From positions 124,001-188,000 of the forward strand of contig CANMUP010000003.1 in assembly GCA_947501105.1 (NCBI GenBank): a stretch of 64,000 nucleotides of DNA, in the 5' to 3' direction. The stretch comes from an uncultured Flaviramulus sp. GTDB lineage: Bacteria; Bacteroidota; Bacteroidia; Flavobacteriales; Flavobacteriaceae. Shown here piece by piece: positions 1 through 64,000 of the stretch (within the stretch, counting starts at the first letter, position 1; each line of letters begins with the position of its first letter). The notes under the pieces were generated by a model that worked only from the letters and a program-made list of their open reading frames with translations, searched no databases and was not told the origin of the DNA. A program made the translations under genes and the position numbers.

Positions 1-767
1 AGCTTTTTTCTTCCATGCGTTTGCTGTATTGAATTGGTTAACAATTCGTAGATGTCTTTGTGGTGTTTGTTTTCTAACTGCTTTAGCTGTTTTTTTATGG
101 TTTTTTTATCATGGCGTTTAGCCGGACCAGTTTGTGCCATGTATGGCGATAACTCTTGAACTTTTTTTGCAGTTTCAAGAATTAATGGTTTTAATAAATC
201 GAATTCTGCGCCTTCACTTTCAGTTATTTCATGTCCGATTCTATATAATTGATTCGTAAAATTATTTACAAAAACAGCAGCTAAATGTAGTACACGGCGC
301 TGATCGCTGTTTACTTTTTTGGTTGGACTTCCTATAGATAGCGCTAAATTTTTAAGAAGATCATAATGTTTGCCACCACCAATAGTTTCTATACAAATAG
401 GTACGTTAGCAAAATCCATTTCGGCATCTTTACTAAAGGTCTGTAATGGATAAAAAACGCCACGTTTTTGCTTTTTATCAATATCATAAACACTTACACT
501 ACCAGAAGTATGTATAACCAATCTGTTTTCAAAAGGGAGTTGTTCTGATAGTTCTACAATGGCATCATCACTAACAGCAATAATATAAACATCAGCCTCT
601 TTTAGAAGTGATAAGTCATCAATAATTTTAACTTCATTTCTGTATGAATTAATGGTGTTTAGACTTCTATTATACCATTGGCTTACAGTTATATTATTAG
701 CTTTGCTAAAAGCTTTAAATAGGTGAGTGGCTACATTGCCTGCGCCAAGAATTACTACTGAAATCAT
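1..767 (-). CDS. Rossmann-like / DUF2520 domain protein (partial, runs off left edge)
   Basis: Open minus-strand frame from ATG at 767 (MISVVILGAGNVATHLFKAFSKA...) to the window edge without stop; Rossmann GxGN motif. Absent from the ORF track because truncated. Confidence 0.8.
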   Translation of the reverse strand, partial: MISVVILGAGNVATHLFKAFSKANNITVSQWYNRSLNTINSYRNEVKIIDDLSLLKEADVYIIAVSDDAIVELSEQLPFENRLVIHTSGSVSVYDIDKKQKRGVFYPLQTFSKDAEMDFANVPICIETIGGGKHYDLLKNLALSIGSPTKKVNSDQRRVLHLAAVFVNNFTNQLYRIGHEITESEGAEFDLLKPLILETAKKVQELSPYMAQTGPAKRHDKKTIKKQLKQLENKHHKDIYELLTNSIQQTHGRKK

Positions 768-827
768 ACTGCTAAAATAAGTAAGTATTGCATCATATAA
801 AAGACTTATGCCTTATCTTTGTTTACT

Positions 828-1220
828 ATGAATAAAAAAGATATTAAAACTAGAGAAGATGTTTTTTTATTAGTGTCATCATTCTATAAAAAAGTTAGAA
901 GGGACACTGTTTTAGGACCTTTTTTTAATGATGTAATTAAAGATTGGGATGCACATTTAGAAAGATTAACTACGTTTTGGGAATCGAGCTTATTTTTAAA
1001 AACTAGATATGTAGGAGATCCTTTAGAAGCACATGTGAAAGTTGATAAAAATAACAACAATAGTATTACTGAATTGCATTTTGGACTTTGGTTAAATCTT
1101 TGGTATCAAACTATAGATGAACTTTTTGAAGGTGATTATGCAGAAAATGCTAAAAGACGTGCTAGAAAAATGGGTACTTTTTTATATTTAAAAATATTTG
1201 AAGCAAGACAATCTCAATAG
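828..1220 (+). CDS. Group III truncated hemoglobin
   Basis: MNKKDIKTREDVFLLVSSFYKKVRRDTVLGPFFNDVI...; globin-like; second Met of the tracked ORF used as start. Confidence 0.85.
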   Translation: MNKKDIKTREDVFLLVSSFYKKVRRDTVLGPFFNDVIKDWDAHLERLTTFWESSLFLKTRYVGDPLEAHVKVDKNNNNSITELHFGLWLNLWYQTIDELFEGDYAENAKRRARKMGTFLYLKIFEARQSQ

Positions 1221-1345
1221 CCTGGTTTCAATTATAGCTAGTAGTAAATAATTTTTAGCGAATTTGTACTAAGACTTTCAAATTTTAACATAGCAAAATC
1301 AACTAAAATTCTTAAATTTGCACGACCTAAAAAAGGGTTGTTATT

Positions 1346-4300
1346 ATGCTAGATAAACTCGCCAAAATTCTTTTCTCTACTAGACTTACTGCTGTTTTAT
1401 TTATTGCCTTTGCTGCTGCTATGGCAACAGGTACATTTTTAGACTCAGGACAAGAAACATCTCCAACACCTTATACAAGAAATTTAATTTATAACGCTTG
1501 GTGGTTTGTAGCTATTATGGTGTTTTTTGTAATTAATTTTACAGGAAACATCTTTCGTTTCAGATTGTACAAAAAAGAAAAATGGGCAACTTTAATACTA
1601 CACTTGGCTTTCATTTTTATTTTATTAGGCGCTTTTATTACACGCTATGTGAGTTTTGAAGGTATGATGGCAATTAGAGAGGGTGCAACAGAAAACACCT
1701 TTCTTTCACAAGAAACATATGTAACAACATATATAGATGGTGATTATGAGATTGATGGGCAAAATCAAAGACGTGTTTTAGAATCCGAAGTCGATTTTTC
1801 AAAACGTTTAAATAACGATTTTAAAGTTAAAACAGATTACAATAAACTACCAGTTACTATTGAATTAGAAAAGTTTATTGTTGGAGCAGAAGAAGATATT
1901 ATTCCAAGCGATACAGGAGAGGAATACTTGAAACTAGTTGAAGCTGGAGGAAATGGTGCCCATAATCACTTTTTAAAGGTTGGAGAGGTTGCAAATGTTC
2001 ATAATGTACTAATAGCGCTTAACAAACCTACTGATGGTGCTATAAATATTACTCACTCTATTGATGGCTTAACTATACAATCGCCTTTTGAAGGAAGTTA
2101 TATGACTATGGCAACAAGAGCCGAAGGTAAATTGATAAAAGATAGTTTACAGCCTTTAGTTTTACGATCGTTATATAAAATTGGTAACATGCAATTAGTG
2201 TTTCCTAAACCAGTAGTAAAAGGTGTTTTTGATGTCGTTCAAAAGGCGCAAATTCTTAAAAATGATGTGGATGGTGTGGTACTTAAAGTTTCAGCAAATA
2301 ACGAAACTAAAAGTATTGGTTTATTGGGAGGTAAGGGATCAAACGGAGGTTTTAAACAAATTAAAGTAGGTGGTTTAGATTTTGCATTTAAATACGGGGC
2401 GAAAGTTTTAGAGTTGCCATTTAAAATAAAACTGAATGATTTTGAAGCAGAACGTTATCCTGGAACAGACAAAGGGTATTCTGCGTTCTCTAGTCAAGTT
2501 ACTGTTTTAGATGAGCAAGAAGGCGATTTTGATTATAAGATATTTATGAATAATATTTTGGACCATCGCGGATATCGATTTTTTCAGTCGAGTTTCGATC
2601 CTGATGAAAAGGGAACAATTTTATCTGTAAACCATGACTATTGGGGGACTTTAATAACATACATAGGTTATTTTATGCTCTACTTTGGTATGATGGCTAT
2701 TTTATTTGTTAAAGGGTCTCGTTTTGGAGACTTAAAACGTCAATTAGAAAAAATTAAGGCCAAAAAAGCAAAATTATTATCAATAGTATTGTTATGTTTT
2801 GGTTTGAATGCGTTTTCACAGCAACATTCTGAAGATGATGGACACGATCATTCTAAACCATCAAAAACTCAAATTGATTCTATTATAAGAGCTAACATTA
2901 CTCCAAAGGCACATACTGATGAATTTGGACATTTAGTTATTCAGGATCTTAGCGGGCGTATGATGCCTGTTAACACCTATGCGTCTGAGATGCTTCGTAA
3001 GTTAAGCAAAAGTGATACTTACGAAGATTTTGATGCTAACCAAGTATATTTATCTATACAAGAAAGCCCTTTGCTTTGGTATAATGTGCCCATTATTTAT
3101 ATAAAACTAAAAAAGGGAGATTCCATAAGAAAACTTATTGGCATAAATAAAGAAGAAAAATATGCTACACTAGCCGATTTTTTTACAGTAAGAGGCGAGT
3201 ACAAATTAGCTCCTTACCTTGAAGAAGCCTATAAAGCTCAAGTGCCAAATGGTTTTCAAAAAGAATTTAAAGAAGCCGACCAACGTGTTAGTTTGCTTTA
3301 TAATGCTGTTGAAGGGATGTCTTTAAAAATATTTCCTATTCCTAATAATGAAAATAACAAATGGATTTCGGCTTACGATTATAGAATTGATAAAGAAGTA
3401 AATAATAAAATTGAAGACTCACTTTATGGGAATTTTATTAAAAATGGGTTTAGAGCTTACCTCTACACACTTAATAAATCTAAACAGTCAGGTGATTTCT
3501 CTGAAGCTTCAAAACTTTTAGCTGCATTTAAAAAAACACAGCAGCAATATGGTGCTGAGGTTATGTTGAGTGATGATAAAGTTAAAACAGAAGTTTTATA
3601 CAATAAGTATGATATTTTTAAGAAGCTTTTTAGCTGGTATATGTATGTTGGGAGTTTATTGTTTGTTCTGTTGATTATTCAAATTTTTAATGATAAAAGA
3701 AAACTCATTAATATTTCTGTTACAGTTTTTAAGTTTATCATTTTTGGGCTGTTTTTATTACACACTTCAGGATTGATTGTTCGTTGGTATATTTCTGGTC
3801 ACGCTCCTTGGAGTGATGCTTATGAGTCTATGATTTATGTGGCGTGGTCTACAATGTTATTTGGATTTATAGTAGGAATGAGCAAGAAAGACAATAAGAT
3901 TCGTAAAGATGATATATCAGGTATTGTATTGTCTGTTTTAGGAAAAAGAAAAAACTCTGATTTAACTATTGCTGCAGGAGCATTTATAACATCTATGATC
4001 TTAATGATTGCCCATTGGAATTGGATGGATCCTGCTATTGCAAACTTGCAACCAGTTTTAAATAGTTATTGGCTTATGATTCATGTTGCAGTAATTGTAG
4101 CAAGTTATGGTCCTTTTGCGTTGGGTATGATTTTAGGTGTTGTTTCATTGTTGCTAATGATTTTTACAACAAAAGAAAACAAAGTAAAAATGGACCTTAA
4201 TATAAAAGAACTTACTATAATTACCGAAATGGCATTAACAGTAGGTTTAGTGATGTTAACTATAGGGAACTTTTTAGGCGGTATGTGGGCAAATGAAAGT

Positions 4301-4612
4301 TGGGGACGTTATTGGGGTTGGGACCCTAAAGAAACTTGGGCGCTTATAAGTATTATGATTTATGCCTTTGTATTACATATGCGATTAATTCCTGGGTTGC
4401 GCGGACGCTGGTTTTTTAACCTGATGTCTATCGTAGCTTTTTCTAGTATTTTAATGACGTATTTTGGAGTGAACTTCTATTTGGCTGGATTACACTCTTA
4501 TGCTAGTGGCGACCAAATAGTGAGCGTTAAATTTATAGGAATTGCTTGTGCTATTGTTGCTATTTTAGGTTTTTTCGCTTATCGCGGATATGCTAAGCAT
4601 TATAAAAAATAA
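1346..4612 (+). CDS. ccsBA: Cytochrome c biogenesis protein, ResB-CcsA fusion
   Basis: N-terminal ResB-like part; C-terminal CcsA with WGWDPKETWALISIMIYA signature. Confidence 0.92.
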   Translation: MLDKLAKILFSTRLTAVLFIAFAAAMATGTFLDSGQETSPTPYTRNLIYNAWWFVAIMVFFVINFTGNIFRFRLYKKEKWATLILHLAFIFILLGAFITRYVSFEGMMAIREGATENTFLSQETYVTTYIDGDYEIDGQNQRRVLESEVDFSKRLNNDFKVKTDYNKLPVTIELEKFIVGAEEDIIPSDTGEEYLKLVEAGGNGAHNHFLKVGEVANVHNVLIALNKPTDGAINITHSIDGLTIQSPFEGSYMTMATRAEGKLIKDSLQPLVLRSLYKIGNMQLVFPKPVVKGVFDVVQKAQILKNDVDGVVLKVSANNETKSIGLLGGKGSNGGFKQIKVGGLDFAFKYGAKVLELPFKIKLNDFEAERYPGTDKGYSAFSSQVTVLDEQEGDFDYKIFMNNILDHRGYRFFQSSFDPDEKGTILSVNHDYWGTLITYIGYFMLYFGMMAILFVKGSRFGDLKRQLEKIKAKKAKLLSIVLLCFGLNAFSQQHSEDDGHDHSKPSKTQIDSIIRANITPKAHTDEFGHLVIQDLSGRMMPVNTYASEMLRKLSKSDTYEDFDANQVYLSIQESPLLWYNVPIIYIKLKKGDSIRKLIGINKEEKYATLADFFTVRGEYKLAPYLEEAYKAQVPNGFQKEFKEADQRVSLLYNAVEGMSLKIFPIPNNENNKWISAYDYRIDKEVNNKIEDSLYGNFIKNGFRAYLYTLNKSKQSGDFSEASKLLAAFKKTQQQYGAEVMLSDDKVKTEVLYNKYDIFKKLFSWYMYVGSLLFVLLIIQIFNDKRKLINISVTVFKFIIFGLFLLHTSGLIVRWYISGHAPWSDAYESMIYVAWSTMLFGFIVGMSKKDNKIRKDDISGIVLSVLGKRKNSDLTIAAGAFITSMILMIAHWNWMDPAIANLQPVLNSYWLMIHVAVIVASYGPFALGMILGVVSLLLMIFTTKENKVKMDLNIKELTIITEMALTVGLVMLTIGNFLGGMWANESWGRYWGWDPKETWALISIMIYAFVLHMRLIPGLRGRWFFNLMSIVAFSSILMTYFGVNFYLAGLHSYASGDQIVSVKFIGIACAIVAILGFFAYRGYAKHYKK

Positions 4613-4615
4613 AGA

Positions 4616-5059
4616 ATGTTTGATTTAAAAGATAAGTTAAGACAATTATTAGATTCTGGATTCGAAAACATTTCTAACTATTCAGATGCTGAAATGTCTC
4701 ATAATATATCTCCTGAAAAATGGTCTAAAAAAGAAATATTAGGGCACTTAGTAGATTCTGGTATTAACAACCTTCAGCGTTTTACAGAGATTCAATTTGA
4801 GAGTAAACCTTATAAAATTCGAACATATAATCAAAATAAACTGGTAAAATCTAACGATTACCAAAATATAGATTCTAAAGCTATTTTAGCTTTATGGAAA
4901 TCTATCAACGACCAAATCCTTCATTTAATAAAAATTCAAACTCCTGAAACTCTGAGCTATGAAATTATTTTAGTAGATGGAAATATTTCTGATTTAAGGT
5001 TTTTAATGGAAGATTATGTAAATCATTTAGAACATCATTTAAATCAAATAATTGACTGA
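4616..5059 (+). CDS. DinB family protein
   Basis: SPEKWSKKEILGHLVDSGINNLQRF...NHLEHHLNQI DinB-like His pattern. Confidence 0.8.
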   Translation: MFDLKDKLRQLLDSGFENISNYSDAEMSHNISPEKWSKKEILGHLVDSGINNLQRFTEIQFESKPYKIRTYNQNKLVKSNDYQNIDSKAILALWKSINDQILHLIKIQTPETLSYEIILVDGNISDLRFLMEDYVNHLEHHLNQIID

Positions 5060-5085
5060 TTTAATTTTATACAAAAAAACATAGT

Positions 5086-6105
5086 TTAGTTTGCTTCTGT
5101 AATATCATCAATAATCATTTTTTGATATTCTCTTGGAGTTTTTTGAGTTTCTTTTTTAAAGGCAGTATAAAAAGCTGAAGGTGTTTTAAAGCCTGAATCA
5201 AAAGCTAAATTTTCAATTTTATCGTTTTTATACCTTGGATCTATTAGTTTGTTTTTTATGTCTTTTATTCTAAAGCTATTAATTGTTTCAGGGAAAGATT
5301 TGTTATAAACACTTTTAGTAACTTTTGAAATAATATATGTAGGTAAATCAATTGTTTCTGAAAACTTAACTAGAGTTATAGCTGGCTCTAAGTAAGATTT
5401 GTTTACTTCCAGTGCCTTCACTACTTGTTTTATTTGTTTTTCAGAAACAATTATTCTATTTGCTTTTTTTATTAAAACAGGAGATTTTAACGCATAAAAA
5501 AATAAAATATAAATAACCAATGCAGCAATAGCTGTTCCTATTGTATACCATTTCATAGAGTTACCCGAATGCTGAAAAGTAAAAGCTCCAATTAACCCTA
5601 CTATAGCATAAAAAAGCGCTTTATGCCATATTGTTACTAATTCAGCATAATCTTTATTGAAAACAAATTTCACACCTATATATACGGTATATAAAACCAA
5701 ACTCGCTAAAGCAGATATATAAAAATTTCTATCATATCCACTTATTAGGTTTATTGTAATAAAACCTAGAGCTGGATAAATAAAGTGAAGGATTTGTTTA
5801 GAGTCAAAATTATTTTTTTCTATTGAATTATTAAAGTATAATAAAAACAAAGGACCAATTGAAGAAAAACCAAGGAACCCCAGAGCTACACCTATAGTAT
5901 CTATACCTGAAAAAACATAATAAATAATGGATTTTGAAATTCTTATAGCAATAGCAAGAAAGAGTAAACCTAAAACGGTATCATGAAAGGGGTTTTCTTT
6001 TCTAATAAATAAAAAATAGAGTATCAAAAAAATACATGTTGCTACCGAAATGCTCGAAAAGATTGTTAACGCTATTTCCATTATTGTTTTATGTTTTGAA
6101 AACAA
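5086..6105 (-). CDS. Membrane-bound AraC-family transcriptional regulator
   Basis: N-terminal TM helices, C-terminal AraC HTH (IENLAFDSGFKTPSAFYTAFKKETQKTPREYQ); start may be the Met near 6081. Confidence 0.85.
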   Translation of the reverse strand: MFSKHKTIMEIALTIFSSISVATCIFLILYFLFIRKENPFHDTVLGLLFLAIAIRISKSIIYYVFSGIDTIGVALGFLGFSSIGPLFLLYFNNSIEKNNFDSKQILHFIYPALGFITINLISGYDRNFYISALASLVLYTVYIGVKFVFNKDYAELVTIWHKALFYAIVGLIGAFTFQHSGNSMKWYTIGTAIAALVIYILFFYALKSPVLIKKANRIIVSEKQIKQVVKALEVNKSYLEPAITLVKFSETIDLPTYIISKVTKSVYNKSFPETINSFRIKDIKNKLIDPRYKNDKIENLAFDSGFKTPSAFYTAFKKETQKTPREYQKMIIDDITEAN

Positions 6106-6231
6106 ATATCAAAATAAAGTTAGTTCATTTTGTTAAAATCCCCTTAAAACATCTCCGTATTTCTAGAATCAGAACAAAAAAAACTTTATTGACACTTAGT
6201 TTTGCTGTTATCAATTAAAAAACGAACAGTT

Positions 6232-7350
6232 ATGACTAACTACACTATGACAAAGAAGAATTTTTATTTTGTAATGGCATTATTTATTTCAATGACATCA
6301 TTTGGTCAGTTTCACACATTAAACTTTCCAAAAGCTAGTCCTAAAGTAGAAGAAAGTCAAAAACTCGGAGTTACAAAAATCACAATTAATTATAGTAGCC
6401 CTAGTTTACGTGGTAGAGATGTATGGAGTAATCAGAATATTATACCTCAAAACAGTAAACCATTTCCGTGGAGAGCTGGAGCGGATATGGCTACCACAAT
6501 TAATTTTACTACTGATGTTACAATTGAAGGGCAATCGCTGAAAGCTGGAACTTATGCTTTCTATGTAATTCCTGAGAATGATATTTATACACTATTGTTT
6601 GCACATAATTATAATCAATGGGGTAGTTATTACTTAAATATTGATGAAGATGTTTCGTTAGAAGTAAAAGTAAAATCTACTACTTGTGAAAAATCAGAGC
6701 AATTAGATTTTGAGTTTTTAGATAGAACTGAAAACACCTTAATGATTGGTTTAGAATGGGGAGAAAAGCGTATTCCGTTTAAAGTTGGAGTTCATTTAAA
6801 TAAAACTGTTGTAGAAAGTTTCAGAAGCGAATTGCGAGGGATTAATACATATCATTGGCAAGCTTGGAATGATGCTGCTCGCTGGTGTTTAAATCATGAT
6901 ACAAATCTTGAAGAAGCTCTTGTTTGGGTTAATCATTCTATAAATGGAGGCTATAATGGTTTTGCTGCACACAAAGACATTAGAAACCTTGTGACTAAAA
7001 TTAATTTATTAAATAAATTAAATAAAACTGAAGGTTTAGATAAGACTGTTAATGATGCATCAGAAATAATAAAACAAGATTGGGAAGCCAGTTATTTTGC
7101 TCAAGTTTTAAATGTAAATAAATTATATAATAGAGCTCTCAACTTTTCTAATAAGCATTTAAAGGATTTCTCTAAAGCATGGTCTATACATTTAAACAAA
7201 GGAGTTTCTCATTATTTTTTAGGAGATCAGAAGGCTGCTATTAAAGCTGCTGAGAAATCACTTTTATGGGCTCCAGAAAGTAGAAGGAACAGAATTAAAC
7301 AAATTATTGATGAATTTAAAAATAACTCATACAAGATTCCAGTTAGCTAA
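6232..7350 (+). CDS. DUF2911 domain-containing protein
   Basis: SPKVEESQKLGVTKITINYSSPSLRGRDVW...; signal peptide; start moved to MTNYTM at 6232. Confidence 0.85.
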   Translation: MTNYTMTKKNFYFVMALFISMTSFGQFHTLNFPKASPKVEESQKLGVTKITINYSSPSLRGRDVWSNQNIIPQNSKPFPWRAGADMATTINFTTDVTIEGQSLKAGTYAFYVIPENDIYTLLFAHNYNQWGSYYLNIDEDVSLEVKVKSTTCEKSEQLDFEFLDRTENTLMIGLEWGEKRIPFKVGVHLNKTVVESFRSELRGINTYHWQAWNDAARWCLNHDTNLEEALVWVNHSINGGYNGFAAHKDIRNLVTKINLLNKLNKTEGLDKTVNDASEIIKQDWEASYFAQVLNVNKLYNRALNFSNKHLKDFSKAWSIHLNKGVSHYFLGDQKAAIKAAEKSLLWAPESRRNRIKQIIDEFKNNSYKIPVS

Positions 7351-7398
7351 GTAATTATACTAAGTTAAAAATGAAATTTTTAAAACAGATATGGTGTT

Positions 7399-8118
7399 TT
7401 ATTTAATCAACCCTAAAACATAAACATAGCCAAGCCCAAATAAAATAGCTAGACCAAAACTTAATAAACTTCCTATAAGAATATATTCGGTTAATTTTCG
7501 GTCTTTAGCTTTTGATAAATCACCAAAACGGAACACCGATTTTGCAGCCAATAAAAAACCAATACCTTCCCAATGTTGTGTGATTATAAAAGCGAATACA
7601 AATAAACGTTCTAACATGCCAATGTAGGCACCTGCGTTCTCTAAAGATTCATCATTGCTGTCTTCTTTTAAATACCATTTAGATATAATGGTTCTCATAA
7701 TTATGGACGAGACTACCGTAACACCCAATATACTTGTAACCAATAATAAAAATGTAGGATTGTAAAGTGTGTCTATGTTAAATTCATAAGGCTCATAAAT
7801 ACTAACAACTAAAGCAATCACAATTAAATGTGCTAATTGATCTAAACCAAAAAGAAGTCTGTTATTAAGTACAGGTTTTAGATTTAACTTTATGACATCA
7901 ATAATATAATGCGAAATGATGATGATTAGTATACCTAGCCAATAATTAAAATTGATTTGTAACACCAAAATTAAAGCACTAAAGTGCACTAAAATATGCC
8001 AGTATAAAAATTTAGATTTGTGTTTGTGGGTTTCTTTATGAACCACCCATTTTTGTGGTTGTAATAAAAAATCGCCAATAAAATGTGCTAATATTAATTT
8101 GATGAATAAGGTTAACAT
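7399..8118 (-). CDS. DUF3307 domain-containing membrane protein
   Basis: LILAHFIGDFLLQPQKWV..K.KSKFLYWHILVHF; overlaps the upstream SatD-like ORF. Confidence 0.8.
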   Translation of the reverse strand: MLTLFIKLILAHFIGDFLLQPQKWVVHKETHKHKSKFLYWHILVHFSALILVLQINFNYWLGILIIIISHYIIDVIKLNLKPVLNNRLLFGLDQLAHLIVIALVVSIYEPYEFNIDTLYNPTFLLLVTSILGVTVVSSIIMRTIISKWYLKEDSNDESLENAGAYIGMLERLFVFAFIITQHWEGIGFLLAAKSVFRFGDLSKAKDRKLTEYILIGSLLSFGLAILFGLGYVYVLGLIK

Positions 8119-8714
8119 AAGGTTTCTATTTGGGTTTTGTAGTACTTCAGTAGTTTCGAGATTTCATCAAAGCCAGCACGCTTAAGACCTTGACTAATAT
8201 TGCCTTGGGTTTTACCAAAAAAATTAGCAAGCTGTAATTGGTTTAATTCTGGCTTCTCTAGTGCTGTTTTAATTAATATAGCAGTGGTAACTGTCCAGTT
8301 ATTTATAGTTAATAATGCTAAATCTAGCATAATATTCATAGATTTGTCAAAAGTTTCAAAAGGTGTTTTTATTGCCAAGGTTGTTTTTTTTAGCGATTCA
8401 AAACATTCGCCAGAATTAACAAAAGCACTTCCATTTGATTCTGTAATTCTTTCAGATTGATATGTTTTTTCGCCTATGCCAATGGCTAGCCTTACATCAA
8501 TCTTTTCAAATTGTTTCATAGTTGCTTTAATTAACAAGCAAGCTTCTAAAGCGTGTTTTGGGTTGACTTCTAATTGAAAACTATCGCCCCTATATATTTC
8601 CCATGCTAAAGGCGAATTGCCATAACTATTTAAAATAGTTTTAAGCGAATCTAACCATTTCTTTGGAGAGCTTTTTTTAGAATTTATTATATCACCTGTT
8701 ATTATACTAGTCAT
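8112..8714 (-). CDS. SatD family protein with C-terminal HTH
   Basis: MTSIITGDIINSKK...; C-terminal QLANFFGKTQGNISQGLKRAGFDEI resembles an HTH. Confidence 0.75.
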   Translation of the reverse strand: MTSIITGDIINSKKSSPKKWLDSLKTILNSYGNSPLAWEIYRGDSFQLEVNPKHALEACLLIKATMKQFEKIDVRLAIGIGEKTYQSERITESNGSAFVNSGECFESLKKTTLAIKTPFETFDKSMNIMLDLALLTINNWTVTTAILIKTALEKPELNQLQLANFFGKTQGNISQGLKRAGFDEISKLLKYYKTQIETLC

Positions 8715-8734
8715 GGTTTTGTAAAAAATATAAT

Positions 8735-8767
8735 CAAATGTATTAATTTTTAATCAAGAAAACAAAA
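8735..8767 (-). promoter_or_regulatory. Predicted Bacteroidetes sigma-A promoter of satD-DUF3307 operon
   Basis: Minus strand TTTTG-N20-TACATTTG just upstream of the ATG at 8714. Confidence 0.55.
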
Positions 8768-8846
8768 ATATTAGTTAAAAAGCTAATAATTTAAAATATT
8801 AGTTTTAAAGCTAATAATATGAAATATCAGCTTAAAAAGTAATAAT
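8768..8846. repeat. Three 23-bp imperfect dyads at 28-bp period (candidate operator array)
   Basis: ATATTAGTTAAAAAGCTAATAAT (8768), ATATTAGTTTTAAAGCTAATAAT (8796), ATATCAGCTTAAAAAGTAATAAT (8824); dyad TTAGYT..ARCTAA. Confidence 0.85.
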
Positions 8847-8884
8847 TAAAATATCTTATAAATATGTAAATGGTTTTAGTTTTT

Positions 8885-8914
8885 TTGAACTCAGTTTATA
8901 AACAAATACCTTTG
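8885..8914 (+). promoter_or_regulatory. Predicted promoter of mscL
   Basis: TTG-N19-TACCTTTG. Confidence 0.55.
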
Positions 8915-8939
8915 CTTCATAATATTTAAAAGGATAAAA

Positions 8940-9383
8940 ATGAAATTATTTCAAGAGTTTAAAGAGTTTGCTGTTAAAGGAAATATGATGGACATGGCTG
9001 TGGGTATTATAGTTGGGGCAGCATTTAATAAGGTAATTGATATCATGGTTAAAAAAGTGTTCTTACCACCATTATCATTGTTAACAGGAGGTGTAAACTT
9101 TAATGATAAACGTATTATACTTAAAGATGCTATATTAGATTTAGATGGAAAAATTATTACGGACGAAGTTGCTATTGGTTATGGTGCTTTAGGCGAGGCT
9201 TTTTTAGATTTTATTATTATAGGGTTTACAGTATTTATAGTAGTTAAGTTTATGAATAGATTACGTAAAAAATCTCAAGACACAAAAGACACTACAGTTG
9301 CTACACCAAAAGATATAGAATTACTTTCTAAGTTAACCGACTTAATGGAAGAACAAAACGCTTTGTTGAAATCTAAAAGTTAA
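8940..9383 (+). CDS. mscL: Large-conductance mechanosensitive channel MscL
   Basis: FKEFAVKGNMMDMAVGIIVGAAFNKVI. Confidence 0.95.
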   Translation: MKLFQEFKEFAVKGNMMDMAVGIIVGAAFNKVIDIMVKKVFLPPLSLLTGGVNFNDKRIILKDAILDLDGKIITDEVAIGYGALGEAFLDFIIIGFTVFIVVKFMNRLRKKSQDTKDTTVATPKDIELLSKLTDLMEEQNALLKSKS

Positions 9384-9392
9384 ATTTGAAAT

Positions 9393-9539
9393 ATGTCAAA
9401 AGCAGGACGTGAAAAAAACACAAAAAATAAAGCGAAGCACTCTAAATTAATGGCTCAAAAAAAGAATAAGAAAAAGCAAGAAGAGGCATTAAGAAAAGAA
9501 CGATTGAAAGCTATTATTAAAAAAACTAAAGAACAATAA
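9393..9539 (+). CDS. Small lysine-rich basic protein (48 aa)
   Basis: MSKAGREKNTKNKAKHSKLMAQKKNKKKQEEALRKERLKAIIKKTKEQ*, directly after mscL; not in the ORF track. Confidence 0.5.
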   Translation: MSKAGREKNTKNKAKHSKLMAQKKNKKKQEEALRKERLKAIIKKTKEQ

Positions 9540-9549
9540 AAATAGTTTT

Positions 9550-10206
9550 CTATAAACACGTTTTAATTTGATTAAACCGAATCTCATTAAATTCTGTAAT
9601 TACTTTGTTTGCAGTACTGTAATCTTGGTTTTTTGAATGGACACTATCAAAAGCAACGCAAAAAATATTTGCCGCATTTGCTGCTTTTATACCATTGGTA
9701 GAATCTTCAATAACAATACATTCCTCTCTTTCAAAACCTGAAGCTTTAGCTGCATTTATAAAAATTTCTGGATGAGGTTTTGAAGCTTTCAAATCGGCAC
9801 CACTAAGTTTAGCAACAAAATATTGGTCGAGCTTAAAACGAGTAAAAATTCTGTTTATATTTGGCATCGAAGCCGAAGATGCTAACACCAATTTTAATCC
9901 GTTATTGTGATAATCCTTTATCAATTCTAAAACACCATCAATTAATTTAAAGCTATCATCATTATCAAACAAATATTTAAAATGTTTACGTTTTATAGCG
10001 ACTAACTCTTCTGGTGATTCACTAAGATTAAATGTTTTTTGCAAATGTTGACAAATGGGTAGAGTTGCTTGCCCTGTGTAAGATTGATAAAGCGCATCAG
10101 ACACATTAATATTTACATCTTTAAACATGCGTTGATAAGCTTTGTGATGTAAAGGTTCGCTATCAACAATAACACCATCCATATCAAAAATAACAGCTTT
10201 TAGCAT
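9550..10206 (-). CDS. HAD-family hydrolase (beta-phosphoglucomutase-like)
   Basis: MLKAVIFDMDGVIVDSEPLHHKAY, DxD motif; start at 10206. Confidence 0.88.
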   Translation of the reverse strand: MLKAVIFDMDGVIVDSEPLHHKAYQRMFKDVNINVSDALYQSYTGQATLPICQHLQKTFNLSESPEELVAIKRKHFKYLFDNDDSFKLIDGVLELIKDYHNNGLKLVLASSASMPNINRIFTRFKLDQYFVAKLSGADLKASKPHPEIFINAAKASGFEREECIVIEDSTNGIKAANAANIFCVAFDSVHSKNQDYSTANKVITEFNEIRFNQIKTCL

Positions 10207-10402
10207 ATCAAAAATTTTTGGCGAAGATATATGTTTCAATAGTAATTCCCCAAGCACATTTTGTAGTTTTAAATTAATTTGTCATATTTGCTGTCTTATG
10301 ATTGTATAATTCGACTTCCGGAACTGTATCGAGATATTCTCGAACTAAAAAAAGCTAAATACTCCTTGTGTTTAGTTAAGTCTATATTTTATATTTTTAA
10401 AA

Positions 10403-11809
10403 ATGCAATCAAACAAAATTTCTTTAAAACAATTCATTCAATATTTTAAAATTGCTGTAACAGGCAAAGAGCAAGAGTTTACCACAGGTAGTATTAGGCG
10501 CGCCGTTTTCATGCTTTCTATACCTATGATTTTGGAAATGCTCATGGAATCTATTTTTGCAATAGTAGATATCATGTATGTATCACAAGTTAGTGTAAAT
10601 GCTGTTGCTACTATTGGTTTAACCGAGTCTGTTATTACATTGGTATATGCTGTAGCCATTGGGTTAAGTATGGCAGCAACCGCAGTTGTAGCAAGACGCG
10701 TGGGAGAAACTGATATAAAAGGTGCGTCAAATGCAGCGGTTCAAGTTATATTTTTAGGAGTATTTGTAGCCGCAATTATTAGTGTTATTGGTATAATATA
10801 TCCAAAGGAAATATTAAGCCTTATGGGAGCTGAACCCGATCTTATTGCTGAAGGTTATGGCTATACTCAAGTGCTTTTAGGCGGTAATGTAACCATAATG
10901 TTACTGTTTTTAATTAATGCCATTTTTAGAGGCGCAGGTGATGCATCGGTAGCGATGTGGACATTAATTTTATCAAATGGGCTAAACATTATTTTAGACC
11001 CGATATTTATTTTTGGCTTCGGACCAATTCCAGCTTATGGTGTTGAAGGCGCAGCAATTGCAACAACTATTGGTCGTGGTACTGCAGTTTTATTTCAATT
11101 AATTATTTTGTTTTACGGGTTTAGTAAAATAAAAATAGCGGTTAAAGACTTAGTGCTACGAGTTGGTATAATGATGAATTTAATAAAAGTGTCATTAGGC
11201 GGCATTGGGCAGTTTTTAATAGGAACATCGTCTTGGGTGTTTTTAATGCGTATTATGAGTGATTTTGGTAGCGAAGTTTTAGCTGGTTATACCATTGCCA
11301 TTCGAGTGATGATGTTTACGCTTATGCCTGCATGGGGAATGAGTAATGCAGCTGCTACTTTAGTTGGGCAAAATTTAGGAGCTAAAAAACCAGAACGTGC
11401 TGAAAAATCTGTTTGGAAAACAGGAAAATATTCTGCCATTTTTATGGGGCTTGTATCTATTATTTATTTGGTGTTTGCACCACAAATTATTCTGTTTTTT
11501 AATGCCACACCAGATGTTGTTAAGTATGGTAGCTTGTGTTTGCGTGTTATTGCAGCTGGCTACATTTTTTACGGTTATGGAATGGTAGTTATTAACGCAT
11601 TTAATGGTGCTGGAGACACCAAAACGCCAACATATATAAACTTTGTATGCTTTTGGTTGTTACAATTACCATTTGCTTATGTGATGGCTATAACATTAGA
11701 TTTTGGACCATCTGGAGTATTTTGGGCTATTACTTTAGCCGAAGTTTTAATAGCAGTTATAGCAATTATTTGGTTTAAAAAAGGGAATTGGAAAAGGGTA
11801 GAGGTTTAG
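10403..11809 (+). CDS. MATE family efflux transporter
   Basis: 12-TM MatE-like protein, two repeats. Confidence 0.9.
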   Translation: MQSNKISLKQFIQYFKIAVTGKEQEFTTGSIRRAVFMLSIPMILEMLMESIFAIVDIMYVSQVSVNAVATIGLTESVITLVYAVAIGLSMAATAVVARRVGETDIKGASNAAVQVIFLGVFVAAIISVIGIIYPKEILSLMGAEPDLIAEGYGYTQVLLGGNVTIMLLFLINAIFRGAGDASVAMWTLILSNGLNIILDPIFIFGFGPIPAYGVEGAAIATTIGRGTAVLFQLIILFYGFSKIKIAVKDLVLRVGIMMNLIKVSLGGIGQFLIGTSSWVFLMRIMSDFGSEVLAGYTIAIRVMMFTLMPAWGMSNAAATLVGQNLGAKKPERAEKSVWKTGKYSAIFMGLVSIIYLVFAPQIILFFNATPDVVKYGSLCLRVIAAGYIFYGYGMVVINAFNGAGDTKTPTYINFVCFWLLQLPFAYVMAITLDFGPSGVFWAITLAEVLIAVIAIIWFKKGNWKRVEV

Positions 11810-11817
11810 CTTTTTGT

Positions 11818-12219
11818 GTCATTTCGACGATAGGAGAAATCACATCATTTAAATTTATTAAATTAGGAATATGCTTCATAATTATTTTGTTTACATTGTT
11901 GCCAATCAATATCGAACAACATTGTATATTGGTGTAACGAATAATATTCAAAAAAGAATTTCTCAGCATTATTTTGATAGTGAAAATTCAAAAAAATCTT
12001 TTGCAGGCAAATATGGGTGTATTTATTTAGTTTATTATGAAGGTTTTCAATACCCAAAGGATGCTATTGTAAGAGAAAAAGAATTAAAAAAATGGCGAAG
12101 AGAAAAGAAAAACAATCTTATTTATGAGTTTAACCCAAAGTGGGAAACGTTAAATAATCAAGTTATTTGAACTACTTCAAATATAAATAATGAGACCTCT
12201 CACATGCGTTCGAGGTGAC
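11818..12219. mobile_element. Putative GIY-YIG/REP element with imperfect inverted ends
   Basis: Left GTCATTTCGACGATAGGAGAAATCACATCATTT (11818-11850); reverse complement of right end (12188-12219) reads GTCACCTCGAACGCATGTGAGAGGTCTCATTATT. Confidence 0.6.
11871..12170 (+). CDS. Small GIY-YIG nuclease domain protein
   Basis: MLHNYFVYIVANQYRTTLYIGVTNNIQKRISQH...YEGFQYPKDAIVREKELKKW. Confidence 0.9.
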   Translation: MLHNYFVYIVANQYRTTLYIGVTNNIQKRISQHYFDSENSKKSFAGKYGCIYLVYYEGFQYPKDAIVREKELKKWRREKKNNLIYEFNPKWETLNNQVI

Positions 12220-12236
12220 TAATCGTAAAAATTACA

Positions 12237-13124
12237 ATCATCAAAACAAACTCAAAATTTCACCCAAAAAACAAACACAAATCCGGATACGATTTAGATA
12301 CTTTGTGCGAAGTCTATCCAGATTTAATACCTTTTGTGTTTGTAAACAAATATGAAACTAAAACTATTGATTTTGCAAACCCAAAAGCTGTAAAAGCACT
12401 TAATAAAGCGCTGTTGTTTAAGCATTATAATGCTAATTATTGGGAGTTTCCTGATATTAATTTGTGTCCACCAATTCCTGGCAGAGTAGATTATATTCAT
12501 TATTTGGCAGATTTACTTAAAGCTTCAAATTTAAATGAAAATATTAGTGTTCTAGACATTGGAACTGGAGCAAGTTGTATATATCCTATTTTGGGACAAG
12601 CTGAATATAATTGGAAATTTGTAGCATCAGATATCGATAAAACATCTTTAAAGTATGCTCAAAAAATCATTAATCAAAATAAATTAATCAGTTATATTTC
12701 TTTAAGACTTCAAAATGATTCAACGCAAATATTTAAAGATGTTATAAAGGCTGAAGATAAGTTTTCGGCATCAATGTGTAACCCACCGTTTTATAAATCT
12801 GAAGAGGAAGCTTTAGAAACCACTAAAAGAAAATTGAAAGGTTTAAAAAGGGGAGAAGTAGAGGTTGTTAGAAATTTTGCAGGATCTCAAAACGAATTAT
12901 GGTATAAAGGAGGCGAAAAAGCGTTTATTCATAATTATTTATATGAAAGCTCTTTATTTAAAGAACAATGTATTTGGTTTACCACATTAGTATCTAAAAA
13001 AGATTTGATAAAAGGAATTTATAATTCTTTAAAAAAGTTAGGAGCAACCGACATCAAAACTATAAATATGGGACAAGGCAACAAAATATCGCGCATTGTA
13101 GCATGGACATTTTTAACTAAATAA
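12237..13124 (+). CDS. rlmF: 23S rRNA (adenine(1618)-N(6))-methyltransferase RlmF; start codon uncertain
   Basis: DIGTGASCIYPI, NPPF motifs; in-frame N-terminus HPKNKHKSGYDLDTLCEVYPDL upstream of the tracked TTG start at 12303; no ATG/GTG/TTG after the stop at 12216. Confidence 0.85.
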   Translation: MIKTNSKFHPKNKHKSGYDLDTLCEVYPDLIPFVFVNKYETKTIDFANPKAVKALNKALLFKHYNANYWEFPDINLCPPIPGRVDYIHYLADLLKASNLNENISVLDIGTGASCIYPILGQAEYNWKFVASDIDKTSLKYAQKIINQNKLISYISLRLQNDSTQIFKDVIKAEDKFSASMCNPPFYKSEEEALETTKRKLKGLKRGEVEVVRNFAGSQNELWYKGGEKAFIHNYLYESSLFKEQCIWFTTLVSKKDLIKGIYNSLKKLGATDIKTINMGQGNKISRIVAWTFLTK

Positions 13125-13155
13125 AAGCAAATTAAAGCGTCATAAAAAATATTGC

Positions 13156-13839
13156 TTAGTCACTATTTTTCTTTTTTCTAAGGTCTGTTTTAAAAAATAT
13201 TCCAACTTGTAATCGGTGTAAATTCGTCTTATTAGATGTACTTCTATTCATATATCCTAGTTGTATGTTGTTAGATTTGGAAATATTAATGCCTAAGCCA
13301 GAATAAAATCTGTTTTCTGGTATGTTGCTTGACTTAGGAGTTAATAAAAGCTCGTTGTGTAAACGAATAAATAAAACATTGTTTATGCTAAATTTAGTGC
13401 CAAGGCGATAGCGTAATCTCGCTACTTTTGACTTAGAATCATGCTTTCTAAAAAAGCGATGCTCAATTCTGAATCTATGATCTAAAGGTATGCTACTTAA
13501 TTTATGCTTAAATATAATTTGTTCTGTTATACGTTTTTCATAAGTGTGAGGAGAACTGATGCTTATGTTGTTGTCAAAATCTGAATACCCCAAATAAATG
13601 GTAGCTTTTAATTTAGGATTAAAATGATAATTGTATCCCATTTTAAATAAAAAGAAGTTGAAGTTATCATTAAATTCATATAACCATGTTTGTGTATAAG
13701 TATCGATGCTTGCTTTTTCTGAAATTCTATGGTTAATACCTATGTCGTACCAAGTTCCTAATTTGTCTTCTGGTGTTAACTGGGCATAGCTAGAACAAAA
13801 AACTAACAACAAGCTTAATTGTAATGTTATTTTTTTCAT
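13156..13839 (-). CDS. DUF2490 domain-containing protein
   Basis: signal peptide, TPEDKLGTWYDIGINHRISEKASI beta-rich outer membrane-like protein. Confidence 0.75.
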   Translation of the reverse strand: MKKITLQLSLLLVFCSSYAQLTPEDKLGTWYDIGINHRISEKASIDTYTQTWLYEFNDNFNFFLFKMGYNYHFNPKLKATIYLGYSDFDNNISISSPHTYEKRITEQIIFKHKLSSIPLDHRFRIEHRFFRKHDSKSKVARLRYRLGTKFSINNVLFIRLHNELLLTPKSSNIPENRFYSGLGINISKSNNIQLGYMNRSTSNKTNLHRLQVGIFFKTDLRKKKNSD

Positions 13840-13904
13840 TGTTTCCAAATGCATGTGTTTACGATCTATTTTTTAGTTGAAAATCATAAATGTTTTGTCA
13901 ATAT

Positions 13905-13930
13905 AAAAGGAGCTCAAAAGAGCTCCTTTT
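13905..13930 (-). terminator. Rho-independent terminator after pckA
   Basis: AAAAGGAGCTC-AAAA-GAGCTCCTTTT perfect hairpin. Confidence 0.75.
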
Positions 13931-13948
13931 ATGGTTAATAAGAACCTA

Positions 13949-15571
13949 TTAAAAGTGTTCGTGTAAGTGATGGTGTTCATCAATTAGTGGTCCACCTTCA
14001 ATAATTTGTGTAGATGCTTGGTGCGCAAATTTCTCAAAATTTAAGTGGAATGAATGAGCTAATTGAATAGCTTTACCCACGTAAGCACCCTTTTGTAACC
14101 ACGTATTCATTGGGTCTAAAATTTCTGTTGGAACACCTGGGCAGTATTTAGGCATATATAATCCGAAAATAAAGTTTTGATCGTAATCTACATCATCTAA
14201 ATCTCCATTTAATATTGCAGTAATCATAGCTCTTGTATACTTCAATTTTATACGAGATCCAACACCGTAAGGTCCTGCGCTCCATCCTGTATTAATTAGC
14301 CAAACATTAACGCCAGCTTCAGTCATTTTTTTACTTAGCATTTCGCCATAAACTGTTGGGTGTAATGGCATAAAGGGCTCACCAAAACAAGCTGAAAATG
14401 ATGGTACAGGTTCGTTAATACCCGCTTCTGTTCCTGCAACTTTAGCTGTATAACCTGAAATAAAGTGATATGCAGCTTGACCAGGAGTAAGTTTTGATAC
14501 AGGAGGCAGTACACCAAAGGCGTCGCAAGTTAAAAAGAAAATATTTTTAGGATTGTTTGCATATAGGGTCTCTTGGATATTATCTATATGGTAAATAGGG
14601 TAACTAACACGAGTATTTTGTGTAATGCTACTATCTTCATAATCTGGTTCACCATTATCTTTAAATATAATATTCTCAAGTATTGCTCCGGGTTTAACAG
14701 CTTTGAAAATTTCTGGTTCTTTTTCTTCAGATAAATCTATAGCTTTTGCATAACATCCACCTTCAAAGTTAAAGATTGTATTATCTGCTGTCCAACCGTG
14801 CTCATCATCACCAATTAGCTTTCTATCTGGGTCCGCAGATAAAGTAGTTTTTCCTGTACCTGATAATCCGAAAAAAATAGCAGTATCTCCTTTTTTACCA
14901 ACATTAGCAGAACAGTGCATTGGTAATACATTATGTTCTGTTGGTAAAATCATATTTAGTGCAGAAAAAATACCTTTTTTCATTTCGCCTGTATATGCAG
15001 AGCCCCCTACTAAAGCTATTTTTTGAGTAAAGTTTAGTATTGAGAAGTTACCTTGACGAATACCATAAGCTTTAGGGTCTGGACATTCGTATCCTGGTGC
15101 ACAAAGAATTAGCCAATCTTCTTTAAAGTTTTCTAATTCTTTTTTACTAGGTCTTAAAAACATATTGTAAATAAACATATTAGACCATGGTAATTCAGTT
15201 ATAGTTCTAATATTTGTTCTGTATTCAGGGTCTGCGCAAACATAACCATCTCTAGCATAAATTTCTTTTCCAGAAAGGTATTTAGTTATTTCGTTTTTGA
15301 GCTTATCAAAATTTTCAGGAGAAACTGGTTTATTAGTTTTTCCCCACCAAACTTTATCAGAGGTATAATCATCTTTTACAAGAAAACGGTCTTGAGGAGA
15401 GCGTCCAGTAAATTTTCCAGTGTTAATAGCAAGTGTTCCGTTTGCTGTTTCTTTTCCTAATCCTTTATCAACTGTGATTTTTTGTAATTCTTCAGGAGAT
15501 AAATTCCAATGTACATTTACATCTTTTAACCCGTATTGTTTTAAATCGGGATTCTTTGTTGTTGTTTCCAT
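13949..15571 (-). CDS. pckA: Phosphoenolpyruvate carboxykinase (ATP)
   Basis: NTGKFTGRSPQDRF, FGLSGTGKTTLSADPDR motifs. Confidence 0.97.
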   Translation of the reverse strand: METTTKNPDLKQYGLKDVNVHWNLSPEELQKITVDKGLGKETANGTLAINTGKFTGRSPQDRFLVKDDYTSDKVWWGKTNKPVSPENFDKLKNEITKYLSGKEIYARDGYVCADPEYRTNIRTITELPWSNMFIYNMFLRPSKKELENFKEDWLILCAPGYECPDPKAYGIRQGNFSILNFTQKIALVGGSAYTGEMKKGIFSALNMILPTEHNVLPMHCSANVGKKGDTAIFFGLSGTGKTTLSADPDRKLIGDDEHGWTADNTIFNFEGGCYAKAIDLSEEKEPEIFKAVKPGAILENIIFKDNGEPDYEDSSITQNTRVSYPIYHIDNIQETLYANNPKNIFFLTCDAFGVLPPVSKLTPGQAAYHFISGYTAKVAGTEAGINEPVPSFSACFGEPFMPLHPTVYGEMLSKKMTEAGVNVWLINTGWSAGPYGVGSRIKLKYTRAMITAILNGDLDDVDYDQNFIFGLYMPKYCPGVPTEILDPMNTWLQKGAYVGKAIQLAHSFHLNFEKFAHQASTQIIEGGPLIDEHHHLHEHF

Positions 15572-15613
15572 TTTATTAAATTTTAAGGTTCCTATTATTG
15601 TTTAATCGTTTAT

Positions 15614-17455
15614 TTAAAATGGCCAAATTATTGGCACGAGTATCATTGATATTATAAAAAATATTAAAAGTAATGGAGCTCCTACTTTCATGTAATTCAT
15701 AAATTTGTATCCACCAGCTGTCATTACCATAGCATTAGTTGTTGTTCCTATTGGTGTTAAAAATGCTGTTGATGCACTTATAGCAACCACTATCATAAAT
15801 GGAGCAGGTGATAGGCTTAATGAATTTGCTGCGAGTATAACTATTGGCGCCATTAGTACTGCTGTTGCAGAATTGTTTATTATTTGACTAAATGTTGTAG
15901 TTAGTAAAAACACACCTCCTAGTAGTAAAACAGGATGAATTGCTCCTAGGTAATCGACTAATCCGTTTGCGATAATTTGTGCAGTTCCTGTTTTTTGTAG
16001 CGCGATTCCCATAGGTATCATTGCGGCAATCATAACTACACTTGTCCAACTAATGCCTTTATAAGCTTTTGAGATTGGTACACAACCAGTTAATAATACA
16101 ATACCAGCAGAAATTAACGCAGCAATAGCACCTGGAACAATTTTAAAGACCATAAAAACAATCATAAGTATTAATGATGCTAAGGCTATATATGATTTAG
16201 CACTTAAGCTCTCTACGTTTTTGGCCATGCCTTCTGGACTACCAATAATAACTAAGTTTTCGTGTTGTTTTTTTAAATCGTCTATATGTTCCCAAGTTCC
16301 TCTTATTAAAAAAGCATCTCCTGCTTTTACAATAATTTCTTTTTCTTTTAATGGTTTGTTGTTTCTTGAAGCTGCTAAAAGCTGGATGCCATAACGTTTA
16401 AAGTAATCACCTAACTTATAACGTCTTCCTACTAATATAGAATTTGGATTTACAATTACTTCAGTCATACCAACCTCTTGATTAATAAGGTTGTTTTTTA
16501 ATTCATCAGTAATAGGTTCAAGAGGTAATAACCCAAGTCTGAATTTTATCATTAATTTGTTAATGGCTTCAGTATCTCCTTTTACGGTAATAACATCATG
16601 ATATCTTAATTCTGTTGATGTACTAGGAAATTCTTCAAAATCATATATTCCTTTTAAAATATTTGGATGTCTTCTTTTTAATCGAATAATAGAAACATTA
16701 TAATCTTTTTCAAAATTCCAGTCTTCTAATTTGGTATTAATTAATGGCGATAAATTTCGAATACGAAGTCTATAATAGCCACTATCAATTTTATAGGCTT
16801 CAATCCAATTATGTAAAGTAGTTTCAATATTTATAGGCTTGTTGTTTGTTTTGTTTTTTGGTAAAAGCTTATAGCCTATATATCTAAAATATAAGAGGGC
16901 TATTAAAAGGAGAGGTAAACCAATAAGTGCAAATTCAAAGAAAGAGAATCCTTCAAAACCAGCATCTATTAAGGCGTTATTTGCTATAATATTTGGAGGC
17001 GTACCTGTTAAAGTTAATAATCCACCAGTATTAGATCCAAAAGCAACTGGCATTAACATTTTTGATGGTAATGTACCAATGCTCCAAGCCGATGATATAG
17101 TTAAAGGCATTAATGTAGCCACTGTACCTGTATTGCTTACAAAGCCAGATAATATACCAGCGCCTAATGTTACAATAACTAATAGTTTAGGTACACTTTT
17201 TCCTGCCCACTCAACAAATTTTTTACCAGCCATGGCTGTCCAACCTGTTTGCGCAATGCCTTCTCCAATAATAAAAAGAGCGGCTATCATAATAACAGTT
17301 GGGTTACTAAAGCCGCTTAAGGTTTCAGTAGTATTTAAAATACCAGTTAAAAACAAACTTACCATAGATATTAGAGCTACTATATCTGGAGTAAATTTGC
17401 CCCAAGCAAAAAGACCAATTGTGATAATTAATATGAGGATCATTAAGTAAATCAT
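15614..17455 (-). CDS. SLC13 family permease with TrkA-C domains
   Basis: TM segments flanking RCK/TrkA-C-like central region; NNSATAVLMAPI. Confidence 0.88.
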   Translation of the reverse strand: MIYLMILILIITIGLFAWGKFTPDIVALISMVSLFLTGILNTTETLSGFSNPTVIMIAALFIIGEGIAQTGWTAMAGKKFVEWAGKSVPKLLVIVTLGAGILSGFVSNTGTVATLMPLTISSAWSIGTLPSKMLMPVAFGSNTGGLLTLTGTPPNIIANNALIDAGFEGFSFFEFALIGLPLLLIALLYFRYIGYKLLPKNKTNNKPINIETTLHNWIEAYKIDSGYYRLRIRNLSPLINTKLEDWNFEKDYNVSIIRLKRRHPNILKGIYDFEEFPSTSTELRYHDVITVKGDTEAINKLMIKFRLGLLPLEPITDELKNNLINQEVGMTEVIVNPNSILVGRRYKLGDYFKRYGIQLLAASRNNKPLKEKEIIVKAGDAFLIRGTWEHIDDLKKQHENLVIIGSPEGMAKNVESLSAKSYIALASLILMIVFMVFKIVPGAIAALISAGIVLLTGCVPISKAYKGISWTSVVMIAAMIPMGIALQKTGTAQIIANGLVDYLGAIHPVLLLGGVFLLTTTFSQIINNSATAVLMAPIVILAANSLSLSPAPFMIVVAISASTAFLTPIGTTTNAMVMTAGGYKFMNYMKVGAPLLLIFFIISMILVPIIWPF

Positions 17456-17774
17456 ATCTTGTAATTATATACCTTTAATTAAATAAAGAGGTATGGTGTT
17501 TTTTATTATTGAATAAAGTTACCATGTATAACCTTTAATAATTATGACTAATGTCATGCTTTTGCAAGAGTAGCTATTTTTCAATTATTGTTATATTTAT
17601 CAAACAAAAGCGATAAATAGTTTTAACGAAGACGTTTTCGTAATAATGAGTTTTATGGATTTTCTAATTTTCTTTGAATAATTAGATTTAACCGATTTAA
17701 ATAATTGATTGAAAAACTAAAAAATAATGGGTTTTAAAAACTAAATTTGGTTTTTTATGAATAATAAATAGTAT

Positions 17775-18491
17775 ATGAAATTAGATATTCTTGCTTTTGG
17801 TGCACATCCTGATGATGTTGAATTAGGTTGTGGAGCAACTTTAGCAAAAGAAATTGCTAACGGAAAAAAAGTTGGTATTATTGATTTAACTAGAGGTGAA
17901 CTAGGAACACGTGGTACAGAAAAGACTAGAGATGATGAATCTGAAGACGCTGCAAAAATTTTAGGGGTTTCTGTTAGAGAAAACCTTGGGTTTGCTGATG
18001 GTTTTTTTGTTAATGATAAGAAACACCAACTGGAAGTTATTAAGTTGATTCGCAAATACAAACCAGAAATTGTGATTTGTAACGCAGTTGATGATAGGCA
18101 TATTGATCATGGAAAAGGTAGTAAATTAGTAAGTGATGCTTGTTTTTTAAGCGGACTGATAAAAATTGAAACTTCTGTTGGTAGTGAATTACAATATCAA
18201 TGGAGACCAAAACAAGTGTATCATTATATACAATGGAAAAATTTAGAACCTGATTTGGCTGTTGATGTCTCAGATTTTATAGATGTAAAAATGAAAGCTG
18301 TTTTAGCATATAAAACGCAGTTTTATGATAAAACAAGTAAAGAACCAGAAACACCAATATCTAGTAAAAATTTTACTGATAGTATTAAGTATAGAGCAAG
18401 AGATTTAGGACGTTTAGTTGGTGTTGAATATGCTGAAGGCTTTACTGTTGAACGCTATGTAGCGGTTGATAGTTTGTTTGATTTGAAATAA
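17775..18491 (+). CDS. bshB1: Bacillithiol biosynthesis deacetylase BshB1
   Basis: MKLDILAFGAHPDDVELGCGATLAKEI LmbE-type AHPDD motif. Confidence 0.9.
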   Translation: MKLDILAFGAHPDDVELGCGATLAKEIANGKKVGIIDLTRGELGTRGTEKTRDDESEDAAKILGVSVRENLGFADGFFVNDKKHQLEVIKLIRKYKPEIVICNAVDDRHIDHGKGSKLVSDACFLSGLIKIETSVGSELQYQWRPKQVYHYIQWKNLEPDLAVDVSDFIDVKMKAVLAYKTQFYDKTSKEPETPISSKNFTDSIKYRARDLGRLVGVEYAEGFTVERYVAVDSLFDLK

Positions 18492-18521
18492 AAATTATTC
18501 TTAAAAAAATAAAGAATTACT

Positions 18522-18551
18522 TTGCGGTAAATAGTAAATAATTTACATTTG
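18522..18551 (+). promoter_or_regulatory. Predicted tRNA-His promoter
   Basis: TTG-N19-TACATTTG. Confidence 0.6.
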
Positions 18552-18580
18552 CACACGCATTACAAAATGCAAGTTACATG

Positions 18581-18654
18581 GTGGTTGTAGCTCAGTTGGT
18601 TAGAGCATTGGTTTGTGGTACCAAGGGTCGCCGGTTCGAATCCGGTCTTCCACC
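18581..18654 (+). tRNA. tRNA-His (GTG)
   Basis: Cloverleaf with D-arm GCTC..GAGC, anticodon arm TTGGT-TTGTGGT-ACCAA, T arm GCCGG-TTCGAAT-CCGGT; G at 18580 is available as G-1. Confidence 0.9.
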
Positions 18655-18661
18655 CAAAAGT

Positions 18662-18694
18662 AAAAGCCTTTCAATAAATTGAAAGGCTTTTTTT
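18662..18694 (+). terminator. Rho-independent terminator after tRNA-His
   Basis: AAAGCCTTTCAATAAATTGAAAGGCTTTTTTT. Confidence 0.8.
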
Positions 18695-18762
18695 GTTTTA
18701 TATAAGATGATTTTTATAGGCAAGAGTATGTTTATAGAACAATCAAGCTTTTTTTTAGTACA

Positions 18763-19776
18763 TTATAGTTCTGCTTCATCTACCTTAATTCTTTCTTCAC
18801 GATTTGCCAATTCCCAGGCCGTATGGAATATTAAACGAGAGCGCGTTTCTAAAAACTCATAATTTATTTTATCAGGAGTGTCAGATGGTCTGTGGTAATC
18901 TGCGTGAGTACCATTAAAATAAAAGATAACAGGAATATTATTTTTTGCAAAATTGTAATGATCTGATCTGTAATAAAAACGATTTGGATCGTTTTCATCA
19001 TTATAAGTATAATCAAATTCTAAATTTGTATATTTTTTATTAATTTCTTCAGAAACATTGTGTAACTCTTTACTCAATTTGTCTGAACCAATTAAGTATA
19101 AATAATTTTTACTGTCCTCGTGCTTAGGGTCAACACGACCAATCATATCTATATTTAAATTTGCGACTGTATTTTCTAACGGAAAAATAGGGTCAACATC
19201 TGTATAATAGCGCGAGCCAAATAAACCAATTTCCTCACCAGTTACATGTAAAAAAAGAATAGAACGCTTTGGTCCGTTACCATCTTCTTCGGCCATTTTG
19301 AATGCTTCTGCAATTTCTAAAATGGCTATTGTACCAGAACCATCATCATCTGCTCCATTGTTTATTTCTCCATTTGATGAAATTCCAATATGGTCTAAAT
19401 GTGCAGAAACAACAATAATCTCATCTGGCTTTTCTGAGCCTTTTATAAATGCTACAACATTTTCTGATGCTTTGACCTTACCATTAAAAAACGATTCTGG
19501 AACTTCTTGAAAATAATCTCCTTCAGCAATTGGAGAAGGTATTTTATTATCTACATAATGTTTTTTAATAAACTCGATGGCTTTCTTTTGCCCAGGTTCG
19601 CCAGTTCTTCTACCCTCAAATTCATCTGAAGCATAGGTGTAAAGCATTTCTTTTAATTCACTCTCAGTAATTGTTTTTGCGTAGTCAGTAACATCTTTTT
19701 TTGCATTTTTATTCTGAGAAGAACGGCAAGACGTTATCAAAATAATTGCACAAAAAAGAAGGCTTAATTTTTTCAT
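18763..19776 (-). CDS. M28 family metallopeptidase lipoprotein (copy 1)
   Basis: VVSAHLDHIG, NGADDDGSGT, HVTGEEIGLFGS. Confidence 0.9.
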   Translation of the reverse strand: MKKLSLLFCAIILITSCRSSQNKNAKKDVTDYAKTITESELKEMLYTYASDEFEGRRTGEPGQKKAIEFIKKHYVDNKIPSPIAEGDYFQEVPESFFNGKVKASENVVAFIKGSEKPDEIIVVSAHLDHIGISSNGEINNGADDDGSGTIAILEIAEAFKMAEEDGNGPKRSILFLHVTGEEIGLFGSRYYTDVDPIFPLENTVANLNIDMIGRVDPKHEDSKNYLYLIGSDKLSKELHNVSEEINKKYTNLEFDYTYNDENDPNRFYYRSDHYNFAKNNIPVIFYFNGTHADYHRPSDTPDKINYEFLETRSRLIFHTAWELANREERIKVDEAEL

Positions 19777-19844
19777 TGTATTAGTATGTTAGTTTTATGT
19801 GACTATATTACAAAAAAGCTGATAAATATAATTGGGATTTATAC

Positions 19845-20897
19845 TTATTTTAAGAACTCATTTTCATCATCTTTAGTAATACGATGTTCTTGGTTGGCTA
19901 ATTGCCAAGCTGTTGCGAAAATGAGTTTAGCACGTGTTTCTAATAATTGGTAATCTATTTTATCAGGTGTATCGCTAACTTGGTGATAATCATCATGTTC
20001 GCCATTAAAGTAAAAAATAACTGGAATATTATGCTTTGCGAAGTTATAATGATCAGACCTTGTGTAATAATGATTTTTTTCACCTTCAACATTATATCTA
20101 TAATCTATATTAATGTTAAAGTAAGAATTGTTAATTTTTTCTGAGGTGTAGTGTAATTCTTTACTAATTCTATCCGAGCCGATTAAATAAATATAATTTT
20201 TGTTATTTATATGTGCATCATCAACTCTACCAATCATATCAATATTTAGATCGGTTACTGTATTTTCTAAAGGGAATGCAGGGTATTTTGTATAATACTC
20301 TGACCCTTGTTTGCCAATTTCTTCGGCAGTTAAATGAAGAAATAATAGACTCCTTTTTGGGGCGTATCCATCTTTTTTTGCCAAATTAAAAGCTTGAGCA
20401 ATTTCCATGATTGCTACTGTTCCTGATCCATCATCATCTGCACCATTATTTATTTCACCATTTTCTGAGATTCCTAAATGGTCAAGGTGAGCTGAAATAA
20501 TGATAACTTCTTCTGGTTTTTCTGAACCTTTAATATACGCTAAAACATTTTCTGATGACTTAATACCTTTTGAAAAAAAACTTTCAGGAATGGTTTGATA
20601 ATAGTTAGGACCACCATAAGGCGATTCTATTTGTTCGTTTTGGTAATAATTTTTTAAAAACTCTGATGCTTTTTTTTGACCAGCTTCACCAACTTTTCTG
20701 CCTAAAAATTCATCTGACGAAAATTTATATAAATGCGTACTTAATTCTTTTGCAGATATAGTATTAGCATAATTTAAAATAAGAGTACTGTCTACAAGCT
20801 TAATACTAGCCTTAAGGTTTTTAATTTTGGTAGTATATTTTGTTGTTGCGCAAGTACCAACAAGCGTAAACGCAAATAATATATAAAAAGCTTTCAT
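19845..20897 (-). CDS. M28 family metallopeptidase (copy 2, paralog)
   Basis: IISAHLDHLG, NGADDDGSGT, HLTAEEIGKQGS; colinear with copy 1. Confidence 0.9.
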   Translation of the reverse strand: MKAFYILFAFTLVGTCATTKYTTKIKNLKASIKLVDSTLILNYANTISAKELSTHLYKFSSDEFLGRKVGEAGQKKASEFLKNYYQNEQIESPYGGPNYYQTIPESFFSKGIKSSENVLAYIKGSEKPEEVIIISAHLDHLGISENGEINNGADDDGSGTVAIMEIAQAFNLAKKDGYAPKRSLLFLHLTAEEIGKQGSEYYTKYPAFPLENTVTDLNIDMIGRVDDAHINNKNYIYLIGSDRISKELHYTSEKINNSYFNINIDYRYNVEGEKNHYYTRSDHYNFAKHNIPVIFYFNGEHDDYHQVSDTPDKIDYQLLETRAKLIFATAWQLANQEHRITKDDENEFLK

Positions 20898-21028
20898 GTG
20901 TTAATAGCTGTTTTGAGAGTCACATGTAACTTACAATTAATCATTCTCTTGAGGCGAGAAAACTTTTAGTATGTTCGTTTCATTTTTTTTATTAGCTGCA
21001 AATATATAATAAATGAAGAAAAAGCTTA

Positions 21029-21385
21029 CTATTCAATACTAATATCTTCAATTTCAATTTCATCCATATCTAACTCGTTTAATTCTTCAATAGCTTCTTC
21101 TTCAGATTTAGCTTCTTTTTTCTCTAAATCTTCCGTATTTGCTACTTCTACAGTATTGAATATTGATTTGTAAGTGGTAATTCCTAAAGCTATAATAGTC
21201 AAAAAAAACGTGAATTGGATAATCTTTTTTATTTCACCAGTCCTTTTAGAAAGATAAAAAGCCACTAAACCGCAAATAAGCGCTATAATAGCCGGTATTA
21301 TTGCAAGATTTGAAGCAGGTAAAACAGATAATATAATTGCTAAAACGGAAGCTAATATTGCTAAAATTGTAAATACTTTTTTCAT
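21029..21385 (-). CDS. Hypothetical membrane protein with acidic C-terminus
   Basis: 3 TM helices and EEEAIEELNELDMDEIEIEDISIE tail. Confidence 0.6.
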   Translation of the reverse strand: MKKVFTILAILASVLAIILSVLPASNLAIIPAIIALICGLVAFYLSKRTGEIKKIIQFTFFLTIIALGITTYKSIFNTVEVANTEDLEKKEAKSEEEAIEELNELDMDEIEIEDISIE

Positions 21386-21398
21386 CTTAAATATGTGT

Positions 21399-22166
21399 TT
21401 AATGTTTTAGTCCTGTTGCAGATTTTATTTTTAATTCGCCATTACCGACAGGGATTTTAAATTTACCATAAACTGGGATTTTATTTTCATCTGCAGTTAA
21501 CCATAAAAAATTGCTATTCTTTCCTTTTAGAACATTTGTTTGACTTGAACCAATTGCTAGCTTGTAGCATGTTTTTTTTCCAATTGATGTGTTTATAGTT
21601 TCTTTTCCTAAATATGTTATTTGCCCTTTAACTTCTTTTCTATCAAAAATAATAGTAAACGATTTGCTAGTACCAACAGACATATTCTTGTAATCAAATA
21701 ACCTTACTTTGTATAGTGTAGAAACAATATCTTTTGTTCCAGATTTTATAGCAATGCTCTTGTTTTCTTCGTAATTGTTTTTCTTTTTTAATTGAGATTT
21801 AACTGTTTTAGTTTTATGGCTAAATGTATATTTCATGTACTTATAATAACTCCCTTCATTAATATCGCGTTTGTATAAATATGGTGTTAATGTTTTTGGG
21901 TTTACATAGCTTTCGTATAAATCTCTAATCTTAAAAAAATTATCCCATTTACTATATGTTACGGCTTTACACTTTAATCTTAATAAAGTAGCTTTAGAAG
22001 TTTTTACATTACTAGTTTCCATAGTTACTTCTGCTAAATCGGTTAAAATTCCAGACATATTATAAGCCGCCGTATAAGTGAGTTTTTCTCCCGCTGCAAT
22101 GGCATTATTTTGAGCAATAATACTTGATGATAGAAGAAAAAGGGCAACAAAAAATTTGTAAAACAT
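21399..22166 (-). CDS. DUF3108 domain-containing protein
   Basis: AGEKLTYTAAYNMSGILTDLAEVTMET. Confidence 0.8.
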   Translation of the reverse strand: MFYKFFVALFLLSSSIIAQNNAIAAGEKLTYTAAYNMSGILTDLAEVTMETSNVKTSKATLLRLKCKAVTYSKWDNFFKIRDLYESYVNPKTLTPYLYKRDINEGSYYKYMKYTFSHKTKTVKSQLKKKNNYEENKSIAIKSGTKDIVSTLYKVRLFDYKNMSVGTSKSFTIIFDRKEVKGQITYLGKETINTSIGKKTCYKLAIGSSQTNVLKGKNSNFLWLTADENKIPVYGKFKIPVGNGELKIKSATGLKH

Positions 22167-22350
22167 ATTGAGTTATTTAATGTTTATTATAATTTAGTAA
22201 ACATTTATTATGCCGAAAAATACAATGCTTTATAATATTTTACTAATTTTTTTATTTGTTTAGGATTTAATATATACTACAACTGATATTTGTCATAGTT
22301 TTATTTTGATACTCATAATATATTTACGTAGTAATTCATTTTATGATGCT

Positions 22351-23193
22351 ATGAAAACTATACTACTTCCTACAGACTTTTCTATAAATTCCATAAACGC
22401 TATTGATTATGCTATAGAATTGTTTAAGGATGTTGAATGTCGCTTTTACTTACTTAATGTACAAAAAGCTTCGGCTTTTATATCAGACGATATGATGGTA
22501 GTGTCATCATCTGCGACCATTTATAATACTATAGTAGATGCTGCCAAAAAATCAATTTCGAATATTATTTCTAAGGTTGAGAAAAAATATAAGAATAAAA
22601 AACACCATTTTGCATCAGTTGTAGATTACGATAATTTTATTGATTCTATAAATCAAGTTTCAAGAAAATATGACGTAGATTTAATAGTTATGGGCACAAG
22701 AGGTGCTTCTGGTTTAAGTAAAGTGATTTTTGGTAGTAATACCGTAAGAGTTATACAACGCTGCAATATGCCAGTGCTAGCAATACCAGACGGGTGTAAG
22801 TTTGATAACATCAGTAAAATTGTTTTTGCAACTTCAAATTCTAAGCAATTTAATACAAATGAGTTTAAGCCATTGAAAGAAATAATGGGCATGGGAAGTT
22901 CAAAACTTGATGTTTTACACCTTGCTGATCAACATCATTTGGCTTATAATGCTTATGATAATATGGATTTTTTTAATACTTATTTTAATGACGCTAAGCA
23001 TGAGTTTATTGATACGATAAGTAATGATATGTTTAATGTTGTAAATAAATATATTGAGAGCAATAATATTAAAATACTTACTATGATGAATAAGCAGCAT
23101 TCTTTTTTAGAGCGCTTATTTGTGAGGCATAATGTAGAAACGTTTGCATTTAATATAGATATTCCATTTTTAGTTATGCAAAATTCACGGTAA
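22351..23193 (+). CDS. Universal stress protein (tandem USP)
   Basis: MKTILLPTDFSINSINAIDYAIEL...VMGTRGASGLSKVIFGSNT. Confidence 0.9.
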   Translation: MKTILLPTDFSINSINAIDYAIELFKDVECRFYLLNVQKASAFISDDMMVVSSSATIYNTIVDAAKKSISNIISKVEKKYKNKKHHFASVVDYDNFIDSINQVSRKYDVDLIVMGTRGASGLSKVIFGSNTVRVIQRCNMPVLAIPDGCKFDNISKIVFATSNSKQFNTNEFKPLKEIMGMGSSKLDVLHLADQHHLAYNAYDNMDFFNTYFNDAKHEFIDTISNDMFNVVNKYIESNNIKILTMMNKQHSFLERLFVRHNVETFAFNIDIPFLVMQNSR

Positions 23194-23206
23194 CTATTAG
23201 TCTATA

Positions 23207-24646
23207 TTATTTTGATGGAAGAACAATGGTTGTGCCAGATTCATTATTTTGAAGCCTATTAAAGTGATAATTTATTAGAGAATCTTCTGGGTATTTACGA
23301 ATGAGATTTTTGAAAGTCTCTAAAGCATTTGATTCTTTGTTAGTAATTAAATCAAAAGCTTTTAAGTAATCTTGAGTTGCTTCGCTATTTAATTGCTCTA
23401 TGGTTAAAGGCTCATAAGTAGCAACAGATTTAGTTTTTCCTTTTAGTATTAAAGAACCTATTGGTCTTCCAATAAAGTTTGAACATTTTGTAACTGTATA
23501 TTCGCTTACGCAAACCCTAGTTCCTAATTGTTTGTTGACGCTTTCTAATCTTGCAGCAGTATTTACAGCGTCACCTAAAGCACGATAATCTAGCTGGTTT
23601 TTGCTACCCATATTACCAATAATAACAGAACCTGTATTTACACCAATACGTGTTCTACCAATGTTTAGCCCAAGTTTTTCCTTTTTGTTTGCAAAATTTT
23701 CGGCGTATTTGTCCATTTCTAAAGCACATGCCACTGCACGTTCAGCATGATCGTTTTGAACAACAGGAGCTGAAAACATAACCGCTATGGCATCTCCTAC
23801 AATTTTTGAAACTGTTCCTTCATGTTTAAACACAATTTCTGTCATGCCTTCAAAATATTCATTTAAATATGAAACTAATGTAGCTGGATCAGATTGTTCA
23901 ATAGCTGTAGTAAAACCCACTAAATCTGTAAAAACAAACGAACACTCTCTGCGTTCTCCACCTAACTTTAAATCATTAGGGTTTTTAATTAAGTAGTCAA
24001 CAATATTTGGTGATATATAAGCAGAGAAAGCATCTTTTATCCATTTGTGTTTGCTTTCTAGAATAGTTAGTGCTAGGTTTTTTTCGCCAACGAAATAACG
24101 AACTATAAAAAAAGAGGTTAAAGACATTCCCGTTATATTCATCGCGAAAAAAACTAAAATAACATTTTCAGAAAGATTATTTGTAGATGAATATTTGCCT
24201 TCAATAAAAATTGAAACTATTAGCAATCCAATAAAAATAAGAAACCATTGTAGAGCCTCCTTTTTGCCTTTTAAAACTAATGCCCCCAACGGAGAGGTAA
24301 GAGACCACATAATAACAGCACTTGAGCTTGCAAAACCGCCTAGTGATACCATTAATAGAAAAGGTAAGATTAGACTAAAAGAAAGCTGACTGATAAGAAA
24401 AAAACTAAAACTTTTTATTTTGCTGAATATGGCTAAACTTATTAATGAAATAATTGAATAAGAAAAAGGAATAATGCCCGAAATGGTTTCACCAAAATAG
24501 AAATATAATAGCCCCCAAAAGAAGGCCATAATAGCCATACTACCAGAAAAAACTACTAACAATGATTTTTGAAGTTTTATTTCTTCATTATCATTTGAAT
24601 CTCTACCTATAACTAAAATTCTTTCATAGAAAGATGCTCTACCCAA
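23207..24646 (-). CDS. Membrane class III adenylate/guanylate cyclase
   Basis: N-terminal TMs; FTDLVGFTTAIEQ..., GDAIAVMFSAP. Confidence 0.9.
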   Translation of the reverse strand: MGRASFYERILVIGRDSNDNEEIKLQKSLLVVFSGSMAIMAFFWGLLYFYFGETISGIIPFSYSIISLISLAIFSKIKSFSFFLISQLSFSLILPFLLMVSLGGFASSSAVIMWSLTSPLGALVLKGKKEALQWFLIFIGLLIVSIFIEGKYSSTNNLSENVILVFFAMNITGMSLTSFFIVRYFVGEKNLALTILESKHKWIKDAFSAYISPNIVDYLIKNPNDLKLGGERRECSFVFTDLVGFTTAIEQSDPATLVSYLNEYFEGMTEIVFKHEGTVSKIVGDAIAVMFSAPVVQNDHAERAVACALEMDKYAENFANKKEKLGLNIGRTRIGVNTGSVIIGNMGSKNQLDYRALGDAVNTAARLESVNKQLGTRVCVSEYTVTKCSNFIGRPIGSLILKGKTKSVATYEPLTIEQLNSEATQDYLKAFDLITNKESNALETFKNLIRKYPEDSLINYHFNRLQNNESGTTIVLPSK

Positions 24647-24950
24647 AATATGATATTTAGTATACCAATATAGATAAATTAACGCAAAGCAAGTTATTAC
24701 GCTCTAGTTTTCAAAATAGTATTGTATGATATTGAAGGAATACAAATGTCTGTACATTTAAAATAGCCTTGTGCTTTAATTCTTTTTATTCTTGAAGAAG
24801 ACAATGTTTTTTTATTTTTCTAGCTTTATAATTATAGTCTATTTAGTGGATTGAAATTCTACGTTGTAAACAAGATGATGCAAAGTACAACGGTGTATAC
24901 TGATATACTAAAAGCTATAATGTTAACTTGTTTTGTTTTTTGTGCTGTTT

Positions 24951-27900
24951 TCATAGCTCTTGTTTTAATGTGTTTAAATTTTTTCTACTTTGAGGTAATT
25001 TGGTTCTATTAACTTTAACAGAAGAAGCAAGCGACATATACGTATTATATCTATTATCAACTTGTTTTTGAATTTGTTGCATTAAATGTTTAAACTCTTC
25101 TTTACTTTTTTCAAATAATTTAGAAAAGCGTTTTTCCATTTTTAAATAATCTTCAATTTTTATTGAAGGAATTTCAGAATCTAGTTGAAAACTATTAACC
25201 TCTTTTTCTATTAGTCTTGGGTCATTTCTGTATAATAACCATTGCCCAGAATCAATAGCAGCCCTGTGGTATTTGCTAGGATATTTCATGTCTATACCAT
25301 GCGAATCACTATGTGAATATGCCATTATTATTGATGGTCCATCAAAGCTTTCGGCTTCATTAAATGCTTTTAGTGTTTGTTCTTGATTGGCACCAATAGC
25401 TACCGACGCAACATAAACATCATTGTAATTCATAGCTAAAAAACCTAAATCCTTTTTTTGCTTTTGTTTTCCATTAAAAGCAAACTTTGCTTGGGCCCCA
25501 AAAGGTGTAGCTTTTGATGCTTGTCCGCCAGTATTATCATAAACTTCGTTATCTAATACTAAAATATTTACATTTTTGCCAGACGCTAAAACATGATCTA
25601 ATCCTCCAAAACCAATGTCGTAAGCCCAACCATCGCCACCTACAATCCAAACACTTTTTTTGATTAGATTATCACTTATATCAATAAGTAATTTGGCATC
25701 TGGAGTATTAATATTTTTTAAAGAGGCTTTTAGTTTTTCAACTCTTTCTCGTTGGTTATTAATTTCAATTTCAGTGTCTTGATTAGAATTTAGTATATCT
25801 ACGGCTAAATCGAAATCTAATCGAGGCATTAAACTTTTAATTAAAGTTTTAGCTTGTTGCTCTTTATTATCGATAGATAAACGATACCCTAACCCAAATT
25901 CGGCATTGTCTTCAAATAAAGAATTAGACCATGCTGGACCTTGTCCTTTATCATTTTTACTCCAAGGCGTTGTTGGCAAAGCTCCTCCGAATATTGAACT
26001 GGCGCCCGTTGCATTTGCAACTAAAAGTCTATCCCCAAACAATTGCGACATCAGTTTTAAATAAGGAGCCTCACCACAACCTTCAACACCACTTGAATAT
26101 TTAAATAAAGGCTCTTGTAATTGTTGTTGACTCAATTTTGAAGAGTCAATTTTATTTCTATTTAATTCAGGAATATTCTTAAAGTAATTCCAATTATGCT
26201 TTTCAGTTTTTATTATTTCTTCTTTGTTAACCATTGTCAATGCTTTTACAGGGCAGGCATCAATGCAATTATTACAGCTGTTGCATTGTTCTGGGTTTAT
26301 TTGAATAGTGTAATTAAGTAAATCCACTTCCCAATCACTTTCTATAGATTTAACTATTTTTAATTCTGATGGAGCTTCATCTAAATAACTATCACTAAAA
26401 ACTTTAATTCGTATAGCAGCTTGTGGGCAAGCCATACTACAGGCTCCACATTGGGTGCAAGAATCTGTGTCCCATTCTGGTAATCCATTTCCAAGTTGAA
26501 TAGGATTATATTTTGAAGTTCCTGTCTGATAAGTTCCATCAGCAGGTAATAAACTCACTGGAATATCATTTACCTTATTGTTTAATAAACTTCCTAATAG
26601 CGTTTTTGAAAATTCGGTGTCTTCATGTATTTCAATAACTTCTTCATTGTATTTAAAGAAGGTGTCAACTTTATAAATATATTCATTTAATTCATTGAAA
26701 TTTTTGTCTTCGTTTAAAGCTAAAAAGCAAGCGTGCAATTCAGAAATTGATTTATGCTTTAGTATATTATTTTCAATTAATTCATTAATATTTACTATTA
26801 ATAAATTAATATTCTTTTCTGTGATTTGATATTGATTGTTAGCCGATAATGATTGCCAAAATGCTTTAGACGTTAATGAAGTATTTACCAAAAGCGTGCC
26901 TTCTGGTTTTAAATTATTTAGCGTGTTGTCGTTTATAGCGAAGTGAGCATTTTGGCAACCAATAAAATCTGCTTTATCAATTAAATATGGAGCTTTTATT
27001 GGGATATTACTTATGCGTAAATGTGCCGTATTTAATGCATTGGATTTTTTATAATCACATAGTATATATCCTTGAACAAAGTTGTTGTCATTTCCGATGT
27101 GTTTTAAAGTATTAGTAAAACTATTACTTGTTTTTGTGTTTTTCTCTTGATAGAAAATAACTTCTTGAGATGTGCTTTCTTTGATTGAAATGTTTTCTGA
27201 ATAGTCTAAACTTAAATGTGTTACATCATCATTAATACCAATTGAGAAGTTGTTTTTAGGCTGGATTTCTTTTAAATTTTTAAGAATGGCATGAACCATA
27301 TTTGGTGTAAATTCTTTTGAAGATAAACCATAGCGCCCTCCAATTATTTTTGGTAATGATTTAATTTTACTATTTTGAAAAGCTTCTGTAATTGATTGTA
27401 ATACATCTAAATATAAAGGTTCTCCTGAAGCTCCAGGTTCTTTAGTTTTATCTAAAACGGCTATAGATTTTACCGATTTTGGTAAACTAGAAATAAGGTG
27501 TTTTGTACTAAACGGTCTAAATAATCTAACTTTTATTAAGCCGTACTTTTCTCCATTATTGTTTAAATGAATGATGGTTTTTTCAATAGTCTCTGTTGAA
27601 GATGCCATTGAAATAATTATATGTTCAGCTTCGTCATGCCCAACATAATCAAACAATTTGTACTGTCTTCCTGTAAATTCAGCAAATTGATTCATTTTTT
27701 TCTGAACAATCTCTGGGCAAGCATTATAAAAGGGGTTGATAGCTTCACGGCTTTGAAAAAACACATCTGCACCCTGTGATGTTCCTCTTATAACAGGACT
27801 ATTTGGGTTTAGTGCATTGTTAATATGATTTTCAACATGATTATAGTCTATCATTTCTTTTATAGTATCATCAGAGAGAGATTCAATTTTATTGATTTCG

Positions 27901-28436
27901 TGCGATGTTCTAAAACCATCAAAAAAATGAACAAAAGGAATTTTTGAGTGTAAAGATGCAGCTTGAGCAATTAGCGCAAAATCTTGTGCCTCTTGTACTG
28001 ATGCGCTACCCAATAAGGCATATCCAGATTGTCTAACAGCCATAATATCGCTATGGTCTCCAAAAACAGAAAGCGCATGAGTAGCAATACTTCTGGTGGC
28101 TACATGAATAACATTTGGTGTTAATTCACCAGCAATTTTATACATATTTGGAAGCATTAATAACAAGCCTTGTGATGCTGTAAATGTTGATGATAAAGAG
28201 CCTGTTTGTATGGCGCCATGCATAGCCCCTGCAACACCGGCTTCACTTTGCATTTGGAAAACTGAAGGCGTGTTTTTAAAGATGTTTTCTTTGTTTTCTG
28301 CGTTCCATTGTTCAACCAGCTCACTCATTTCTGATGCTGGAGTAATGGGGTAAATAGGAAATACCTCATTAGTTTTGTATGCTATGTGAGCCACGGCTTG
28401 GTTAGCATTTACTATGTGATATTTTGAAGTTTTCAT
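24951..28436 (-). CDS. nifJ: Pyruvate:ferredoxin (flavodoxin) oxidoreductase
   Basis: 1161 aa; CTQCGACSMACP and CNSCNNCIDACP clusters; ThDP domain. Confidence 0.95.
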   Translation of the reverse strand: MKTSKYHIVNANQAVAHIAYKTNEVFPIYPITPASEMSELVEQWNAENKENIFKNTPSVFQMQSEAGVAGAMHGAIQTGSLSSTFTASQGLLLMLPNMYKIAGELTPNVIHVATRSIATHALSVFGDHSDIMAVRQSGYALLGSASVQEAQDFALIAQAASLHSKIPFVHFFDGFRTSHEINKIESLSDDTIKEMIDYNHVENHINNALNPNSPVIRGTSQGADVFFQSREAINPFYNACPEIVQKKMNQFAEFTGRQYKLFDYVGHDEAEHIIISMASSTETIEKTIIHLNNNGEKYGLIKVRLFRPFSTKHLISSLPKSVKSIAVLDKTKEPGASGEPLYLDVLQSITEAFQNSKIKSLPKIIGGRYGLSSKEFTPNMVHAILKNLKEIQPKNNFSIGINDDVTHLSLDYSENISIKESTSQEVIFYQEKNTKTSNSFTNTLKHIGNDNNFVQGYILCDYKKSNALNTAHLRISNIPIKAPYLIDKADFIGCQNAHFAINDNTLNNLKPEGTLLVNTSLTSKAFWQSLSANNQYQITEKNINLLIVNINELIENNILKHKSISELHACFLALNEDKNFNELNEYIYKVDTFFKYNEEVIEIHEDTEFSKTLLGSLLNNKVNDIPVSLLPADGTYQTGTSKYNPIQLGNGLPEWDTDSCTQCGACSMACPQAAIRIKVFSDSYLDEAPSELKIVKSIESDWEVDLLNYTIQINPEQCNSCNNCIDACPVKALTMVNKEEIIKTEKHNWNYFKNIPELNRNKIDSSKLSQQQLQEPLFKYSSGVEGCGEAPYLKLMSQLFGDRLLVANATGASSIFGGALPTTPWSKNDKGQGPAWSNSLFEDNAEFGLGYRLSIDNKEQQAKTLIKSLMPRLDFDLAVDILNSNQDTEIEINNQRERVEKLKASLKNINTPDAKLLIDISDNLIKKSVWIVGGDGWAYDIGFGGLDHVLASGKNVNILVLDNEVYDNTGGQASKATPFGAQAKFAFNGKQKQKKDLGFLAMNYNDVYVASVAIGANQEQTLKAFNEAESFDGPSIIMAYSHSDSHGIDMKYPSKYHRAAIDSGQWLLYRNDPRLIEKEVNSFQLDSEIPSIKIEDYLKMEKRFSKLFEKSKEEFKHLMQQIQKQVDNRYNTYMSLASSVKVNRTKLPQSRKNLNTLKQEL

Positions 28437-28468
28437 TTGTTGGTATTGAAAATTTAATTTAGTGGGAT

Positions 28469-28512
28469 AAAAAAATGGCTACTTCTGCAATAGTTTGAGT
28501 AGCCATTTTTTT
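28469..28512. terminator. Hairpin between osmC and nifJ
   Basis: AAAAATGGCTACTTCTGCAATAGTTTGAGTAGCCATTTTTTT. Confidence 0.7.
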
Positions 28513-28520
28513 GATGTTAA

Positions 28521-29075
28521 CTACTGCTTTACAATCTCTATTGAAACAGGAGTAGGGTTTGTAATCATGTCGAATACAGGAGAAAACTTTGCTAAATTTT
28601 CAAGTTGTTCTGCAGAAGCATCAGATTTTACATTTAATTTGAATTTGATACCATCAAATCCCATACGAACTTCAGGATCTAATCCTAAGAATCCGTGTAA
28701 ATCACATCCACCTTCTAAAGAAGAAGAAGCGCTCTCAATATCAATTCCGTTAGCTGCTGCATGGTAAGTCATGGCTGCGGTTAAACAAGAACCTAAAGCA
28801 TGTAACACAACTTCTGGTGGTGTTGGAGCTAAATCGTTTCCTAATAATACATTTGGGTGGTCACATTCCATTGTGAATGTTTCTTCACGTGATGTGTCTT
28901 CTGCACCAACTCCATAAAAACTTTTAATGCTAGACACACAATGCCCACCATTAATCCAGTTGTTTTTAGATCTGAATTTGAATTTTGCTAATTCAGGGTT
29001 TTGTTGAACTGCTCCAATAGTTTCTACTAATTGGTCTACGTTTACTCCGTTTTTTACATTTGCTGTTGTAATCAT
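28521..29075 (-). CDS. OsmC family protein
   Basis: NVLLGNDLAPTPPEVVLHALGSCLTAAMTYHA. Confidence 0.9.
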   Translation of the reverse strand: MITTANVKNGVNVDQLVETIGAVQQNPELAKFKFRSKNNWINGGHCVSSIKSFYGVGAEDTSREETFTMECDHPNVLLGNDLAPTPPEVVLHALGSCLTAAMTYHAAANGIDIESASSSLEGGCDLHGFLGLDPEVRMGFDGIKFKLNVKSDASAEQLENLAKFSPVFDMITNPTPVSIEIVKQ

Positions 29076-29120
29076 TTTTTCTAATTTTTAAATTGTTAAA
29101 CATTATTGTTTGGTTGGTAT

Positions 29121-29140
29121 AATGCATTTGGCATGCCAAA
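29121..29140 (-). promoter_or_regulatory. Candidate sigma-54 (-24/-12) promoter of osmC
   Basis: Minus strand TTTGGCATGCCAAATGCATT: GG-N10-GC, with GC about 49 bp upstream of the ATG. Confidence 0.5.
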
Positions 29141-29206
29141 CACATTAAATTATTGATAATCAATGAGTTATGTTGATTTTTATGATTTTAATTTGTTATG
29201 ATAACT

Positions 29207-29229
29207 CGTTAAATAACGATATGTCGTTA
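29207..29229. promoter_or_regulatory. Candidate activator-binding dyad upstream of the sigma-54 promoter
   Basis: CGTTA-AA-TAACGA-TATG-TCGTTA. Confidence 0.4.
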
Positions 29230-29284
29230 ATGGAATTATGAAATATCGTGAGTATGATCTAAATGGATTCGCTTTTCAAGTTTT

Positions 29285-29839
29285 TTAAATAGGCTTGAAG
29301 TTTTCATTATATTTTAAAGTTGTTTTTTTATTCCCTTTGCCAACTTGAATCTTATAATATTGTTTTTCAATTCCATTTCTATAGCTATAAGTTAAATGGT
29401 AAGAGTTTTTAAGAAATGAGTATTTAGGATGAGTTTTAGATATCTTCATCCGTAATTCAAATGGAATTTTTATGTTTTTATAAGTTTCGTTTGTAGACAA
29501 GATGTTGCCATTGCTGTCATAATCAGCAACTATATTTACCTGTTTGTTTTTAAATACAATACAATAAGTTGCTTTTTCTGAGTCATCAAAAACAGAAGTG
29601 TCTTTTAAAATATAATTGGCTAACTTTTCTCTCCATTGTTTAACAATACTTGAAAATTGAGTTGTTGCGTTTTCTTTTAAATAAATGGAGTTTGGTTTTG
29701 CTAAACCAGCTTTGTAACTGTTTGTTGTTAAGCTTTCAGTTTCCGTTATATTTGAAACTAGAAGAGCAAGGTCATTTTGCTGTGCAATTAACTTATTTAA
29801 AGCAAATACACATACTATAGATAAAATTATAGTTCTCAT
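29285..29839 (-). CDS. Hypothetical secreted protein
   Basis: Intact 184-aa ORF with signal peptide. Confidence 0.6.
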   Translation of the reverse strand: MRTIILSIVCVFALNKLIAQQNDLALLVSNITETESLTTNSYKAGLAKPNSIYLKENATTQFSSIVKQWREKLANYILKDTSVFDDSEKATYCIVFKNKQVNIVADYDSNGNILSTNETYKNIKIPFELRMKISKTHPKYSFLKNSYHLTYSYRNGIEKQYYKIQVGKGNKKTTLKYNENFKPI

Positions 29840-29965
29840 AATATATTGTGTTTTTATTATTATGAATCAAAAGTATTGCGCATTTAGAATATAAAATTAC
29901 CTCTAAAGTTCAATTTTATTGCTAAAAAGGTCAAAGTGTTAAAAAGAGAATTAAAACACTGAAAA

Positions 29966-30835
29966 TTATGTGTTTAAGTGTAGTTTCCGGTATTGACTAG
30001 GTGGATATTTGTGCATTTCTTTAAAACTACGATTAAAATGTGATGTGTTTTTAAAACCACTTTCAAAACAGATGTCGTTGATATTTAATTCCGGGTCTTC
30101 AAGCAAGGTTTTTGCATACTCTAACCGTTTCTTGTTTAACCACTTTCTTGGTGTTTCTTTAAAATGATTTTGAAAGTCTCGTTTAAAAGTTGAGAGACTC
30201 TTGCCATATAATCGTGCATATTCCTCTAGGTTTAAGTCGCAATGAAAATTTTTCATCATGACATCATTTAGCGACGTTTTTTGTGTGTGAATAAGCGATT
30301 TAAAAAAACTAACTAACTCACTGTTTTCGGGATTTAAAGTAATATTAAATAGGAGTTCATTAAATTTTATTTCAACTAAATCTTTGGGAATGTTATTACC
30401 TTGATTTAAATAATTAAAAACGGATAAGAATAGTGAATTTAAAGATTCTCCAACATGTATTTCAAAAATTTGACCACTAGTTATTTCTGATTTTTTTGAG
30501 CGTAAAAGCTCTTTATGTTTTTTTACAAAGCGACTAATAAAATCGTCTGTAATAAAAAATAGCATGACACAGTAATCTACTTCAAAATACTGCTTTGTAT
30601 TATAGACACCTTTATTTATAAACAATGCTTCGCCTTTTTTAATGGTATACGTCTTATTTAATGATGTCCAATCTTTTTGCCCGCTAATTACATAAGTTAT
30701 AAAAGGAGTGTCTGTCCACAATTTAAAATTTTCAACTTCAAGAGGACATTTATATTCTACCAACAAAAAATTATTACCAACAAGTTTGTTATAGCGAGGG
30801 TGTTTGAGAAAATGTTTATAAATGTCTATTGCCAT
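29966..30835 (-). CDS. AraC-family transcriptional regulator
   Basis: C-terminal NINDICFESGFKNTSHFNRSFKEMHKYPPSQYR; start at MAIDIY (30835). Confidence 0.85.
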   Translation of the reverse strand: MAIDIYKHFLKHPRYNKLVGNNFLLVEYKCPLEVENFKLWTDTPFITYVISGQKDWTSLNKTYTIKKGEALFINKGVYNTKQYFEVDYCVMLFFITDDFISRFVKKHKELLRSKKSEITSGQIFEIHVGESLNSLFLSVFNYLNQGNNIPKDLVEIKFNELLFNITLNPENSELVSFFKSLIHTQKTSLNDVMMKNFHCDLNLEEYARLYGKSLSTFKRDFQNHFKETPRKWLNKKRLEYAKTLLEDPELNINDICFESGFKNTSHFNRSFKEMHKYPPSQYRKLHLNT

Positions 30836-30845
30836 TGGTTTAATG

Positions 30846-32678
30846 TTAAATAGGACGTTCAATACCCAAAGCTTTAATCTTTGATGCTAGTGTAGTAGGA
30901 GGGAGTTGCAATAACTTTGCAGCTCCATTTTCTCCCGAAATCTTCCAGCGTGTTTGTCGTAAAGCTTTTAATATATTTTCTTTTTCTAGAAAAATAAGTT
31001 CATTTGAAGTTAATATCTTTTCTTGAGGAGCTTCTTTTTGAATTTCAATAGAATCAGAATTATTAGGAATAATTGATTGCCAATTAATGGTTCCGTTTTG
31101 TGAAACTATTACTGCACGTTCTACCAAATTTTGAAGTTCTCTAACATTCCCAGGCCAATGATATGACAATAACAATGCTTTATCGTTATCAGTTAAATTT
31201 ATTATTGGTTTATTAAGTTTTTTTGAGAATTGGCTAACCATTTGCTCAGCAATCAAGCAAATATCATTTCCTCTTTTTTTAAGTGCTGGTACTTCAATAG
31301 GAAAAACATTTAATCTATAGTATAAATCTTCTCTAAATTTTCCTTCCTTAGAAAAATCAAAAAGATTTCTGTGAGTTGCTGCAATTATTCTGACATCGAC
31401 CTTAACGGTTTCAGAGCTTCCAACAGGATCAAACTCTCCTTCTTGAATAATACGTAATAGTTTTGGTTGTAATTCAAGTGGCATTTCACCAATTTCATCT
31501 AAAAAAATAGTGCCCTTATCTGCTAATAAAAAACGTCCTTTCCTGTCTACAGTAGCTCCCGTAAACGCTCCTTTTTTATGACCAAACAATTCGCTTTCAA
31601 TAAGATTTGCAGGAATAGCACCGCAGTTAATTCTTATTAAAGGTTTATCATTACGATTACTTTCTTTGTGAATAGCCCTTGCTACTAATTCTTTTCCCGT
31701 TCCTGTTTCACCATTTATAAGTACAGTAGCATCGGTATGAGCAACTTGTTTGATAAGACTCAACACTTTTTTCATACTCTTATCTTCAACCATGATACCA
31801 TAACTACTGGTAAGCTCTTGTATTTCTTTTTCTAAATATTGTGTTTGTTTTGTGAGTAAATTAATTTTATCCTCTGCAATAAGTCGTTCTTCAATGTTTC
31901 TTAAAATAAGTGTGTAAAATGTGTCTTTTCCATTTCCATATTTACTAATAGTTCCTTCATTTAAAATTTCATTATCATTTGATCCTATAACTTTTACAAT
32001 GTTAGGTAAGTACTTATTAATTGATTTTTTATCGTCTTCATCTTTTACAATACTTTCAATTAAATCAGCACTTTGGTCATCAAAGAAAAACAGAACATTA
32101 CGTTGTAAAACATCATCATTACCTAATAATTTATTAGCTGATGGGTTTGTTAGTATAATTCTAAAATCATTATTAAACATAATTATGGCATCCATAGCTC
32201 CATTAATTAAGCCACTCATTTTACTATTTGTAGTTTCAATTTCAAGCTTAGAAGACGCTAAACGTTCTTGGATGGTATCTAACTCTCTATGACGCTTAAT
32301 CATAACCGCTAAAATACCTTGAGCAAAACCGCTATCAGATTTCATTACATCTAAAAAGTGCTGACGTTCTATTTTTAAAACCTTAGTTTTTTCTAAAGCG
32401 CTAATAGATGCAGAGCGTGTTTCGTTATCAATTAAAGCATACTCTCCAAAACATTCACCTTTTGATAGAGTGCCATAAATATGATTTTTTTCATATACTT
32501 TTACTGAGCCATTAATTATAGCATACATGGAATTTCCAACAGTGTCTTTTTCAAAAATGGTTTCATTCTTTATATATCCTTCTTCTTTTACATTTTCACT
32601 TAAATGCTTAAGAGATTTTTTTGAAACTTCAGAAAAAAATGGGATTTCAGATAAAAATTCAATAAGGTTTTCAGGCAC
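30846..32678 (-). CDS. Sigma-54-dependent activator with N-terminal cyclic-nucleotide-binding domain, PAS-like region, AAA+ and Fis HTH
   Basis: FEKDTVGNSMYAIINGSVKVYEKNHIYGTLSKGECFGEYALIDNETRSAS (cNMP fold); GETGTGKELVARAIH and ELFGHKKGAFTGA (GAFTGA). Confidence 0.93.
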   Translation of the reverse strand: MPENLIEFLSEIPFFSEVSKKSLKHLSENVKEEGYIKNETIFEKDTVGNSMYAIINGSVKVYEKNHIYGTLSKGECFGEYALIDNETRSASISALEKTKVLKIERQHFLDVMKSDSGFAQGILAVMIKRHRELDTIQERLASSKLEIETTNSKMSGLINGAMDAIIMFNNDFRIILTNPSANKLLGNDDVLQRNVLFFFDDQSADLIESIVKDEDDKKSINKYLPNIVKVIGSNDNEILNEGTISKYGNGKDTFYTLILRNIEERLIAEDKINLLTKQTQYLEKEIQELTSSYGIMVEDKSMKKVLSLIKQVAHTDATVLINGETGTGKELVARAIHKESNRNDKPLIRINCGAIPANLIESELFGHKKGAFTGATVDRKGRFLLADKGTIFLDEIGEMPLELQPKLLRIIQEGEFDPVGSSETVKVDVRIIAATHRNLFDFSKEGKFREDLYYRLNVFPIEVPALKKRGNDICLIAEQMVSQFSKKLNKPIINLTDNDKALLLSYHWPGNVRELQNLVERAVIVSQNGTINWQSIIPNNSDSIEIQKEAPQEKILTSNELIFLEKENILKALRQTRWKISGENGAAKLLQLPPTTLASKIKALGIERPI

Positions 32679-32813
32679 TTTTTTTGTATAAGGTTAAATA
32701 GTATTAGCTAAATATATTAATTATTTACTATAGTTTTATAACTTCAAATTTTTAGAGAATTATGTTTTAAAGATAATTAACTAATTTAGAGACTCCTAAC
32801 ACTAAACAACCAA

Positions 32814-34883
32814 ATGTCAAAAAAAAGGTTACTTGCAGCCATCATGTTTACTGATATTGAAGGCTATACTTCATTAATGCAGCATGATGAAAAAGAAGCA
32901 GTATTGATAAGAGAGCGTCACCGAAGCGCTTTCGAAATGACTACCGAGGCATTTAACGGAGAAATTATTCAATATTTTGGAGATGGTACATTAAGTATTT
33001 TTAAGAGTACAGTTGAAGCGGTTGATTGTGCTATTGAATTACAGAAAGCTTTTTTAGAAGACCCTAAAATACCGGTGCGCATTGGTATTCATGTTGGCGA
33101 TATTATTCAAACTAAGGACGATATTATTGGAGATGCCGTAAATGTAGCTTCAAGAATTGAATCTTGCGCAGTTTCTGGAAGCATATTAATTTCTGATAAA
33201 GTACATGATCAAATTAGGAGTCATAAACACATTAAAGCACAATTTTTAGATGCTTATGAGTTTAAAAATGTTGACGAAGCGATGCCTTTATTTGCCATTT
33301 CTAATGATGGATTAGTAGTGCCGAAACGAGAAGATATTAAAGGTAAATTAAAGGAAAAGAAAGCTGTATCGACTAAATCGTTTTTAAAAAAGAAAAGTAG
33401 TTTATTGTGGTTAGCATTGTTAATAGCTCTTGTTGTTTTTATCCTTAATATTAAATCGATAACTGTTACAACCAATAGCTCTGATAAGGACTTATCAATT
33501 GCCGTTTTACCGTTCGATAATTTAAGCACAGACAAAGACGCCGAATTTTTTAGAGACGGGATTACCGAGGATATTTTAACACAATTATCAAAATTGAAAG
33601 ATTTGCATGTTATATCCAGGACTTCGGTTATGCAATATAAAGGGACAAAAAAAACAATACCTGAAATAGCCAAAGAGTTAGGAGTATCTTATATTTTAGA
33701 AGGAAGTATTAGAAAATATGGCACAGATATTAGAATTTCTGCGCAGTTAATTGATGCTTCTTCTGATGAGCATATTTGGGCTGAGAATTATGATAAAACA
33801 TTGAGTAATATTTTTAGTATTCAAACAGAAGTTTCAAAAGAAATAGTTGATGCCTTACAAATAAATTTATCATTTGATGAACAACAAGGATTAGCCAGAA
33901 TTCCTACTCAAAATATAGAAGCGTACAAATTATTTTTAGAAGGAAGAAAAGAGGCCGATAGACGAAGTAAAGAAAGTATTGCAAAAAGCATCACGTTGTA
34001 TAGGGAAGCCATTGCTTTAGATCCTAATTATGCCGAAGCTTATGCCGAAATTGCGAATTCTATTTATTTAGAAACCTACTACTCCAGAAGAGACCCTAAT
34101 GAAGCATCAGAACTTGCAAATGAATATTTGGATAAGGCCGAAAAAATAAACGATAAAGTTTCTAGAATTTATTCTGTAAAGGGCCTTATTCTTAATATTG
34201 AAGGCAAAAGAGAAGAAGCGGTAGAAGCTTTTGAGAAAGCTATTAAGTTATCTCCTAATGATGTTACTGCAAGGCATCAGTATTCCACTTTCTTTTATTA
34301 TACAAGAAAATATGAAGAACAGTTAAAACATGCTAAAATTGCTTATACTTTAGATCCTTTGTCATTTGCAACAGCAAATAGTTATGCAACAGCTTTAGCC
34401 TTTAATCATAAATATGAAGAATCAGAGCAAGTAATGAAAAGGGTAGTAGAGCTAGGGGATGATAATAATGCTTTTGTTATTAACAGATCTTATTTTAGAT
34501 TGTATTTAGATCAAAGAAAATATAAACAAGCTATAAAACCATTAAAAGAATTAGTAAAAAAAGAACCCGTGTTTAACCGTTTTTTAGGCTTTTGTTATGC
34601 GAAAACGGGAGATACAATTAGTGCTTACAAAACCATTGACGCCATAAGAAATCATAATAGAAAAAACGAAATTAGCCAGCAATTGGCTGTAGTTTATGCA
34701 GGCTTAAAAAAACGAGATAGTGTACTTTATTATTTAGATACCATACGAAACAAACAAACTAAAACCATAAGACGAGAAGTTCCAGAATTTTTCGATTTCT
34801 TGATAGGAGACCCAGACTTTACAAACATTCTTAAGTCACACAGTATTGAATACAACTACAAAGACCTAAAAGACAAAGGATAA
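32814..34883 (+). CDS. Class III nucleotide cyclase with TolB/FlgO-like and TPR domains
   Basis: AAIMFTDIEGYTSLMQHDEKEA...YFGDGTLSIF; SIAVLPFDNLSTDKDAEFFRDGITEDILTQL; TPR-like repeats. Confidence 0.9.
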   Translation: MSKKRLLAAIMFTDIEGYTSLMQHDEKEAVLIRERHRSAFEMTTEAFNGEIIQYFGDGTLSIFKSTVEAVDCAIELQKAFLEDPKIPVRIGIHVGDIIQTKDDIIGDAVNVASRIESCAVSGSILISDKVHDQIRSHKHIKAQFLDAYEFKNVDEAMPLFAISNDGLVVPKREDIKGKLKEKKAVSTKSFLKKKSSLLWLALLIALVVFILNIKSITVTTNSSDKDLSIAVLPFDNLSTDKDAEFFRDGITEDILTQLSKLKDLHVISRTSVMQYKGTKKTIPEIAKELGVSYILEGSIRKYGTDIRISAQLIDASSDEHIWAENYDKTLSNIFSIQTEVSKEIVDALQINLSFDEQQGLARIPTQNIEAYKLFLEGRKEADRRSKESIAKSITLYREAIALDPNYAEAYAEIANSIYLETYYSRRDPNEASELANEYLDKAEKINDKVSRIYSVKGLILNIEGKREEAVEAFEKAIKLSPNDVTARHQYSTFFYYTRKYEEQLKHAKIAYTLDPLSFATANSYATALAFNHKYEESEQVMKRVVELGDDNNAFVINRSYFRLYLDQRKYKQAIKPLKELVKKEPVFNRFLGFCYAKTGDTISAYKTIDAIRNHNRKNEISQQLAVVYAGLKKRDSVLYYLDTIRNKQTKTIRREVPEFFDFLIGDPDFTNILKSHSIEYNYKDLKDKG

Positions 34884-34994
34884 TTTTTGACACCCATTAT
34901 TAAGCGTTTATTTATAAAAAAAGCAATAATTCGTATTTATTGTAACATTTTTTTTATTTGAGCGTCAAATAAGTACAATCAAAAAATAATCATC

Positions 34995-35333
34995 ATGCGT
35001 CAAGACAATCAACTTTTAGTTATTACCCACTTAAGCCAATTAATTACTCTTATTACAGGTTTTGGTAGTTTAATATTACCATTAGTATTTTGGCTTACAC
35101 AAAAAGAAAAAGTGTATCAAATGGATACACATGGCAAAAACATTATAAACTTTCAATTAAGTTTAATCGTATATGCAATAATATGCGTGCCTTTAATTTT
35201 ATTATTTGGCTTAGGCTTATTAGGTTTTATAATTTTAGGAATTATATCTGTAGTTTTCCCAATTATCAATGCTATAAAAGCAAGTAATGGAGAAACACCA
35301 AAATATCCTTTATCTCTTAATTTTATTAGTTAG
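34995..35333 (+). CDS. DUF4870 domain-containing protein
   Basis: MRQDNQLLVITHLSQLITLITGFGSLILPLVFWL... Confidence 0.8.
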   Translation: MRQDNQLLVITHLSQLITLITGFGSLILPLVFWLTQKEKVYQMDTHGKNIINFQLSLIVYAIICVPLILLFGLGLLGFIILGIISVVFPIINAIKASNGETPKYPLSLNFIS

Positions 35334-35356
35334 TTTAGTTAGTACGAGATAAGTAA

Positions 35357-35387
35357 AACGTTCACTTTTTAAGTGGGCGTTTTTTGT
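35357..35387 (+). terminator. Rho-independent terminator
   Basis: AAACGTTCACTTTTTAAGTGGGCGTTTTTT. Confidence 0.65.
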
Positions 35388-35395
35388 TTAAAATT

Positions 35396-35525
35396 TGGGC
35401 GTTACCCTATCGGGTCAGGCTTGTAGTTTATCTTGAGCGAAGTCGAAAGGTTTCAAGTCCTCGCGATCTCATCCCGATAAAAATCGGGATCGCTGTGGGC
35501 TTTCCACTGCAATCCTTAACGCGGA
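35396..35525. repeat. Mosaic REP-like intergenic repeat
   Basis: GGGCGTTACCCTATCGGGTCAGGCT...TTGAGCGAAGTCGAAAGG...CCCGATAAAAATCGGG...GGGCTTTCCACTGCAATCCTTAACGCGG. Confidence 0.5.
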
Positions 35526-35546
35526 AATCACGTTTTATTTAAAGAT

Positions 35547-35831
35547 TTAGTCATAATTAATACGCTCGCGTATACCACCACTAGCACGATGGATAATCAC
35601 ATCTGCATTACGGCGTTTAGCAATGGTTTTGGCTTTTTTTATAGCAGTACTTTGTTTCCTATGTTTAGAAGTAATACGCTTATTACCCTCTCGTCGCACA
35701 GCCCAACCCTCTTCGTAAGGCACAACATGCTGATGCCACGTTCTAGTTTTCTTGTTTGCGCTTTTAAAATAAGCATCAATAAGTTCTTTTAAAACTTGAA
35801 TCCAAGATGTTGGTTTACTATTTTTTGACAT
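35547..35831 (-). CDS. DUF2188 domain-containing protein
   Basis: WHQHVVPYEEGWAVRREGNKRITSKHRKQSTAIKKAKTIAKRRNADVIIHRASGGIRE. Confidence 0.8.
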   Translation of the reverse strand: MSKNSKPTSWIQVLKELIDAYFKSANKKTRTWHQHVVPYEEGWAVRREGNKRITSKHRKQSTAIKKAKTIAKRRNADVIIHRASGGIRERINYD

Positions 35832-35880
35832 AGAATATTAATTGTAAATCTAAGATACTATTATTTACTAAAAACGAAAT

Positions 35881-35911
35881 AAAAAAAAAGCTATCGTCTT
35901 AATGGATAGAG
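35881..35911 (-). terminator. Candidate terminator
   Basis: Minus strand CTATCCATTAAGACGATAGCTTTTTTTTT. Confidence 0.5.
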
Positions 35912-35929
35912 TTCAGTAGGCACTTGCCA

Positions 35930-35970
35930 AAGCAATTAATTATACACGTTGTTGTAACACGTTTAATTCA
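35930..35970. repeat. attC-like boundary repeat Q, copy C
   Basis: AAGCAATTAATTATACACGTTGTTGTAACACGTTTAATTCA; ungapped match to the copy at 44095. Confidence 0.65.
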
Positions 35971-35988
35971 TTCAAATGAAATATTCTT

Positions 35989-36228
35989 TCATTTGAAAAT
36001 AAAAATCAAACCAAATAAAAGGCTCATTAATATCAATGACCATATACTTATCAAAGATTTCCATTCAAAATAGCTGTCCTTACTAAATAAATCAAATCTA
36101 TTATTTCTCTTCAATTGATAAATTAAAAGTAAGATTCCAATTCCAAGAAAAACAATTCCAGATTCAAATGAGAAATTGTCAATATAGTAAACAATAGTAT
36201 CAGTGATACTTTCAAATATTTTTTTCAA
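35989..36228 (-). CDS. Hypothetical small membrane protein (TTG start)
   Basis: 79 aa, two TM helices; lies between two Q repeats. Confidence 0.5.
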   Translation of the reverse strand: MKKIFESITDTIVYYIDNFSFESGIVFLGIGILLLIYQLKRNNRFDLFSKDSYFEWKSLISIWSLILMSLLFGLIFIFK

Positions 36229-36269
36229 TGGGATTTATTTTTATACATGGTTATAAAACGTTTTTTATT
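36229..36269. repeat. attC-like boundary repeat Q, copy B
   Basis: TGGGATTTATTTTTATACATGGTTATAAAACGTTTTTTATT; ungapped alignment to copy A. Confidence 0.6.
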
Positions 36270-36276
36270 CTCCCAT

Positions 36277-36591
36277 TTAAATTAGCTGAAAAGAAATTAT
36301 TGATAGAATAGTACTTAGCCCAAAATAAAAGAAAGCATTTTTTCGACTCTTAATTGTTGAATGTTTTTCACAAATTTTCATCGCCAGTTTGAAAATGAAG
36401 TTATTATTTTCATAGTAATATGCTAATAAAAAAATCAATCCTATGAGTTGAATATAAATGATTAAAAACAGATTCACTTTTAACTCTGATTGAAAATGGT
36501 AAAATGCTAATAACAGAAATATTGCTAAAATCAGTATTATCAAATAGCCATTCCAGTAGTATCTTTTATTTTTGATTTCGGAACTGTTCAT
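36277..36591 (-). CDS. Hypothetical membrane protein
   Basis: 104 aa, hydrophobic segments; flanked by Q (3') and P (5') repeats. Confidence 0.55.
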   Translation of the reverse strand: MNSSEIKNKRYYWNGYLIILILAIFLLLAFYHFQSELKVNLFLIIYIQLIGLIFLLAYYYENNNFIFKLAMKICEKHSTIKSRKNAFFYFGLSTILSIISFQLI

Positions 36592-36660
36592 TAAAATGTT
36601 TTACAAAGACTTGATATAAAAACGTTTTAATATTTTATATCTAATGCTAAACGAAGTTAT
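36591..36660. repeat. Boundary repeat P, copy 2
   Basis: TTAAAATGTTTTACAAAGACTTGATATAAAAACGTTTTAATATTTTATATCTA...TAAACGAAGTTA; 35/45 ungapped identities to P copy 1. Confidence 0.6.
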
Positions 36661-36689
36661 CGCTTTTTTCTGACAAAGTTAATAGAGAC

Positions 36690-36726
36690 AAAAAAAGCAG
36701 TAACCTAAATTAAGATTACCGCTTTT
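36690..36726 (-). terminator. Terminator after dnaN
   Basis: Minus strand AGCGGTAATCTTAATTTAGGTTACTGCTTTTTTT. Confidence 0.7.
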
Positions 36727-36761
36727 ATATCATGAGATTCCTGTTTTCACAGGAATAAGTA

Positions 36762-37880
36762 TTAACTATTCAACATCACTGGCATAACAAGCATTGTAAT
36801 TTGTTCGCCTTCATCCAAGCCATCAATAGGCGTTAAAATACCAGCTCTATTTGGCATACTCATTTCTAACTGTACTTCATCAGAATTTAGGTTGTTTAAC
36901 ATTTCGGTTAAAAAACGTGAGTTAAACCCTATTTGCATGTCATCACCCTGGTAATCACATGTTAAACGTTCTTCGGCTTTGTTACTGTAATCGATATCTT
37001 CAGCCGAAATATTAAGTTCTGCACCAGCAATTTTTAACCGTATTTGATGCGTCGTTTTGTTAGAGAAAATACTAACACGACGTACAGAATTTAAAAACTG
37101 TGTTCTATCTATTGATAGTTTATTTGGGTTTTCTTTAGGAATTACAGCTTCGTAGTTTGGATACTTCCCATCTATTAAGCGGCAAATAAGCTCAGAGTTT
37201 TCAAAAGTAAATTTCGCATTACTTTCGTTATATTCTATAGTGACATCATCTTCACTAGCTGCCAAAATTCCTTTTAAAAGATTTAAAGGTTTTTTAGGCA
37301 TAATAAATTCTGCCACTTGGTTGGCCTTAATGTCTTCTCGTGTATATTTTACTAATTTATGAGCATCGGTAGCAACAAATGTTAAACCTTGTGTTGAAAA
37401 TTGAAAAAACACACCACTCATTACGGGGCGTAAATCATCATTTCCAGCAGCAAAAATAGTTTTGCTTATTGCTGTAGCAAGTACATCACCAGTTATAACT
37501 GTTTTACTTGGGTCCTCTAAAGCTACTGCTTTTGGGAATTCGTTTCCGTCAGCATATGCTAAAGCATATTTACCATGATTAGAGCTAATTTCAACAGTAT
37601 TATTATCTTCAACCACAAAAGTTAAAGGTTGCTCAGGAAACGTTTTTAAAGTATCTAGTAATAAACGTGCAGGAATTGCAACACTACCTTTACTATCGCT
37701 TTCTACATCTAAAGAAGAAGCCATTGTAGTTTCTAAATCACTTGCAGAAACAGTTAATTTAGAGTGATCTAATTCAAATAAAAAATTATCTAAAATTGGT
37801 AAGGTATTCGAGCTATTAATTACACCTCCTAAAACCTGTAATTGCTTTAATAAATAGGTACTTGATACTATAAATTTCAT
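36762..37880 (-). CDS. dnaN: DNA polymerase III subunit beta
   Basis: MKFIVSSTYLLKQLQVLGGVI..., 372 aa sliding clamp, ends LVMPVMLNS. Confidence 0.96.
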   Translation of the reverse strand: MKFIVSSTYLLKQLQVLGGVINSSNTLPILDNFLFELDHSKLTVSASDLETTMASSLDVESDSKGSVAIPARLLLDTLKTFPEQPLTFVVEDNNTVEISSNHGKYALAYADGNEFPKAVALEDPSKTVITGDVLATAISKTIFAAGNDDLRPVMSGVFFQFSTQGLTFVATDAHKLVKYTREDIKANQVAEFIMPKKPLNLLKGILAASEDDVTIEYNESNAKFTFENSELICRLIDGKYPNYEAVIPKENPNKLSIDRTQFLNSVRRVSIFSNKTTHQIRLKIAGAELNISAEDIDYSNKAEERLTCDYQGDDMQIGFNSRFLTEMLNNLNSDEVQLEMSMPNRAGILTPIDGLDEGEQITMLVMPVMLNS

Positions 37881-37966
37881 GTATTTATAATGTGTTTAAT
37901 TTTCAATAAATGCTACTTACAAATATATTCCATACGGATTAATATAAGAAACAAACTTATTAACAT

Positions 37967-40351
37967 TTAAGTCGTATATTTTTTCTTTCTAAAGTAATTA
38001 AAAGCAAAACCAAATAAAGCTAATAATACTAATGGTAATGCTATATTTATGAGTTGCCATTTCGTTTTTTGAATCGCTATTTTTTGCTGATCCAAAAATG
38101 CCACTGCAATTTCTTTTGATCGAATGTTTATAAGTCCATTATCGTCTAGCAAATAATTAACAGCATTGAGTAAAAATTCTTTGTTGCCATAAGTTTGTCC
38201 AGTCCATCTATCAAACCCTAATTCTTGCGGTACATTTTTTGCCACATCGTTTTTAATCACATCGCCATCAGCTATAACAATCATTTTGGTTAAAACGCTT
38301 TTGTTTCTTTCTTCTGAAAGATTAAAAGGTTTTATACGGTTATTATAAACACTTGTAAATTCACCTTCTAATAAAACGGCTAGAGGTTGATTTCCCTTGT
38401 TAAATGATGCAGGATTTTGCTCTTGGGTTACAACTTCTAAACTTATTTCTTTAGGCGTGCCTTCTAATTTTGTAAGCGGAGCACTTTCTAAAAGAATAGT
38501 TTTATTAATGTTGTTTTTTAAGGTGTCAATTTGATTTGCGAAATCGAATTTCACGAGGTTTAAATTATTAACAATAGGATGCTTACTATTTGAAGAAGCA
38601 AGTGGCGAGTATGGCCATCTTAAATTTTGAAACTGCGAGTCACTACCTTCTCCAATAGCCAAAGTAATGGGAGCAGAGTACAATGTGCTTACCATAACAG
38701 GATTAATGCGAACCCCATATTTGAAGAAGAAATCGTTTAAATTCAGATTTCTAGGAATGGCCAAATTAGATCCTGAAGCATTATATAAACTATCTTTCTC
38801 TATAGCAACATTATCAACAAGCCAAAGGCTTTTTCCGCCATTCATTGTAAATTGATCTAAAACTAATTTTTCTTTTTCAGAAAACGCTTCGGTTGGTTTT
38901 GCAGAAATAATTAAATCAAATTTATTTAAATCGCTAAGTGTTTTTTGTGGATTACTTGCAACACTATCTAAAGTAAAAGGCGCAATAAAATAGTACTCAT
39001 TAATTTTTTTTATAAAGTCTGCAATGTATTTATCTTCTAATTGATTATTACCTTTTAAAACGGCAATTTTTTTCTGCTTGGGCGTTGTTAATTTACTAAA
39101 ACCATCTGTAAATGCATATTCTAAATGCTGCACCGAGTTACTTACTAATTCTTGCTGCGAGGCGCCAATTTTATTTTTAACCAAAGGAATGGTAATGGTA
39201 ACATCATTATAACTTGCTAGAGCCCAAGGGAAAATAATAGCTTGAGACGATTTTCCGCTTTCTTGTACACTTAATTGCATAGGTGTAAGTCCACGTTGTG
39301 TAAGTTGCTGAATGTTACGTTCGCGAGTCGCTTCGTCTTCTAAAGGGTTTATAAAATTGAAATTAATATTATTGTTTTCTTCTGAAAATTCTTCAAGTAA
39401 TTGTTTGGTTTCTCTTTGAAGGCGTTTAAATTCAGATGGAAAACCATCACCTTTTAAAAATACATCAACAATAATTGGAGAATTAATGGCATTAATAATT
39501 TGTTTTGAAGCTTCGCTTAATGTGTAACGATTATCTTCAGTTAAATCAAAGCGTTTATGAATTGATGAAGAGAAAACATTTAAACCTATTAAACTTAACA
39601 ATATAATTGAAATACGTTGCCACTCTTTTTTATTAATTTTTTGTGTTTTAATTGCTGTAACCGTTAGCATTATAAAGAATAACGTTACACTTAAAAAGTA
39701 TAAGATATTGCTTGTGTCAAGTACGCCACGACTCATACTTTTAAAATGATAACTCATACCTAATTGCTCAACAAACGCACTAGACGTAACATCTGAAATA
39801 CCTTCAAAACCAATATAAAACAGGAAACAAAGAAAAACAGCGCTAATAAATGCCACAATTTGATTATCAGTAATAGCAGAACAAAAGATACCAATTGCGG
39901 TATAAGATGCCATTAAAAAAAGCAATCCAAAGTAAGACCCAAGTGTGCTACCCATGTCTAAATTTCCAACAGGGTTTCCCAGTTGATAAACAGTGTAAAC
40001 ATAAAGTACTGTTGGTAAAAGCGCGATTAAAATTAAAACAAAGGCACCAAAATATTTACCTAAAACGATGTTTGTATGAGAGATTGGTTTTGTAAGTAGT
40101 AACTCTAAAGTGCCTTGTTTTTTTTCATCCGAAAAGCTGCGCATGGTAACCGCAGGGATTAAGAAAATTAATATCCAAGGTGCTAATAAAAAGAAAGATG
40201 ATAAATCTGCAAACCCATAATCTAGAATATTAAATTCTCCTTTAAACAACCATAAAAACAAGCCGTTTAACAAAAGGAATATTGCAATTACCAAATACCC
40301 TATTGGTGATGCAAAAAACGAGTTTATTTCTTTTTTTAAAATTGCTAACAT
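37967..40351 (-). CDS. gldFG: Fused gliding-motility ABC transporter GldF-GldG
   Basis: N-terminal ABC-2 permease (MLAILKKEINSFFASPIGYLVIAIFL), then HKRFDLTEDNRYTLSEASKQI GldG-like domain in one 794-aa ORF. Confidence 0.85.
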   Translation of the reverse strand: MLAILKKEINSFFASPIGYLVIAIFLLLNGLFLWLFKGEFNILDYGFADLSSFFLLAPWILIFLIPAVTMRSFSDEKKQGTLELLLTKPISHTNIVLGKYFGAFVLILIALLPTVLYVYTVYQLGNPVGNLDMGSTLGSYFGLLFLMASYTAIGIFCSAITDNQIVAFISAVFLCFLFYIGFEGISDVTSSAFVEQLGMSYHFKSMSRGVLDTSNILYFLSVTLFFIMLTVTAIKTQKINKKEWQRISIILLSLIGLNVFSSSIHKRFDLTEDNRYTLSEASKQIINAINSPIIVDVFLKGDGFPSEFKRLQRETKQLLEEFSEENNNINFNFINPLEDEATRERNIQQLTQRGLTPMQLSVQESGKSSQAIIFPWALASYNDVTITIPLVKNKIGASQQELVSNSVQHLEYAFTDGFSKLTTPKQKKIAVLKGNNQLEDKYIADFIKKINEYYFIAPFTLDSVASNPQKTLSDLNKFDLIISAKPTEAFSEKEKLVLDQFTMNGGKSLWLVDNVAIEKDSLYNASGSNLAIPRNLNLNDFFFKYGVRINPVMVSTLYSAPITLAIGEGSDSQFQNLRWPYSPLASSNSKHPIVNNLNLVKFDFANQIDTLKNNINKTILLESAPLTKLEGTPKEISLEVVTQEQNPASFNKGNQPLAVLLEGEFTSVYNNRIKPFNLSEERNKSVLTKMIVIADGDVIKNDVAKNVPQELGFDRWTGQTYGNKEFLLNAVNYLLDDNGLINIRSKEIAVAFLDQQKIAIQKTKWQLINIALPLVLLALFGFAFNYFRKKKYTT

Positions 40352-40366
40352 TTATTTTATTTTGTA

Positions 40367-40455
40367 CGTCATTACGAGGAGCATAGCGACGTGGTAATCT
40401 TTTTTATATTTACGAGATTACCACAACAAATTTATTAATTTGTCTCGCAATGACG
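40367..40455. repeat. REP-like palindromic element, copy 1
   Basis: CGTCATTACGAGGAGCATAGCGACGTGGTAATCT...AGATTACCAC...AAATTTATTAATTTGTCTCGCAATGACG. Confidence 0.75.
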
Positions 40456-40468
40456 ATTAATTTGTTGC

Positions 40469-40765
40469 TTATTTCAAACTTTCGAGCTTATCAACACTCC
40501 AAGCTTCCGGACTTGCATTAAAAAGTGGTTTGGTTTTACTCCAAACGTTTTTAAATAAATCAGATTGTCTGTAAGTTTCTAAATCATCTTCAGAATTCCA
40601 ATAGCTATAAGTGAAAAATATATTCGTATTATTTTTATCTCTATATAATTCTAAAAAATTACAGCCATTAAACCCTCTGATTTTATCTTTATTGGCATCA
40701 AAGTTTTTAAGAAATTCTTCAATATCTGTTTCATTAAAACTCATCTTTACAATTCTTACAAACAT
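40469..40765 (-). CDS. Antibiotic biosynthesis monooxygenase (ABM)-like protein
   Basis: MFVRIVKMSF...GCNFLELYRDKNNTNIFFTYSYWNSEDDLETYRQSDLFKNVW. Confidence 0.8.
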   Translation of the reverse strand: MFVRIVKMSFNETDIEEFLKNFDANKDKIRGFNGCNFLELYRDKNNTNIFFTYSYWNSEDDLETYRQSDLFKNVWSKTKPLFNASPEAWSVDKLESLK

Positions 40766-40769
40766 TAAA

Positions 40770-41606
40770 TTATTCTTTAATAAAATTAATACTTACAGCA
40801 TCCATAATACCTAATCCCATTAAGGATGATGCACTACCAACTGTAGTAGTGTTACTTTTATAAAGTGCTATTTCTAAAAAACCACCAGAGTTAAAAACTA
40901 CGAGACCTCTACCTTCATCATGCCTTTTTTCTTCTGGAATTTCAAAGTTTACAATATCGCTATATTTTGAGAAAATGCTTTTAAATTTATAATTACGTGC
41001 CGAAATCTCAAAAGCTCTTCCTTTTTGAATAGTTTCAAAAAAACCATGTTTTATGTTAGTAACTACATTACCATAATTATCTATGTAAATAACACTACCA
41101 ATAATTTGGCTTTTATCTTCATTAACATAGGGAACAATATTTTTAATAGGTTTTATTTCGGTAATGGCTTTGCCAATAATATCAAGCGTGCCACCACGCG
41201 CTATATGGCAAGCCACTTTTACAAACACATCTAAAACAGGAAAACTGGTTTGTATTTTATCATGTATATTAATTTCAACAATTTTTTCAGGAGCAATTTC
41301 AGAACAAATCATACTCATAATCCCATTATTGGCACATATAAAAAAGTGATCGTCTAATTTTATTGCAATATGTTTATTTTCAGGATTTATTTCAGAATCA
41401 ATTCCAATAATATGTATGGTGCCTTTTGGGAAGCTATTATATGCATTTTGAATTATATAAGCCGCTTCTGGAATACTAAAGGGCGATACAGAATGAGAGA
41501 TATCAACAATTTTAACATCTGGTAGTTCACTGTAAATAGCGCCTTTTGTTGCGCCAGCAAAGTGATCTTTTTCACCAAAATCTGTTGTTAAAGTTATTAT
41601 CGCCAT
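40770..41606 (-). CDS. SAM hydrolase / SAM-hydroxide adenosyltransferase (DUF62)
   Basis: MAIITLTTDFGEKDHFAGATKGAIYSE. Confidence 0.88.
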   Translation of the reverse strand: MAIITLTTDFGEKDHFAGATKGAIYSELPDVKIVDISHSVSPFSIPEAAYIIQNAYNSFPKGTIHIIGIDSEINPENKHIAIKLDDHFFICANNGIMSMICSEIAPEKIVEINIHDKIQTSFPVLDVFVKVACHIARGGTLDIIGKAITEIKPIKNIVPYVNEDKSQIIGSVIYIDNYGNVVTNIKHGFFETIQKGRAFEISARNYKFKSIFSKYSDIVNFEIPEEKRHDEGRGLVVFNSGGFLEIALYKSNTTTVGSASSLMGLGIMDAVSINFIKE

Positions 41607-41751
41607 TGGCAAAATTGTTGATATGTTTTTAATGTTAGGTCACTCAAATTTATGTATTTTTGAGCTTTATGAATGTGTTTTACAAACCTACATAAATTTT
41701 CGTTTTCGTTTTTATATTTTAAATGAAAATTATAACATTAAACATACGCTT

Positions 41752-42705
41752 TTGAACGAAATTATTATTGAACTTGAAGAAATTACTCCAAAAGAATTTT
41801 TTGGAGCTCAAAATGCCAACATCGAACTTCTAAAAAAGTACTTCCCAAAATTAAAAATTGTTGCACGCGGAAATAAAATTAAAGCCTTTGGTGATGAAGA
41901 ATTGCTTGAGGAATTTGATAGACGTATTTCTATGCTACTAAAGCATTTTGGAAAGTATAATAAGCTTGATGAAAACGTAATTGAACGCGTGTTAACAAGC
42001 CAAAGTAGTGATGATTATACCACCTCTAAAGCAAGTGGAGAAACCATAGTACATGGTGTAGGAGGAAAATTAATTAAAGCGCAAACCGCAAACCAACGCA
42101 AAATGGTAGAGCTTATGCGTAAAAACGATATGGTTTTTGCCATTGGTCCTGCAGGTACAGGTAAAACGTATACTGGTGTTGCCTTGGCAGTACAAGCTTT
42201 AAAAAACAAAGAAGTTAAACGTATTATTTTAACACGTCCAGCGGTAGAAGCAGGGGAGAACCTTGGTTTTTTACCTGGCGATTTAAAAGAAAAATTAGAT
42301 CCATACATGCAACCACTTTATGATGCGTTGCGCGATATGATTGCAGCAGAAAAGTTAGCAAGTTATATTGAAAAAGGGACTATTCAAATAGCGCCATTGG
42401 CCTTTATGCGTGGCCGTACGCTAGATAATGCCTTTGTTATTTTAGATGAAGGGCAAAACACCACACATGCCCAAATGAAAATGTTTTTAACGCGTATGGG
42501 TAAAAACGCAAAGTTTCTATTAACAGGAGATCCTGGACAGATAGATTTACCGCGTCGTACCATTTCTGGATTAAAAGAAGCCTTACTGATTTTAAAAAAT
42601 GTTGATGGTGTAGGCATGATATTTTTAGACGATAAAGACGTTATTCGTCATAAACTCGTTAAAAAAGTTATCGCAGCATATAAAAGTATAGAAAACGTAG
42701 ATTAA
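41752..42705 (+). CDS. PhoH family protein
   Basis: GPAGTGKTYTGVALAVQAL; conserved start NEIIIELEEITPKEFFGAQN suggests a TTG start at 41752 rather than 41623. Confidence 0.92.
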   Translation: MNEIIIELEEITPKEFFGAQNANIELLKKYFPKLKIVARGNKIKAFGDEELLEEFDRRISMLLKHFGKYNKLDENVIERVLTSQSSDDYTTSKASGETIVHGVGGKLIKAQTANQRKMVELMRKNDMVFAIGPAGTGKTYTGVALAVQALKNKEVKRIILTRPAVEAGENLGFLPGDLKEKLDPYMQPLYDALRDMIAAEKLASYIEKGTIQIAPLAFMRGRTLDNAFVILDEGQNTTHAQMKMFLTRMGKNAKFLLTGDPGQIDLPRRTISGLKEALLILKNVDGVGMIFLDDKDVIRHKLVKKVIAAYKSIENVD

Positions 42706-42713
42706 TTTTTAGA

Positions 42714-42792
42714 AGCTATTTCCCGCTTTCAGTTATATCTTTTTTGTAAAAAACAAAAAAGGATGCCACTTCAATCGGGGCTAGGGCTTTTT
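42714..42792. repeat. Structured intergenic repeat
   Basis: Hairpin ATCTTTTTTGT...ACAAAAAAGGAT; TTCCCGCTTTC...CCACTTCAATCGGGGCTAGGGCTT. Confidence 0.4.
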
Positions 42793-42809
42793 AGATAAAA
42801 ACAATGAAA

Positions 42810-42926
42810 CGTCATTGCGAGATAAATTAATAAATTTAAAGCCTGTACTGAGCGCAGTCGAAGTATGGCAATCTGTTAAAAAGGAAGAGATTACCACGTC
42901 GCAAAAAAATGCTCCTCGTAATGACG
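42810..42926. repeat. REP-like palindromic element, copy 2 (inverted relative to 40367)
   Basis: CGTCATTGCGAGATAAATTAATAAATTT...AGATTACCACGTCGCAAAAAAATGCTCCTCGTAATGACG. Confidence 0.75.
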
Positions 42927-42967
42927 ATAACAAATAAACAAATCAACTCATAAACGAATAGACAATA

Positions 42968-43915
42968 ATGAGTAATACTATAATAGACACCAACTTTAAT
43001 TTTCCAGGACAAGAAAGTGTTTACAAAGGAAAAGTAAGAGAAGTATATAATATAAAAAACGAGCAATTAGTAATGATTGCTACCGATAGATTATCAGCGT
43101 TTGATGTGGTGATGCCAAAAGGAATCCCGTACAAAGGGCAAATACTAAACCAGATAGCCACTAAAATGATGGCAGCTACTGAAGATTTAGTACCAAATTG
43201 GTTAACCGCAACACCAGACCCAAATGTGGCTGTTGGTCATTTGTGTGATACTTTTAAGGTAGAAATGGTTATTCGTGGTTACATGTCTGGTCATGCAGCA
43301 CGCGAATACAAATTAGGCAAGCGTATCCTTTGTGGTGTACCAATGCCAGAAGGCATGAAAGAAAATGATGCTTTTCCTGAGCCTATTATTACGCCAGCTA
43401 CTAAAGCAGAAATGGGAGACCATGACGAAGATATTTCTCGTGAAGATATTTTAAAACGTGGCATTGTATCTGAAGCCGATTATGTTGTTTTAGAAGATTA
43501 TACACGCAAATTATTTCAACGCGGTTCTGAAATTGCAGCTTCAAGAGGCTTAATTTTAGTTGACACCAAATATGAGTTTGGAAAAACCAAAGAAGGTAAA
43601 ATTGTATTGATTGATGAAATACATACACCAGATTCCTCACGTTATTTTTATGCTGATGGTTACCAAGAGCGTCAAGATAACGGAGAAGCCCAAAAACAAC
43701 TCTCTAAAGAGTTTGTGCGCCAATGGTTAATAGCTAATAACTTTCAAGGTTTAGAAGGGCAAACGGTACCTTTTATGAGTGATGAATATATTGAAACAGT
43801 TAGCGAGCGTTATATTGAACTTTACGAAAACATTACTGGAGAAACTTTTGTAAAAGCTGATGTATCTAATATTCAAGAACGCATTGAAACTAATGTTTTG
43901 GAGTATTTAAAATAG
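42968..43915 (+). CDS. purC: Phosphoribosylaminoimidazolesuccinocarboxamide synthase
   Basis: [11 protein letters not shown]..., [26 protein letters not shown]-like motif. Confidence 0.95.
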
Positions 43916-43937
43916 AAATTTCACAGATTTATAAAAC

Positions 43938-43970
43938 AAAGACTTTACAGAAATGTGAGGTCTTTTTTTT
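43938..43970 (+). terminator. Terminator after purC
   Basis: AAAGACTTTACA-GAAA-TGTGAGGTCTTTTTTTT. Confidence 0.75.
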
Positions 43971-43980
43971 ATTGAGTTTT

Positions 43981-44127
43981 GGAGTTATGCTTAATGTGTT
44001 TGTGTATGATTACTGACGTGTTTAAGTAACTAACTTACTAAAAATGGAACGAAATAGAGGAAAATCCGTAGGATTTTCTAAGTAAGCGAGAACCAAGCAA
44101 TTATTTTTACACGGTGTTATAGGGCGT
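43981..44127. repeat. Long imperfect foldback, attC-like
   Basis: Nested arms GAAAATCC/GGATTTTC, CTTACT/AGTAAG and GTGTATGATTAC against GCAATTATTTTTACAC, ending at GTTATAGGGC. Confidence 0.45.
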
Positions 44128-44135
44128 TTTTTATT
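44095..44135. repeat. attC-like boundary repeat Q, copy A
   Basis: AAGCAATTATTTTTACACGGTGTTATAGGGCGTTTTTTATT. Confidence 0.65.
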
Positions 44136-44250
44136 ATCTCTTCTTTATAATTAATAATATCTTTGTCCGACACATTAATTTTGGTTAAAAAATCATTTGC
44201 CCAGACTTTAGAAACAGGATGTGATTTTGCCAGTATTCTTAAAGCAATAG

Positions 44251-45447
44251 TTAATTCTTTCTTACTGTTTTCACTTTGTTTCTCACTTGATACGAACCTC
44301 TGAACTGTTTTAAACATAAGCCTTCTGCAAATTTATTATAATCACTTTCAGTCAGTCTTGATTTTGCACGTTTCAGACTTGTTTCATTATAATTCTTTAT
44401 CTCTAAATTATTTGGGGTAATTTGTAACGCTCTATAATACCAGCTATTAAGAAAGTTATACCATTCTTTATCAAAATGTGAATAATGTTTATTATAATAT
44501 TCGACTTTAGTAAATAGTGAATTCCAGATTTCGGTATCATTATAATTTTCTTTGACATTAATAGATAATAATATTATTTCACGATTAAGTCTATTCTTAC
44601 TTGCAAAAACAGTGTCAATTTTTGCTAATTCACTAAATAACAATTTATTTATTTCATCATTAGAAAGGTTGTTATAAGATTTACCATATAAACCTTTTGG
44701 AGTCTCAAATGCAAATGACATAAGTCCACTAATAAATTTATCGATTCTTTCTTTGCCATATAATTCTGAATATTTATTCCTGTTTACGATAACAAATTTG
44801 CTTAAAGGAGAGAAAATTGAATAGGAGTAGTTCTCAATTAGGTGAAAGTATTGTGGCATATACCATTTATCCTGAGGAATGTCCTGAAAATAATCAAATA
44901 GAAGTGAGTCCTTTTCAATTGGACTTAAATAACCAACAAAGGAACTAAATTCAGTAATATCTTGTATGTTTAATTCATAATCAGATAAAGAATTCGGAAT
45001 CGTATTATATGAAAATTCTTCATTTACAACTGTATAACCTAATTCTAAAAACTCCGTAGGTCCTTTATACCCAACATGCTTAAGTTCGATTTCTAATTGA
45101 GGAGATAAAAATAATAATGTTGGGTAGGCTTTAACTTCAAACTTATTTGCCAAAGTAATACCTTCTCCTCTTTCAGCGTCATATTTAAGACAAATAAAAT
45201 TCTTGTTGTAGAAGTCTCCAATTATTGAATCTGTAAAAACGAAGTTATCCATTTTTTTACATGGTCCACACCAAGATGTTGAAAAATCTATGAATATTGG
45301 TCTATTCAGTTCTTTAGAGATTTTAATGGCTTCTTCAAAAGATTCTGAGTAAAATTCAATTCCTTTTATAGAATGATTTTGTTTTTTTGTTTTATTACCA
45401 CAACTAAATAAAATTAGAGAAGCTAAAATAAATAGTAAGTTTTTCAT
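44251..45447 (-). CDS. Thioredoxin-fold lipoprotein (possible C-terminal frameshift)
   Basis: DFSTSWCGPCKKMDNFVF; overlapping 66-aa ORF 44117-44317 may be its original C-terminus. Confidence 0.8.
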   Translation of the reverse strand: MKNLLFILASLILFSCGNKTKKQNHSIKGIEFYSESFEEAIKISKELNRPIFIDFSTSWCGPCKKMDNFVFTDSIIGDFYNKNFICLKYDAERGEGITLANKFEVKAYPTLLFLSPQLEIELKHVGYKGPTEFLELGYTVVNEEFSYNTIPNSLSDYELNIQDITEFSSFVGYLSPIEKDSLLFDYFQDIPQDKWYMPQYFHLIENYSYSIFSPLSKFVIVNRNKYSELYGKERIDKFISGLMSFAFETPKGLYGKSYNNLSNDEINKLLFSELAKIDTVFASKNRLNREIILLSINVKENYNDTEIWNSLFTKVEYYNKHYSHFDKEWYNFLNSWYYRALQITPNNLEIKNYNETSLKRAKSRLTESDYNKFAEGLCLKQFRGSYQVRNKVKTVRKN

Positions 45448-45471
45448 AATTTAAATTGGATTGGGTGAAGG

Positions 45472-45563
45472 TTAAATGCCCTATAACGATTTGATATGAA
45501 ATCGTTTCAATGTTTTATATCTACCGATACTGAAACAAGTTCAGCACAAGTAAGCGAAGTTAG
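45472..45563. repeat. Boundary repeat P, copy 1
   Basis: TTAAATGCCCTATAACGATTTGATATGAAATCGTTTCAATGTTTTATATCTA...TAAGCGAAGTTA; perfect AACGATTT-GATATG-AAATCGTT dyad. Confidence 0.65.
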
Positions 45564-45614
45564 AATTTTCTTATCAAAGCATCAATACGAAGTTGTACGT
45601 ATTTTTTAATTGCA

Positions 45615-46970
45615 CTAGTTATTAGTAGTTACTTTAGTTAATTGCATTGGAGAGTCAATACCCTTAAGTTGTATGACTTCATTATTCTCGTTAAGAATAA
45701 ATTGAATTCTCTCTTTTATTCCATCCACAATAAAAATAGTATCACCCTTTGGAATTAATTTAAAATTGACATTATTTCCAGTTATTTTAGCATAAAGACC
45801 TGTTGCTCTAACAGAAATTGTAATTTCTATCGTAGCATCTTTGTAAGTGCCAGCATATTTTTCATAATCATTGGCGTCTATTGTTTCTTTGCTTTTATTT
45901 TGCGGTAAAAAATCAATAACTTTATCATAATTAGACGGAGCAATGTGCTTTGAGTTATTTTCTTTTAAATAATTTAGAGCCGCTATATATGCTTTAGTAA
46001 AGGCTTCCTCACTTGATGTCTTAATATTTGGAATAACACCAACTTGTTCAAAACTAGTTTTTGTAATCGCATTTATTGTAGTTTCAGAAGCTATGCTTAC
46101 TGAAAACCTTTCAGAAACTTTATGTGACATGGCACCATTGCCTGCGCCTCTAGTTGTTTCTCCAATTATAGTCGCTCTTTTTAAATGCTTTAGCATATAA
46201 GCTAAAGACTCTGCAGCAGAAGCACTACGGCTATTTACTAAAATATATAGAGGGAGATTTGGCAGTTTCTTTCCTGGAATATCTTTAGATGTCCAAATAC
46301 CATGTCTTTTATTTTCATATCTATAATAGTAATCTGAAAGGTGAATGGGCTCACCATCAAATAAATAACTAATTAGATATGCGACTATAGCTTCAAAGCC
46401 ACCACTATTATTTCTAACATCTATAATTAAAGCATCTGTATTTTTTAATGTATTGAATGAAGCTGTAATCACTTTTTTTGCTTCTTCAAAGTGACCCCAA
46501 TTTGTAAAATGATTAATCTTTAAATAGCCAATATTCCCATCGAGGACTTTAATTTCTTGAAATCCATAATTACTCCAAGCGCCCTTTGGATCTAACCTTT
46601 TAATTATTTCTTTGTTTTGCGAACTAGTATTTAATGAATTAAAACTAACACTCATATGTAAATCTCCATTTACAGACCTTAAATCACTTGTTAGTTGACG
46701 TGCAAATTCTTCAGGCTGAGTAATCTTATCATAAGCTCCATTTTTTAGCTTTGAAGTAATAATATGACTCATTTCTTTTCCTTTTTCTAAAGAGACATAA
46801 TATAATTTTACCAATTTAGAAATGGAATCTACAACAGTTGTTGTTTCTTTTTTAGTAAGTGGTTTTATTGTTTTCTCTTGAGCAGTAATAGTTTGAGTTA
46901 TAAAGAACGCGAAAACTAAAATTGTAATGCTTAAAATTGTTTTTAATTGTACTGATTTTATTGATTTCAT
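45615..46970 (-). CDS. S41 family peptidase
   Basis: GNIGYLKINHF, DALIIDVRNNSGG, LVNSRSASAAESLAYMLK. Confidence 0.9.
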   Translation of the reverse strand: MKSIKSVQLKTILSITILVFAFFITQTITAQEKTIKPLTKKETTTVVDSISKLVKLYYVSLEKGKEMSHIITSKLKNGAYDKITQPEEFARQLTSDLRSVNGDLHMSVSFNSLNTSSQNKEIIKRLDPKGAWSNYGFQEIKVLDGNIGYLKINHFTNWGHFEEAKKVITASFNTLKNTDALIIDVRNNSGGFEAIVAYLISYLFDGEPIHLSDYYYRYENKRHGIWTSKDIPGKKLPNLPLYILVNSRSASAAESLAYMLKHLKRATIIGETTRGAGNGAMSHKVSERFSVSIASETTINAITKTSFEQVGVIPNIKTSSEEAFTKAYIAALNYLKENNSKHIAPSNYDKVIDFLPQNKSKETIDANDYEKYAGTYKDATIEITISVRATGLYAKITGNNVNFKLIPKGDTIFIVDGIKERIQFILNENNEVIQLKGIDSPMQLTKVTTNN

Positions 46971-47047
46971 ATGAAGACGTATCTAATTTTAAAACAAAAA
47001 TAGATAAGTATAGATTTATAAAATAGTATGAGATTAGCTTGTAGATG

Positions 47048-47842
47048 TTAAAATTTACGGAAGTGACTCGGAAGGAAACCTGTCATTATTTTAAAGTTCC
47101 TAATAAAATGACTTTGGTCTGTAAAGCCGCAGCAGAAAGCAATTTCAGAAAGCGACATTTGTGTGTTTTTAATTAACTCAATGCTTTTGTCTATTTTTAA
47201 TTTACGCTGATATTCTCCAAGTGTATAAGAAAAATATTTTCTAAAAAATTTCGAAATAGTTACTGGATGTACACCAACAATTTCCGACATTTCGTTTAGT
47301 GATAATTGTTCATCCCAACGGTCATTCAGCAATTCTATTAATAATTTTATCCATTGCGGTAAATCTTTGTTATTTAAACTTTTAGATTTTGAAACTAGTT
47401 CTAGTAAAAGGCTTTTTACATGAGGCCGACTAGCCTTACTATTAATTAAAAGTTCCTGCTGTATTTTGAGGATTATTGTTTTTGCATCAATATTGTTTTG
47501 AATAGCTAGTTTAACATCGTACTCTGGTAAATCATACATTTTTAAGAAAGCACTACTAATTTCGATATTTGCGCTTTTGGAAACTATTTCTGTAGAAACC
47601 CAACGATGTTTTTCTTCAGCATGATAAAAAAAGATACTTCCTTTCTTTTCAGTATATCTAGATTCTTTAAGTGTATCTGCTTTCCCTCCTTGAAATACAA
47701 AGCATATGTGAAGGTTTTCATGATAATGCCATTCGGGATTATTTTTTTTGATAGAATAATGTGTATTCGTAATAATGCTGCCATCAATTTCAAAGCTGCT
47801 TATGATATCACCTGTATATTCCCCTTTTTTTAATATGTCCAT
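47048..47842 (-). CDS. AraC-family transcriptional regulator
   Basis: cupin-like N-terminus; SLSEIAFCCGFTDQSHFIRNFKIMTGFLPSHFRK. Confidence 0.87.
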   Translation of the reverse strand: MDILKKGEYTGDIISSFEIDGSIITNTHYSIKKNNPEWHYHENLHICFVFQGGKADTLKESRYTEKKGSIFFYHAEEKHRWVSTEIVSKSANIEISSAFLKMYDLPEYDVKLAIQNNIDAKTIILKIQQELLINSKASRPHVKSLLLELVSKSKSLNNKDLPQWIKLLIELLNDRWDEQLSLNEMSEIVGVHPVTISKFFRKYFSYTLGEYQRKLKIDKSIELIKNTQMSLSEIAFCCGFTDQSHFIRNFKIMTGFLPSHFRKF

Positions 47843-47846
47843 TAAA

Positions 47847-48218
47847 TTATTTTGCTTTCTTACGAGACTTGCTAGCCTTAGCCAAAGGGTTAAATGTTAA
47901 ACACAAATCTACCCAGTAACTTAAATCATCTTCAGTATCAAAACCATCTGGTGTTACAAAAATATAACCGCGCATGGGTCGACCAGTAAAATCCATGGGT
48001 AAACATTCAGGTTTTTCTAATTCATTTAAATAAACGTCTTCACCTATACGAGCCATTAATAAACTATCTCCATATTTCTTATCAATATGGATACCACAAA
48101 GCATTTTATTATCCACTTTAAAGCACAAACCGCCCATCATTTTTAACTCATCAAAATGTATGTGTTTGTCTTTTAAATGTTGCCTAATTCTATCTGCTAA
48201 AAATTCATCGTAAGCCAT
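47847..48218 (-). CDS. TfoX/Sxy family protein
   Basis: FDELKMMGGLCFKVDNKMLCGIHIDKKYGDSLLMARIGED. Confidence 0.85.
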   Translation of the reverse strand: MAYDEFLADRIRQHLKDKHIHFDELKMMGGLCFKVDNKMLCGIHIDKKYGDSLLMARIGEDVYLNELEKPECLPMDFTGRPMRGYIFVTPDGFDTEDDLSYWVDLCLTFNPLAKASKSRKKAK

Positions 48219-48285
48219 AAACTATAATTTAAAAAAATATTACTAGTAAATTTAATACATTTATAGCTTAAACTAACAACACTTT

Positions 48286-49665
48286 ATGGAACAACTTAAA
48301 CAACTTACTGCAGATTTTTCTAGTGCAGTTTGGGGTTTGCCGTTACTTATATTACTTATTGGTGGCGGTTTGTATTTACTTATTCGTTCAAGATTTGCAA
48401 CATTTCGCTTGCTTGGTCATGCTATTCAAGTACTTCGTGGTAAATATGATGACCCAAACGATCCTGGACAGATTAGTCATTTTCAAGCATTAACAACAGC
48501 TTTGTCATCTACCATTGGTATGGGAAATATTGCTGGAGTTGCAGTAGCAATTTCTATTGGTGGTCCTGGAGCAGTATTTTGGATGTGGGTAAGCGCAGTA
48601 GTTGGGATGTCTACCAAGTTTTTTACTTCAACATTAGCAATTATGTTTAGGGGAAAAGACAGTGCAGGCGAATTACAAGGCGGACCCATGTATTTTATTA
48701 TGGAAGGCTTAGGTAAATCATGGAAACCATTAGCAATTATGTTTAGTGTTTGTGGTTTAATAGGCGCATTACCAGTTTTTAATGTCAATCAACTCACTCA
48801 AGCTGTTAATGATATTTTGCTTAAACCTAATGGGTTTGAGATTGGGTTTACATCAAATTTAATTGTTGGATTGGTATTAGTTAGTATTACTGGTGTTGTT
48901 ATTCTTGGTGGTTTAGGGCGTATAAGTAAAACAGCATCTAAAATGGTACCTTCAATGGTATTACTTTATTTTATTTCTGTACTGATTATTTTAGCTGTAA
49001 ATATTGAAACGGTTCCTAAATATTTTGCAATGATTTTTACTGATGCTTTCGCAGCAAATAATTTTAAAGGTGATGCTTTTTTTGGTGGCCTTGTTGGAGG
49101 ACTAATATTATTAGGAATTAAACGAGGCGCTTTTTCAAACGAAGCTGGTATTGGTACAGCACCATTAGCACATGGTGCAGCTAAAACTGATGAGCCAGTT
49201 CGCGAGGGTTTAGTGGCTATGTTAGGACCAGCGATTGATACATTAATTGTTTGTACACTTACAGCGTTGGCTATTTTAGTAACAGGTGTTTGGGAAACAA
49301 CTTCTGATAATGGCGTGAGCTTAACAGCATCTGCTTTTAGTGAGGCTATACCAGGATTTGGAAAATATTTGTTATTGGTATGTATTGCAGTGTTTAGTAT
49401 ATCTTCACTATTTTCATATTCATATTACGGATCAAAATGTATGTCGTTTTTAATTGGTGCGGATAAAAAACACTATTATAATTACTTTTATATAGTGAGC
49501 ATTATTCTAGGAGCGACAACAAGTTTAGACATGATGATAAACCTTATAGATGGAGTATTTGCTTTAATGGCTATACCAACTATGCTGTCAACTATCATAC
49601 TTGCGCCAAAAGTTGTAAAAGAGTTATCTGCTTATAAAAAACGTTTAAAAGAAAATAAATTATGA
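48286..49665 (+). CDS. Alanine/sodium symporter (AGCS) family protein
   Basis: FQALTTALSSTIGMGNIAGVAVAI, RGAFSNEAGIGTAPLAHGAA. Confidence 0.93.
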   Translation: MEQLKQLTADFSSAVWGLPLLILLIGGGLYLLIRSRFATFRLLGHAIQVLRGKYDDPNDPGQISHFQALTTALSSTIGMGNIAGVAVAISIGGPGAVFWMWVSAVVGMSTKFFTSTLAIMFRGKDSAGELQGGPMYFIMEGLGKSWKPLAIMFSVCGLIGALPVFNVNQLTQAVNDILLKPNGFEIGFTSNLIVGLVLVSITGVVILGGLGRISKTASKMVPSMVLLYFISVLIILAVNIETVPKYFAMIFTDAFAANNFKGDAFFGGLVGGLILLGIKRGAFSNEAGIGTAPLAHGAAKTDEPVREGLVAMLGPAIDTLIVCTLTALAILVTGVWETTSDNGVSLTASAFSEAIPGFGKYLLLVCIAVFSISSLFSYSYYGSKCMSFLIGADKKHYYNYFYIVSIILGATTSLDMMINLIDGVFALMAIPTMLSTIILAPKVVKELSAYKKRLKENKL

Positions 49666-49919
49666 CCAACAAAAGTAAACCTAAAGCCTATTGGAAAGAA
49701 AACATTAGGTATGTTCTCATATTGCTAGTTATATGGTTTTTGGTGTCATTTGGTGCTGGAATCATTTTTAAGGATGCTTTAAACGAAATTAAAATTGGAG
49801 GATTTAAACTAGGGTTTTGGTTTGCACAACAGGGCTCTATGTATGTGTTTGTAATTCTCATTTTTGTATATGTTCGCTTGATGAATAAATTAGATAAAAA
49901 GTATGGTTATGATGAATAG
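49662..49919 (+). CDS. DUF4212 domain-containing protein (symporter small subunit)
   Basis: KAYWKENIRYVLILLVIWFLVSFGAGIIF; overlaps the downstream symporter. Confidence 0.85.
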   Translation: MTNKSKPKAYWKENIRYVLILLVIWFLVSFGAGIIFKDALNEIKIGGFKLGFWFAQQGSMYVFVILIFVYVRLMNKLDKKYGYDE

Positions 49920-51693
49920 TTTATTGATAGCAGAACAAGTAAGCGTTCAAAATTGGACATATATTTTAGTAGGTTTAACATTTACTTTATACATAGGTAT
50001 TGCTATTTGGTCCAGAGCAGGATCAACTAAAGAATTTTATGTTGCAGGTGGAGGTGTTTCCCCCTTGGCCAACGGTATGGCAACTGCTGCCGATTGGATG
50101 AGTGCAGCTTCTTTTATTTCAATGGCAGGAATTATATCTTTTGCTGGTTATGATGGTGCCGTGTATTTAATGGGTTGGACCGGAGGTTATGTGTTGTTAG
50201 CTTTACTTCTAGCACCTTATTTAAGGAAGTTTGGAAAATTTACAGTGCCCGATTTTATTGGTGATAGATACTATTCCAATACAGCACGTACAGTTGGTGT
50301 GTTTTGTGCGCTTTTAGTGTCATTTACTTATGTAGCTGGACAAATGCGAGGCGTTGGATTAGTGTTTTCTCGTTTCTTAGAAGTTGATATTAATACAGGT
50401 GTAATTATAGGAATGATTATCGTATTATTCTATGCGGTTTTAGGCGGTATGAAAGGCATTACATATACGCAAGTTGCACAATACTGTGTGTTGATTTTTG
50501 CTTTTATGGTACCAGCCATTTTTATTTCTATACAAATGACAGGAAACCCGATTCCACAATTAGGATTTGGTAGTGAATTAGCAGATGGCTCAGGAACTTA
50601 CTTACTTGATAAATTAGATGGTTTAAGCACTGATCTTGGTTTTGCTGAATATACTGAAGGCTCAAAACCTTTAATTGATGTGTTTGCAATAACATTAGCA
50701 TTAATGGTTGGTACAGCAGGATTACCACATGTTATTGTGCGTTTCTTTACAGTTAAACGTGTTAAAGATGCTCGTAAATCTGCAGGTATTGCATTATTGC
50801 TTATTGTGATCTTATATACAACAGCACCAGCAGTTTCTGTTTTTGCAAGAACAAATATGATTGAAACGGTTTCAAATCAACCTTATGCTAATGTGCCTGA
50901 ATGGTTTAAAAAATGGGAGACTACTGAATTAGTAGTGTTTAATGATAAAAACGATGATGGGCTTATTAAATATTTATCTGGTGATGCATTTTTGAGAGGA
51001 GAGGATGGTAAATTTGATTTTAAGAAACCTAATCCAAATACAAAAAATGAGTTGTATGTAGATAGGGATATTATGGTTTTAGCTAACCCAGAAATTGCTC
51101 AATTACCAAATTGGGTTATAGCTTTAGTAGCTGCTGGGGCTTTAGCAGCAGCATTATCTACGGCAGCAGGATTATTATTAGTTATTTCAGCATCAGTTTC
51201 TCATGATTTAATTAAGAAAATGATAAATCCAAAGATTTCAGAAAAAGGCGAATTGGTAGCTGCACGTTTATCAGCAGTTGTTGCTGTTTGTGTTGCTGGT
51301 TATTTTGGAATTAATCCTCCTGGTTTTGTTGCAGCGACTGTAGCATTAGCTTTTGGTTTAGCGGCAGCCTCATTTTTTCCGGCAATTATTTTAGGAATTT
51401 TTTATAAGCGAATGAATAAGGAAGGGGCTATTGCAGGTATGGTAGTTGGTATTACTGCTATGTTGTTATATATGATTAAGTATAAATTAGGCTGGTTTGA
51501 TGAAGTTGTTCCAGATAAAAGTGAATGGTGGTTTGGTATTTCGCCCGAAGGCTTTGGTACGGTAGCTATGTTACTTAATTTTATAGTATCTATTACAATT
51601 ATGAAGTTTACCAAAGCACCTCCAAAAGAAGTCCAAGACATTGTTGAAAATATTAGAATACCAAGTGGAGCAGGAGAAGCTGTAAATCATTAA
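49903..51693 (+). CDS. Sodium:solute symporter family protein (ActP-like)
   Basis: STKEFYVAGGGVSPLANGMATAADWMSAASFISMAG. Confidence 0.92.
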   Translation: MVMMNSLLIAEQVSVQNWTYILVGLTFTLYIGIAIWSRAGSTKEFYVAGGGVSPLANGMATAADWMSAASFISMAGIISFAGYDGAVYLMGWTGGYVLLALLLAPYLRKFGKFTVPDFIGDRYYSNTARTVGVFCALLVSFTYVAGQMRGVGLVFSRFLEVDINTGVIIGMIIVLFYAVLGGMKGITYTQVAQYCVLIFAFMVPAIFISIQMTGNPIPQLGFGSELADGSGTYLLDKLDGLSTDLGFAEYTEGSKPLIDVFAITLALMVGTAGLPHVIVRFFTVKRVKDARKSAGIALLLIVILYTTAPAVSVFARTNMIETVSNQPYANVPEWFKKWETTELVVFNDKNDDGLIKYLSGDAFLRGEDGKFDFKKPNPNTKNELYVDRDIMVLANPEIAQLPNWVIALVAAGALAAALSTAAGLLLVISASVSHDLIKKMINPKISEKGELVAARLSAVVAVCVAGYFGINPPGFVAATVALAFGLAAASFFPAIILGIFYKRMNKEGAIAGMVVGITAMLLYMIKYKLGWFDEVVPDKSEWWFGISPEGFGTVAMLLNFIVSITIMKFTKAPPKEVQDIVENIRIPSGAGEAVNH

Positions 51694-52139
51694 AGACCAT
51701 AGGTCTTTTTTGCACTTTCAATTTGCTGTTCTTCTGTTGTTTCAGGATATAAAATATATTTTGGCGCAAGTATGGGTTTGATGCTTTCTACTTTTATTTT
51801 TGTTATGGTAGAAAATGGAAATTTCCCTTCTGCCATTTTTAGCAAAACAGTTTCCATACTAGAAAAAGTTTTATCTTTTTTATCAATAATAAACCCTTTT
51901 CCTTTTACTTGATAGCCTTTTTGAACAAAAACATCAATAAAGCTTACACATACATTCGAGTTTTGCTTAATGTTTTTTAAGGTTTGAGGAGAAGCAATAT
52001 TTGCAACTATGATATAATTTTCATCATAATAATTAAAAATCTCTTTTGGTGAGACATTAGGAATATTATTAATTGAAGCTGTTGCTAACCAGCATAAAAC
52101 ACTTTTATCTATACATTTTTTTACTTTCGTGGTAAGCAT
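51690..52139 (-). CDS. Pyridoxamine 5'-phosphate oxidase family protein
   Basis: CWLATASINNIPNVSPKEIFNYYDENYIIVANIASPQTLKNI. Confidence 0.85.
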   Translation of the reverse strand: MLTTKVKKCIDKSVLCWLATASINNIPNVSPKEIFNYYDENYIIVANIASPQTLKNIKQNSNVCVSFIDVFVQKGYQVKGKGFIIDKKDKTFSSMETVLLKMAEGKFPFSTITKIKVESIKPILAPKYILYPETTEEQQIESAKKTYGL

Positions 52140-52154
52140 ATTATATATTATTTG

Positions 52155-52598
52155 TTAAAAATACGAGTTATAAATACGTCTGTCTACTACAGCAGAAAGA
52201 ATTAAAGAAGTTGTCAATTCACCAAAATGTGATAATGTAATATTTAGCTCTTCTAAATGTCTTGTGTTTCTAACATTGGCTTTCATCATTAAACAGTCAT
52301 TACCGGTTAGTTTGTAGCATTCGGTTATTTCTGGTTTTGTTTTAATGAATTTATGAAATTTTTCTACCTGTCCGAAACGGATTTTTGCAGATATAAATAC
52401 GCCCATTGAGTATCCAATAGCTTCCATTCCTAATTTAACTTCATAGCGATTAATTATACCTGCATCTTCCATTTTTTGAATGCGTTCAGCAACCGAAGGT
52501 GATGAGAGTCCTACTTTCTTTGAAAGCTCAGTTAAAGGCATTCTTGCATTTAATTGTAATTGTTCTAATATTAGCCAATTTATTTTATCTACATTCAT
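52155..52598 (-). CDS. Lrp/AsnC family transcriptional regulator
   Basis: INWLILEQLQLNARMPLTELSKKVGLSSPSVAERIQKMEDAGII. Confidence 0.92.
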   Translation of the reverse strand: MNVDKINWLILEQLQLNARMPLTELSKKVGLSSPSVAERIQKMEDAGIINRYEVKLGMEAIGYSMGVFISAKIRFGQVEKFHKFIKTKPEITECYKLTGNDCLMMKANVRNTRHLEELNITLSHFGELTTSLILSAVVDRRIYNSYF

Positions 52599-52708
52599 AA
52601 TTTAGGTATTAATTATAATAAACATTTAAAAATAAGGTGAATATTTAATTATTCAAAATATATTAATTTTTTATAATACTTCTGTTGTCTAATTTTGGTA
52701 TAGAAAAT

Positions 52709-52834
52709 ATGTTCAATTTAAAACCTTGTATTACTAATTATAATACAACTGATGCTCATCTAGATGAATTAATAAACTTGCTAAATAAAAAGCGAGCTAT
52801 TTATAAAAAAGAACATAATTTAGTAACTGTTTAA
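52709..52834 (+). CDS. Possible 41-aa small protein
   Basis: MFNLKPCITNYNTTDAHLDELINLLNKKRAIYKKEHNLVTV*, 12 bp before a DinB gene. Confidence 0.3.
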   Translation: MFNLKPCITNYNTTDAHLDELINLLNKKRAIYKKEHNLVTV

Positions 52835-52846
52835 ATAAAAAAAATA

Positions 52847-53365
52847 ATGACTACAAAAGATTTAAAACAAAGCGAATACAATGAATATTATGAAAGATAT
52901 ATTAATAAAGTATCAAATAATATTACATTAATTGAAGGCTTTAAAGTTGGAGCAGATAATGTATTACAGTTTTTTCAATCCATTCCATCAGGTAAACTTA
53001 ACTATAAATATGCAGAGGGCAAATGGAGTGTAAAAGAGGTTTTTCAGCATTTAATTGATACTGAGCGTGTATTTATGCACCGTTGTTTTAGAATCGCACG
53101 TCATGACGATACAGCACTAGCTGGTTTTGATCAAAACATATATGTTGAACCTTCGCAAGCTAGTAATAAAAGTATTGAGTCTCTTATTGAAGAATTTAAA
53201 GCTGTTAGACAAAGTTCAATATTATTATTGCAAAGCTTAAAACAGGACGATTTAGAATTCATAGGTAATGCTAATAATAGTGCTATGTCTGCTAGAGCAG
53301 CAGCTTTTACTGTTATTGGTCACGATATTTGGCATATGAGTGTTATAAAAAAACTCTATTTGTAA
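52847..53365 (+). CDS. DinB family protein
   Basis: EGKWSVKEVFQHLIDTERVFMHRCFRIAR...GHDIWHMSVI. Confidence 0.87.
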   Translation: MTTKDLKQSEYNEYYERYINKVSNNITLIEGFKVGADNVLQFFQSIPSGKLNYKYAEGKWSVKEVFQHLIDTERVFMHRCFRIARHDDTALAGFDQNIYVEPSQASNKSIESLIEEFKAVRQSSILLLQSLKQDDLEFIGNANNSAMSARAAAFTVIGHDIWHMSVIKKLYL

Positions 53366-53373
53366 AAATCAAT

Positions 53374-54579
53374 TTATGCGTTTATAATAGTAACTTTTCT
53401 TTTTACTATAACAAACACTATAAATGACAAAATGCCAAAAATAGAAAACCCAATAAATAATGGTAGTACCGATGTGGAAACAAAACCACCAATATAGTTT
53501 GCAATTGGTACTGCCATTACTGTTGAAATAAATCCATTTATTGCTGCACCAATACCAGCTATATGACCAAGAGGTTGCATAGCTAAAGCACGTAAATTCC
53601 CAAATAAAAACCCAACTGCAAAAAATTGTAAAGCAAAAAAGGTTAATAAAACAGCTATACTTGGGTTTTCTCCAGAAGAGAACATAACTACGTATAAAAT
53701 TGATATAATAGCGTAGGCTATACAGGAAACATAAGCAATTTTCATCATGCCATATTTAACTACAAATTTACTGTTTAAAAAAGTTGCTAAACCAACCGAA
53801 ATAGCTAAACTCGCAAATATATAAGGAAACATTTCTGCCAGGTTATACTGCTCTTGAAAAATTTGTTGTGAAGTGCTTAAATAGACCATAAATGATCCAG
53901 TAATAAAACCAGATATAAACGTAAATGCTACAGCATCTTTATGTTTAAAAAACTCTTTTGTGCCATCAATAAAAAGATGGCTTGTAAATTTTATTCGCTT
54001 TTCTTTTTCCAATGTTTCAGGCTGTCTTAACCAAAACCAAATCATTATTAAAACACCAAAGAATAAATTGAAATAAAATACAGATTCCCAATTGTAAAGA
54101 TTAATTAAAAACTGCCCCAAAGTTGGAGCTACCACAGGAACTAAAATAAAAAACATAACTACTATTGATAGTATTTTAGCCATATAATTACCACTATAAG
54201 AATCTCTTATCATAGATATACTTAAACTTCTGGGAGATGATAATCCAACACCTTGCAATACTCTACCTAGAATCATCATTTCAAAACTTTTAGTAGTAAC
54301 GCAAATAATGCTAGCTATTATAAAAACTATAAACCCAATATATACAATAGGTTTTCTTCCAAAGCTGTCAGATAATGGCCCAAAAAGGAGTTGTCCAAAC
54401 CCTAAGCCTAAAAATATCATCGTAATTAAAAGTTGATTGTTGGCTGGATTTGTAACACCCAAAGCACTTCCTATTTCTGGTAAGGCAGGTAATAAAGCGT
54501 CTATAGATAAAGCAACAATAGACATTAATGACGCCATTAAAGCTACAAATTCAAATTTGAAAGTGTTATTATTTTGCAT
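53374..54579 (-). CDS. MFS transporter, Bcr/CflA family
   Basis: SIDALLPALPEIGSALG, 12 TM. Confidence 0.9.
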   Translation of the reverse strand: MQNNNTFKFEFVALMASLMSIVALSIDALLPALPEIGSALGVTNPANNQLLITMIFLGLGFGQLLFGPLSDSFGRKPIVYIGFIVFIIASIICVTTKSFEMMILGRVLQGVGLSSPRSLSISMIRDSYSGNYMAKILSIVVMFFILVPVVAPTLGQFLINLYNWESVFYFNLFFGVLIMIWFWLRQPETLEKEKRIKFTSHLFIDGTKEFFKHKDAVAFTFISGFITGSFMVYLSTSQQIFQEQYNLAEMFPYIFASLAISVGLATFLNSKFVVKYGMMKIAYVSCIAYAIISILYVVMFSSGENPSIAVLLTFFALQFFAVGFLFGNLRALAMQPLGHIAGIGAAINGFISTVMAVPIANYIGGFVSTSVLPLFIGFSIFGILSFIVFVIVKRKVTIINA

Positions 54580-54673
54580 TGGGCAAAAATAAGTTAATTT
54601 AATGTCGTAAAAGGGTATTTTATATTAATTTGAAATATTAATATTCTTAAATTTGTTTATCAATTAAAAAGGC

Positions 54674-55120
54674 ATGGGTACAGAAACATTAATAAAAATA
54701 TTTAAAAGGGATTTAGATAGGTTAAAAGGTGAAATTGAATCTTATAATGATGAAAAAAATCTTTGGGTTTTAAAAGATGGTATTAGCAATTGTGCTGGTA
54801 ATTTATGTTTACATTTAGTAGGAAACCTTAACCATTTTATTGGAGCAGAATTTGGAAATTCGGGTTATGTAAGACAAAGAGATTTAGAGTTTTCACTAAA
54901 AGATGTACCAAGAGCTGAGTTAATAAAGCAAGTAAACGAAGTTAAGTTTATTGTTGAGAAGACTTTAAAAACCCTAACACAAGATGACTTACAAAAAGAA
55001 TACTCGCGTCGCGCTTCTGAAGACAAAATGACTACAGAATTTTTCTTAACACATTTAATAGCACATTTAGCTTATCATTTAGGACAAATAAATTATCATA
55101 GACGTTTATTAGATGCATAG
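54674..55120 (+). CDS. DinB-like protein (DUF1572)
   Basis: CAGNLCLHLVGNLNHFIGAEFGNSGYVRQRDLEFS...HLIAHLAYHLGQINYHRR. Confidence 0.82.
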   Translation: MGTETLIKIFKRDLDRLKGEIESYNDEKNLWVLKDGISNCAGNLCLHLVGNLNHFIGAEFGNSGYVRQRDLEFSLKDVPRAELIKQVNEVKFIVEKTLKTLTQDDLQKEYSRRASEDKMTTEFFLTHLIAHLAYHLGQINYHRRLLDA

Positions 55121-55715
55121 AATGATTCCAGAAAAAAAACAACCACTTTTAAAATACATCAGTAAATATATAGCCTTAACAAAAGAAGAAGAAGGCATAT
55201 TATTATCTAAAACAACTTATAGAAAGTATTTAAAAAATCAATATATCGTTCAACAAGGCGATATCTGTAATTATGAATGTTTTGTATTATCTGGATGTAC
55301 AAAAACGTTTCATTTAGATAATGAAGGTCAAGAACATATCGTTATGTTTTCTATAGAAGACTGGTGGACCTCAGATATAGGAAGTTTTATAACCCAAACA
55401 CCTGCTGATTATAGCGTACAATGTATTGAAAACACAGAAGTGATTCAATTTTCACATGATGATATTGAAGATATATATAAAGAAATCCCAAAGTTAGAAC
55501 GTTTCTTCAGGCAAATCATTGAACGCGCATTAGTGGCTTCACAAAAAAGAATTGTTAGAAGTTTCAGCCTTACAGCTAAAGAGCAATATTTGCACTTTAA
55601 AAAACAATATCCAAAAATTGAACAGCGCATTCCTCAGTATATGATTGCATCTTACCTTGGTATTACTAAAGAGTTTTTAAGTAAAATTAAAAGCCAAATC
55701 ATTTTAGGTCAATAA
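55113..55715 (+). CDS. Crp/Fnr family transcriptional regulator
   Basis: cNMP-binding fold; C-terminal HTH RIPQYMIASYLGITKEFLSKIKSQI. Confidence 0.87.
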   Translation: MHRMIPEKKQPLLKYISKYIALTKEEEGILLSKTTYRKYLKNQYIVQQGDICNYECFVLSGCTKTFHLDNEGQEHIVMFSIEDWWTSDIGSFITQTPADYSVQCIENTEVIQFSHDDIEDIYKEIPKLERFFRQIIERALVASQKRIVRSFSLTAKEQYLHFKKQYPKIEQRIPQYMIASYLGITKEFLSKIKSQIILGQ

Positions 55716-55808
55716 AAGTTAATCTAGATTAACATCTTTTCATAATCTACCTTATTTTATTCAATAATAATGTTTTAGACATTTGTAGTATAAATATTTA
55801 AAACAAAA

Positions 55809-56165
55809 ATGATGAATACATTAATTGAAAAAATTAGTACAATAAATGATATGATTCTTCAAGGTAAAGCTTTGGAGGCATTTGAAACCTTTTACCATGA
55901 CGATGTGGTTATGCAAGAAAATGATAATGAAGAATTCATTGGAAAAGATGTTAATAGAAAAAGAGAAGAGGAATTCTTTAATTCTATAACTGAGTTTAGA
56001 GGAGCAAAACCACTAAAAGTTACCATTGGCGAGAATACAACTATGGTAGAGTGGCATTTTGATTATACGCACAAAGATTGGGGCATTAAAAATTATACTC
56101 AAGTAGCGGTACAAGATTGGAAAGATGGAAAAATTATTAAAGAAAAATTTTATTACGGATCATAA
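55809..56165 (+). CDS. SnoaL-like / NTF2-fold protein
   Basis: FETFYHDDVVMQENDNEEFIGKDVNRKREEEF. Confidence 0.8.
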   Translation: MMNTLIEKISTINDMILQGKALEAFETFYHDDVVMQENDNEEFIGKDVNRKREEEFFNSITEFRGAKPLKVTIGENTTMVEWHFDYTHKDWGIKNYTQVAVQDWKDGKIIKEKFYYGS

Positions 56166-56194
56166 TCATAACAAATAATTAAAAAAAATATAAC

Positions 56195-56773
56195 ATGAAA
56201 AATACAATTAAAACATTAGCATTAACAACAGTAATTGCATTTATTACATTTTCTTTTACAACTATTGTTGATGGAAAAAAAGAAGTAAAAGTAGATAAAA
56301 GTAAAGTAGTATGGAAAGGTTATAAGGTAACAGGATCTCACGAAGGAACTATTGGTATAAAATCTGGTTTTTTAGATTTTAAAGATGATAAGTTAGTAGG
56401 AGGTGAGTTTATGATTGATATGACTACCATTACTGTTACAGATTTAGAAGGAGAATATAAAGGGAAACTTGAGGGGCATTTAAAGTCTGATGATTTTTTT
56501 GGAGTTGAAAAATACACAACCGCTTCTTTAATCTTTACGAGTGTAAAAACTTCAGGTAAAAATGCTTACAATGTAACAGCCGATTTAAATATAAAAGGAC
56601 AAACAAACCCAATTGAATTTACAATTTCTATTTACGGAAATAAAGCTACAGCATCTTTAAAAGTAGATAGAACAAAGTATAATGTAAAATATGGGTCTGC
56701 AAGTTTTTTTGATGGATTAAAAGACAAAACCATTTACGATGAATTTGATTTGGTTACAGATTTAGAATATTAA
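56195..56773 (+). CDS. YceI family protein
   Basis: VDKSKVVWKGYKVTGSHEGTIGIKSG...LEGHLKSDDFFGVEKY. Confidence 0.9.
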   Translation: MKNTIKTLALTTVIAFITFSFTTIVDGKKEVKVDKSKVVWKGYKVTGSHEGTIGIKSGFLDFKDDKLVGGEFMIDMTTITVTDLEGEYKGKLEGHLKSDDFFGVEKYTTASLIFTSVKTSGKNAYNVTADLNIKGQTNPIEFTISIYGNKATASLKVDRTKYNVKYGSASFFDGLKDKTIYDEFDLVTDLEY

Positions 56774-56796
56774 TAAGTAAGTATACATATATAAAA

Positions 56797-56825
56797 AGGA
56801 ACGCTCATTTTTGAGCGTTTTTTTG
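56797..56825 (+). terminator. Terminator after yceI
   Basis: ACGCTCATTTTTGAGCGTTTTTTT. Confidence 0.75.
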
Positions 56826-56874
56826 TTTTAAGGAATTCAGATATCTTACCTTTACAACCTAAATAAAACCTTTT

Positions 56875-57483
56875 ATGTCTTTTAAAAAATTAATTGAACC
56901 ATTAACAGATAGAATTAATTATAAAGGGTTTGAAGAGCCTTTACCGCTTCAAAAACAAATCTTGTCTAAAATAAAAGGAGGCGCTAGTCTATTTGCAATA
57001 GCATCAGATGGAAGTGGTAAAACTACAAGTATTGTAATAAGCGTTATTCAGAAATTAAAAAAGGCTTTTGAAGATGCCCCACGAGCTTTAATTTTTGTAA
57101 AAGACAAGCAAGCCGCACTAGACTTAGAACAAGTATTTAATGATTTTAAAAGAGGAACCGATTTGCGAGTGTATTGTGCATATGATGAGTATGATATTGA
57201 ATCGCAACGGGATGAGATTTATGTAGGTACCGATATTGTAATTACAACACCTAAACGTTTGAATAAATTATTTTACATGAATGGGATTAATTTGAATAAA
57301 CTGCAAATGTTTATTGTTGAAGATGCCGATTTTTTGTTTAGAAATAATAATTTTTCAGAAGTTACCAGAACACCAGAAAGTATTGGTAAATGCCAATATC
57401 TTGTTTTTGCTTCTAAGTTTGATGCACGCTTTGAGCGTTGGCAAGACTCTTTTATGTACAATTCACAAGTTGTTAAACTTTAA
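56875..57483 (+). CDS. Stand-alone DEAD/DEAH helicase N-terminal (RecA1) domain protein
   Basis: LPLQKQILSKIKGGASLFAIASDGSGKTTS, IITTPKRL, FIVEDADFLF; no helicase C domain. Confidence 0.8.
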   Translation: MSFKKLIEPLTDRINYKGFEEPLPLQKQILSKIKGGASLFAIASDGSGKTTSIVISVIQKLKKAFEDAPRALIFVKDKQAALDLEQVFNDFKRGTDLRVYCAYDEYDIESQRDEIYVGTDIVITTPKRLNKLFYMNGINLNKLQMFIVEDADFLFRNNNFSEVTRTPESIGKCQYLVFASKFDARFERWQDSFMYNSQVVKL

Positions 57484-57566
57484 ATATTTCGTTAAACCCA
57501 TCTTAAAGTTTTAGGGCATTCTTAATTTGATGCCTACTTTTATCATTCAACTAAATCATTCCAAAA

Positions 57567-58655
57567 ATGAATTTTAAAAAAATTAGTATTCTGTGCTTAA
57601 CACTGTTTGTAACCTACAATAGTAATGCGCAAGATGTCTCCTTTGAAGATTATAATCCTACTTCAACGCTTGTAGTACCAGGTAAAATTATTAAAAAATC
57701 AAAATTTCCATTCATTGATGTACATGGGCATCAATACAGAATGCCAACACAAAATTTAACTCCAGTTATTGCAGCAATGGACACCTTGAATATGGGGATC
57801 ATGGTAAATTTAAGTGGTCGCACTGGCGAAGATTTACAGAAATCTGTAAAGAATATTGCAGATCATTATCCAAATCGTTTTGTTGTATTTGCTAATATTA
57901 ATTTTAACGAAGCAGGAGCAGAAGGTTGGATTGAAAAAAAGGTTACTCAGTTAAAAGAAGATGTGAAAAATGGAGCAAGAGGACTAAAAGTATACAAAAG
58001 CCTTGGTATGTATAATAAAGATGTTAACGGAAATAGATTGGCTATTGATGATGAACGATTAGATCCTATTTGGGATGCCTGTGGAGATTTAGGGATTCCA
58101 GTATTAATTCACTCAGCAGATCCTAAATCTTTTTGGGATGAATTTGATATAGATAATGAACGTTGGTTAGAGCTTAAAACACACCCAAGAAGAAAACGTA
58201 GTGCTAAAGACCCAGCACCTTGGGAGCAAATCATTGCTGAGCAACACAAAATGTTTAAAGAACACCCCAAAACTACATTTATAAATGCACACATGGGTTG
58301 GTATGCAAATAACTTGAATAAGCTAGGAGAATTACTCGATGAGATACCAAACATGAATGTTGGCATTGGAGCTATTATAGCTGAATTGGGTAGACAACCA
58401 CGATATGCAAAGGCTTTTTTTATAAAATATCAAGATCGAATTCTCTTTGGAAAAGATAGTTGGAAACCAGAAGAGTTTCCTACTTATTTTAGAGTTTTAG
58501 AAACTAATGATGAATATTTTCCATATCACAAAAAATACCACGCATATTGGGCAATGTATGGCTTAGATTTACCAGATGAGGTTCTTAAAAAAGTGTATTA
58601 TAAAAATGCGCTACGTATTGTTCCTGGTTTAGATAAAAATTTATTTCCAAATTAA
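57567..58655 (+). CDS. Amidohydrolase family protein
   Basis: FIDVHGHQYRMPTQNLTPVI...NAHMGWYANNLNKL...ILFGKDSW. Confidence 0.87.
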   Translation: MNFKKISILCLTLFVTYNSNAQDVSFEDYNPTSTLVVPGKIIKKSKFPFIDVHGHQYRMPTQNLTPVIAAMDTLNMGIMVNLSGRTGEDLQKSVKNIADHYPNRFVVFANINFNEAGAEGWIEKKVTQLKEDVKNGARGLKVYKSLGMYNKDVNGNRLAIDDERLDPIWDACGDLGIPVLIHSADPKSFWDEFDIDNERWLELKTHPRRKRSAKDPAPWEQIIAEQHKMFKEHPKTTFINAHMGWYANNLNKLGELLDEIPNMNVGIGAIIAELGRQPRYAKAFFIKYQDRILFGKDSWKPEEFPTYFRVLETNDEYFPYHKKYHAYWAMYGLDLPDEVLKKVYYKNALRIVPGLDKNLFPN

Positions 58656-58743
58656 AGTTTATTAAATACTTAGTATTGGTTATTTATTATTGCAATACAT
58701 TACATATTAGAATCTGATAGAATCTGTTTAGATTTTTAATTTT

Positions 58744-60294
58744 TTATAAAGGAATATTCCCATGCTTCCGTTTTGGGGTATCTACTACTTTATCTTCTAA
58801 CATAGAAAACGCTTTAATAAGTTTACGCCGTGTATTTTTAGGCAAAATAACTTCATCTATAAAACCGCGTTGCGCTGCACGATATGGGTTTGCAAATTTT
58901 TCAGCGTATTCAGTTTCTTTTTCAGCTAATTTCTCAGCAGGGTCATCAGCTGCTGCAATTTCTCTTCTGAAAATAATCTCACTAGCACCTTTAGCTCCCA
59001 TAACGGCTATTTCTGCTCCTGGCCATGCAAAGTTTAAGTCGGCACCAATGTGTTTAGAATTCATAACATCGTAAGCACCGCCATAAGCTTTCCTAGTAAT
59101 TACCGTAACTCGTGGTACAGTGGCTTCGCTTAGTGCGTACAATAGTTTAGCACCATGAACTATAATGCCATTCCATTCTTGATCGGTTCCTGGTAAAAAG
59201 CCTGGTACATCAACTAAAACTAATAATGGAATATTAAAACAATCGCAAAAGCGTGTAAATCGAGCCGCTTTAGTGGAGCTTTTTACACCTAAAACACCAG
59301 CTAAAAATTGAGGTTGATTGGCAATAATGCCAACACTTCGTCCTCCTAAACGCGCAAATCCAACAATAATATTTTCGGCATAATCTTTATGAATTTCATA
59401 AAAAGAATCTTCATCAATAATGCCAGAGATTACCTCATGCATGTCATAGGGTTTATTAGGATTATCTGGTACAATATCTGATAAAACATCTCTTATTTCA
59501 TCATTAAGTTTAAAGTCTAATTTTTTTGTGGTCTCAGTATTATTTTGTGGTAAGTAACTTAAAAGTGTTTTTAAATCCTCTAAACATTCAATATCATTTG
59601 CTGAGGTTTTGTGTGCCACACCAGATTTTGATGCATGGGTATAAGCTCCTCCCAATTCTTCGCTAGTAACTTCTTCATTGGTAACCGTTTTTACAACATT
59701 TGGTCCTGTTACAAACATGTAACTAGTATTTTCTACCATCATTGTAAAATCTGTCATGGCTGGCGAATATACAGCACCACCTGCACAAGGCCCCATAATA
59801 GCTGAAATTTGTGGAATCACTCCTGATGCTTGAACGTTTCTATAAAAAATATCGGCATAACCGCCAAGTGAGCGTACACCTTCTTGAATACGCGCACCTC
59901 CAGAGTCGTTTAAACCAATAATTGGCGCTCCAACTTTAACTGCTAAATCCATGATTTTGCAAATCTTTTCTGCATGTGTTTCTGATAATGCCCCACCAAA
60001 AACCGTAAAGTCTTGGGCATACACATACACTAATCTACTATTTACGGTACCATAACCTGTAATTACCCCATCTCCAAAATAGATCTCTTTTTCCATTCCA
60101 AAATCGGTAGTTCTGTGAGTTACTAATACACCAATTTCTTCAAAAGAACCATCATCCATTAAATAATTAACCCGCTCTCGAGCCGTTAATTTTTTCTTTG
60201 CATGCTGTTTGTCAATGCGTTTTTGTCCACCTCCTAAATGTGCTAAAGCAATACGTTCATTGAGTTTGTTTAGTTTATTTTCTTTTGAGCTCAT
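58744..60294 (-). CDS. Acyl-CoA carboxylase subunit beta
   Basis: [47 protein letters not shown]. Confidence 0.93.
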
Positions 60295-60389
60295 ATCTTT
60301 TTTTGCTAAGTCGCAAAGATGCGAAGTTTAATTTTTATTTTTATTTTTCTTAATTTAGTACCTAATTACTGTTACTGTAAGCAATCAAT

Positions 60390-61829
60390 TTATTTAGGTA
60401 ATCGCAATAAATTTTGATCTTTTATATATTGTTTTACAGCAATAAGAGCTGCAATTTTCGCTTCGTTTTCTGTTTCTTTTTGTAGGGCTTCTGGTGAATA
60501 ATAATCCTTCACAAAATGAGTATCAAAATTACCTGAACGAAAAGAGTCATGATTACAAACGTATTTTCCGAATGGGAGCGTGGTTTGGACACCTTCAACA
60601 TGATAGTTTTCAATGGCTTTTATCATGAGCTGAATGGCTTCATCTCTAGTATTTCCGTAAGTAATTAATTTTGACAGCATCGGGTCGTAATAAATAGGGA
60701 TATCCATGCCTTCTTCAAAACCATTATCTACTCGAATATTTTCACCAACTGGGAGTTTGTATACATCTAAGCGCCCAACACTTGGTAAGAAATCATTTAA
60801 AGGATCTTCAGCGTAAACGCGCAATTCTAAAGCATGCCCATTAATTTTTAAATCTTCTTGTTTTATTTGAAGTGATTCACCACGAGCTACTCGAATTTGA
60901 AGTTCAACTAAATCAACACCAGAAATTAATTCGGTTACAGGATGTTCTACTTGTAGCCTAGTATTCATTTCTAAAAAGTAGAAATTATGATTGGCATCTA
61001 ATAAAAACTCCACAGTTCCAGCACCCAAATAATCACAAGATCTTGCAACATTAATAGCCGCTTGCCCCATTTTTTCGCGTAATTCAGGAGTTAAAACACA
61101 AGAAGGGGCTTCTTCAACTACTTTTTGATGACGTCGTTGAATACTACATTCTCGCTCAAAGAAATGCAATACATTACCATGACTATCTGCCATAACTTGA
61201 ATTTCTACATGCCGGGGAGAAGTAACATATTTTTCAACAAAAACGGAACCATCACCAAAAGCAGAAGTAGCTTCACTTATGGCACGTTTCATTTGTTCTT
61301 CAACATCTTTTTCTTTTTCAACAACACGCATGCCTTTACCGCCGCCGCCTGCTGCAGCTTTAATAAGAATAGGGAACCCTATCTGTTTTGCAATCTCAAC
61401 AGCTTCGGTAGGATCTATAACGGCTCTATCAACACCAGGAACCATAGGGATATTGTAATCTTTCACAGCATCTTTAGCGGCTAATTTGTCGCCCATCATT
61501 TGTATGGCTTTTGAACGAGGACCAATAAAAATGATGTTGTTTTTTTCGGCAAGTTCAGCAAAATCTGCGTTTTCACTTAAAAAACCATAACCAGGATGAA
61601 TGGCATCTACATGTAATTGTTTTGCAACTTCTATGATTTTGTCGCCTCTTAAATATGATTGATTTGAAGGTGGTTCGCCAATACAAACGGCCTCATCTGC
61701 AAATTTTACATGCGGTGCATTTCTATCAGCAGTAGAAAATACAGCTACTGTTTTTATGCCCATTTTTTGAGCAGTTTTCATAACTCTAATAGCTATTTCG
61801 CCTCTGTTTGCAATTAATATTTTTTTCAT
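60390..61829 (-). CDS. accC: Biotin carboxylase
   Basis: KKILIANRGEIAIRVMKTAQ, HPGYGFLSENADFAE, FLEMNTRLQVEHPVTE. Confidence 0.93.
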   Translation of the reverse strand: MKKILIANRGEIAIRVMKTAQKMGIKTVAVFSTADRNAPHVKFADEAVCIGEPPSNQSYLRGDKIIEVAKQLHVDAIHPGYGFLSENADFAELAEKNNIIFIGPRSKAIQMMGDKLAAKDAVKDYNIPMVPGVDRAVIDPTEAVEIAKQIGFPILIKAAAGGGGKGMRVVEKEKDVEEQMKRAISEATSAFGDGSVFVEKYVTSPRHVEIQVMADSHGNVLHFFERECSIQRRHQKVVEEAPSCVLTPELREKMGQAAINVARSCDYLGAGTVEFLLDANHNFYFLEMNTRLQVEHPVTELISGVDLVELQIRVARGESLQIKQEDLKINGHALELRVYAEDPLNDFLPSVGRLDVYKLPVGENIRVDNGFEEGMDIPIYYDPMLSKLITYGNTRDEAIQLMIKAIENYHVEGVQTTLPFGKYVCNHDSFRSGNFDTHFVKDYYSPEALQKETENEAKIAALIAVKQYIKDQNLLRLPK

Positions 61830-61832
61830 GGT

Positions 61833-62318
61833 CTATTGGAATTCAATTAACAACTGATTTTTTTCTACAGCATCACTTTTGTTTACCGAAATAGATTTAA
61901 TAACACCATCTCTTGGAGATGTGATAATATTTTCCATTTTCATAGCTTCAAGAATTAATAGCGTATCATTTTCTTTAACCTCCTGATTAACTTCAATGGA
62001 AATATCTAAAATTAAACCAGGCATAGGAGCTTTTATAGAATTGACATGCTTAGTTGAGCCAATTTCAAACCCCATATCTTTAATTAAAAGATCTAAATTG
62101 TTGAAAATATTAACGTTATAAGTGTTGTTGTTAACTTTTACTTTGTATGATTTTGTATTTAAATCTGCATCTACTATTTCAGATTTATAAGATTTGTTTT
62201 GCTGAAGAATATGGAATTCAGTTTCTGAAACTTGTAAAGCATCAAGAGTAGATAGGTCTTCGTCTTTAATTTCAAAATCGAAAGTATTATTTACGTTGGC
62301 TTTAAAAATATTACTCAT
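61833..62318 (-). CDS. Biotin carboxyl carrier protein
   Basis: biotinylation motif LILEAMKMENII. Confidence 0.92.
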   Translation of the reverse strand: MSNIFKANVNNTFDFEIKDEDLSTLDALQVSETEFHILQQNKSYKSEIVDADLNTKSYKVKVNNNTYNVNIFNNLDLLIKDMGFEIGSTKHVNSIKAPMPGLILDISIEVNQEVKENDTLLILEAMKMENIITSPRDGVIKSISVNKSDAVEKNQLLIEFQ

Positions 62319-62453
62319 GAGCGTTGTAATTTAGTTCGTAGTAAATATAATTATAATGAACGTGAATTGATTCCTAAAAATAAGAATCAATTCAGCTTTG
62401 TTTGGTAAAACTATCTAATTATTGAGCAAGAAAAAATGAGTTTTGTCATGTAT

Positions 62454-63128
62454 TTAGACTTTAAAATGAGAATTATTTTGATGACGTTTTATTGCTTTTC
62501 GAGACAATATTAAGCCTATAAAAAGCGATACAAAAGCACCAATCCAAATTCCAGGAACAAAATCTATAAATAAGAAAAAGTCGTAGGCACCATGAAAAAC
62601 GACAGCTAGCAATAAGCCAGTTAAGTTTAGTACTATTCTATTATTTGAAAATTTTGCTTTCCCCATATAATAACCCATTAAAATACCAAAAGTAGCATGC
62701 GCAGGAACTGCAGTAAATGCTCTAAGTAATGCTGTTTGGTAACCACCTTCTAGCACATAAAAAATATTTTCGGTTGCTGCAAAACCCATAGATACCATAA
62801 CGGCGTAAACAATACCATCAAAGGGTTCGTTAAAGGCTTTGTTTTTTTGTGAAAAGTATCTAACAATTACATATTTGCTAAACTCCTCGGTTAATGCAAC
62901 TACAAAAAACGCTTTTATAAACTGCTGAAAAATGCTGGTATGATTTGTTAATGGCAAAACCACATCAATTGCATAATAGAGAATAGTAGTAATTACAATA
63001 CTTACAATAGCACCTAATAAAAAGTTGTAAAAAAGTAAGCGCTTGGGTTCCTTTTCGTATTTATCTTTAAAATATATATAGAGTATTATTATAAAAACAG
63101 GAGCAATTGCGGTAAGTAGTAAATTCAT
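62454..63128 (-). CDS. PrsW family intramembrane metalloprotease
   Basis: ALTEEFSKYVIVRYF, FDGIVYAVMVSMGFAATENIFYV, VVFHGAYDF. Confidence 0.9.
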   Translation of the reverse strand: MNLLLTAIAPVFIIILYIYFKDKYEKEPKRLLFYNFLLGAIVSIVITTILYYAIDVVLPLTNHTSIFQQFIKAFFVVALTEEFSKYVIVRYFSQKNKAFNEPFDGIVYAVMVSMGFAATENIFYVLEGGYQTALLRAFTAVPAHATFGILMGYYMGKAKFSNNRIVLNLTGLLLAVVFHGAYDFFLFIDFVPGIWIGAFVSLFIGLILSRKAIKRHQNNSHFKV

Positions 63129-63192
63129 TTATAAAATGAGCTATATTAAAGCGGTTAACATATTCAGATTAAAAGTAGTCAAAAAAATATAG

Positions 63193-63747
63193 TTATTTAA
63201 TTCTTCTTATAATGTTTTGCAAAACAGTTTCGTAATACGATTTGTTTGAAGGAACAAAATGATTTTCGTTATCATTTATGTTATCAATAAGCTGTTTAAA
63301 ATCATCTGTAGAAATTAGTTTTAAAGCTTCAACTTCTTCAGTTTGTGGTATTAAATCAGAAAGAGCAACTTTTAACTCTGAGATAAAAGAATGATGAAAC
63401 TCATTGTCAATAATACCATTTTCATAAGTTTGAAAACATTCATAAACACCAATTTTAATCAAGTCATTTTCAAAAAGGGACAACCCAATTTCTTCTTTAG
63501 TTTCTCTTATGGCGCCTTGTATAATGGTTTCTCCAGTATCTATATGCCCAGCTACCGAAACATCCCAAAGAAGCGGGAAAATTATTTTTTTTGCAGATCG
63601 TTGCGATAGTAAAACACCTCCATTGTTGGTGTAAAACCAAACATGAGCTGTGTTATGATAATGTCCTTCTTTATGGATGATTGATTTAGGTACAGATTTA
63701 CCAGTTGGTTCGCCTTGCTTTGTTACTATATCAATAAACTCATCCAT
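63193..63747 (-). CDS. NUDIX hydrolase
   Basis: AGHIDTGETIIQGAIRETKEEIGL Nudix box. Confidence 0.92.
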   Translation of the reverse strand: MDEFIDIVTKQGEPTGKSVPKSIIHKEGHYHNTAHVWFYTNNGGVLLSQRSAKKIIFPLLWDVSVAGHIDTGETIIQGAIRETKEEIGLSLFENDLIKIGVYECFQTYENGIIDNEFHHSFISELKVALSDLIPQTEEVEALKLISTDDFKQLIDNINDNENHFVPSNKSYYETVLQNIIRRIK

Positions 63748-63756
63748 ATTAAACCT

Positions 63757-64000
63757 TTATAAATGAGAAGCTATACATGATATTAGAGGCTTAAAATCTT
63801 CGGCTGTATTGAATAAATGACAAGAAATCCTAATATAATTGCCCCTAAATGAAACAAAAATATTTTTGTTAAATAAGTCTTTCTTTAAGGCATCAACATC
63901 TAATCTTTCAGGTAATCTAACTCCGAATAGATGATGTGTTCTATATTCTGAATCTTCAATATAGCAACCTAAAGCTTTTAATTCTTTAACAGCTTCCGCA
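63757..64000 (-). CDS. Aminotransferase class V-like protein, C-terminus (partial)
   Basis: Translated ...HHLFGVRLPERLDVDALKKDLFNKNIFVSFRGNYIRISCHLFNTAEDFKPLISCIASHL*. Confidence 0.65.
   Translation of the reverse strand, partial: AEAVKELKALGCYIEDSEYRTHHLFGVRLPERLDVDALKKDLFNKNIFVSFRGNYIRISCHLFNTAEDFKPLISCIASHL

Follow-up and report, generated by a model that had tools for sequence, protein, structure and literature searches.

Inverted GTC-tagged REPs around a single-domain GIY-YIG nuclease gene in Flaviramulus: a candidate nuclease-driven mobile unit of a widespread kind

The 64,000-nucleotide stretch analysed in this study (the window; G000:C3:124001-188000 of a 4.19 Mb Flaviramulus genome) contains a short GIY-YIG nuclease gene enclosed by two inverted, tagged palindromes. 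We consider it quite probable that this unit is one of a widespread kind of element, in which a COG2827/UvrC-N-like nuclease gene lies within inverted GTC-tagged REPs, recognises its own REP and spreads with the help of the host. The pairing of GIY-YIG genes with REPs is general and class-specific, a result that is well supported by genome comparison and goes beyond what the original prediction had guessed.

The whole unit occupies positions 11818-12219 on the forward strand. Its left REP (11818-11841, +; GTCATTTCGACGATAGGAGAAATC) combines an outward GTC tag with the hairpin ATTTC..GAAAT and belongs to the class GTCA..TCGA. The nuclease ORF (11871-12170, +) encodes a single-domain protein of 99 aa (PF01541, E=2.2e-15) and is placed between the gene of a MATE transporter (10403-11809) and rlmF. 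The right REP (12194-12219, -; as reverse complement GTCACCTCGAACGCATGTGAGAGGTC) also carries an outward GTC tag, together with the hairpin ACCTC..GAGGT and the core of the left REP. On direct reading both ends are present and inverted, as had been predicted. The predicted spacing needs correction: the left end begins 8 bp and not 9 bp past the MATE stop (11809), and the gap of about 20 bp between each end and the ORF holds on the left, whereas the right gap is about 15 bp. The left end reads TGTC+ATTTC, which corresponds to a CGTC/TGTC tag followed by a stem starting with AT; the right end, AGTC+ACCTC, is a variant of this.

Local alignment of the left end with the reverse-complemented right end gave a score of 17, compared with 9.2 +/- 1.8 for dinucleotide shuffles (p=0.0014), so that the objection of a similarity no better than in shuffled sequence falls away. 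Among 332 control ORFs of the source genome (400 kb), no more than 3 reach the same similarity. Between the two stems, ATTTC/GAAAT and ACCTC/GAGGT, the changes are paired, and the core GTCA..TCGA...GAGA..T is common to both ends. Each window hairpin is weak when taken alone (-3.3 and -3.4 kcal/mol, z -0.8 and -1.2), and the evidence for the window REPs is therefore comparative. An Rfam search with the window unit gave no match.

Searching the source genome with the window protein revealed four clear small GIY-YIG ORFs. Inspection of their flanks, a check proposed together with the prediction, showed that 4/4 are bracketed by inverted repeats, and these belong to four different palindrome classes: GTCA..TCGA for the window unit (L001), CGTCATTCTGAGC / GTCATTGTGAGGAG for L002, TCATCCTGAACTAG..AGGATC with a decayed tag for L003, and GTCT..TCGAGCG for L004. 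The ends are also repeated elsewhere, as the window-class REP has six strict copies in this genome. The expected non-autonomous, end-only copies were found: L009, L010 and L012/L016 have window-class ends as inverted pairs. Other classes, too, occur end-only as singles or pairs in a 400-kb sample of the source genome, and one such pair (C1:251806/251874) repeats both of the differing ends of L002. Within the window, end-only REPs of the GTCATTACGAGGAG class, which is kin to the L002 class, are located in opposite orientation at 40368-40399 (+) and 42889-42925 (-), about 2.5 kb apart.

The association was quantified in 175 related ORFs of Bacteroidota, comprising window-clade relatives from named genomes (about 80 relatives of the window protein; 83 ORFs in the hairpin test) and an all-clade draw (about 90 ORFs, 92 tested) from the 81 of 121 family genomes with a match. 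A hairpin was counted if it had an outward GTC tag and a stem starting with A or T, with at least 5 perfect pairs or 6/7, at a distance of up to 220 bp; the 332 control ORFs were all taken from 400 kb of the window's own genome. Tagged outward hairpins on both sides were detected for 56/83 window-clade ORFs (Fisher 2e-41) and for 44/92 ORFs of the all-clade draw (Fisher 2e-27), each against 6/332 controls. This corresponds to 48-67% of the relatives versus 1.8% of the controls, and shuffled flanks reached 2.5%. With a stricter detector demanding a perfect stem of 5, the rate for both sides was 56% against 0.6% for controls, and outward GTC was more frequent than other tags (2-10%) or the inward orientation (18%). 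For about one quarter of the all-clade draw, the detector registered no tagged hairpin on the left or on the right. The hairpin test with control ORFs replaced an alignment of left and right inverted repeats against mismatched locus pairs; the latter was dropped because the REP class is common to all loci of a clade, which makes mismatched pairs a poor control.

The REPs that flank a gene are inverted, tagged (with GTC, not GTAG) and cognate to the clade of the enzyme. Left and right cores agree within a unit in 56% of cases versus 20% after permutation, and protein distance correlates with REP-core distance (Mantel rho 0.53; maximum of 300 permutations 0.10). Same-clade units of different genomes share their core in 74% of comparisons, different-clade units of one and the same genome in 14% (29 pairs). 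Mapped on a tree of 141 proteins, the REP class changes 23 times compared with 63.8 times when shuffled, with 0/200 shuffles as low; since the tree is built on few columns and many of its forks are weak, the clustering counts as support and not as proof. ORF and ends together occur in 80 window-clade loci that fall into 62 groups by two-sided synteny, or 42 if any flank homology counts. Shared descent of one locus can thus not explain the covariation of clade and core, and vertical descent with conservation in all relatives, the outcome named as speaking against a mobile unit, disagrees with so many unrelated contexts. Since every nuclease clade has its own REP core, the covariation strongly suggests that the nuclease recognises its cognate REP.

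A strict pattern of the window class, GTCATTTCGA..GAGAAATC, was counted in 121 genomes, with REPs at the units themselves included in the counts. Of the genomes that have the window clade, 9/9 contain the pattern (mean 15.3), compared with 21/112 of those without the clade (mean 0.54; MWU 1e-10), so that cognate palindromes are about 28x more numerous where the clade occurs. The reversed control pattern matched once over all 121 genomes. An independent class, GTCATTCCTGC..GCAGGAATC, behaves in the same way, occurring in 11/14 genomes with its clade (mean 7.2) and in 21/107 without that clade (mean 0.82; 1e-7), and non-cognate combinations of clade and REP are weaker than cognate ones. REPs and REP dimers are therefore dispersed in step with the enzyme. 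Some genomes are rich in REPs and yet without the cognate clade, namely G038 and G064 for TCGA, and G091, G113 and G116 for CCTGC. In G038, where no GIY-YIG unit was detected, an orphan tandem array (L252, G038:C9:74400-76400) has a period of 138 bp, with GTCATTTCGA alternating with GTCATATCGA.

These data bear on the reading that the nuclease is a bystander or regulator that does not spread the palindromes, with the REPs being general 3'-end or terminator elements, or the gene's own operators or terminators. REPs do prefer intergenic positions (PMC3733652), the window unit comes directly after a stop codon, and the protein could regulate its own gene by binding a palindrome. Generic terminators, however, would not be expected to match the nuclease clade inside one genome or to have a genome-wide copy number tied to it, and such flanks are found at just 1.8% of other ORFs; we regard this explanation as unlikely.

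The predicted compact GIY-YIG/REP unit is supported, as are such ends on other GIY-YIG ORFs, end-only copies and unit-less orthologous sites. In Azospirillum lipoferum, a unit of the form REP dimer - gene - REP dimer splits sufB from sufC, which are adjacent in 4 unit-less relatives, and a Shinella unit (L243) likewise follows sufB. The units of A. lipoferum (L194) and Shinella sp. PSBB067 (L243) are of differing REP class, and apparently two independent insertions took place after sufB. An end-only dimer (L224) is missing in 3 relatives whose flanks are about 90-92% identical. In Sinorhizobium meliloti a full unit adjoins an internally deleted copy (L193, Ak57, ~455-620) that keeps both REPs and the last nuclease codons; such deletion is a plausible route by which end-only, non-autonomous forms originate. 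Tandem-duplicated units are present in G111 and G015. The Azospirillum, L010 and L012 sites yielded neither a clean target-site duplication nor an exact junction; the intergenic flanks of the empty sites have diverged. No target duplication was seen in the L224 junctions. A classical IS element was rejected as an explanation, because the protein has no transposase domain and the junctions examined have no target duplication.

Within the genus of the window, the REP dimers found at L010 and L012 are absent from genome G003. This genome also lacks the L002 unit and has in its place a scar that fits a deletion between two CTTTTTC repeats, and in this case the unit looks to have been lost in G003 rather than gained in the source genome. 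At the MATE-rlmF locus, the expected empty sites were encountered in part: G001 is empty and G002 and G003 are likewise without the unit, but a Flaviramulus contig (L043) carries a unit at the same site. Considering this contig together with the loss of L002, the window unit may be old at its position and its lack in relatives may partly reflect loss. In G003 and G002 (L020, L021) the MATE-rlmF spacer has an unrelated ORF of about 180 aa (MKIGRQFNKLNKSEYIYYID...) at the site of the unit.

The window protein has the domain and the conserved residues of the GIY-YIG superfamily. The active-site residues Y8, Y19, G21, R29, H33, E69 and N88 are intact and conserved in more than 90% of about 173 relatives, and dN/dS of about 0.06 indicates purifying selection on the ORF. 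PF01541 was the only domain found; neither Y1 HUH (PF01797) nor another transposase domain was detected in the window protein. Its AlphaFold model (pLDDT 94) is a bare GIY-YIG domain, for which a fold search returned UPF0213 (1zg2) as nearest, followed by Slx1 and UvrC domains, all of them weak matches with none below E=0.001.

The weak fold likeness to Slx1 and to the UvrC domain would agree with a structure-selective repair nuclease that resolves REP cruciforms and is retained for relieving the replication blocks that REPs cause, with the REPs being spread by something else. A Caulobacter study, in which three COG2827 genes of unknown role were described, suggested repair for them, one having an SOS box (PMC1839093). 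An enzyme of this kind, however, need not be bracketed by its own substrate or move with it among 42-62 contexts, nor are several clade-specific copies per genome needed, and we judge a repair role to be improbable. Still less probable is site-specific homing, by which the nuclease would cut the unit-less allele at a conserved site and homologous repair would copy the unit in. Introns and free-standing genes are established to home via GIY-YIG enzymes, and sufB-sufC holds a unit in two genera, as does MATE-rlmF in two genomes. Most units nevertheless stand in unrelated contexts and end-only copies are dispersed; homing at one site was rejected on the basis of 62 both-flank contexts among 80 loci.

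The preferred reading, a nuclease that mobilises its own REP, includes cutting and nuclease-driven REP spread, both of which we infer. The enzyme would recognise a REP or REP dimer in its hairpin or cruciform form, in all likelihood as single-stranded DNA of the lagging strand, and would nick the REP close to the GTC tag. Host repair or replication would then insert the cut segment again or copy it, and copies would spread in this way, with the full unit as autonomous form and the end-only dimers as non-autonomous, REPIN-like form. As single-stranded DNA, the Azospirillum REP dimers form strong folds (-29 and -40 kcal/mol, z -5.3 and -9.0), which single window REPs do not. GIY-YIG enzymes act by DNA hydrolysis, with no covalent intermediate. 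Unlike in the RAYT system, the joining step must therefore be supplied by the host.

Relatives outside Bacteroidota were collected by tblastn in plasmid records, several of which are chromosomes filed as plasmids, and the flanks of 17 loci were read by eye with no control set. CGTC REPs on both sides were seen in S. meliloti (CGTCATCCTCGGGCTTGACCCGAGGATCCA), Rhizobium, Shinella, Neorhizobium, Azospirillum (CGTCATCCCCGCGAAGGCGGGGATCCAGG), Novosphingobium (CGTCGCCCCGTGCTTGACACGGGGC), Sphingobium (CGTCACCCCGGGCTTGACCCGGGGTCC) and Aeromonas; the alphaproteobacterial units combine the tag CGTC with a stem starting with AT. Two loci have REPs on one side only (L240, L241), and L198/L238 are flanked by a CTCATTCCTGTG variant. 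A Neisseria relative sits among dRS3-type repeats, which is weaker evidence because these are abundant in Neisseria, and a cyanobacterial relative (Planktothrix) lies among TGTCATTCTGAG repeats. The latter gene (L245), on a Planktothrix agardhii plasmid, is situated with its TGTCATTCTGAG repeats between an MmeI-type restriction gene and the DISARM gene drmA. In Sphingomonas paeninsulae (L246), tagged REPs are missing around a GIY-YIG gene of a different type that is located between rnc and era, a natural negative case.

A survey of CGTC REPs in five phyla, among them Neisseria dRS3 and rickettsial RPE-4/RPE-6, stated that they "apparently lack a dedicated transposase" and did not mention GIY-YIG (Di Nocera et al. 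2013, PMC3733652). The units described here share with these REPs the tag, the stem starting with AT, head-to-head dimers and the CCA tail; rhizobial and azospirillum units fit, also with respect to stems of 8-9 bp and loops of 4-5 nt, whereas in the window REPs the perfect stem measures 5 bp and the centre is longer. The published families are without an assigned enzyme, and Novosphingobium aromaticivorans, one of the CGTC-REP species, carries a GIY-YIG unit. Our best reading assigns COG2827-type GIY-YIG nucleases to CGTC-tagged REPs as their cognate enzymes, in the part that RAYT has for GTAG REPs, and the family is likely the missing partner of these repeats, whose means of spreading had been unknown. 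We found no literature linking GIY-YIG genes to REPs in a search that left subscription papers and preprints outside, so that priority is not certain.

The RAYT/TnpA-REP system with its GTAG tag (REPtrons, REPINs; PMC2817692, PMC3116915, PMC8266576) is similar in several respects: a small single nuclease gene is enclosed by tagged REPs in inverted orientation, REP dimers occur elsewhere, each of several clades has its cognate REP, and positions are mostly intergenic. It differs in its enzyme, a Y1 HUH tyrosine transposase, and in its tag, which is (C/T)GTC here; moreover, GIY-YIG chemistry cannot form the covalent phosphotyrosine intermediate. As the defining HUH transposase is absent, the GIY-YIG/REP unit is not a member of this system, though RAYT-REP-like in its working. 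The idea that RAYT drives the GTC-tagged REPs, with the GIY-YIG ORFs as passengers, can practically be dismissed: a RAYT gene exists in the source genome, but the palindrome on its flanks (CCCCCGCTAGCGCTCGTC..GACGAGTG) is another one, unrelated to those of the GIY-YIG units, and the survey never found CGTC REPs beside RAYTs (PMC3733652). Two REP systems thus stand side by side in the source genome. At L018 (G000:C3:718214), the palindrome CCCCCGCTAGCGCTCGTCTGTGACGAGTG occurs around a RAYT-like gene (locus ~900-2050) and in the end of a neighbouring gene.

GIY-YIG homing endonucleases (I-TevI, I-BmoI; seg/mob-type genes) have the catalytic domain in common with the unit, and their genes, too, behave as mobile elements, but the nuclease of the unit is single-domain with no separate DNA-binding module, and the unit is REP-bracketed in dispersed contexts instead of occupying one homing site. 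The single-domain UPF0213/COG2827 proteins (1zg2, 1ywl) and the UvrC N-domain agree in fold and length; in the literature they figure as repair-like or as proteins of unknown function, and the papers found do not report an association with REPs.

On balance, we lean towards single-domain GIY-YIG nucleases being dedicated mobilisers of CGTC REPs in several phyla, a second, independent machinery that would use hydrolytic hairpin cleavage and host repair with no tyrosine transposition. There is a reasonable chance that the GIY-YIG/REP system merits a category of its own. If the nucleases do mobilise these REPs, a role could be given to a very common family that carries no annotation beyond "GIY-YIG nuclease family protein" or "UvrC-like", and REP systems would have arisen with two unrelated nuclease folds. 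A candidate enzyme can now be named per REP class, with the prediction that the REP core is set by the enzyme clade, and the question is directly testable with the 99-aa protein and a 30-nt oligonucleotide.

A minor observation concerns the neighbouring gene. The rlmF frame beside the unit (window 12220-12310) has no ATG before its conserved part, either in the window or in G003, and a non-ATG start is seemingly used, whereas rlmF in G001 has an ATG.

Follow-up and report, generated by a model that had tools for sequence, protein, structure and literature searches.

The repeats at positions 35930, 36229 and 44095 of the window, a 64,000-nt stretch (G000:C3:124001-188000) of a flavobacterial genome of 4.19 Mb in 13 contigs, are very probably attC sites of flavobacterial integron cassettes, single members of which also sit in dispersed promoter-bearing platforms and would be served in trans by a tyrosine recombinase at the head of a large cassette array. 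On a broader reading, which we favor more cautiously, the whole would form a distributed integron: an array together with some 20-30 dedicated promoter-plus-attC platforms, each expressing one exchangeable cassette and served in trans by a class of recombinase that lacks the additional domain of IntI.

Repeats in the Window and the Genes Beside Them

The three copies align without gaps over 35 nt, with identities to the first copy of 69% for the second and 80% for the third, and the neighboring ORFs lie exactly where the original prediction had placed them. A 22-nt repeat pattern has 2 matches in the window vs. 0.04 expected (copy B being too diverged to match it) and 31 in the whole genome vs. 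0 for the reversed control, which rules out a chance origin; the 31 matches lie mostly in one orientation, in the single stretch C5:414-452 kb. The original prediction had been staked on further copies in the genome and on a correlation between the repeats and the presence or absence of adjacent ORFs, and both were observed, the latter by comparison with congeners.

We searched the repeats with a covariance model of the full site (R1). The proposal that cassette-like gene units carry attC-like sites at their 3′ ends was borne out and all three copies are real, but only the third is complete, the other two being truncated remnants (Table 1): as a full site, copy C reaches only 13 bits (E 0.87), and copy B is not detected by the model. 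The core, which had been described as diverged, turned out to be canonical: cassette A has GTTATAGGGC at its 5′ end and GCCCTATAAC at its 3′ end, complementary at 10/10 positions. In the attC of cassette A, R'' is CCCTATAAC and the R' end is CATTAAGC, in which the cleavage triplet GTT reads ATT, so that this cassette, as judged from its sequence, is probably fixed. On the dnaN side, the junction compared with that of congener G002 shows that copy C lost its 3′ half and the right end of the platform by deletion, and the dnaN-side cassettes look fixed in this way. A family search with the 79-aa ORF gave no match. The window also contains an Rfam Flavo-1 RNA (42715-42786, minus strand, 71.7 bits) and two inverted-repeat pairs (40350-40462 and 42803-42943) with motifs CGTCATTGCGAG / CGTCATTACGAGGAGCAT, which belong to an interspersed repeat family found in many places in congeners too.

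Table 1. Features of the cassette loci in the window (positions within the window)
Feature	Position	Strand	Description
Copy C	35930..35970	-	attC remnant of 79-aa ORF, R''-L'' half, core GTGTTACAAC
79-aa ORF	35989..36228	-	TTG start; cassette gene remnant
Copy B	36229..36269	-	attC remnant of 104-aa ORF, R''-L'' half, core GTTTTATAAC
104-aa ORF	36277..36591	-	Membrane-type, cassette gene; 8xMP match below cut-off
Platform 1 (dnaN side)	36602..36683	-	Promoter-like TAACTTCGTTTA and hairpin GATATAAAATATTAAAACGTTTTTATATC; model R2, 80 bits
Complete attC of cassette A (third copy)	43989..44122	-	Covariance model R1, 91 bits, E 6.7e-19
Cassette A (purC side)	43995..45486	-	From TTATAGGGC to attC end
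398-aa lipoprotein-like thioredoxin-fold protein, cassette A gene	44251..45447	-	Thioredoxin_7, 3.6e-13
Platform 2 (purC side)	45485..45586	-	Promoter-like ATTGA...TAACTTCGCTTA, inserted interspersed repeat, hairpin GATATAAAACATTGAAACGATTTCATATC, junction CG|TT

A 43-Cassette Array With Integron Anatomy

The window had been read as containing no integrase, and a recombinase is found on another contig, heading an array (C5:410774-453024) of 43 complete attC sites in a single orientation. The sites are 129-135 nt long, with one exception at 191 nt, and mostly single ORFs lie between them, the longest ORF being in sense in 37/43 cassettes. These ORFs belong to unrelated families; defense genes, considered as the main cargo, amount to only two proteins with weak matches. 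Some cassettes are duplicated, and the duplicates include whole blocks (G000:C5:413244-414770 and 418809-420335; 423204-424892 and 426390-428078).

A hallmark of integrons is that the cassette, not the site, carries matching cores, its 3′ RYYYAAC complementing its own 5′ GTTRRRY, the latter being where the preceding site ends. In the array, 36 of the 43 cores match perfectly (7/7) with the preceding site vs. 5/43 within the same site, and shuffling gave a mean of 3.6 and a maximum of 12 (20000 trials). Such per-cassette matching of 7-nt cores is, as far as sequence can tell, the signature of integron recombination. The L stem is paired at 97.5% over 38 sites with 6 pairs doubly changed, while slid versions stay below 50%. 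The sites form an imperfect attC hairpin, in which the R and L boxes pair and the spacer stays unpaired; an alignment-based count shows the R/L stem, which plain minimum-energy folding does not give clearly. Classical extrahelical bases are not clearly present in these sites, and neither the attC sites nor the platforms described below match an RNA family in Rfam. With its tandem single-gene cassettes in one orientation, ending in attC sites and carrying complementary end cores, the array thus has the anatomy of an integron.

These results also bear on hairpin-ended transposons (IS200/IS605-like) or MITEs with passenger genes. Hairpins do stand at the ends of the units and the insertions are single-copy, but each unit has its hairpin at the 3′ end alone, the contents are unrelated genes, the arrays are tandem in one orientation, and no transposase accompanies the units. 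Moreover, the cores vary between units and match within each, which transposon ends would not do, making this explanation extremely improbable.

The attC covariance model gave 76 matches in the genome. Small attC clusters lie apart from the main array and the platforms (G000:C2:84511-85786, C1:358312-364376 and C3:99214-102532), and the head of the first resembles the attI region of other recombinases. Just beyond the distal end of the array lies a second tyrosine recombinase that appears to belong to the Bacteroides mobile-element (CTnDOT) type (L033:17718-18923; G000:C5:453717-454922).

The Array-Head Recombinase and Its Relatives

The recombinase at the array head (380 aa, C5:409163-410305) lies upstream of the first cassette and shares the orientation of the cassettes. 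The 5′ core of cassette 1, GTTAGCA, lies 47 bp past the stop codon of the recombinase gene and matches R'' TGCTAAC of cassette 1; we regard this position as a putative attI, and it shows recurring elements in relatives. The catalytic R, K, H, R, H and Y columns are invariant in the alignment, and the protein matches PF00589 (2.8e-42), as expected of an IntI-type tyrosine recombinase with conserved catalytic residues. Two other marks of IntI are lacking: a gap of ∼42 residues between the catalytic motifs, relative to VchIntIA (2a3v) and IntI1, corresponds to the absence of the additional domain, which is missing from every array-linked recombinase aligned, and the TIGR02249 score of 210.7 bits falls under the cut-off of 265. 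The protein passes NF040815. Among solved structures, XerA types and the Vibrio integron integrase 2a3v come nearest in sequence; when the fold of a close homologue is compared, 2a3v ranks first. The nearest named loci are in Maribacter, Winogradskyella and Seonamhaeicola. In a tree that held only four IntI-clade rows, the flavobacterial recombinases branch outside the IntI clade, which has full support; support for their own unity is weak, and the array-linked proteins of G006 and G024 branch apart. Three congeners have recombinases of different branches yet one type of platform, which counts against the reading we prefer.

The same layout recurs in relatives. Model R1 finds attC sites in nearly all sampled genomes of the family, with at least 82 in one complete genome, and at least 12 flavobacterial genomes have a recombinase of this set followed by attC sites in the same polarity. 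Among named loci, those of Seonamhaeicola aphaedonensis, Winogradskyella ursingii, Algibacter onchidii and Zunongwangia mangrovi, for example, also have attC downstream. When the core test was applied to relatives' arrays, 55/73 cores were perfect (shuffle maximum 15), with 18/18 in one array. At one locus (L151), an array-linked recombinase has attC sites on its other side, which is the classical divergent layout.

The tie between the recombinase and the attC sites is one of position only. We considered whether the cassettes are moved by another enzyme, be it a canonical IntI encoded on an unsequenced element or a Xer recombinase, with the array-side protein as a bystander. The additional domain that this protein lacks is reported to be essential in IntI-type enzymes (PMC9668308, PMC8138268), which, together with the TIGR02249 score, speaks for such an enzyme. 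However, no canonical IntI exceeded the TIGR02249 cut-off in 41 relatives, and none that could act in trans was found in the genome itself. The same search does work: across 398 genomes of the phylum it recovered 109 such proteins, of which only one comes from this class. Given in addition that recombinases of this set repeatedly head arrays in the same polarity, a different enzyme appears unlikely. IntegronFinder 2.0 names one complete integron within the Bacteroidetes proper, in Salinibacter (PMC9024848), and our search of the open-access literature returned no published description of flavobacterial integrons of this kind or of such platforms.

Dispersed Platforms With a Promoter-Like Stretch and an attC-Like Hairpin

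The window copies lie outside the array, and a repeat common to positions 36594-36643 and 45474-45523 led to a second element, which we call the platform, at both places. It is a repeated unit of ∼95 bp comprising a promoter-like stretch, TTGAC...TAACTTCG, an attC-like hairpin and then ATTAAACGAAC. Around the dispersed cassettes of this genome and three congeners, the conserved elements are TTGACTTTG...TAACTTCGTTTAAC, a hairpin such as GATATAAAACATTAAAACGATTTCATATC, CA|TT, and the right end TTAAACGAAC. Cassettes enter at N|TT, ahead of this fixed right end, and the cassette gene always points away from the promoter-like stretch, which we read as a putative promoter from its likeness to the Bacteroidota consensus. 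The hairpin covaries, and empty platforms fold, well below shuffles (z −4.7 and −6.0), as a single hairpin that includes the outer arms TTCGTTTAAC / ATTAAACGAA, which form a core pair of attC type. We also considered the platform as a promoter cassette and rejected this, since its left end, TTGACTT, does not complement the right core. An interspersed palindromic repeat, TGTGCTGAAnTTnTTTCAGTATT, is inserted in several platforms, often in the hairpin loop (window 45522-45560; L249, L250 and L252), and at one locus of G003 (L240, G003:C1:3220791-3220863) a platform-type hairpin directly follows a cassette-like core, GTGCTACAAC, as if it were that cassette's short attC.

A covariance model of the platform (R2) gives 32 copies in this genome and 23, 26 and 34 in its congeners; it gives 19, 9 and 2 in three further genomes and none in the other 33. 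In this genome, 17/32 platforms have an attC in the right polarity 0.4-2.6 kb downstream and 0 in the wrong polarity, and several others are filled, with a low-scoring attC but with the right end CG|TTAAACGAAC. Filled and empty counts are approximate, the state being called by the right-end pattern and some genomes being drafts. At the platform junctions, 9/18 cassettes have cores matching at 8/9 or more positions (shuffled mean 1, maximum 5), and several have poorly matching or degenerate cores. About 4-5 of the 32 matches precede genes that are conserved in a congener, in place of cassettes, which means that some matches are not docking sites.

This last observation, and the place of the hairpin directly after a Bacteroidota-like promoter, would also fit a hairpin whose main role is that of a 5′ mRNA element in a promoter family, with cassettes exploiting it by chance. 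We hold this to be quite unlikely, as the outer arms reproduce the attC core, cassettes enter exactly there, and Rfam offers no matching family.

Exchange of Cassettes at Orthologous Platforms

Comparison of orthologous loci indicates that the platform contents turn over. At the dnaN site, where the window carries decayed cassettes, G002 is empty (AAAACATTAAACGAACC) and G003 has one complete, different cassette between ACA|TTACCT and CCG|TTAAACGAACC. At the purC site, the three congeners have different content or none in place of cassette A: the window carries the thioredoxin cassette, G002 a 304-aa gene and G001 two other genes, while G003 is empty. Orthologous platforms whose flanks are conserved on either side form 15 pairs (G000, G002 and G003; flank identity 81-99%), of which 12 hold cassettes without nucleotide similarity, 2 are empty vs. 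filled, and 1 has a common cassette (98%). In the loci compared, a nucleotide search found no cassette common to arrays and platforms, the sole match being in a flank, next to an apparent insertion sequence.

An alternative is that the dispersed cassettes are ordinary off-target insertions by an integron integrase at attG-like secondary sites, the platform being only a favored target. An N|TT insertion point is typical of attG-type sites, and the junctions fit it. IntI1 has been reported to insert cassettes into widespread, nonclassical attG sites, according to work cited in PMC12901181. Here, however, cassettes enter a conserved and covarying element that combines a promoter-like stretch with a fixed right end and is detected 23-34 times per genome in four congeners, and the insertions have uniform polarity and are repeatedly swapped at the same place. 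Degenerate secondary sites would not have such a common anatomy, which leaves off-target insertion with a low probability.

Discussion

Based on these results, we propose that a recombinase without the IntI additional domain would cut folded single-stranded attC sites, with a choice of strand, and would excise cassettes as circles. The circles would then be inserted at attI, at attC or, with the recombinase acting in trans, at an attC-like platform. A gene inserted there would always come to lie downstream of the promoter-like stretch, from which the platform may express its cassette.

On the accepted view, an integron requires an IntI that has its additional domain, and a single promoter at the head of the array expresses the cassettes. 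The family-wide cassette system of flavobacteria would depart from both. Searches demanding the additional domain would call these arrays orphan, and the system offers a direct test of whether that domain is needed to recombine folded attC sites. With promoters at dispersed sites, many cassettes could be expressed simultaneously. How stored cassettes turn into expressed genes could be tested directly in this system as well.

Among known systems, the array resembles a sedentary chromosomal integron such as the Vibrio superintegron in its large size, single orientation, single-gene cassettes, homogeneous attC sites, matching 7-nt cores and duplicated cassettes, with a recombinase and a putative attI at one end. 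In contrast, the flavobacterial recombinase lacks the additional domain, has ∼100 extra N-terminal residues and runs in the cassette direction. The dispersed cassettes recall CALIN and SALIN elements (attC clusters or singles without an integrase) in that one or a few attC cassettes stand away from the integrase, but most singles here occupy one repeated promoter-bearing platform, with contents swapped between species. As with the attG sites that IntI1 targets in genomes, cassettes are inserted away from the integron, at a short point of the N|TT type; however, attG sites are described as having diverged from classical att sites both in sequence and in structure (PMC12901181), whereas the platforms are conserved, attC-like in structure, hairpin-forming and endowed with a promoter-like stretch. 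Finally, the gene-less promoter cassettes of Vibrionaceae (PMC11014356) likewise place a promoter beside an attC site, but they lie inside the array, while the platforms have a left end without a cassette core and are dispersed over the chromosome.
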